This document shows, piece by piece, positions 1-32,249 of a stretch of 32,249 bases of DNA. Below the pieces are notes generated by a model. It worked only from the letters and a program-made list of their open reading frames with translations, searched no databases and was not told the origin of the DNA. The translations under genes were made by a program, and so were the position numbers. The number at the start of each line of letters is the position of its first letter. Positions within the stretch are counted from its first letter, which is position 1. The stretch covers positions 1 to 32,249 of the forward strand of contig JAFDYA010000099.1 in assembly GCA_018267675.1 (NCBI GenBank). Reading direction: 5' to 3'. Source of the DNA: Bacteroidota bacterium. Lineage in GTDB: Bacteria > Bacteroidota > Bacteroidia > Chitinophagales > Chitinophagaceae.

Positions 1-1436
1 AGCCAGTGATCCCTTCGTCGTGATAGTTCAGGCCAATGTTCACTAATTGATTCTCGCAGGCATCTTGTGGTTGCACAAAATTGAACTTAGGCAATGGACG
101 TACTGTAATCGGTGCTGTAATCAAATCCGAAATACAACCCTTGTTGTCTATCGTGAGCCGGACATAAGAGGTGCCAGAGGTATCAAAAGAAATCACTACC
201 GGTCCGCGGGTGCCTTTGCCGGATAAGAACGTGGCTGTAATGGACGCGTACCAATTGTACTCCGCATCCGGACGGGCATTACCAAAGTAGAAGAAGCTGT
301 CTATCTCTCCCTGGCATACATTGTACGTTGATGCAGACAAAATACCATTCGGCTTGTAGTTGACAATCACTTTCATCAAGGCTCGGTCACTCTCGCAACC
401 TAATACTGTCTGGGTCACATAGTACTGGAACGAATCTTCATAGCCGGTATTAGGCAAAGGAGCTACCGGTACGCCAACTCCGCCATTGGCCACGGTGTAC
501 CACAATAAATTCTGACCCACTGCTGTAAGCGGTACTATCGGATCGCCTTGGCATAGATTGAACGGCGAGGTCACTCCAGGAGGTGCGGGCTTGGGCTTCA
601 CCACCACGGTAAACATCAAGCGATTGCTCTCGCAACTATGACCGCCGAGATAATTAGATGTCTGGGAAGCATAGAAATGATAGGTGCCGGGAACCAAAGT
701 ACTTGGAGTCGGCGCTGTCGCACTTCCTGTACCACCGGTAGGTGTCGTGAACCATAGAATATTGGTACCACTTGCAGAAAGTGGGCTAGCTGTCTCATAC
801 TGGCAGTACTCCAACTTGGCATTGTTTGTAGTAGGAGGCAATGGTGTTGGGTTCACTAAGATATATACCGTATCCCGTAGGCTTTCGCAAGTCTTGGTTT
901 GGCTCACATAGTATTTAGTAACACCAGGCACCAAAGTGCTGGGCGTAGGAGCTGTAGTGCTCCCCACACCGCCGATAGGCACGGTGTAATAGGTCAATAC
1001 CGCTCCGGGGATTGTCGTCTGTGCCACTATCGGCACAGGAGTTTCATACTGGCAATAGGTGCGGCGGAAGGTGAGTGGCTTAGGATCGGGCTGGCTAGTA
1101 GTCACACTTACTGTACCAATAGAGGAGCATCCGGTAGCAGTAACGGTAACCTTGGCAGAATATACCCCGTCAAGCGCATTGCTCATATTGGTCCGTGTAG
1201 CTGTAGCACCACTTGTTGACAGTGGGTTCACCAAAGGATTAGGCGCCAACCAGGAATAAGTTGCACCTGCCAAAACATTGCTCACAGAAAGGCTCAGAGT
1301 ACTGCCCGGGCATACCGGATTTGTAGCATTGATCACCGGTGTAGGGGGAGGATTGGGAGCCGGCACGATTGTCTGTGTGGTGATGTAGTTTGAGGTACAA
1401 TTAGAAGGTGCTAATGAAGTAACCCGGATACTGTCA
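1..1436. repeat. Copy A of a 1.4-kb homogenised direct repeat (partner 4176-5611)
   Basis: Every landmark I checked (for example base 6 with 4181, 1331 with 5506 and 1411 with 5586) lies exactly 4175 bases from its partner, so the copies align without an indel. Most stretches are almost identical by eye. The differences are clustered, mainly at about 170-250 and 683-740. The similarity fades at about 1436, where the two genes' N-terminal modules diverge. The repeat continues past the left edge. Confidence 0.9.
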
Positions 1437-3256
1437 TAAATCCCCGGATTCAATCCAGCAAGTACATAATTACCCGCAGCATTTGAAGTAATATTTACCG
1501 GTGTTTGATTCACAGCCCCCATTCTATAACGAAGGACATAGGATTTGTTTGGCTCGAGACCCGTAATAGTAAAACTACCGTTACCACTTAAACAAGAAGA
1601 CGGGGTAACAATATTCGTAGTGGCAATGGCTGTTGGTGTAGGATATACTACAACTGTGGTGGTGGTGGGATTAGAGACAAAAGCACCATTGGTAATTGTT
1701 ACTGTATAGGTACCGGCATTAGCAGCCGTCATGTTGGTGATTGTAAAAATACCGGTTGTATCCCCGGTAATTGGAGAACCAGAGAAAGGCCCACTAAGAC
1801 TAAATGTTCTACCATTATAACCAGTTACGGAATCTAATGCTGTAATTACTAAAGTTCCGAAGGGACAAACAGGACCGTTATTAGACACGATTGGCGCTGG
1901 TGGTTTCGGTGAAAGGATATTGATCAAATAATCCTCGGCTTCACCCCATGTAGAGTTACTAGCACCACAAGCCTGGTTGTTGCTTGGTTGTACGTCGTCA
2001 CCACCGCGAACACGAAGACCGGTAATACCGGTAGCAGCCGTAGTAGGTATGGTTACAGAGATTGTTGCTGTACCACCAGAACCGGCATTTGAGTTTGTTG
2101 TATAAAATTCACTTGAACCAAATATCCCATCATGGTTGTCATCTATCCATGCACCACTGTATTGGTTCCCATCACTACCAAACTTCACTTTCAAATTATT
2201 CGCCTGTCCAGCGATAATTTTTGGAATGGCTATCGGGCTGGGTTGTTGAGAAAAATAGCTATGGTAGTAGGGGCTCGGATTACCTGCAGATGCGGTGTTA
2301 TTGGTCATGGTACCATAATCCACTTGAATAATATTATCACCACCACCTCCATTGTTGTATGTTGGGATGCAATAGCAATTAATAAAGCTATCCAAATTTG
2401 CTACGAAGACATTCGAAGTATCCTTTCCTCCGGATGCCGTACAAGTAATGATGAACCTAAAATCAGTAGAAGCAGTAATACCAGTGCTATAATTATAAGT
2501 TGCCGTCGTGGCACCAGTAATGTTTGACCACACGTTGGCACTATGCGCTGATTTCTGCCATTGCATGGTTAATCCAGATGCTACTGTATAACCTGTATCA
2601 ATCAAAAGGAAGGATTGATTCGCACAAACAGGATTGGGATTCGTATAAGCAGTTCCGGCATTTGGGACTCCGGTACAAGGAGGGTAATTGATCACCTCTA
2701 CATCATCCATATACATGTCATAACCAAAATCAGAAATACCCTCAAAAATGATGTAATTAGTTGCTCCGTTAAAGGAAGAAGGAATGTTATAGGAATATTG
2801 CGCCCAGGCTTGGGAGCTTGCATTATTGGGATAAATACTTGCCAACAAAGTGGCACCAGTCAGGCTGTTCGTTGTATTAACGTACACGCTGACATTATCA
2901 GACGACCAGCCACTGTTATAGTTATAAAGCCAAAACTTGACCACCTTATTCCCTGAAGCGGTAAAATTCATCGATGGAGTGTACAAATCTGATGTACCGG
3001 GATAGATCCAATAGCAGTCCATCCATGCCATTCCTGATCCGGAATGAGTATTAGGAGTTGGATAATTTCCGCCAGCACTTCCAATTCTATCCCAGCCTAA
3101 TGGCCCGGAGATATAATTATAGTTCGTCGAAGCATTGACAACAGACCAACCAGTAGGCGGAAAGGTGCTATTATCAAAGCTCTCAGATAATAAAACCTGA
3201 GCGCGAAGGGTGCAAGCTCCTAATAAAAAAGTGAGTAGTAAAAGTGTTTTTCTCAT
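1..3256 (-). CDS. Large secreted multidomain Ig-like protein with GEVED domain (T9SS cargo, C-terminus cut by window edge)
   Basis: The frame is open from an ATG at 3256 to the left edge, giving 1085 codons with no stop. Residues 1-20 form a signal peptide ending near LRAQ. Residues about 20-180 look like a choice-of-anchor J (cleaved-adhesin/MAM-like) domain: an ESF..PPTGW opening and later a YDMYMDDVEV stretch. Residues about 295-446 match a GEVED domain, with a DDNHDGIF metal-site-like loop and a closing GEAEDYLINI. From about residue 735 come three Ig-like modules of about 80 residues, each opening with CQYE or CQGD and closing with CESxR, then a PKD-like segment. The neighbour at 3472-6690 is a paralogue with the same C-terminal half; by that alignment about 234 residues, including a type B (CHU_C-like) sorting domain, should lie outside the window. 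The role is probably at the cell surface, as an adhesin or matrix protein; the substrate is unknown. Confidence 0.88.
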   Translation of the reverse strand, partial: MRKTLLLLTFLLGACTLRAQVLLSESFDNSTFPPTGWSVVNASTNYNYISGPLGWDRIGSAGGNYPTPNTHSGSGMAWMDCYWIYPGTSDLYTPSMNFTASGNKVVKFWLYNYNSGWSSDNVSVYVNTTNSLTGATLLASIYPNNASSQAWAQYSYNIPSSFNGATNYIIFEGISDFGYDMYMDDVEVINYPPCTGVPNAGTAYTNPNPVCANQSFLLIDTGYTVASGLTMQWQKSAHSANVWSNITGATTATYNYSTGITASTDFRFIITCTASGGKDTSNVFVANLDSFINCYCIPTYNNGGGGDNIIQVDYGTMTNNTASAGNPSPYYHSYFSQQPSPIAIPKIIAGQANNLKVKFGSDGNQYSGAWIDDNHDGIFGSSEFYTTNSNAGSGGTATISVTIPTTAATGITGLRVRGGDDVQPSNNQACGASNSTWGEAEDYLINILSPKPPAPIVSNNGPVCPFGTLVITALDSVTGYNGRTFSLSGPFSGSPITGDTTGIFTITNMTAANAGTYTVTITNGAFVSNPTTTTVVVYPTPTAIATTNIVTPSSCLSGNGSFTITGLEPNKSYVLRYRMGAVNQTPVNITSNAAGNYVLAGLNPGIYDSIRVTSLAPSNCTSNYITTQTIVPAPNPPPTPVINATNPVCPGSTLSLSVSNVLAGATYSWLAPNPLVNPLSTSGATATRTNMSNALDGVYSAKVTVTATGCSSIGTVSVTTSQPDPKPLTFRRTYCQYETPVPIVAQTTIPGAVLTYYTVPIGGVGSTTAPTPSTLVPGVTKYYVSQTKTCESLRDTVYILVNPTPLPPTTNNAKLEYCQYETASPLSASGTNILWFTTPTGGTGSATAPTPSTLVPGTYHFYASQTSNYLGGHSCESNRLMFTVVVKPKPAPPGVTSPFNLCQGDPIVPLTAVGQNLLWYTVANGGVGVPVAPLPNTGYEDSFQYYVTQTVLGCESDRALMKVIVNYKPNGILSASTYNVCQGEIDSFFYFGNARPDAEYNWYASITATFLSGKGTRGPVVISFDTSGTSYVRLTIDNKGCISDLITAPITVRPLPKFNFVQPQDACENQLVNIGLNYHDEGITG

Positions 3257-3424
3257 AGCTTTTGTCGTTCTATCAAATTGAATATTCGAAGGAATCCAAG
3301 TATTCTTAGTTAGGGTTTAAAAATAGAAAAAAGTTTGAAATACCCAAACTCCTTGTTAAATAAATGACCGTCAAATGGACAAAATTCCATAACCATAACC
3401 AACCCAAGCATTTAAATAATCAAA

Positions 3425-3449
3425 AACGGCAGCCGAAATGGCTGCCGTT
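3425..3449 (-). terminator. Rho-independent terminator of the 3472-6690 gene
   Basis: A perfect 10-bp inverted repeat (AACGGCAGCC and GGCTGCCGTT) encloses a 5-base loop. Read on the minus strand it is followed by a TTTTTG tract, and it lies 22 bases beyond the stop codon at 3472. It separates the two paralogous genes into different transcripts. Confidence 0.85.
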
Positions 3450-3471
3450 AAAATAACTTGTCCTGAATTAC

Positions 3472-6400
3472 TTACCGCAACAACAAGAATTCTCCTCGAT
3501 CTTCTATGTTTTTGCCATCACACTTGTAGTTGATGTAGTAGTAGTAAGTACCCATGTCCTGTGGCTTGCCATTGTAGGTGCCATCCCAGCCATTGGTCTC
3601 CACGCGGCTCTCATACACCACCTGACCCCAACGGTTAATCACTCTAAAGCTATTGATCTTGTGGTGGCCTATGGTGATTGGGCGGAACAAACGATTCTGT
3701 ACCACATTCCCCGTTGGTGCAAAGGCATTCGGGAAGTACACGTTGCAGCAAGGTTTCGTTGTCACCAACAAGCTATCTTCTGCCTCGCAACCATACGCTG
3801 TCTTCACTTTCACCTTCACTTGGGATGTTTGGCTCACTACCGCAAACACTCCATTGTTCAAGGTATCCCGCAAGCCTTGGAAATAAGCCAAGGGACTCCA
3901 GGAATATGTAGCGCCTTCGGGCACTGCCGGCACTTGCAAGTACAAGGTATCGGAGGTACAAATATCCAATGGTGAACGGCTCGGGGTAATCGTCGCATCA
4001 GGGTTTGTATGGATGTAGATATCTCTACCTATTGGCTTGGAGGTACATCCTGCTTTGGTCGCTGTTGCTGATATCGCATAATGGCCAGCTTTCGGATAAC
4101 GTACTCCTAGCGGGCCGCCGGTTGTCGCATCTCCATATTCCAACAGCGCATCCGGTGTTCCAAAATCCCAATTATAGCCCGTGATCCCTTCGTCGTGATA
4201 GTTCAGGCCAATGTTCACTAATTGATTCTCGCAGGCATCTTGTGGTTGCACAAAATTGAACTTAGGCAATGGACGTACTGTAATCGGTGCGGTAATCAAA
4301 TCCGAAATACAGCCCTTGTTGTCTATCGTGAGCCGGACATAAGAGGTGCCGGAGGTATCAAATGAAATCACTACAGGCCCGCGGGTGCCTTTGCCGGATA
4401 GGAAGGTGGCACTAAGGGACGCATACCAATTGTACTCCGCATCCGGACGGGCATTACCAAAGTAGAAGAAGCTGTCTATCTCTCCCTGGCATACATTGTA
4501 CGTTGATGCCGACAAAATACCATTCGGCTTGTAGTTGACAATCACTTTCATCAAGGCTCGGTCACTCTCGCAACCTAACACTGTCTGGGTCACATAGTAC
4601 TGGAACGAATCTTCATAGCCGGTATTGGGCAGTGGAGCTACCGGTACGCCAACTCCGCCATTGGCCACGGTGTACCACAATAAATTCTGACCCACTGCTG
4701 TAAGCGGTACTATCGGATCGCCTTGGCATAGATTGAACGGTGAGGTCACGCCAGGAGGTGCGGGCTTGGGCTTCACCACCACGGTAAACATCAAACGATT
4801 GCTCTCGCAACTATGACCACCGAGATAATTAGATGTCTGGGAAGCATAGAAATAATAATTCCCTGGTAGTAAGGTACTCGGCGTTGGCGCAGTTGGGCTA
4901 CCAACTCCACCGGTAGGTGTCGTGAACCATAGAATATTGGTACCACTTGCAGAAAGTGGGCTAGCTGTCTCATACTGGCAGTACTCCAACTTGGCATTGT
5001 TTGTAGTAGGAGGTAATGGTGTTGGGTTCACTAGGATATATACCGTATCCCGAAGGCTTTCGCAAGTCTTGGTTTGGCTCACATAGTATTTGGTAACACC
5101 AGGCACCAAAGTGCTGGGCGTAGGAGCAGTAGTGCTTCCCACACCGCCTATCGGTACAGTGTAATAGGTCAATACCGCTCCGGGGATTGTCGTCTGTGCC
5201 ACTATCGGCACAGCAGTTTCATACTGGCAATAGGTGCGGCGGAAGGTAAGCGGCTTAGGGTCGGGCTGGCTAGTAGTCACACTTACGGTACCAATAGAGG
5301 AGCATCCGGTAGCAGTAACGGTAACCTTGGCGGAATAAACCCCATCAAGTGCATTGCTCATATTGGCTCGTGTAGCTGTAGCACCACTTGTTGACAGTGG
5401 GTTCACCAAAGGATTTGGCGCCAACCAGGAATAAGTAGCACCTGCCAAAACATTGCTCACAGAAAGGCTCAAGGTACTACCCGGGCACACTGGATTTGTA
5501 GCATTGATCACCGGTGTAGGGGGAGGATTGGGAGCCGGAACGACAACAGGAACTGTTATGTAATTGGAAGTACAATTGGACGGTGCTAATGAAGTAACCC
5601 GAATACTGTCGTAGGCTGCTGCACTCAGGCCGGTTAGTGTATAACTACCCAAACTATTGGAAGTAATAGCCATACTAGGTTGGTTCACTCCAGATTTCCG
5701 AAAATTAAGCGTATAGGAAGTATTGGCCTGCAATCCATCAATTGAAAAACTACCGTCAGAAGAAAGACAACTAGTTGGCGTCACCAAATTACTTGTTGAA
5801 ATGGCTGTAGGTGTAGGATAAAAGGATAAAACTGTAGTAGCAGGTGCTGAAGTATAGCCTCTGGAACTAACGGTCACACTATATGTTCCGGCATTTGTCG
5901 GACTCACATTGGGCAAGGTAAATACACCGGTGGCATTAGTTATTGGTGATATCCCCGGACCACTAAGTGTAAAGCTCAGGCTATCATATCCCGCTGGGGC
6001 TGTAGCAGTAAAAATAGCCGTACTATTGGGGCAAATTGGGCTATTAGAGGTAAATGGAGTAGGTGCAGGAGGTGTAGCTGCCATCACAACAACATCATCG
6101 AAGAAAACATCATAGCCATACCGTGAACCACCATGGAAAACGATATAATTTGAGGCACCATTATAGGTGGACGGCACAATGTATGAATACTGAACCCAAC
6201 CTGTTGGGGACGCAGCATAGGTAGGATCACCGGCATAAAGCAAGGTACTGTTGGCACCATATGGACTAGCTATTGTATTGACAAATACATACAAGGAATC
6301 ATGCTCATAGCCAAATGCGCTATTGTACACCCAAAAGCTAACCCGAATTGGGCCAAGACCTGTAAAGTTCAAACTTGGAGTCACTAAATCAGACGACCCG

Positions 6401-6690
6401 CCGATGGGGATATCCCAGCTATTATAACCTGCCATTCCTGTGCCGGAATGAGGTGTTGGATTCGGCTGTGGATTCGTAGAACTACAAACAAACCCACCAC
6501 TTGGCACCCTACTCCAATTAGTAGAATTGCACCCTACATTGGACCCTGTACTCGATACAGACCAACCAGTGGGCGGAGTTGCAGAAACCGTAGAAACGTT
6601 GAAGCTTTCGTTTATCAACACTTGTGCATCTGCACCAACTGCTAAAAGCAATAGAGATGAAAATATTAGGAGAACTTTTTTCATAAGCAT
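3472..6690 (-). CDS. Large secreted Ig-like protein with type B (CHU_C-like) T9SS sorting domain
   Basis: This 1072-residue protein starts at ATG 6690; the codon at 6684 (MKKVLL) is an equally good start. A signal peptide ends near ADAQ. A choice-of-anchor J type domain (INESF..PPTGW, later YDVFFDDVVV) covers about residues 22-205. Ig/SprB-like segments follow, then from about residue 487 the three CQYE/CQGD modules shared with the upstream paralogue, and a PKD-like domain (NWDFGTPDALLEYGD). Residues about 980-1072 are a clear CHU_C/type B sorting domain: YFPNAFAPTGN, RVINRWGQVVYES, NGWDGTYNGKPQ, DMGTYYYYI and a final GEFLLLR. Unlike its paralogue it has no GEVED domain. It is expected to be exported through T9SS and attached to the surface or released; its ligand cannot be read from the sequence. 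Confidence 0.93.
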   Translation of the reverse strand: MLMKKVLLIFSSLLLLAVGADAQVLINESFNVSTVSATPPTGWSVSSTGSNVGCNSTNWSRVPSGGFVCSSTNPQPNPTPHSGTGMAGYNSWDIPIGGSSDLVTPSLNFTGLGPIRVSFWVYNSAFGYEHDSLYVFVNTIASPYGANSTLLYAGDPTYAASPTGWVQYSYIVPSTYNGASNYIVFHGGSRYGYDVFFDDVVVMAATPPAPTPFTSNSPICPNSTAIFTATAPAGYDSLSFTLSGPGISPITNATGVFTLPNVSPTNAGTYSVTVSSRGYTSAPATTVLSFYPTPTAISTSNLVTPTSCLSSDGSFSIDGLQANTSYTLNFRKSGVNQPSMAITSNSLGSYTLTGLSAAAYDSIRVTSLAPSNCTSNYITVPVVVPAPNPPPTPVINATNPVCPGSTLSLSVSNVLAGATYSWLAPNPLVNPLSTSGATATRANMSNALDGVYSAKVTVTATGCSSIGTVSVTTSQPDPKPLTFRRTYCQYETAVPIVAQTTIPGAVLTYYTVPIGGVGSTTAPTPSTLVPGVTKYYVSQTKTCESLRDTVYILVNPTPLPPTTNNAKLEYCQYETASPLSASGTNILWFTTPTGGVGSPTAPTPSTLLPGNYYFYASQTSNYLGGHSCESNRLMFTVVVKPKPAPPGVTSPFNLCQGDPIVPLTAVGQNLLWYTVANGGVGVPVAPLPNTGYEDSFQYYVTQTVLGCESDRALMKVIVNYKPNGILSASTYNVCQGEIDSFFYFGNARPDAEYNWYASLSATFLSGKGTRGPVVISFDTSGTSYVRLTIDNKGCISDLITAPITVRPLPKFNFVQPQDACENQLVNIGLNYHDEGITGYNWDFGTPDALLEYGDATTGGPLGVRYPKAGHYAISATATKAGCTSKPIGRDIYIHTNPDATITPSRSPLDICTSDTLYLQVPAVPEGATYSWSPLAYFQGLRDTLNNGVFAVVSQTSQVKVKVKTAYGCEAEDSLLVTTKPCCNVYFPNAFAPTGNVVQNRLFRPITIGHHKINSFRVINRWGQVVYESRVETNGWDGTYNGKPQDMGTYYYYINYKCDGKNIEDRGEFLLLR
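4176..5611. repeat. Copy B of the 1.4-kb homogenised direct repeat (partner 1-1436)
   Basis: This is the internal part of the 3472-6690 gene, in the same orientation and register as bases 1-1436. It encodes the Ig-like modules and the start of the PKD-like region. Clustered substitutions against near-identical flanks make it look like a recombination or gene-conversion mosaic. Confidence 0.9.
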
Positions 6691-6903
6691 CGTTGTGCAG
6701 CTAATTGGTTATTAATCTTTTATTGTCCCTTCAAAACTAAAAAAAAATCGTGACAAAATATACATTCCAGAAAAAAATATCAACACTCTGCCTGCCGAAC
6801 TCATTGAATCTAACCATTCTAATTACACTAAATGCAGCAATTATTTTAGACGGTAACAACTAAAAATGGGTTGGGGAAAAAGTGAAGGAAAAACCAAAAA
6901 ATA

Positions 6904-9192
6904 CTATTCCATGACAGTCACCTTTAGCCGAGCCGCATTATTCGATGTGGAAAGCTCGCAAAAATAAACTCCAGAGGGCAGCCCATTGGTAGCAATAGAG
7001 ACAGCGCCCACATGTCCAAGTGTGCGAACCTGAGAAATGGTTTGACCGACCAAATTGGTCAATCGAATTTGAATTAGTTCGTTGCCCCTTGCAAAATCTG
7101 CATCCCACTTTGCAACAAAATACCCTTTGCTGGGATTGGGATAAACAGTACAATTTGCAATTGAAGCAACCGCTTGCGGCACGCCCACTACCGGCCCTTG
7201 CTTAAAGAGGTACAGTCCGCCAAGCGAATTCCCAATGATCAACTCTACCTTCCCGTCGCCATCAATATCACCACCTGTAATCGTTGATCGGGATCCTACG
7301 TTAATCCCGGAATACGCTGCCTCCATACGTTGGTAAGGAGTGACCACATTACCATTCTGAAACCCAGTGTATCGAACAATTTTTCCGGAATCATTCCCTG
7401 CCAGAAGAAAAGGCTTCCCAGTGGTGTCCATCTTACCAATCCAAATGCTTGACCAAGCTGAAAAATCATTAAAATAATTCACTCGTACATCTCCCAACTT
7501 GTTATTGATTTTACTAAGCGCAACACCGCTTCCAGTACCGACATTCTGATAATAGCTCAAATAGCCAGTTTGCTTTCCAACCAAAAGATCCGGCTTACCA
7601 TCAGCATTGATATCATAAACGTAGGGGCTGGCATAATTCCCAACAGAAATAACGGTACCCGTAGCATCTTTCAGGGCCTTCTGATTCAGCGCCCATTGCG
7701 GAACGACAGCATTAGAACTCGCCATGTTTTTATAAAAACTAATGGTACCATCGCTGTGCCCTAGCAGCAAATCGTCTTTACCATCACCATCGATATCCCC
7801 AATTGCCGGCGCCGCACCCGCAAAATCACTCGTGTCGATGTTCAAAAAATTGTTGCTCTGCAAGCTTAGAGAAGTGACTCCCCCCGACTGCGAATTCTGG
7901 TAGTAAGATAAGCGACTTCTATCGCCGACAATACCACTGTAATAGCCGTCTGAACCAACAATCAAATCCAGCTTCCCGTCACGGTTATAGTCATACAAAG
8001 TAGGATAGGATGCAAAGCCCAAATCAATCGTCTGATCCACGAAAAAAGTATCGGATTGATATACAAAAAGTGGAGCCGACGATGTCGCCGTGTTTTTATA
8101 GAAATGGATGCACTGATAATTATCTCCGTAAAGAATAGAATGAGGTGATACCATAATATCCCGCTTCCCGTCCCCATCCACATCGGCGTAGGTAGCTGCA
8201 GGCCAGTCGGTAATGGCAACCTTCTTACCACCAGTTTGCCAAAAAGTATCCTGAGCAATCATGCTATCTGTACCACCAAACTGAGCCCGCCCATTCTCCA
8301 CATATTGAAGGTCATTGAACGAAATGTTGCCGTCTAGTAAATCCATATCCCCATCACCGTCCATATCTACAAGGCACATGGTATTCCCTTGATGTAGGGT
8401 TGCTTTCACCACCTTTTGCCCATTCACAATTTTACAGTTAAATGTACCATCAGTGCCGCAATTTGGGCTACCCTTGTAGGGAATCAATCCGAGTGTATAT
8501 CCTCTGTTAAAGCCCTGATACATGTGCCCCCAACAATGGGTAGGATTGCATATTTCTATAGAATCTTTTGGTAAATGATGCTCCTCTTGGCAATTCTTGA
8601 AATAATCAATCACTGTACCGCTCAACACATCAAAGCCAAGAAAATCAATGTCGCCATCACCATCAATATCGGCAATACCAGGAATATCCGAAGGCTGCGA
8701 ATACGCATTCAAGCGACCAATCCCCGGCGCTGTGAAAAACAAGTCCTTAAAAAAAGTAAAGCTGAGTTGATTGCCTGTGTTGTAGTACCCTTTATAAACA
8801 CTAAAGCCAAACTGTCCTCTATGGATTAGATCAGAAATGCCATCCCGATTGTAATCTACCAAAACAACATAATCATTGCAGGGCGGGAAGCCCCGTTGAT
8901 ACTCGGGTGCATAAACATACTTTGCAGCACCGGCAGTCCCAACGTTGATAAAGGTGCGAAGTGTCCGCGCATACCATTCAAAAAGTACTAAATCCTGAAG
9001 GCCATCCTTGTTCAAATCAGCGTTCTGAAACTGAGGCTGGTTGAAGCCTCCGCACCAAGCCAGTGGCCGATCTTGGCCGTATGCTTTTACCTTAATGGAT
9101 TGATCCGGAAGATAAATCGTGTTCCGTTGCGCAAATCCTGCAACACAGAGCAACTGGGAAAATAAAAAAAGCGTGGTGAAGAATAATTTCAT
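6904..9192 (-). CDS. FG-GAP/VCBS repeat protein with type A T9SS sorting domain
   Basis: The 762-residue protein has a signal peptide (MKLFFTTLFLFSQLL, cleavage near GFAQ). I count nine calcium-loop repeats of the form DxDxDGxxDL, for example DLNKDGLQDL, DIDGDGDIDF, DVDGDGKRDI and DIDGDGKVEL. These are the hallmark of FG-GAP/VCBS beta-propeller blades as in integrin alpha chains. From about residue 684 the sequence VYPNPSKGYF..LTNLVGQTI..GLPSGVYFCEL..KVTVME is a typical type A sorting domain. It is probably a calcium-stabilised surface or secreted protein; no enzymatic motif is visible. It is 211 bases from the next minus-strand gene at its downstream side, and I see no convincing terminator there. 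Confidence 0.93.
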   Translation of the reverse strand: MKLFFTTLFLFSQLLCVAGFAQRNTIYLPDQSIKVKAYGQDRPLAWCGGFNQPQFQNADLNKDGLQDLVLFEWYARTLRTFINVGTAGAAKYVYAPEYQRGFPPCNDYVVLVDYNRDGISDLIHRGQFGFSVYKGYYNTGNQLSFTFFKDLFFTAPGIGRLNAYSQPSDIPGIADIDGDGDIDFLGFDVLSGTVIDYFKNCQEEHHLPKDSIEICNPTHCWGHMYQGFNRGYTLGLIPYKGSPNCGTDGTFNCKIVNGQKVVKATLHQGNTMCLVDMDGDGDMDLLDGNISFNDLQYVENGRAQFGGTDSMIAQDTFWQTGGKKVAITDWPAATYADVDGDGKRDIMVSPHSILYGDNYQCIHFYKNTATSSAPLFVYQSDTFFVDQTIDLGFASYPTLYDYNRDGKLDLIVGSDGYYSGIVGDRSRLSYYQNSQSGGVTSLSLQSNNFLNIDTSDFAGAAPAIGDIDGDGKDDLLLGHSDGTISFYKNMASSNAVVPQWALNQKALKDATGTVISVGNYASPYVYDINADGKPDLLVGKQTGYLSYYQNVGTGSGVALSKINNKLGDVRVNYFNDFSAWSSIWIGKMDTTGKPFLLAGNDSGKIVRYTGFQNGNVVTPYQRMEAAYSGINVGSRSTITGGDIDGDGKVELIIGNSLGGLYLFKQGPVVGVPQAVASIANCTVYPNPSKGYFVAKWDADFARGNELIQIRLTNLVGQTISQVRTLGHVGAVSIATNGLPSGVYFCELSTSNNAARLKVTVME

Positions 9193-9284
9193 TAAAATAT
9201 GGCTTGTTGTGAAATTACGCCGAAAGAGCCCTAAGCAATTGAATAATCTCGAAATTGACCAAACTCATACAAAAAAACAATCCA

Positions 9285-10094
9285 CTAGGACAATGGTGAT
9301 CCGGACTCCTTTTGAAAATGACGAAATACCAATCGATCCGTGAGGCCGGGGAAAAGTTTATTGAGCCAAACAGTCAGCTTCCCTTGTGTGGTCATCACTA
9401 AAGTTCTTTTCCGCCTTTCGATGGCATTCAATACATGAACCGCGCAAACCTCCGCACTCATCAATTTCTGTTCGTCCAAGGGGGTTTCTCCCTGAGCTTG
9501 GCCATCGGCTGCCCGAGCAAGCTTTCTAATATTTGAAGCAGTAAAACCAGGGCTGACCCACATCACATGCACACCTGTGGGCAACAATTCTGTCCGAACG
9601 GATTCCAAAAAACCCTGCATTGCAAACTTGGATGCACTGTAACCTGTACGTCCGGGCAGCCCGCGATAGCCGGCAATGGAGGAAATCCCGACAACAACAC
9701 CTTTAGAATTAATAATTGCCGGTAGTGCTGCTTTGGTACAATTTACCACACCCCAAAAATTCACTTCCATCAGCTCTCGCAATACAGAAAGATCTACCTC
9801 ACGAAACAATGCCCGCATGCTTATCCCTGCATTATTGACCAATACATCTATCCTAGCAAAACGCTTCAGGCAACTTGCAATAAAATTTTTACAGTCCTCT
9901 TCTTTCGTCACATCTGCTTGGAACAACAATAGTCGACGCTTGTCTTGTTCGGAGTAGGCTTGGGTCAATGCTGCTAGATTTCTCCCACATGTAGCCACAT
10001 AAGCCCCTCGGCGTAAGGATTCTAATACCAGTTCTTTTCCTATTCCGGACGAGCCGCCGGTAACGAGCACTACTTTTTCCTTTAACGATTGCAT
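9285..10094 (-). CDS. SDR-family NAD(P)-dependent oxidoreductase
   Basis: This 269-residue protein is a classical short-chain dehydrogenase. The Rossmann glycine motif TGGSSGIG is at residues 12-19, NNAG at 87-90, a catalytic Asn in VNFWG near 112, Ser near 139, and YSASK with Tyr152 and Lys156. PG at about 183 begins the cofactor/substrate loop. The C-terminal part (LNAIERRKRTLVMT) resembles the DltE/YqjQ-like SDR subgroup with a short membrane-associating tail. The substrate cannot be assigned. It is transcribed divergently from purE across a 128-base gap and ends 92 bases upstream of the FG-GAP gene. Confidence 0.9.
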   Translation of the reverse strand: MQSLKEKVVLVTGGSSGIGKELVLESLRRGAYVATCGRNLAALTQAYSEQDKRRLLLFQADVTKEEDCKNFIASCLKRFARIDVLVNNAGISMRALFREVDLSVLRELMEVNFWGVVNCTKAALPAIINSKGVVVGISSIAGYRGLPGRTGYSASKFAMQGFLESVRTELLPTGVHVMWVSPGFTASNIRKLARAADGQAQGETPLDEQKLMSAEVCAVHVLNAIERRKRTLVMTTQGKLTVWLNKLFPGLTDRLVFRHFQKESGSPLS

Positions 10095-10195
10095 GAAGAT
10101 AAAACAGACTAAAGGTAGCCGTCAAAATGTGAATTGCCTGTGCAAAGCGGGACAAAAAGAGCATAAAGCTAACACAAGCCCCAATTTTGCTTTAT

Positions 10196-10203
10196 TACTT
10201 TTG
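10196..10203 (+). promoter_or_regulatory. Putative -7 box of purE
   Basis: TACTTTTG matches the Bacteroidota -7 consensus TAnnTTTG. It sits 19 bases before the purE ATG. I do not see a good -33 TTG at the usual spacing, so the call rests on the -7 box alone. Confidence 0.4.
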
Positions 10204-10222
10204 ACCGAAACACAAACACAAA

Positions 10223-10687
10223 ATGGAATTAAAAGCACTCATCATTATGGGCTCCAAGACGGATGAACCCGTAATGATAGAAACAAAAAACTGGCTGACC
10301 TGGTTCGGCATTGAAGGCGAAATCTTTATCGCCTCAGCACACCGCACGCCGGATAAAGTTCGGGAATTGATGATGACCGCCAAAGAAAAAGGCTTCGGTG
10401 TCGTGATAGCAGCAGCCGGAATGGCAGCGGCACTCCCCGGAGTGTGCGCCGCCTATACTTCCCTCCCCGTGTTAGGCGTTCCACTTGACGGTGGATTGCC
10501 CGGCGGAATTGATGCCTTGTATAGTATTGTCCAAATGCCGGCTGGCCTACCTGTAGGCACTTTGGCAGTTGGTAAGGCCGGAGCTCGCAATGCAGCAGTG
10601 CTTACCGCAAGAATCTTTGCGTTGAGTAGTGAAAAAGTAAAAGCTCGGCTTGCAGAATTCCAAGCTCAGGAATACAAGATTTCTTAG
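10223..10687 (+). CDS. purE: 5-(carboxyamino)imidazole ribonucleotide mutase
   Basis: The 154-residue product is a class I PurE, which converts N5-carboxyaminoimidazole ribonucleotide to CAIR in de novo purine synthesis. Visible motifs are the phosphate loop MGSKTDEPVM (9-18), SAHRTP with catalytic His40 (equivalent to E. coli His45), LPVLGVPL (81-88) and SIVQMPAGLPVGTLAVGKAGARNAA (split across 101-125). One oddity is AGMAAALPG at 65-73: Ala70 stands where E. coli PurE has His75 in GGAAHLPG. No purK follows; the next gene is a PhoH-family ATPase starting about 58 bases downstream on the same strand, so co-transcription is likely. Confidence 0.93.
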   Translation: MELKALIIMGSKTDEPVMIETKNWLTWFGIEGEIFIASAHRTPDKVRELMMTAKEKGFGVVIAAAGMAAALPGVCAAYTSLPVLGVPLDGGLPGGIDALYSIVQMPAGLPVGTLAVGKAGARNAAVLTARIFALSSEKVKARLAEFQAQEYKIS

Positions 10688-10745
10688 TTGTTTCCGTTCT
10701 TTAGTAGAACCACATATTTCTTTAACCATCCAAAAACCAATCACC

Positions 10746-11756
10746 TTGACAGAAGCCATTATTAGCCTAAACAGCATTAATCCTATTGAGTTTTTCGGAA
10801 TCAATAACAGCAAATTTGATTTGCTCAAAAAGCGTTTCCCGCTACTCAAAATTCTCTCCAGGGGCCAACAGTTAAAACTCTCCGGCAAACCGGATGAGGT
10901 GGCCAATGCTCAAGACAGAATCGGAAATGTTTTAAAATATCTGGAACGAAACGGACACCTAAGCGAACAATACTTTGCCCAAATTCTAGGGGAAGATGAC
11001 AGTCTAGAATCTCCGAGCTACGACGAAACTGCCGGTAATGATATTTTGGTTTTCGGCCCGAACGGAAAAGTGATACGTGCGAAAACTCAGAATCAAAAAA
11101 TGATGGCACAAGCCTCCGAGAAAAATGATATTCTTTTCGCGCTAGGCCCAGCCGGAACCGGTAAAACCTACACTGCAGTTGCCCTTGCAGTAAGAGCATT
11201 AAAAAATAAAGCTGTACGGAAAATTATCCTTACTCGTCCTGCGGTTGAGGCAGGGGAAAACCTTGGCTTCCTACCCGGTGATTTGAAAGAAAAAATAGAC
11301 CCGTATTTGCGCCCACTCTATGACGCTCTGGACGATATGTTGGCTCCGGATAAACTAACCTATTACATGGCCAACCGGATCATTGAAATTGCACCACTTG
11401 CCTACATGCGGGGTAGAACTTTGGACAATGCATTCATCATTTTGGATGAAGCTCAAAACACCACTGACCTGCAATTGAAAATGTTCCTCACCCGGATAGG
11501 CCCCTCTGCTAAAGCCATCCTGACAGGGGATATGAGCCAAGTGGACCTACCCAAAAATCAACAATCCGGACTAAGAAAGGCTTCCCAAATCCTGAAAAAT
11601 ATTGACGGGATTGCCCACATAGAATTGGATGAAAGTGATGTGGTGCGCCACCGACTTGTAAAACAAATTATCCGAGCCTACGACAAAGACCAAGCTAGAG
11701 AAGAAGCCGCTAGAGAAAAGCGAGAACCGCGCCCAGCTACATCTTCCAACATTTAG
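10746..11756 (+). CDS. phoH: PhoH/YbeZ-family ATPase
   Basis: The family domain runs through the frame ending at 11756. I prefer the TTG at 10746 (TEAIISLNSINPIEFFG, 336 residues) because family homology appears to begin there. The ATG at 10650 would overlap purE by 38 bases and add 32 residues without family character. The N-terminal 100 residues form a KH-like region (FPLLKILSRGQQLKLSG), followed by Walker A GPAGTGKT, a TRPAVEAGENLGFLPGDL stretch and Walker B FIILDEAQN with TGDMSQVDLP, all typical of PhoH. Members bind ATP and are linked to RNA metabolism, often acting with the YbeY endonuclease; ybeY is not in this window. The C-terminal tail is rich in basic and acidic residues. Confidence 0.9.
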   Translation: MTEAIISLNSINPIEFFGINNSKFDLLKKRFPLLKILSRGQQLKLSGKPDEVANAQDRIGNVLKYLERNGHLSEQYFAQILGEDDSLESPSYDETAGNDILVFGPNGKVIRAKTQNQKMMAQASEKNDILFALGPAGTGKTYTAVALAVRALKNKAVRKIILTRPAVEAGENLGFLPGDLKEKIDPYLRPLYDALDDMLAPDKLTYYMANRIIEIAPLAYMRGRTLDNAFIILDEAQNTTDLQLKMFLTRIGPSAKAILTGDMSQVDLPKNQQSGLRKASQILKNIDGIAHIELDESDVVRHRLVKQIIRAYDKDQAREEAAREKREPRPATSSNI

Positions 11757-11757
11757 T

Positions 11758-11797
11758 ACAAAAAGAAAAGCTCCGAAAATCGGAGCCTTTCTTTTTT
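11758..11797. terminator. Bidirectional terminator between phoH and the lipoprotein hydrolase
   Basis: GCTCCGA and TCGGAGC form a 7-bp stem around a 3-base loop. A T-rich tract follows on the plus strand (11788-11797), and an A-rich tract precedes it (11758-11769) that becomes a T tract on the minus strand. The hairpin lies between convergent genes and can serve both. Confidence 0.82.
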
Positions 11798-11822
11798 CGG
11801 GAAGAGTACTATTCATTTTTAG

Positions 11823-13088
11823 CTAGTGACACGGATCATTAAGAAAGGCCAACACAGCCCGATCAAAATCGCAGGTCATACTATGGGCAGCCATACACTG
11901 ATTGATCTGCTGGAAAATATAAGATTTTTGAAGCGCCGAAAGCGAATTCATAAACGGTAGATTCGGCGGGTTGGTCGCGACTAACGACTTCAGTGAGTCC
12001 ACATCCCGCACAAAATTCCCACGTGCATCAATATATCCCTGCTGCTGCAATTCCCTAAAAACCGAATCGGATACAGAGGGAGCAATATCCCCGCTGCGTG
12101 CGAAACGATCCGGGAATATGGGACACCGTGGTAGCAGTAGGTACTTACTACATACACTACGAGCTTGAAGATTGGTCGCGTTAGCATAAGCTTCTGCATT
12201 TCCAGCCGCGCCTACTTCCGGATTTTGATCATTCGACGCCATACAAAACATTGTCGGAATCGTTGTTTTCGTCATCAAATTATCGCTTCCTTGAGCACAA
12301 AATTGAATACTAGCTTTGTAGTTGTAAGTATAGGCCAATGCTGCTGAAAAGAAGCCACCGGCGCTCATTCCTAAGCTATATCTAGGCAGACCAGCATCCA
12401 ATGTTCCGCGCTGAATTAGTGTGTCGGTAATTGCTTTGATGTTCGCAAAATCAACATTAAGATTGGAATCAGCCGGTAGAAATGCCCAACGGATCTTGCC
12501 ATCCCCATTCGCATCAACCCCGGTGGTGGACTCCTCCGCCTCTGTAACTATAACCCCAAAGCCATTGCTCAGCAAGTCTTTCATCAATTGCTGCCATTCA
12601 TAATTCCCGACCAAAACATTGGCATTGCCCCCTGTGCCGTGCAGCAAATACACCACCCCTTTCGCAGCCGTCGGAAAAGAATAAAAAACTGGCTTCATTC
12701 TGTCCCGACCCTTAATCTGCCGATAATTCAACTGAAGTGTCGGTACCGATTTTAGAGTCCCATTAAGCGACACACTCCTGTTGGGCATAATGAACCAAGT
12801 ATGCCATTCTGTGGCACTGTTAAGCAGACTTGCATCCGCTCCCGCCCAATGATCAAAAAGCTGAGCATCTCCATACAGACTGCTAAACACATGTACTGTG
12901 TCGCCTGCTTGGTACACACCACCGCCATAACCATTGGTAACGGTCACCCTAAGTGTGTCATCCTTGGGCGGTACAATTGGGGAAGAATCATTGTCTTTTT
13001 TGCAAGCAGCAATTAGCATCAAAACAGATAAGACAATGAGGGAAGTTTGCTTTAAAATCACCGGATAGACTAAATTGATTTGAGTCAT
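11823..13088 (-). CDS. Lipoprotein with InlB-like repeat domain and alpha/beta-hydrolase domain
   Basis: This 421-residue protein has an N-terminal hydrophobic segment and a lipobox LIAAC with Cys29, so it should be a lipoprotein. Residues about 46-115 (VTVTNGYGGGVYQAGDTVHV..DHWAGAD..FIMPNRSVSLNG) resemble a divergent InlB B-repeat domain. The remainder is an esterase- or depolymerase-like alpha/beta hydrolase: an oxyanion-hole motif HGTGG at 150-154 and a nucleophile elbow GMSAGG with Ser242. Asp287 and a His in AAHSMTCD are candidates for the rest of the triad. A DANGDGKIRW stretch near 192 may bind calcium. It is related to feruloyl-esterase/PHB-depolymerase-like hydrolases, but the substrate is not determinable. 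It converges on phoH. Confidence 0.85.
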   Translation of the reverse strand: MTQINLVYPVILKQTSLIVLSVLMLIAACKKDNDSSPIVPPKDDTLRVTVTNGYGGGVYQAGDTVHVFSSLYGDAQLFDHWAGADASLLNSATEWHTWFIMPNRSVSLNGTLKSVPTLQLNYRQIKGRDRMKPVFYSFPTAAKGVVYLLHGTGGNANVLVGNYEWQQLMKDLLSNGFGVIVTEAEESTTGVDANGDGKIRWAFLPADSNLNVDFANIKAITDTLIQRGTLDAGLPRYSLGMSAGGFFSAALAYTYNYKASIQFCAQGSDNLMTKTTIPTMFCMASNDQNPEVGAAGNAEAYANATNLQARSVCSKYLLLPRCPIFPDRFARSGDIAPSVSDSVFRELQQQGYIDARGNFVRDVDSLKSLVATNPPNLPFMNSLSALQKSYIFQQINQCMAAHSMTCDFDRAVLAFLNDPCH

Positions 13089-13158
13089 AGACCCTTCAAA
13101 TTCGATTTAGTTTAAAATTTAAGAAAAATTCCTTTAAATCTAAGCGTGCTGCTCCAAC

Positions 13159-13251
13159 TCAATTGACTACACTCTGCATCCCCGTCTGCATTACGCGCTC
13201 TTGGTTAGCTATTTTGTAGCGATAGGTACCAGCAGCTATGGCTTTTGCTAC
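13159..13251 (-). pseudogene. Out-of-frame remnant of a type A T9SS sorting signal
   Basis: In a different frame from the upstream gene, bases 13251-13159 encode 30 residues containing AAGTYRYKI and NQERVMQTGMQSVVN, then a stop. This matches the end of type A sorting domains (xxGxYxYxI..G..xxGK..V). It follows directly on the G5 tract at 13255-13251 (minus strand). Removing one G would join it to the 13205-17386 reading frame. Confidence 0.7.
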
Positions 13252-16200
13252 CCCCATCCATTTTCAAGACTCTTGCATTGCTTAGTGTAGTCCAATCGCT
13301 CTTGCTGTTTCCAAAAAGAAATTGCGCATCTACTTTTCCATAGCCGGCATAGCCATAGCTTTGATACGGAATATTGTAGCTGCGCACAGCACAAGCATTG
13401 CTCGTACTCACGGGTAATAGTTTGACACCGTTTAGCTTTGTGGGTGCAGGAAAGGATGGATTTTGGAGGTAGTCCAACCACCAAAAGCTTTTATTGTCAA
13501 TGTCCCAAGTGCTGGAATTTTTGAAATAATTCTGTGTCGGTTGCCCCACTCCTTGTACCTGACGAATGCCAAAGCAGCCTGCAGGAGCGACTTCTATTGC
13601 AATATCATTGTTAAGAAAAGAATCGCAAATCATTTGTAGCCCTTTACGGAAAACATAGGTACCATTACCATTGGTGTTTGCGGCATGTACCCCGAACGAC
13701 AAACCATGAAAGCTGTTTCTATAAACATCATTGTCCTCATATCCACTGTTATCAATCTCTACGCCCGTCAAGCACGGATTGCTGTTGCCTTGGATTGATT
13801 GCAGGTTAGCAAACCGATTTTCTTCAATCCGGAAGGCCGGTGAATTTTGTAAATAAATACCCTGTTGGCAGGCACAATTGTTGAAGCGATTCCCATCTTC
13901 TTTCAAGTTGAACCGGCTATGATAGATTTGGTTGGAGTTGCCATTGCTACCATAAATGCCGATACCATTATTACTAAAATCTGCATAGTCCACAAACGTG
14001 TAGTTGGCTGCAGAAGAAAGGCCATAATGAGCGTTGATGCCAATGGCCAATCCGCTGAAGGTATTGTGCACATAATTACTCGGGCTGCAACTCGCCGGAA
14101 CGCTACAATAAGGTACTACTTTGAAGCCGGCTGCCCAACTGCTGATGCCATAACCGACACCGGCAGTATGTGGTTGCGTACTGCTATTGCTAAATTCGTT
14201 TCCATAAATAGAAATACCGATAACGCCCACAGTAATGATATGGGCAGAGAAAGGATAGTTGGTGTTTTCGCCGCGATATTCATCATCAATATCAAAGTGA
14301 TTGCCTTTAATAAACCCATAGTAAGGCTGATTGTTTCTAAAAACATCGGAATGATAAGGGGCATAAACTATCCCTCTCCTACAATCCCTAAAGCTAGAAT
14401 TGCTGGCATAGATAATCCCACCCGCATCATTACTACTGCTTACGGACTCGCCATAGTTGGCAATGCCTACACGAGCATGTTCTATCACTGCTCCGTTATA
14501 AATTCTGGCAATGCCTTGTGCACTGGTATTGGTTTGTGGTTGGGTGGGTGTGCCCCGCACTAGGATACCTTTCCAAAAGCCCCCGCAAGCATTGGTGATT
14601 TTGGCACCATCCACCACCAGTTCCCCTCCGGGATCTACTACGATGGCCCCATTCTTGGGCATATTGATCACAGTCTGCGCAGCACCTGCGGTATTGTTGA
14701 TGGTTAGCTTGGCACTAGAGAGGATGCGGATGCCGGTATAGATGGTCTTATCACTGCTCCAGGTGGTGTTGCTGGAGATGATTTCGGTTTGTTCGGGCAC
14801 GATATCGCCGATTATAGGACTGCCACTATTAGGGTCATCTACCAACAGATCGGTGCTCCAGATGGAACGACCATAGGTGGAGGCATACAGCTTACCATCA
14901 CAATAGTTGATTTCCAACTTGGTGACTAAGACATTAGGGAAATCTGGCTGGCCGCTTGCCCCTTTGTTGAAGCAGGTCCACTGTACGGAAGGATTCACAC
15001 CATTGACTAAAGCAGCATTGGGATTATATGTATTGAAATCACAACGATAAATACCCACCTCTGTGGCGGCATACAGGTAATTTAGTCCTTCATGATAGAC
15101 CAGAGCAGTTACGGGCAATCGCTGCGGCAACCCCGCAGAGATATCCTGCCAAGACTGACCGGCATTAGCAGAATACAGCACTCGGTTGGCTGGGTAAGCC
15201 GCCCAGTTCAAAGTCCCTCTTGCTACCCAAACCTGCTCCGGCACTCTTGGATTCATGGCTACTGAAGTGGGCGGCATGTCGGATTTTAGGGTTATATCAT
15301 TTACCGAAAATCTATTATCACCTGGCCCGCGATAGGCAAATTGGCCATCGCGGTACATTACATAGCCCGTAAGTGACGCATAGTAGGGGCTAAAGGTCAT
15401 ACAGTTGATAACAGCATGTTCTCCATTATCGTAATCATGACTTGGTAGGCCGATGTCTATCGTAGGTATTGTCGGATTGGTACCGCTTACTTGAATAAAA
15501 CCATTGACGGCATCCCAGCGCCACATATTATCCTGACCTACATAGATATTGCCGAGCTGGTCGGCCCACATAGGCAACGGTCCTGCATGATTTTTGGAAT
15601 CTTGGAAAGTGCCAATTGTGTTTATGTGACCAATACGCCGGGTAGCACTTGAATAGGTACCTACTAATTCTTTAAAATAGTTATCATCTCCAAATGCTGT
15701 CGTGGGGCTGGTACGGCTAAAGATACCACCGGCAGCATCCGCACCGCCAATATGCTGCCATTGCGGTTGTTTGTCCGCTTCAAAGGAATGATAGCCCACA
15801 TGAAACGCGCCTCCTAGCAGAAATGCCCCCCCTTCACTACTGCCAATACCTGCAAAATGAGCAGCAGCAAGGCCTTTGCCATTTATGTTGACTAAGGTAG
15901 TATAGTCGCCAGTACCAGGATTAATATTGACTGGCTTCATACTTACACCACCATCGGAGGCGTAATAAATCCGATCACCAACACCATTGGCTAATGGAGA
16001 AAAATGGTGCGGTGTGAAGGAACGAAAATCACCATGAGTAGGAATCCCCCAATTTTGATCTAATGGACCATTGAAATGCAAACCCCCATCACCGGAAAAA
16101 TAAGAACCACAAGTATTGTAATAGACATTGTTGGTGTTTGCTGAAGATACCGCTAGGGTAAAGCAACCATTGGAACCTTCAAGCCTGGATCTATTGGGAA

Positions 16201-17386
16201 GGCCATTATTGATGACTGTCCAGTATCCTGATGAAAGGCTATACTTCAATAATGCTGCAAGGTCGCCATGTAACGTATTTTGATCCCGAACCGCAAGATA
16301 TAAATCTGTGGTATTGGGTAGCGAAATGGCTGATTGAACAAAGGAATTGGTTGTAAAGGTGCTAGTAAAGCTAATTGCAGGCAAGGTAGTCGTAATGTTT
16401 ACAGGGGTGCTGTGAGTTACTGTCGTCGGATTGTAGGTATAGGCGAACACCGCCGCCGGACTCCAAGTACAGACATAAAAATGATCCGGATTGCCGGGTA
16501 CAAATGCCATATCCTTAAAAGAGCCCAGAGCAGTTACTGAAGGGCTGATATCTTGCCAAGATCCGGAAGGATAGGCTCGGAACCATAGTTTATTGCCCGA
16601 GCTGGCATACAGCCGCGTGCCATCCGGCGAAAAAAACACATGATCCACACCATCTGTTGGATTGCCCGATGGATTATCCTGATGCCAGTTAATCCCACCA
16701 TCGGTAGTATAAATAACACCCGCTCCGTATCGATAACGCCAACTATATGCTTGCTCGTAGAGCAAGTATTCATTGCCTGTCCCTAGATATATTATCTGGG
16801 AATTTGAAGGATGGATTGCAAGACCGGTAATATCCAGAACGCCGCTACTGATTGGGGCATTATCTGTGATGCAATGCCAGTTTAACCCAGCATTGGTGGA
16901 CTTAAATAGCCCGCCTGCTGATGCTGCTAAAAGGAAGGACGTATCAGAGGGATCAACCCATACCTGCTTTATGTATCCGAGATTTTGTTCGTTCGCAGAG
17001 TCGGGGCCAATGCAAGTCCAGTTTCCGGAAAAAATACTATTGTTTGTGGGACATTGTGTGCTTTGTCTTGTCGCAATAGCCGCCGACAAAGATTTCATAT
17101 ATAGGCGAAACATATTGCTACCTGGCGTATCATTACGCACTACCCTAGGACGCCACACCATCTCAAACTCATGTAGCTGAGCTATAGAGCCACCTTCACC
17201 CGTATCTGTCGGGTTTACATGCAAGTTCAAATGCTTCATTAAGTCTTCAAAACTCAAGCCTACCGAATCAATATTAATCGGAACGGGGGCAGGTACACCC
17301 GGCGCCTGAGCATGCGTGCAGACAACGGTCACGTTGAAGAATGAGACAAACAACAAGAACAGACTAAAATTGATCTTCTTTTTCAT
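13205..17386 (-). CDS. Giant secreted sortilin-like propeller plus beta-helix protein, C-terminus apparently frameshifted
   Basis: The 1393-residue frame starts at ATG 17386 with a signal peptide (KKKINFSLFLLFVSFF, cleavage near THAQA). Residues about 110-850 contain BNR/Asp-box and sortilin-like blades, for example SAGGLFKSTNAGLNW, IYTTDGGINW and VLYSANAGQSW. These folds are found in secreted glycoside hydrolases and reeler-type proteins. Residues about 895-1300 look like a right-handed parallel beta-helix (GIANYG, FRDCRRGIVYA, NSFHGLSFGVHA repeats). The annotated end, after LKMDGG, is followed by 12 residues without family character, while a type A sorting-signal end is present in another frame immediately downstream (13251-13159). 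The gene starts 27 bases after the stop of the 17414-19078 gene, suggesting an operon. If the frameshift is a sequencing error, the true end is 13159. Confidence 0.88.
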   Translation of the reverse strand: MKKKINFSLFLLFVSFFNVTVVCTHAQAPGVPAPVPINIDSVGLSFEDLMKHLNLHVNPTDTGEGGSIAQLHEFEMVWRPRVVRNDTPGSNMFRLYMKSLSAAIATRQSTQCPTNNSIFSGNWTCIGPDSANEQNLGYIKQVWVDPSDTSFLLAASAGGLFKSTNAGLNWHCITDNAPISSGVLDITGLAIHPSNSQIIYLGTGNEYLLYEQAYSWRYRYGAGVIYTTDGGINWHQDNPSGNPTDGVDHVFFSPDGTRLYASSGNKLWFRAYPSGSWQDISPSVTALGSFKDMAFVPGNPDHFYVCTWSPAAVFAYTYNPTTVTHSTPVNITTTLPAISFTSTFTTNSFVQSAISLPNTTDLYLAVRDQNTLHGDLAALLKYSLSSGYWTVINNGLPNRSRLEGSNGCFTLAVSSANTNNVYYNTCGSYFSGDGGLHFNGPLDQNWGIPTHGDFRSFTPHHFSPLANGVGDRIYYASDGGVSMKPVNINPGTGDYTTLVNINGKGLAAAHFAGIGSSEGGAFLLGGAFHVGYHSFEADKQPQWQHIGGADAAGGIFSRTSPTTAFGDDNYFKELVGTYSSATRRIGHINTIGTFQDSKNHAGPLPMWADQLGNIYVGQDNMWRWDAVNGFIQVSGTNPTIPTIDIGLPSHDYDNGEHAVINCMTFSPYYASLTGYVMYRDGQFAYRGPGDNRFSVNDITLKSDMPPTSVAMNPRVPEQVWVARGTLNWAAYPANRVLYSANAGQSWQDISAGLPQRLPVTALVYHEGLNYLYAATEVGIYRCDFNTYNPNAALVNGVNPSVQWTCFNKGASGQPDFPNVLVTKLEINYCDGKLYASTYGRSIWSTDLLVDDPNSGSPIIGDIVPEQTEIISSNTTWSSDKTIYTGIRILSSAKLTINNTAGAAQTVINMPKNGAIVVDPGGELVVDGAKITNACGGFWKGILVRGTPTQPQTNTSAQGIARIYNGAVIEHARVGIANYGESVSSSNDAGGIIYASNSSFRDCRRGIVYAPYHSDVFRNNQPYYGFIKGNHFDIDDEYRGENTNYPFSAHIITVGVIGISIYGNEFSNSSTQPHTAGVGYGISSWAAGFKVVPYCSVPASCSPSNYVHNTFSGLAIGINAHYGLSSAANYTFVDYADFSNNGIGIYGSNGNSNQIYHSRFNLKEDGNRFNNCACQQGIYLQNSPAFRIEENRFANLQSIQGNSNPCLTGVEIDNSGYEDNDVYRNSFHGLSFGVHAANTNGNGTYVFRKGLQMICDSFLNNDIAIEVAPAGCFGIRQVQGVGQPTQNYFKNSSTWDIDNKSFWWLDYLQNPSFPAPTKLNGVKLLPVSTSNACAVRSYNIPYQSYGYAGYGKVDAQFLFGNSKSDWTTLSNARVLKMDGGSKSHSCWYLSLQNS

Positions 17387-17413
17387 AAAATGGGGATTTT
17401 GAAAATTATGTCG

Positions 17414-19078
17414 TTATTGAACCACTACTCTTGCACGATAAATCTGCGGACTATTATCACTCTGCCAGCTTATCGTATAGATACCCGAAGGCCAAGTAGC
17501 CGCCTGCACCACTATGGGCTGTGCTGCATTCTGTGCCGTCCGCTGTTGATAGATCAATTGGCCGGCAGTGTTTACACAGCTCAATTGACCGCTTGAGGCA
17601 TCTACAGGAAGCAAAATATTGATCTGCTGCCGAGCAGGATTCGGATATACTTTGAGGCGCTTCGCTTGGTACGTAGCCCCGGATACTTCTAATGGCCAAA
17701 CCTCAAAGTGAGATACGAAAATATTTTCAATATTATGTATTTTTGGGAATGGTGTCACATAGTTATGACCACTACCTTCTCTAAACAAGTAGCTGTTTGT
17801 GTGTCCGATTGCAGCCACCCCATTTTTGGTTTCTACTACCCCAATAGGCCCGTCATATCCTACGCCACCAAAAAAATTATTTGCCAACTCATTACCAACA
17901 CTGTCTGTCAGGAACAACCAGGCATCGCCATAACCACCCGCTGGACCAGAATTGTTTTCTCCTACTACATAATATCCGCCATTAGGCCCCATTTGTAACG
18001 AACCTGCTCTACCCATTTCATTACCAGAACCTCCATACAGCCTTCCCCAAAGCAATTGTCCCTCGCGGCTCACTTTAAACAACATGATATCGTGCCTACC
18101 ATGACCACCCTCAATACCATAGCCGGGGATACCATCAGCTATCCCTACAATGGTACTGTCGCGGGGATCAAACATTGCTCGGTTCACGTTGCCTATTCCG
18201 AAGGCTTTTACCCAAATAACATTCCCTGCGGTGTCGAGTTTAAACACATAAGGAGTTACGGCTTTAGAATGTTGCGCCAACCGCAGCGAATCAACACAAT
18301 CATGATCCAGAGTTACTGTAGAACTTAAAAAATAATAGTATTGTCCATCTGATAAAATGCAGGTAGGGCCCAAGTCATCATCGCTGGTGCCTAAGATTTT
18401 GACCCATTGCTTTTGGCCCAGACTATCTGTTTTTAGCAATACCCAATCAGGGGGTTGCATGCCTCCAATAGGCATCTGGTAGTTGAAGGGGATATCCCCA
18501 TCGGCACCGTAGGAAATCCCCGCCATAAGAAAACCATGATCCGATGTGGCGATAATTTCACCTACACCTTCTCCCCGAGAGCTTCCATAATTAGGAGATG
18601 TCCAGAGGTAATTGCCATCGGCATCTAGTCGGTCAAAGGCAAAATCGCCCAGACGCTTGGTGGAAGGAATAAGCACTGCAAAGCCGCCGTCGGGTGTCTG
18701 ACACACATCAGCAGCCGTTTCATCATTGATGGTTCCATAGGTCTTTATCCACTGTTTGTTGCCGAAGCTGTCCAGCTTAATGAGCAATACATCTGAGCTA
18801 TCCTCCATGAACGCATGAGTAAGCGAATGCGGTATATCGCCAGTACCACTGTCGCAAGTGCCGGTAACAATCAAGCAGCCTCCGTCTAAGGTGGGGCGTA
18901 CTGACCGAAAGGAAAATGCAAAAACCCCTCGGTGGTATCCACCGATAAAATCGGTATGGCTCAGCACCAGCCGCTGGGCCTGCAAGCCGCTGCAGGCTAT
19001 GCAGAGCAAGAAAAAAATAAAAAAAATAGAACCGAGGTATATCCGCCCAAAAACAAACTGAAAGATTATTCGTTTCAT
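17414..19078 (-). CDS. Delta-60-like repeat protein with type A T9SS sorting domain
   Basis: I chose ATG 19078 (KRIIFQFVFGRIYLG, 554 residues), which gives a compact signal peptide ending near LQAQ; an ATG at 19120 would add 14 residues in front of it. The body contains at least six repeats of the form hhKhDxxGxxxWxKxxG, for example LLIKLDSFGNKQWIKTYG, LLKTDSLGQKQWVKILG, FKLDTAGNVIWVKAFG and LFKVSREGQLLWGRLYG. These are the delta-60-like propeller repeats common in Bacteroidota secreted proteins. The last 80 residues (VYPNPARQQINILLP..VNTAGQLIYQ..WPSGIYTISW..RVVVQ) form an intact type A sorting domain. It is the first gene of a probable two-gene operon with the propeller/helix gene. The function is unknown. 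Confidence 0.9.
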   Translation of the reverse strand: MKRIIFQFVFGRIYLGSIFFIFFLLCIACSGLQAQRLVLSHTDFIGGYHRGVFAFSFRSVRPTLDGGCLIVTGTCDSGTGDIPHSLTHAFMEDSSDVLLIKLDSFGNKQWIKTYGTINDETAADVCQTPDGGFAVLIPSTKRLGDFAFDRLDADGNYLWTSPNYGSSRGEGVGEIIATSDHGFLMAGISYGADGDIPFNYQMPIGGMQPPDWVLLKTDSLGQKQWVKILGTSDDDLGPTCILSDGQYYYFLSSTVTLDHDCVDSLRLAQHSKAVTPYVFKLDTAGNVIWVKAFGIGNVNRAMFDPRDSTIVGIADGIPGYGIEGGHGRHDIMLFKVSREGQLLWGRLYGGSGNEMGRAGSLQMGPNGGYYVVGENNSGPAGGYGDAWLFLTDSVGNELANNFFGGVGYDGPIGVVETKNGVAAIGHTNSYLFREGSGHNYVTPFPKIHNIENIFVSHFEVWPLEVSGATYQAKRLKVYPNPARQQINILLPVDASSGQLSCVNTAGQLIYQQRTAQNAAQPIVVQAATWPSGIYTISWQSDNSPQIYRARVVVQ

Positions 19079-19154
19079 AAAAAACCAAAATTTGTAAACT
19101 AAAGTTAAGATTTTATTCAATTGTTTGCCATTGACTTTGGCCCAGCATGATGCT

Positions 19155-19522
19155 GGGGCATATGGATCACCGTCTGTGCTGCACCTACAGTATTGTGATG
19201 GTTAGCTTGGCACCGGGGAGGATGCGGATGCCGGTATAAATCGTCTTATTACTGCTCCAGGTGGTGTTGCTGGAGATGATTTCGGTTTGTTCAGGCACGA
19301 TGTCGCCAATTATAGGGCTGCCACTGTTAGGGTCATCTACCAATAGATCGGTGCTCCAGATGGAACGGCCATAGGTGGAGGCATAGAGTTTACCATCACA
19401 TTAGTTGATTTCTAACTTAGTAACTAAGACATTAGGGAAAGCGGGCTGGCCGCTTGCCCCTTTGTTGAAGCAGGTCCATTGTACGGAAGGATTCACACCA
19501 TTGACTAAAGCAGCATTGGGAT
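19155..19522 (-). pseudogene. Decayed fragment of a propeller/beta-helix gene (similar to 14656-15024)
   Basis: About 368 bases closely match bases 14656-15024, the junction between propeller and beta-helix (about residues 788-910) of the 13205-17386 gene, in the same orientation. The fragment is broken in two ways. One T is missing near 19195, which shifts the frame and brings in a TAG. A TAT to TAA change at 19401-19403 puts a stop inside the NYCDGK segment. The offset is 4498 bases on the right and 4499 on the left of the deletion. The homology stops abruptly on both sides. It is probably the remnant of a lost paralogue or of an aborted duplication. Confidence 0.88.
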
Positions 19523-19707
19523 GCTGAAATCAAGTAGCAAGGCAATACAACAAGCCCCTCGCGACCCCTACTCAACTTGTTCGTATTCATTTCCCTTCGT
19601 TACCATTTCCCATTGCAGCAGCTTGATTCTAGCTTCTTCACAAAAAGGTAAGAAACAACAAAAATTAGGATATAACTATTAAGGAATCATTTCCCTATTT
19701 CCCATCT

Positions 19708-19715
19708 TACCTTTG
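19708..19715 (+). promoter_or_regulatory. Putative -7 box of purF
   Basis: TACCTTTG is an exact match to TAnnTTTG and lies only 8 bases before the purF ATG. Transcription would start at or next to the start codon, giving a leaderless or nearly leaderless mRNA. No clear -33 TTG is seen. Confidence 0.5.
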
Positions 19716-19723
19716 CCCTCCTT

Positions 19724-21571
19724 ATGAGCGATGAAATCCGCCACGAATGCGGGCTAGCATATATCCGCCTCCGGAAGCCACTTACCTACTATTTTGACAA
19801 ATACGGCACCGCCATGTGGGGGCTTAATAAGCTCTACCTACTCATGGAAAAGCAACATAACCGAGGCCAAGACGGAGCTGGTATCGCTGCTGTAAAACTA
19901 GATGTAGCACCGGGGACACAGTTCATGTACCGGCAACGCCAGAGCGGTGCAGGTGCCATCACAAGCATTTTCCAAAACCTAGGAGCAGACATTGCCGAAC
20001 TGGAGAAAATGTATCCGGACATCCGGCAGTACCCCAAACTGCTCAAAGGCTATCTACGCTTCATGGGCGAAGTACTCATGGGGCACCTCCGTTACGGTAC
20101 CCAAGGCAAAAACAATGTGGACTTCTGCCACCCCTTTTTTAAGCCCGATATAGCCCCAGTCCGCAACCTGATGATGGCCGGCAATTTCAACCTGGTCAAT
20201 ACGGACGAGTTGTTTCAAGTGCTTGATAAGCACCCGACAACCACCATGCGGGAAAGCGATCTGGGTGCCATGATAGAGATGGTGCATTATTACCTCTGCC
20301 AAGCCAACGAGCGCAATCCAAATGAACTAGACCTTGAAAGCGTTCTAAAGCAAGCAGCAGCTCACTTTGATGGAGGCTATACCTGTGGCGGTTTGGTGGG
20401 CAACGGTGCTTCTTTTGTTCTGAGAGATCCACACGGCATTCGGCCCGCGTTCTTTTTTGAAGACGACGAAGTGGTTGTTGCCGCGTCGGAACGCCCCGCC
20501 ATCATGACCGCATTCAACGTATCAATTGATAAAGTAAAAGAGTTACAGCCCGGTCATGCACTCCTTGTGGACAGTAAAGGACAGAGTTCCACTCCGGAAA
20601 TTCTTGTACCCCGCACACCTGCCGCCTGCTCCTTTGAACGCATCTACTTTAGCCGTGGCTCCGATGCCGACATCTACAACGAACGGAAACAACTTGGCCG
20701 CAACCTCGCGCCCCGCGTACTTGTAGCCATAGAAAACAACCTGAAAGACACTATCGTTTCTTTCATCCCCAACACCGCTGAGACGGCATTCTTTGGCTTG
20801 ATAAAAGGGCTAGAAGCCTGGCTAAATGAGATCAAACTGGACCGCTTGAAACGTAAGCGGGATACCATGACCGATGAAGACGTACTGGACTTACTCAGCC
20901 GTCGGGTGCGGATAGAAAAAATAGCGATCAAAGATGTGAAAATGCGCACCTTCATCACCGAAGATGCCAGCCGAGCCGAAATGGTACAGCACGTTTATGA
21001 TATCACTTACGGCACCGTGCGCCCAGGGATTGACAACATTGTCGTCATTGATGATAGCATTGTAAGAGGCACCACCCTCCGCGAGAGCATCATCCGAATG
21101 CTAGACCGCCTCGGCCCCAAAAAAATCATCATCGTCTCCTCTGCACCACAAATTCGGTATCCCGACTGCTATGGTATTGACATGAGCCGGATGGGCGACT
21201 TCATTGCCTTCCAAGCCGCCATTGCCCTACTCCACGACACCGATCAAGCCAGCATCATCAAGCAAGTCTATTACGAATGCAAGCAAGCCGCAGATAGCAA
21301 TTCCCTGGACAAACAAAACTTCGTCCAAGGCATCTATGCTCCCTTCAGTGCCGACGAAATCAGTGCGAAAATTGCGGAACTCCTAAAGCCTGAAGATATC
21401 ACAGCGGAGATAGAAATCATCTATCAAAGCTTAGATGGCCTGCACGCCGCTATTCCTAATCATCCCGGCGACTGGTACTTCACCGGCAACTACCCCACAC
21501 CCGGCGGCGCGCGCGTAGCCAACAGAGCCTTCATGAATTGGATGGAGCAAAAAGAAGGACGCGGGTATTAA
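19724..21571 (+). CDS. purF: Amidophosphoribosyltransferase
   Basis: This 615-residue protein catalyses the first committed step of purine synthesis (PRPP plus glutamine to phosphoribosylamine). The N-terminal Ntn-type glutaminase domain begins at Cys9 (MSDEIRHE then CGLAYIR), which must be exposed by propeptide removal; QHNRGQDGAGI, HLRYGT and FNLVN motifs follow. The PRPP loop is VVIDDSIVRGTT, near residues 441-452. It is longer than the roughly 470-510 residues of classical PurF. The extra length includes an insertion around residues 350-415 (WLNEIKLDRLKRKRDTMTDE) and a C-terminal extension, a form I associate with Bacteroidota. It stands alone, away from purE, with its own promoter-like box. 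Confidence 0.94.
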   Translation: MSDEIRHECGLAYIRLRKPLTYYFDKYGTAMWGLNKLYLLMEKQHNRGQDGAGIAAVKLDVAPGTQFMYRQRQSGAGAITSIFQNLGADIAELEKMYPDIRQYPKLLKGYLRFMGEVLMGHLRYGTQGKNNVDFCHPFFKPDIAPVRNLMMAGNFNLVNTDELFQVLDKHPTTTMRESDLGAMIEMVHYYLCQANERNPNELDLESVLKQAAAHFDGGYTCGGLVGNGASFVLRDPHGIRPAFFFEDDEVVVAASERPAIMTAFNVSIDKVKELQPGHALLVDSKGQSSTPEILVPRTPAACSFERIYFSRGSDADIYNERKQLGRNLAPRVLVAIENNLKDTIVSFIPNTAETAFFGLIKGLEAWLNEIKLDRLKRKRDTMTDEDVLDLLSRRVRIEKIAIKDVKMRTFITEDASRAEMVQHVYDITYGTVRPGIDNIVVIDDSIVRGTTLRESIIRMLDRLGPKKIIIVSSAPQIRYPDCYGIDMSRMGDFIAFQAAIALLHDTDQASIIKQVYYECKQAADSNSLDKQNFVQGIYAPFSADEISAKIAELLKPEDITAEIEIIYQSLDGLHAAIPNHPGDWYFTGNYPTPGGARVANRAFMNWMEQKEGRGY

Positions 21572-21610
21572 TATCCTATTGCCCCAAAATCTCAGACAAT
21601 TTTTTTTTGG

Positions 21611-21699
21611 GCGCCTTCACCCGCTATCCGCTTCAAGTCCTCATTCCGCTCCGTTGCACTACGCTTCATTGTGGGCTTTTCCGCTACTATCGGGGGCGC
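21611..21699. repeat. Structured intergenic element with CCCGCTATCCGC and CCGCTACTATCGGGG ends
   Basis: GCGCC (21611-21615) pairs with GGCGC (21695-21699), and CCCG (21620-21623) with CGGG (21691-21694). AAGTCC and GGGCTT can pair further in. The conserved-looking ends, CCCGCTATCCGC and CCGCTACTATCGGGG, enclose a variable middle. I recall similar ends in intergenic regions of several Bacteroidota genomes, but I cannot verify this here. It lies 39 bases after the purF stop and could act as its terminator or as a dispersed element. Confidence 0.6.
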
Positions 21700-21770
21700 A
21701 GCTCCATGGACACAGCAAGCCCTATTGCCACAAGCATTCCCTCCTCGGCATAGCGGGAGCAGTGGAAATC

Positions 21771-21835
21771 CTTTGCTGCGCCTAGACCAAAGGAAAATAA
21801 ATCTAAGTAGCAAAGCCCCGCTAGGCGCAGCAAAG
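21771..21835. repeat. Perfect 15-bp inverted repeat
   Basis: CTTTGCTGCGCCTAG (21771-21785) is exactly complementary to CTAGGCGCAGCAAAG (21821-21835), with a 35-base loop. No open reading frame or transposase is associated with it. It is part of the hairpin block between purF and the lipoprotein gene. Confidence 0.9.
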
Positions 21836-21854
21836 ATTGAAACGTATCACGCGA

Positions 21855-21899
21855 CCCCTTCCTCGGAGCGTTGGCTCCTGCAGGGCAGCAAGGAAGGGG
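21855..21899. repeat. Two-tier hairpin
   Basis: CCCCTTCCT (21855-21863) pairs perfectly with AGGAAGGGG (21891-21899). Inside, GGAGC (21865-21869) pairs with GCTCC (21874-21878) around a GTTG loop. Confidence 0.85.
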
Positions 21900-21934
21900 G
21901 ATGCCCCAAAAAAAGAGCGCAAGAAATAAAGCGC

Positions 21935-21970
21935 AGCGTCTTTTCTCATCCACCCTGCACAAGGGACGCT
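21935..21970. repeat. Short hairpin AGCGTC/GACGCT
   Basis: AGCGTC (21935-21940) is complementary to GACGCT (21965-21970), and CCCT and AGGG can pair inside the loop. It is weaker than its neighbours but continues the series of inverted repeats. Confidence 0.55.
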
Positions 21971-21975
21971 ATTCC

Positions 21976-22007
21976 AAAAAAGAACCGCTCCAGTGTTACT
22001 AGAGCGG
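21976..22007 (-). terminator. Terminator of the EGF-like lipoprotein gene
   Basis: On the minus strand a CCGCTC/GAGCGG stem (22007-22002 with 21990-21985) around an 11-base loop is followed by TTCTTTTTT (21984-21976). It lies 26 bases beyond the stop codon at 22034. Confidence 0.8.
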
Positions 22008-22033
22008 CGCTAAAAATTGACAAGTTTCTTCGT

Positions 22034-22540
22034 TTAATTCTTCGTGCCAGAGAAGAGGCACACTTCGTTATTGCTCACTTTATCTGTGTGGAAATCACGC
22101 TCTACAAACATGGAAATTTCTTGGTGATCCACGCTGAGGTTCACTTTGCGAACAATAGAATCTTGAACAAAATCCGGAACGATGACGCTATAACCAACCG
22201 CAGGGCCTTGGAATTTTTGTTGCGGGTTGTTGTTGCGCAAGTGAAATTCAAGCACATTAGGTTCCGCCACTTGATACACGTCTAAAGTATCCAACAAGGG
22301 CGTGTTCTCACCACAATGGTTGTAGCCAATATAAGTACCGATAAACCGATTGACCGTTTTAAACTCACATTCAGCCCCTTCATAACCGGTTTGGCAACGA
22401 CAAAAACCTTCAGTGCATGCACTACCATTCTTACACTTTAGCTGAGTGCAGGGATCTTTAGCACAGGCACTAAACAGGACCAATCCGGACACTGTAAAAA
22501 AGCAGCAAATAGTAAGGAGCGTAAGTTTCCAAGCCTTCAT
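22034..22540 (-). CDS. Small lipoprotein with one EGF-like domain
   Basis: I chose ATG 22540 (168 residues, MKAWKLTLLTICCF), which starts a normal lipoprotein signal with lipobox LFSAC and Cys26. The ATG at 22618 would place 26 extra residues in front of the signal. Directly after the lipid anchor comes one EGF-like module with six cysteines (DPC, LKC, SAC, GFC, RC, AEC) and the typical GYEGAEC ending. The remaining 110 residues are a beta-rich region without a family I recognise; it contains a YIGYNHCGENTPL segment like those in Bacteroidota lipoproteins of unknown function. It is probably an envelope protein. It lies 85 bases downstream of thiL on the same strand. Confidence 0.87.
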   Translation of the reverse strand: MKAWKLTLLTICCFFTVSGLVLFSACAKDPCTQLKCKNGSACTEGFCRCQTGYEGAECEFKTVNRFIGTYIGYNHCGENTPLLDTLDVYQVAEPNVLEFHLRNNNPQQKFQGPAVGYSVIVPDFVQDSIVRKVNLSVDHQEISMFVERDFHTDKVSNNEVCLFSGTKN

Positions 22541-22625
22541 GTAGCGACAAAATTTGAACGCCAAAATACAACAATTACTGAAAATCGGAAGGTTTTTTTT
22601 AACAGTTTCCGGTTTCATTCAAAAA

Positions 22626-23660
22626 TTAAGTGAACGCATTCCAACCTTGTGCTTTCAACTTATGGGTTGCTCCGGCTTTTGTTTGCAATACAGCGCCTCG
22701 GTCTCCGGCAGTGATATAGCCAATCACAGAAATTTCCTCATTTTTTGCAACAAGTTCATAATCCTTTTGCTCGATCGTAAAGAGCAGCTCATAGTCTTCG
22801 CCGCCGCTCAGGGCACAGGTCACCGCACTTAGATGCAACTCCGCTGCAGCAGCTTTAGTCTCTGTTGCTACCGGTATTTTATCATCATACACCACGCAGC
22901 CTACCCCACTTTTACGGCATAGGTGCAGCAACTCTGAGCTCAACCCGTCGGACACATCAATCATAGCAGTAGGGACAATATTCTGCTCTTGTAAAAAGCG
23001 GACAATATCCACACGAGCTTCAGGCTTCAACAAGCGCCCAATCGGGTAGGAATGGCCTGCCAATTCCGGTTGTACTCCGGGGCTTTCTAGAAAGATCTTC
23101 TTCTCCCGCTCCAATAATTGAAGCCCCAGATAAGCGCCACCAAGACTTCCCGATACACAGATCAGGTCATTCTCTTTTGCTCCGGCACGGGTTACAAACT
23201 GATCATTTTTCACTTCGCCAATCGCTGTGATACTGAGGAGCAGCCCCTTCACCGAAGTAGAAGTGTCGCCACCAATCAAGTCCACATCATAACGCTTGCA
23301 GGCTGCATAAATCCCATCATACAATTCATCCAAAGCCTCTACAGAAAACCTATTGGAAATGCCGATACTAACCGTGATATGTGTAGGGGTTGCCATCATG
23401 GCGCATAGGTCGGAAAGGTTGGCCACGACCGCTTTGTAGCCCAAATGCTTTAGGGGGGTATAAGCTAAATCAAAATGAATTCCTTCAAGAAGTAAGTCCG
23501 TGGTTATGACAGTCTGTTTGCCGAAATGATCAATCACAGCAGCGTCATCCCCCACACTAAGCAAAGTGCCGCCATTGACGGTTTCGTTACGATCGGTGAG
23601 ATGTTCGATCAGGCCAAACTCTCCAAGACTTGCTACTTCGGTTCTGTATTGCGATTCCAT
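22626..23660 (-). CDS. thiL: Thiamine-monophosphate kinase
   Basis: The 344-residue protein starting at ATG 23660 (ESQYRTEVASLGEFGLIEHL) phosphorylates thiamine monophosphate to thiamine diphosphate, the active cofactor. The start at 23687 would add nine residues that homologues do not seem to need. Motifs of the PurM/ThiL fold are clear: SVGDDAAVI, TTDLLLEGIHFD, GYKAVVANLSDLCAMMATP, GGDTSTS, ISGSLGG-like VSGSLGGAYLG, MIDVSDGLSSEL and SGGEDYELLF. No other thiamine gene lies nearby. It is divergent from the ACP gene across a 325-base gap. Confidence 0.94.
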   Translation of the reverse strand: MESQYRTEVASLGEFGLIEHLTDRNETVNGGTLLSVGDDAAVIDHFGKQTVITTDLLLEGIHFDLAYTPLKHLGYKAVVANLSDLCAMMATPTHITVSIGISNRFSVEALDELYDGIYAACKRYDVDLIGGDTSTSVKGLLLSITAIGEVKNDQFVTRAGAKENDLICVSGSLGGAYLGLQLLEREKKIFLESPGVQPELAGHSYPIGRLLKPEARVDIVRFLQEQNIVPTAMIDVSDGLSSELLHLCRKSGVGCVVYDDKIPVATETKAAAAELHLSAVTCALSGGEDYELLFTIEQKDYELVAKNEEISVIGYITAGDRGAVLQTKAGATHKLKAQGWNAFT

Positions 23661-23985
23661 AATTATTGCAAATTTCGGGTAAAGCAACCAACAGAAATGT
23701 CGTTTTGAAAACTTGTCAAGGCTGCCCCTTCTGTCATCAAACTATTAAAATCCGGAAATACTTACGGACGTAACTTAAATCCTAGAGATAAAGTAGTAGT
23801 TTCGTAGTAGGGCTGATGTAAAGAATTTCTTCTTTTTTAGGCCATGACGGTGAGCTGCAACGCTACTCGAGTCTTAATTCGCTCCGATAAAAACCTTCTT
23901 GGCCTTGCGCCATGAAGGTTTTTTTATGTTAAAACAATAATTGGATGCTATTTTCGCGCCCTATCCTTTCCTAAGAAAAAGTACA
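23661..23985. other. 325-base gap between thiL and the ACP gene, with an orphan terminator
   Basis: No annotated gene lies here. The left part should contain the thiL promoter. The right part carries a strong plus-strand terminator (23889-23925), although no gene precedes it on that strand. A possible 23-codon frame (ATG 23844 to TGA 23915) runs into the hairpin. I cannot tell whether it is translated. Confidence 0.6.
23889..23925 (+). terminator. Strong Rho-independent terminator upstream of the ACP gene
   Basis: AAAAACCTTC (23889-23898) pairs perfectly with GAAGGTTTTT (23914-23923), with an inner TGGC/GCCA stem, and a run of seven T ends the structure. It lies 60 bases before the ACP start and has no gene upstream on its strand. 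It may end a small RNA or act as an attenuator of the ACP operon. Confidence 0.8.
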
Positions 23986-24252
23986 ATGGACGATATTAAA
24001 AATACCCTCAAACAGCAAATTATAGACGCCCTAAACCTACAGGGGATGAAGCCTGAAGAAATTGACGACAATGCACCTCTTTTCGGTGAAGGTCTTGGTC
24101 TTGACTCCATCGACTCCCTCGAGCTCATGGTCTTGTTAGAGCGCAATTACGGCATTAAAATAGAAGACGCTCGTGAGGGGCGGAAAGTATTAAACTCCGT
24201 ACAGTCCATGGCGGATTACATCCAGGAACATAGCGCAAAAAACAGGGCATAG
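23986..24252 (+). CDS. Acyl carrier protein
   Basis: I chose ATG 23986 (88 residues) because MDDIKNTLKQQIIDALNLQG is a natural ACP start. The ATG at 23941 would add 15 residues. The phosphopantetheine attachment site is GLGLDSIDSLEL with Ser41. The length and acidic helices fit an ACP. The neighbours, a ketosynthase starting 33 bases downstream and a ketosynthase-like protein, suggest a dedicated ACP for a secondary polyketide or fatty-acid-like pathway rather than the housekeeping AcpP, which usually lies next to fabF without a second KS-like gene. Confidence 0.9.
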   Translation: MDDIKNTLKQQIIDALNLQGMKPEEIDDNAPLFGEGLGLDSIDSLELMVLLERNYGIKIEDAREGRKVLNSVQSMADYIQEHSAKNRA

Positions 24253-24285
24253 TCTTCTATTCATTTTTGAATAAAACTGGAACAC

Positions 24286-25506
24286 ATGCTACAGACATCG
24301 GATCGAATTGTTGTCAGTAGTATGGGACTAATCTCTGCTCTGGGCACCGGTATCGCCGCTCATACAGCAGCCTTTGAGCAGAGAAAAAGTGGATTGCGCC
24401 ATCCGCAACATCTAAAGACGCTACACGCTTCCGAATTTCTGGTAGGAGAGGTGGCATTATCGGATGTCGCAATGATGCAACAACTAGGTATCCCGTCGAC
24501 TAAAAAAGGATATAGCCGAACATCACTGATATCCATGTGCGCGATCGCAGATATGCTCCAAACAACCGATCTGGCTTGGCTCCAAAACTTACCCAAACTA
24601 GGGTATATCAATGCCAATACTGTGGGCGGGATGAGCATTGTAGAAAATCTCTACATGGAAATGATCACCGACCGGATTGATGAAGAAACGGATAAGTGGA
24701 TTGATACACTAGATTGTGCAGAAAGTACAGAACATGTTGCCCGATTTTTTGGGCTGAACCCGGCTATGGCCACCATCAGTACCGCATGTTCTTCCTCGGC
24801 TAACTCCATAATTGTAGGCGCAAGAATGTTGCAACACGGCTTGGTAGATGCGGTGATCGTCGGCGGTGGTGATGCCCTTAGTCGGTACACATTAAATGGA
24901 TTTTCGGCATTGAAGAATGTGGACAAGACGCCCTGCAAATCATTTGACCAAAATCGAAATGGCCTAAATCTTGGTGAAGGTGCCGGCTATCTTTTGCTGG
25001 AAAAGGAAAGTAGCGCCAAGGCAAGAGGAGCCAATATCCTTGCAATACTGAGTGGTTTTAGCAACCATAATGACACCTACCACCCTACAGCCCCGTCCCC
25101 TGATGGCTCGGGAGCTTTGCGCACCATGGCAGGCGCATTGGAACGTGCAAAATTGCCGGCGCAAGCCATTCACTATATCAATGCACATGGCACGGCAACT
25201 TTAAATAACGACCATTCGGAAGGCTTGGCCATTCAAAACCTTTGGCAAGGAGTTCCACCGCCGTTTTCTTCTACTAAAGCCTTTACAGGTCATACCTTGG
25301 CTGCAGCCGGAGCCGTAGAGGCGATATGCTCCATTGCTGCAATGCAAGCCAATACTGTTCCTCCCAACCTTAATTGGGAGACACCAATGGAAGAACTAAG
25401 TATTCGGCCCTGCACTCAATCCGAAAAAGTCGATATCAACCATGTGATGAGTAATTCATTTGGCTTTGGCGGGAGTAATGTTACCCTTATCTTTTCGCGA
25501 GCATGA
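24286..25506 (+). CDS. Beta-ketoacyl-ACP synthase (FabF-like, complete catalytic triad)
   Basis: This 406-residue condensing enzyme has the nucleophile in STACSSSAN (Cys168), the first histidine in INAHGTAT (His301) and the second in KAFTGHTLAAAG (His336). The GGGDALS and NSFGFGGSN segments are also typical. The triad is therefore that of a KAS I/II enzyme, which elongates acyl-ACP with malonyl-ACP. It diverges from housekeeping FabF in its N-terminal half and resembles ketosynthases of flexirubin and aryl-polyene clusters. It overlaps the next gene by four bases (ATGA), implying translational coupling and a possible heterodimer. Confidence 0.92.
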   Translation: MLQTSDRIVVSSMGLISALGTGIAAHTAAFEQRKSGLRHPQHLKTLHASEFLVGEVALSDVAMMQQLGIPSTKKGYSRTSLISMCAIADMLQTTDLAWLQNLPKLGYINANTVGGMSIVENLYMEMITDRIDEETDKWIDTLDCAESTEHVARFFGLNPAMATISTACSSSANSIIVGARMLQHGLVDAVIVGGGDALSRYTLNGFSALKNVDKTPCKSFDQNRNGLNLGEGAGYLLLEKESSAKARGANILAILSGFSNHNDTYHPTAPSPDGSGALRTMAGALERAKLPAQAIHYINAHGTATLNNDHSEGLAIQNLWQGVPPPFSSTKAFTGHTLAAAGAVEAICSIAAMQANTVPPNLNWETPMEELSIRPCTQSEKVDINHVMSNSFGFGGSNVTLIFSRA

Positions 25507-26552
25507 GGCAGCCCCTTTACATAAAATCTGCTGTAGCTATATCGGCACAGGAAAGCTTTGAAAGGGAAAAGTTTCTTCAGCCATTATTGACGAGCGGGAC
25601 AGGAAAATTATTTGCCCAAGATGCTCCCTATGCGCAATACATTTCCCCGGTAGCCATTCGGCGAATGAGCCGACAAATGAAAATGACCATAAGCTGCGCT
25701 ATGGAAGCGCTTGTCCGTGCTGGTGTTGCAACACCCGATGCCATCATTACCGGTACCGGCCGTGGCGGTGTGACGGATATGGAGCATTTCGTAAAGGATA
25801 TGATCTTACTGAATGAAGGGGCAATGAACCCTACTGCTTTCATTCAAAGTACCTACAATTCTGCCAGCGGATGGATCGCCATGCAAGCCAAATGCACCGG
25901 ATACAATCAGACTTATGTGCACCGCGGATGCTCTTTCGAATTGGCGGTACAAGACGCTCAAATGCTGGCCGGCGAAAGTGAATTGCCGATTAATCTTTTG
26001 GTAGGTTGTTTTGATGAACTCACAGAAGACTACTACCATATTAGGCAAAAAAGAGGCTATTGGAAAATACCGGCTATTTCCTCGGAAAGCCTCTACCAGC
26101 ACGAAGATGTGGCCGGAACAATTGCCGGTGAAGGGGCTAGCTTTTTTGTACTGAGCAATCAGCCCGAGGAACAGCAAAATTGCTTACGGCAGCTGAAAAT
26201 TATCTACCAAGCAAATGCCGAAAAAATTACTCAGGCAATAATGGAAGTAGCTATTGAAGAAGCAATAGGCCTAGATGCGATTGATCTGATTCTCTTGGGT
26301 GATAATGGCGATCCGCGCCAACAACATCTTTATGCTCACCTTGACATTCTATTCCCCAAGACCAGAATGGAACGATTTAAACATTTGTGCGGCGAATTTG
26401 ATACGGCTACCGGCTTTGGGACATGGTATGCGGACTGGATCTTGCACCAAAAACAAGCTGATGGGAAACAACCCAAAAATTTGTTGCTGATTAATCATTA
26501 TATACTCGGTAGTGCTACCGTTATGTTCATTACAGCTCCGGAAACGACATAA
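25503..26552 (+). CDS. Degenerate ketosynthase-like protein, chain-length-factor-like partner
   Basis: The 349-residue protein aligns over its length with condensing enzymes but lacks key residues. The nucleophile region reads VHRGCSFELA, so Cys143 is present. The HGT histidine position reads GDNGD (Asn268), and the GH position in GHTxAAAG reads CGEFDTATG (Glu298). With both histidines missing it is unlikely to decarboxylate malonyl-ACP. It may act like a chain-length factor beside the complete ketosynthase. NPTAFIQSTYNSASGWIA is typical of flexirubin-type KS-like proteins (recalled, not searched). The gene overlaps the ketosynthase by four bases. A function in chain-length control is inference. 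Confidence 0.82.
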   Translation: MRQPLYIKSAVAISAQESFEREKFLQPLLTSGTGKLFAQDAPYAQYISPVAIRRMSRQMKMTISCAMEALVRAGVATPDAIITGTGRGGVTDMEHFVKDMILLNEGAMNPTAFIQSTYNSASGWIAMQAKCTGYNQTYVHRGCSFELAVQDAQMLAGESELPINLLVGCFDELTEDYYHIRQKRGYWKIPAISSESLYQHEDVAGTIAGEGASFFVLSNQPEEQQNCLRQLKIIYQANAEKITQAIMEVAIEEAIGLDAIDLILLGDNGDPRQQHLYAHLDILFPKTRMERFKHLCGEFDTATGFGTWYADWILHQKQADGKQPKNLLLINHYILGSATVMFITAPETT

Positions 26553-26570
26553 ATACTCCTGTATTTTTTG
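26551..26570 (+). terminator. Weak AT-rich hairpin at the end of the KS-like gene
   Basis: AAATAC (26551-26556) pairs with GTATTT (26561-26566) around a TCCT loop and is followed by T residues. It overlaps the stop codon. The stem is AT-rich, so termination may be partial. Confidence 0.35.
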
Positions 26571-26584
26571 TAGTTATTTATGGT

Positions 26585-26624
26585 ATTTCAAAAATTTTTT
26601 ATTTGTTGCATTTCAAAAATTTTT
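26585..26624 (+). repeat. 15-bp direct repeat with 25-base spacing
   Basis: ATTTCAAAAATTTTT occurs at 26585-26599 and again at 26610-26624. Each copy contains the self-complementary AAAAATTTTT. It lies in the AT-rich leader between the KS-like gene and the small lipoprotein. Confidence 0.75.
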
Positions 26625-26665
26625 ATTGACTGAATTTAAATATATTATCAATTCATTAATCCAAA

Positions 26666-26683
26666 TACCGTTTAAAAACGGTA
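26666..26683. promoter_or_regulatory. Perfect palindrome, possible operator
   Basis: TACCGTTT and AAACGGTA are exact reverse complements separated by AA. The palindrome sits 22-39 bases upstream of a TAnnTTTG box and about 70 bases before the lipoprotein start, a position suited to a regulator-binding site near -33. No regulator is assigned. Confidence 0.45.
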
Positions 26684-26704
26684 AAACACTTGGAAATCCG
26701 AAAA

Positions 26705-26712
26705 TAATTTTG
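26705..26712 (+). promoter_or_regulatory. Putative -7 box of the small lipoprotein gene
   Basis: TAATTTTG matches TAnnTTTG and lies 36 bases before the start codon. A TTG exists at 26690-26692, but its spacing is too short for a standard -33 element. Confidence 0.4.
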
Positions 26713-26748
26713 CTTCGCAAATCAATCACAAACAAAAAATATACAGTC

Positions 26749-27276
26749 ATGAAAGCCGCAATTCTTTTCGGAACATTAGCACTAGCTACCACACTCCTAA
26801 CATCCTGCCAACCGGAAGCCGTAAAAGCACCAGGTGCAGATGCTACTCATGTGACCACGCCCAACCCTTCAGTTACGCATAGCAATGCCAGAATCACCGG
26901 CAATGGCTATTCCCAATCCATCTCCTTAGAGGAAGGAAACCAAATGATTGCCAGCTACCTCCAGAGTGTCAATTATCCCTACCAAGATACAGCACTTCGC
27001 GCACTTTCTTTTGATGCCGATACTTTGCGTGCCTATCTTGCTGATCCTTCAATTACTACAATGAAGTTTTACTTCGGCCACCAACTTAGTTATCTGAATA
27101 GTGGTACCAACCTTACCGGAAAATATATAGGGATGAAACCCGGAGCTTTGACTATTATTGCAGTCGGACTAAATGATGCAGGTGCTGTCGTGCGGAATAA
27201 ATCAAATGGAGTGTATGAGCACGCGATGCCGTGTCCCTATGTTTGCGGAGTTCAGACTGATGCATACCTACATTAA
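26749..27276 (+). CDS. Small lipoprotein of unknown function
   Basis: I start this gene at ATG 26749 (175 residues) because MKAAILFGTLALATTLLTSC is a complete lipoprotein signal with lipobox LLTSC and Cys20. The longer frame from 26512 overlaps the KS-like gene and encodes unlikely basic sequence. The mature part begins with a low-complexity Ala/Pro/Thr linker, followed by a compact domain (EEGNQMIASYLQSVN, LRAYLADPSITTMKFYFGHQL) and a C-terminal CPYVCG pair of cysteines. I do not recognise the family, though FDADTLRAYLADPSIxxMKFYFG has the feel of short Bacteroidota envelope lipoproteins. A palindrome and a -7-like box lie upstream. Confidence 0.85.
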   Translation: MKAAILFGTLALATTLLTSCQPEAVKAPGADATHVTTPNPSVTHSNARITGNGYSQSISLEEGNQMIASYLQSVNYPYQDTALRALSFDADTLRAYLADPSITTMKFYFGHQLSYLNSGTNLTGKYIGMKPGALTIIAVGLNDAGAVVRNKSNGVYEHAMPCPYVCGVQTDAYLH

Positions 27277-27283
27277 ATTTCGA

Positions 27284-27299
27284 ATCAACACTTGTTGAT
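27284..27299. repeat. Short perfect inverted repeat after the lipoprotein gene
   Basis: ATCAACA and TGTTGAT flank a CT spacer, 8 bases after the lipoprotein stop and 13 before the next start. No T tract follows, so it is not an evident terminator. It could be an operator or a processing hairpin. Confidence 0.4.
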
Positions 27300-27311
27300 A
27301 GTACTTAAGCC

Positions 27312-27965
27312 ATGGATAGTTGGGAACCGAGATTTACTATTTACATAGTTCTGTTGCTTGCCAATTGTATCTATTGTTGGATTAAATGGCCGATATTAAA
27401 GAATGCAGATCGTTGGATCTGCATTCTTTTAACTCTCACTGTCGTTCAAGAGGCTATCGCAGGCTATCTTACTAAGACCTTAAAAAGCAACTTTATAACT
27501 TATCATATTTACACACCAATAGAACTCGTTCTTATATGTATTTACTTTGACCTCAGTTTAAAAATTCTCAAACCCTACCGATTAGCACTGTGTATCGGAA
27601 TTCCCGCCACGATAACAAGCATTTTAATATCTATCTTTCTCCAACATTACAACAAATACAACTCCTATTTTCTCTTAATCGAGGGTCTTATTATAATCAC
27701 ACTTTGTTTGGTAGCATTTTACAAGCTGCTCATCAGAGAAGATGTTGTCCCAAAGAAAATGGTTCACTTTTGGCTTACTATGGCTTTCCTACTCTATTGG
27801 AGCCTCACTTATGTCAGTTTGGGTCTATTTAGTGGAGAGAGTCAGAATATTGATTTTGTTGCAAAGATTATTGCTTGGGCTCTTTACGTGTCCAACCTCC
27901 TATTTTATGCCGGCCTACTAATCATTTTCATCCGTTACAAACGCCTAATACCCTCCGGTGAATAA
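27312..27965 (+). CDS. Seven-transmembrane protein, probable sensor partner of the next histidine kinase
   Basis: The 217-residue protein has about seven hydrophobic segments (near residues 8-24, 35-53, 64-83, 91-111, 119-140, 151-173 and 181-208) and no large soluble domain. I do not recognise a named family. Its last 8 bases overlap the start of the histidine kinase gene (GTG at 27958), which itself lacks a sensor domain. The natural inference is that it supplies the membrane sensing part of the two-component system. It could instead be an unrelated membrane protein that happens to share the operon. Confidence 0.8.
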   Translation: MDSWEPRFTIYIVLLLANCIYCWIKWPILKNADRWICILLTLTVVQEAIAGYLTKTLKSNFITYHIYTPIELVLICIYFDLSLKILKPYRLALCIGIPATITSILISIFLQHYNKYNSYFLLIEGLIIITLCLVAFYKLLIREDVVPKKMVHFWLTMAFLLYWSLTYVSLGLFSGESQNIDFVAKIIAWALYVSNLLFYAGLLIIFIRYKRLIPSGE

Positions 27966-28740
27966 TACCTTACTCATATTCATTGCTGGCACTTTTCTCA
28001 TGCTGGTTTTTGCGGTCATGATGGTCGTATTTCTTGTCATTCATAAGCAAAAACAAAACCGCAATAGACTGGAACGGCAACAACTGGAACACAGCTACAA
28101 GTCGGCCCTTTTATCGTCAAAAATTGAAGTACAGGAACAAGCCCTCAGCTTTGTTTCTCAGGAAATCCACGATAATATCGGGCAGATGCTTTCGTTTAGC
28201 CTCCTACAGTTGACCCCATTGAAAAATGCATTTCATGACGAAAACCAGAAGAAAATTTTTGGCGAAAACCTTGAGGGTATTCGAAATTCTATAAAATCGC
28301 TTCGTCACTTAAGTCATAATCTCAACTCTACGATGGTAGAACAACGAGACCTGGAAGATGCGATAAAATCTGAACTAAGTCGGATAAAATCATTCAGCCA
28401 AATTCACTGCGCACTACAGGTTAAGGGAGAACACGAGGCAATGAGCCCGGAACATCGCCTCATCTGTTTCCGTATCTTCCAAGAGGCCTTGCAGAATATT
28501 GTAAAACATTCGGAAGCAAAAAATGTACTGATTAGTTTAAACCATTCCAAAGAAAATCTCGAACTTCGAATAAAAGACGACGGAAAAGGAATGGATACCA
28601 AGGCCATGCAGCACTCTTCCACTATGGGCATGATTAATATGCGCCAGCGAGCGGGATTGCTGAAGGGCAGCTTACAGGTGCATTCGGGAGTGGCCGCGGG
28701 TACAGAAATCGTTTTGTTCATTCCAAGAAACAGCGCCTAA
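27958..28740 (+). CDS. NarX/DesK-type sensor histidine kinase without a sensor domain
   Basis: The 260-residue kinase starts at GTG 27958. One membrane helix (residues about 4-28) is followed by a coiled-coil linker (KQKQNRNRLERQQLE) and a HisKA_3 dimerisation domain with the phosphoacceptor in QEIHDNIGQ (His71). The HATPase domain shows the N box (FQEALQNIVKHSEAKN), the G1 box DDGKGMD and MGMINMRQRAGLLKG near the end. This architecture pairs with NarL/FixJ response regulators, as the next gene encodes. There is no periplasmic or PAS domain, so sensing probably depends on the overlapping 7-TM gene. Confidence 0.92.
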   Translation: MNNTLLIFIAGTFLMLVFAVMMVVFLVIHKQKQNRNRLERQQLEHSYKSALLSSKIEVQEQALSFVSQEIHDNIGQMLSFSLLQLTPLKNAFHDENQKKIFGENLEGIRNSIKSLRHLSHNLNSTMVEQRDLEDAIKSELSRIKSFSQIHCALQVKGEHEAMSPEHRLICFRIFQEALQNIVKHSEAKNVLISLNHSKENLELRIKDDGKGMDTKAMQHSSTMGMINMRQRAGLLKGSLQVHSGVAAGTEIVLFIPRNSA

Positions 28741-28744
28741 TACA

Positions 28745-29398
28745 ATGTCTCAAGGAGCACGCATTCGGATTGCAATTGCAGATGATCATACCATGTTTCG
28801 CAAGGGAATTGTTCAGCTCCTCAAAGACTCTCAAAAATTTGATATCGTTGCAGAGGCAAGTAATGGGCAGGAACTATATGACCTGATAATGGCTATGGAA
28901 ACGCCTCCGGAAATTTGCCTGCTCGACATCAATATGCCCATCCTTGATGGCTATAAAACACTGCCAAAAATCAAATTTGAATATCCCAGGATGAAGTTCA
29001 TGGTGCTCTCTATGAACGATCACGAATTTGCCATTATCAAAATGCTCCGTAGCGGTGCTAATGGCTATCTGCTGAAAGAAGATGACCCGGACGAGCTGAT
29101 CCGTGCGCTAGAATATATCCATACGCATGACTTTTATTATACCGAGCTTACCAATACGCATTTGCAAAGTATGCGTAGCGATCATGCCGGTAAAAAACCG
29201 GTACGCCTTAACGAAAACGAATTACTCTTCCTAGAATTATGCTGTTCTGAAATGGCCTACAAAGAAATTGCCCAGCACATGGGGCTTTCGGTACGTACCA
29301 TTGAAGGCTATCGGGATGAACTATTCAAAAAATTGCACCTCAACACTCGAACCGGCCTCGTAATCTATGCCCTGCGGGAAGGCTTTGTTCGACTTTGA
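28745..29398 (+). CDS. NarL/FixJ-family response regulator
   Basis: The 217-residue protein has an N-terminal receiver domain with acidic pair Asp13-Asp14, phosphorylated Asp61 in LLDINMP, a conserved Ser in VLSMND and Lys in LLKEDD. After a linker, the C-terminal LuxR-type helix-turn-helix (CCSEMAYKEIAQHMGLSVRTIEGYRDELFKKL) binds DNA. It starts 4 bases after the histidine kinase stop, so the pair is co-transcribed. Targets are not visible; the palindromes upstream of the lipoprotein gene (26666-26683) and before the 7-TM gene (27284-27299) are possible but untested binding sites. Confidence 0.94.
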   Translation: MSQGARIRIAIADDHTMFRKGIVQLLKDSQKFDIVAEASNGQELYDLIMAMETPPEICLLDINMPILDGYKTLPKIKFEYPRMKFMVLSMNDHEFAIIKMLRSGANGYLLKEDDPDELIRALEYIHTHDFYYTELTNTHLQSMRSDHAGKKPVRLNENELLFLELCCSEMAYKEIAQHMGLSVRTIEGYRDELFKKLHLNTRTGLVIYALREGFVRL

Positions 29399-29439
29399 TA
29401 TTTATACTAATTCCTACATCGCTCCGTCCGGAATAAAAC

Positions 29440-29447
29440 TACCTTCG
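29440..29447 (+). promoter_or_regulatory. Possible -7 box of dnaG
   Basis: TACCTTCG differs from TAnnTTTG by one base and lies 6 bases before the GTG start of dnaG, mirroring the purF arrangement. The call is tentative. Confidence 0.25.
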
Positions 29448-29453
29448 TAGCTT

Positions 29454-31478
29454 GTGATTGAGCCATCTTCTATAAACGAAGTCTTAGCCCGCGCCGATAT
29501 TGTAGAGATAATCGGGCAGGCAGTGCGTCTTAAAAAGCGTGGTAGTAACTATGTGGCAAATTGTCCCTTTCACAACGAAAAAACACCCTCCTTTTCCGTA
29601 TCAGCATCCAAAGGACTTTATAAGTGTTTTGGCTGTGGGCGCGGAGGCAATGTGGTCAGCTTTGTGCAGGAGTATGAAAAATTAAGCTTTGCTGAATCCA
29701 TCCATTGGCTCGCAGATTTTTATAAAATAGAAATTGAAGAAACAGAGCGTAGCCCGGAGCAGCTACAATCAGTACAGACTGAAGAAAGCCTTCGAATACT
29801 GAATGAAGACGCAACGAAATTCTTTCAGGAGACTCTTTTAAATTCGGAAGAAGGACAAACCATTGGCCTAAGCTATTTCAAGCAACGAGGCATTCGGACC
29901 GAAACTATTGAGCACTTCCGGCTTGGCTACGACCCAGAAGAGGGTAGTTCTTTTTTCAATGCAGCCCGTACCAAAGGATACCAAGCCGAGATCTTGATTA
30001 AATCCGGATTGGTAAAAGAACGTGATGGACGTTTCTTGGACAACTATCGGGGGCGCATCATCTTTCCCATACAAAGCAATACCGGAAGGGTCTTGGGCTT
30101 TGGTGCCCGCATCCTAAAAAGTAACGACCGTGCCCCGAAATACATCAACACTCCGGAGAACGAACTCTACGTAAAAAGCAGAGTACTCTATGGCTTGTAC
30201 CAAGCCCGCCAGAGTATCGCCAAACTAGATGAGTGCCTTTTGGTAGAAGGATATCTGGATGTCATCTCCCTGCATCAAGCAGGGATTACCAATGCAGTTG
30301 CCAGTAGTGGCACGAGCCTTACAGAAGATCAATTGCGCGCCATTGGCCATCTTACAAAAAATCTGACCATTCTCTACGATGCCGATGCTGCCGGCATCAA
30401 AGCAGCACTAAGGGGGATGGATATGGGGCTCAGCCAAGGGTTCCACGTATATCTGGCACTCCTACCGGGTGGCGAAGACCCTGATAGTTTTGTTCAAAAA
30501 AATGGTCGATCTGCATTTGAAGAATTCATTAAAACACACAAACAAGATTTTATTGGATTCCGATTGGAGCTGGGGCTTAAAGAGGTAGGCAATGACCCTG
30601 TAAAAAAGGCCAAATTGGTCAATGAAATTGCGGAAAGTATAGCACACATCAACAAAGCAGAAGACTTCACCCTACGGCAACATTATACCCACCAAGCCAG
30701 TGTGGCCTTGGCTATCGACGAAGCCGGTATGATTACGCTGGTCAATAAATACTTACAAGACCAGCTAGAGGCGAAGGCCAAAATCCGTCGCTCCACAACA
30801 CAAGAGCCGGAATCCGAGCCGCAAAACACAGAGAACCCAGCTACTGAACAAGCCAAATCTCCTGCTGCCACAAATGACGAACGGCAAGAATGGGCACTCC
30901 TAAAAGTATTGATAGAAAGTGGACACCTAGCCTATTCCGAAACCGAATCTGTTGCGGCGCTTTTACACAACCGTGTAGATCCAGCCCTTATCAAAACAGC
31001 TTTAGCCCGGGAAATGTTCGACCTCTATTTTGCAGAAATAGGCATTGCCAAAGCTGATGCCGATCCCAAACGCGCCCAAGCTTTCTTTATTCATCACCCG
31101 AACCAAGACATCCGTCAAAAAACGGCATCACTCTTGCATTCCGGGCAGGAAGTGAGTGCCAACTGGAAAAAAATGTTTGGTATCGGCACGATGACCGAAA
31201 GGGAGGAAATAGACATCCGACCGGAGAGTAAGCTAAAAGCCGAAATGTTTGGCCTGGCACCTACCGACAGTACTGTCGCCTATATCAGTGAGACAAATAG
31301 CACACTCAGCTATTTTGAAATTAAGAAGCTACGCAATATGCAGGACTTACTTCGGGAGCAGTTGAAGCAGGAAGCTGATGCAGACAGAATTGGCAAGCTT
31401 TTCAGCCTCTACAAACAGCTTAAGAAAGAAGAACAAACCATCTTAGAAACGAGCAAGACCGTTATATTCAAATCCTAA
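29454..31478 (+). CDS. dnaG: DNA primase
   Basis: The 674-residue primase starts at GTG 29454 and synthesises RNA primers for replication. The zinc-binding domain has the CHC2 pattern Cys37-His40-Cys58-Cys61 (CPFHNEKTPSFSV, YKCFGCGRGGN). The catalytic core contains GRIIFPI, GFGARIL and the Toprim motifs LVEGYLDVISLHQAG and LYDADAAGIKAALRG. A low-complexity linker follows (EPESEPQNTENPATEQAKS), then a C-terminal DnaB-interaction region longer than in E. coli. ruvX starts 17 bases downstream. The response regulator ends 55 bases upstream, and a -7-like box in between suggests a separate promoter. Confidence 0.95.
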   Translation: MIEPSSINEVLARADIVEIIGQAVRLKKRGSNYVANCPFHNEKTPSFSVSASKGLYKCFGCGRGGNVVSFVQEYEKLSFAESIHWLADFYKIEIEETERSPEQLQSVQTEESLRILNEDATKFFQETLLNSEEGQTIGLSYFKQRGIRTETIEHFRLGYDPEEGSSFFNAARTKGYQAEILIKSGLVKERDGRFLDNYRGRIIFPIQSNTGRVLGFGARILKSNDRAPKYINTPENELYVKSRVLYGLYQARQSIAKLDECLLVEGYLDVISLHQAGITNAVASSGTSLTEDQLRAIGHLTKNLTILYDADAAGIKAALRGMDMGLSQGFHVYLALLPGGEDPDSFVQKNGRSAFEEFIKTHKQDFIGFRLELGLKEVGNDPVKKAKLVNEIAESIAHINKAEDFTLRQHYTHQASVALAIDEAGMITLVNKYLQDQLEAKAKIRRSTTQEPESEPQNTENPATEQAKSPAATNDERQEWALLKVLIESGHLAYSETESVAALLHNRVDPALIKTALAREMFDLYFAEIGIAKADADPKRAQAFFIHHPNQDIRQKTASLLHSGQEVSANWKKMFGIGTMTEREEIDIRPESKLKAEMFGLAPTDSTVAYISETNSTLSYFEIKKLRNMQDLLREQLKQEADADRIGKLFSLYKQLKKEEQTILETSKTVIFKS

Positions 31479-31495
31479 AAAAAGGCTTCACTTCC

Positions 31496-31906
31496 ATGAG
31501 AATTCTCTGTCTTGACTATGGGAAAAAACGTACAGGAATTGCCGTGAGCGACCCACTTCAGCTTATCGCTTCTGGACTGAAAACAGTAGAAACAAAAGAC
31601 TTGATGAACCTACTTCGGGACTATTTCAAGCAAGAAGAAGTGGCGCAAGTACTCATAGGCTATCCGGTAAATCTGGATGGAAGTAGCACAGATGCAACTA
31701 CACTTGTCGACGGCTTTATCCGTGCCTTTCAAAACCAATTTCCAGAAAAGGCCATAATAAAGATTGACGAACGATATAGCTCCAAAATGGCGGCAAATGC
31801 AATCGCCGGAATGGGGCTACGCAAAAAGGAGAAAGAAAAAAAAGGACTACTTGATGAAGTGGCCGCAGTGATCATGCTGCAACAGTGGATGGACGCAGGT
31901 CAATAG
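31496..31906 (+). CDS. ruvX: Putative Holliday junction resolvase RuvX/YqgF
   Basis: The 136-residue protein has the RNase H-like YqgF fold with LDYGKKRTGIAVSDP (Asp6), IGYPVNLDGSS, IDERYSSKMA and a final DEVAAVIML acidic segment. Members act as nucleases in 16S rRNA 5' end maturation and were originally predicted as Holliday junction resolvases. It lies 17 bases after dnaG and about 100 bases before def; I recall the ruvX-def adjacency as common in Bacteroidota. Confidence 0.93.
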   Translation: MRILCLDYGKKRTGIAVSDPLQLIASGLKTVETKDLMNLLRDYFKQEEVAQVLIGYPVNLDGSSTDATTLVDGFIRAFQNQFPEKAIIKIDERYSSKMAANAIAGMGLRKKEKEKKGLLDEVAAVIMLQQWMDAGQ

Positions 31907-31994
31907 TCCATTTTTTTGCAGTGTAGCACAAGCACTAAAAAACCGTACCAATCGGACAGCGATATTTTTAGAATGGCTCAATCCGCGTCCCGAT

Positions 31995-32002
31995 TATCTT
32001 TG
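31995..32002 (+). promoter_or_regulatory. Putative -7 box of def
   Basis: TATCTTTG matches TAnnTTTG exactly and lies 4 bases before the def ATG, so the transcript would be leaderless or start inside the codon region. The -33 element is not obvious. The tight spacing could also mean that the true start lies slightly downstream. Confidence 0.4.
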
Positions 32003-32006
32003 CAGG

Positions 32007-32249
32007 ATGGTATTACCGGTATTTGCCTATGGCCAGGCTGTTTTAAGAAAAGTATGCGACCCTATTGATTCCGCGTATCCCGAGCTTCCCAATTTGATTG
32101 AGAACATGTGGGAAACTATGTACCATACGAATGGGGTGGGCTTAGCAGCACCACAAATCGGCAAACCTATACGGATTTTCGTTGTTGATACAATACAGAT
32201 TGTCGAAAATTTTGACGAGGAAGATCGCTTGGATTATCCCAATGAAAAG
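32007..32249 (+). CDS. def: Peptide deformylase, N-terminal part (cut by right window edge)
   Basis: The frame is open from ATG 32007 to the last base, giving 81 residues. VLPVFAYGQAVLRKVCDPI is a typical deformylase start, and NGVGLAAPQIGKPIRIFVVD (residues 42-61) carries motif I (GxGLAAxQ). The metal-binding motifs EGCLS and HExDH lie beyond the window. The enzyme removes the formyl group from nascent proteins. Confidence 0.92.
   Translation, partial: MVLPVFAYGQAVLRKVCDPIDSAYPELPNLIENMWETMYHTNGVGLAAPQIGKPIRIFVVDTIQIVENFDEEDRLDYPNEK

Follow-up and report, generated by a model that had tools for sequence, protein, structure and literature searches.

A lone acyl carrier protein, ketosynthase and chain-length factor triplet of the Chitinophagaceae as a probable DarC-DarJ-DarK block of a dispersed flexirubin pathway

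Introduction

Flexirubins are yellow-orange bacterial pigments. In the dialkylresorcinol (dar) cluster of Azoarcus BH72, darA-B-D-E-F-I are followed by darC, coding for an acyl carrier protein (ACP), darJ, coding for a ketosynthase (KS), and darK, annotated as 'hypothetical' (PMC3949708). Pigment loci that are not linked to each other are already known from the arc loci of Azoarcus (PMC3949708), and separate flx and dar clusters have been described in Chitinophaga pinensis (PMC3992019).

Here we analyzed a stretch of 32,249 nucleotides from a member of the Chitinophagaceae (the window), which is contig C210 in a 211-contig assembly that is 84% complete. It contains an ACP gene, a KS gene and a third, KS-like gene in the same order as darC-darJ-darK of Azoarcus BH72 (azo0285-0283), a likeness that for DarJ and DarK rests on gene order and the published annotation (PMC3949708). 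In the known dar clusters this triplet is found beside darA/darB, whereas in the window it stands apart from darA-darB and from BtrH/ABC genes.

Results

Genes of the triplet and their neighbors

The triplet consists of the following genes and sites, and all three reading frames are intact:

23986..24252, + strand: acyl carrier protein (DarC-like), 88 aa; PF00550, 38.8 bits
24106-24108, + strand: codon of the ACP phosphopantetheine Ser41, in the motif LGLDSIDS
24286..25506, + strand: ketosynthase (DarJ-like), 406 aa; PF00109 and PF02801
24787-24789, + strand: codon of the KS catalytic Cys168
25186-25188, + strand: codon of the KS catalytic His301
25291-25293, + strand: codon of the KS catalytic His336
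25503..26552, + strand: degenerate ketosynthase or chain-length factor (CLF, DarK-like), 349 aa; PF13723/PF00109

Reading frames and Pfam domains confirm that ACP, KS and an overlapping KS-like gene form a real and tight three-gene unit, as a previous sequence-only reading had described it. The KS stop and the KS-like start overlap in the sequence ATGA (25503-25506), which may be taken as a hint, suggestive only, of a KS/CLF heterodimer. The ACP additionally matched NF006617 with 75.2 bits, above the cut-off of 70 for this family. The score of the KS against the NF006618 (PRK09185) subfamily was 303.5 bits, below the curated cut-off of 407, which places it outside this subfamily. For the KS-like protein, the Pfam matches were marginal, N-terminal and barely above the cut-off. 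A promoter and terminator scan gave no signal above that of shuffled sequences.

Downstream of the triplet (26512-29398), the window encodes a lipoprotein, a membrane protein of 217 aa and a two-component pair of histidine kinase and LuxR-type response regulator. The same foursome is located downstream of the triplet in the same-genus genome G002 and a few kb upstream of it in G028, and none of the other close loci that were read showed it. Because of this absence, the two-component genes were not counted as accessory regulators belonging to the triplet. Further upstream, a 615-aa protein (19724-21571) gave a partial amidophosphoribosyltransferase match (136.6 bits against a cut-off of 350) and weak glutamine-amidotransferase matches, resembling a divergent PurF. 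Between 3472 and 19120, the minus strand encodes a number of large secreted proteins, which carry tails for type IX secretion (CHU_C, Por_Secre_tail) and FG-GAP or Ig-like repeats.

Catalytic residues and fold of the ketosynthase partner

Cys168, His301 and His336 of the KS are invariant in 17 homologues as well as in 75 of 75 sequences of a larger set, and the complete catalytic triad previously ascribed to this protein therefore stands. The register of the KS-like protein was established by phmmer to 1j3n, by hhalign of two family profiles, by profile alignment to 4jga and by a joint alignment of 114 CLFs and 75 KSs. The positions of interest are:

25926..25928, + strand: CLF Gly142, aligned with the nucleophilic Cys of the KS; Gly in 102/114 CLFs, Cys in 75/75 KSs
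25929..25931, + strand: CLF Cys143, one residue beyond the nucleophile position; Cys in 1/114
26298..26300, + strand: CLF Gly266, aligned with KS His301; Gly in 110/114, same register in hhalign
26394..26396, + strand: CLF Glu298, aligned with KS His336; Glu in 99/114 and Asp in 11/114, register also by hhalign

All four alignments placed Gly142 at the nucleophile position. Among the 114 homologues, Cys at position 143 occurs only in the protein of the window itself; the same-genus G002 has Gln at this position, and most others have Phe, Ile or Leu. The retained catalytic Cys that the sequence-only reading had seen in Cys143 was thus the result of a register error of one residue, and both the alignment register and the missing conservation rule it out. 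The proposed replacement of the two histidines by Asn and Glu was correct in that both are gone and that the second is replaced by Glu298, whereas Gly266 and not Asn268 occupies the position of the first. No KS-like protein with both histidines was seen among the homologues examined. With Gly142, Gly266 and Glu298 at the triad positions, all three catalytic positions of the CLF are therefore lost, as is expected of a chain-length factor.

The AlphaFold model of the KS-like protein as a single chain (pLDDT 89, pTM 0.90) has the full-length two-domain KS fold with a Z-score of ~36, residues 1-348 being matched to two-domain KSs, and its top Foldseek match was the ishigamide KS/CLF (6kxd). A partner that has the KS fold and has lost the catalytic residues is a mark of type II KS/CLF pairs, and the presence of such a partner next to a KS with an intact triad supports the earlier proposal of a KSα/chain-length-factor-like pair with its own ACP.

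Triplet loci in related genomes

In a scan of named genomes, 18 of 18 Chitinophaga and Pinibacter loci with triplets of the type found in the window adjoin darA/darB, including the locus of C. pinensis YS-16 (L169). The usual order in these genera is darA-darB-(darD)-darE-darF-darI-ACP-KS-CLF, the triplet mostly forming the tail of the dar operon. The order ACP-KS-KS-like is found within the window-type clade of the CLF tree, which in these genera is linked to darA/darB (18/18 loci).

At all 14 loci closest to the window (L099-L112), which belong to Chitinophagaceae IBVUCB1, Taibaiella and metagenome-assembled genomes, the triplet stands alone between mostly unrelated flanks. Across the closest lone loci, the proteins are 77-91% (ACP), 55-61% (KS) and 45-52% (CLF) identical. 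DarB was found elsewhere in nine of the ten lone-triplet genomes searched, and one lone triplet is located on a contig of 1.9 Mb at a distance of more than 600 kb from DarB. An artefact of contig boundaries can be ruled out: lone triplets were found at 14 independent loci, one of them being that on the 1.9 Mb contig, and in the single-contig genome G024 the flexirubin pathway is also split over several places. One relative with a lone triplet carries a tandem pair of darB-like genes (G067:C133:29865-32223). In the literature searched, we found no account of scattered flexirubin genes, which is weak evidence.

Flexirubin genes in the source genome and its genus

The observation that the usual pathway partners are absent from the flanks is true for the window; a search of the source genome located pathway genes on other contigs. 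The genome contains darA-darB on C166, a flexirubin-type ammonia-lyase on C140, a CoA-ligase on C5, a BtrH-like gene on C118 and a second KS/CLF pair on C167. Hence, darA, darB, the ammonia-lyase and the CoA-ligase are all present, darA/darB and the triplet are not physically linked, and the suspected dependence on genes elsewhere is borne out by most of a flexirubin pathway. On C167 (L009), the second KS/CLF pair (7948-10064) is directly preceded by a gene for a 184-aa protein without Pfam match (7354-7908), which resembles the KSN-type gene of flexirubin clusters; the ACP gene that lies between KSN-type gene and KS/CLF in other genomes is absent here.

The 84%-complete source assembly yielded no FlxC-type KS, FlxI-type KS, LPLAT or MMPL exporter. 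These four missing genes could be explained if the flexirubin pathway was being lost and the lone triplet was a functionless, decaying remnant. We regard such a decay as most improbable since neither the frames nor the KS triad show damage, the proteins have stayed similar across the closest lone loci to the extent given above, the assembly is only 84% complete and every missing gene is present in the same-genus genome G002, which is rated 100% complete and contains the FlxC-type and FlxI-type KSs, LPLAT and the exporter on C12, C18 and C61. In G001 and G003 from the same genus, neither the triplet nor DarB, the flexirubin-type lyase, LPLAT, the exporter, the CoA-ligase or the BtrH-like gene was found. 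G002 thus has the whole dispersed set of flexirubin genes and G001 and G003 have none of it, as if these genes were kept or lost together. The darB match of G002 (C111:19053-20183) contains one TAG within the aligned stretch, yet a 377-aa open frame is listed, so that the TAG possibly stems from the boundary of the match or from damage to this copy.

Over 59 relatives, the KS-like family is found together with DarB, the lyase and LPLAT, with 15 of 16 shared (Fisher p = 6e-12, 6e-12 and 4e-13, respectively). A weak KS-like match with two internal stops in G021 (E = 9e-4) was excluded from this count. The co-occurrence bears on the product that had been suggested for the triplet, a short special acyl chain made by an independent small pathway unrelated to flexirubin. 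Such a pathway would agree with the lack of any pathway partner in the window and with the isolation of the triplet at 14 of 14 closest loci. However, the near-perfect co-occurrence of the triplet with flexirubin genes, the lack of the flexirubin genes searched in the triplet-less G001 and G003 and the existence of dar-operon counterparts argue against it, and we give it very little credence. With flexirubin genes in the same genome and as counterpart of darC-darJ-darK, the triplet does not support the short-chain product.

Relation to the polyene-side ketosynthase pair

Both halves of the flexirubin pathway can have their own KS/CLF set, as seen in G006, where a complete flexirubin-type cluster on one contig includes ACP-KS-CLF adjoining darA/darB and KSN-ACP-KS-CLF inside the polyene genes. 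The gene names in G006 were assigned from similarity and order, and the layout agrees with the published flx and dar genes of C. pinensis (PMC3992019). The CLF tree separates an FlxO-type group from a dar-linked clade (G006, G024, G031, G030, G042 and G049) and both from a window-type clade (support 95/91), which comprises, besides the window, G002, G028, G004, G009, G012, G011 and G054. The two dar-type CLF clades were never seen together in one genome, and neither type was seen in the DarB-positive genomes G010 and G033.

A complete set of aryl-polyene genes elsewhere, with the triplet as a simple duplicate, would have contradicted the sequence-only reading. Other pathway genes indeed lie elsewhere, but the triplet is no simple duplicate of the polyene pair because it belongs to its own clade, has its own conserved gene order and coexists with the second KS/CLF pair. 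In pairwise scores, the FlxN/FlxO pair was somewhat nearer to the KS and CLF of the window than the other, dar-linked pair was. An alternative is that the triplet acts in the same pathway at another step, either elongating the aryl-polyene chain or handing the polyene to the resorcinol instead of providing alkyl chains. Consistent with such a role, the best family match of the KS is NF006618, its best solved relatives include the aryl-polyene KSs 6qsp_A and 7f28_B, the two KS/CLF pairs of the flexirubin pathway are homologous, and darA and darB are enough for dialkylresorcinol (DAR) formation in a heterologous host (PMC3992019). Against it, nearly all genomes have a FlxN/FlxO-type KS/CLF pair that belongs to the polyene genes themselves, and where the window type is linked at all, it is linked to darA/darB and not to lyase or polyene genes. 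We therefore consider a polyene-side function unlikely, though less so than decay or a separate short-chain pathway.

Discussion

Our analyses make it probable (roughly 0.7) that the triplet represents the DarC-DarJ-DarK block (ACP, KS and CLF) of a flexirubin pathway that this lineage carries in dispersed form. As far as sequence data can tell, this assignment is carried by the association with the darA/darB side, the KS triad, the triad-less partner with KS fold and the attachment site of the ACP. Speaking against it are the four genes not found in the assembly, the DarB-positive genomes G010 and G033 in which no dar-type CLF was seen, and the pairwise scores that favor the FlxN/FlxO pair. 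KS and CLF would pair into a heterodimer whose KS may perform decarboxylative Claisen condensations on ACP-bound chains, while the CLF would shape the tunnel that sets the chain length. The dedicated ACP could then deliver β-ketoacyl or enoyl chains to the cyclase DarB and the aromatase DarA, which would join them into DAR for esterification to the aryl polyene. Heterologously expressed darA and darB by themselves yield DAR (PMC3992019), and the triplet is therefore not strictly needed for ring formation, at least where the host supplies a fatty acid synthase of its own. The role of the triplet is thus likely chain supply and chain-length control.

We regard the triplet as a normal part of a known pathway that lies in an unusual place, and the wide dispersal of a pathway that is nevertheless kept is the sole mildly unusual point. 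Neither KS/CLF pairs nor the dar cluster is new; what is modestly added is the extent of the dispersal and a reading of darK-type genes as CLFs of full length. A more far-reaching proposal, which we put forward tentatively and at slightly less than even odds, is that the pathway has been split into many loci but that species of one genus still retain or lose all of it, and that a full-length Gly/Gly/Glu CLF serves the resorcinol half alone. If this is true, darK-type 'hypothetical' genes would be chain-length factors. The assignment to the flexirubin pathway accounts for a lone KS/CLF triplet of a kind that gene finders relying on clusters would overlook or misinterpret, and the missing neighbors in the window do not imply a new product. 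The lineage also provides a natural case of a scattered pigment pathway that is apparently inherited as a set.

Among solved systems, the aryl-polyene KS-CLF ApeO-ApeC (6qsp, 7f28) likewise combines an active KS with an inactive partner, and in single-sequence comparison with the PDB the KS-like protein matched the ApeC chain 6qsp_B best (E = 0.12; 8.7e-10 with a profile). ApeC has ~240 aa and has nearly lost the second thiolase domain (PMC8358021), whereas the partner in the window has 349 aa and both domains, so that it is no half-size CLF and its domain content rules out membership in the ApeC group. Iga11-Iga12 (ishigamide, 6kxd) and the actinorhodin KS/CLF (1tqy) likewise have a full-length CLF beside an active KS, although identity is ~11-15%. 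Classical KSβ proteins carry Gln at the nucleophile position, in contrast to Gly142 of the CLF described here.

FlxL-FlxM-FlxN-FlxO of C. pinensis (PMC3992019; mapped by gene order) contain a homologous KS/CLF pair with the same fold and the same lost residues. The Flx set differs in belonging to a separate clade and in having an extra truncated KS-like gene, and both types occur together in the source genome (the Flx type on C167). In the published table for Azoarcus, darK is listed as hypothetical (PMC3949708), whereas its counterpart in the window reads as a CLF, which suggests that the third gene of dar clusters encodes a chain-length factor.
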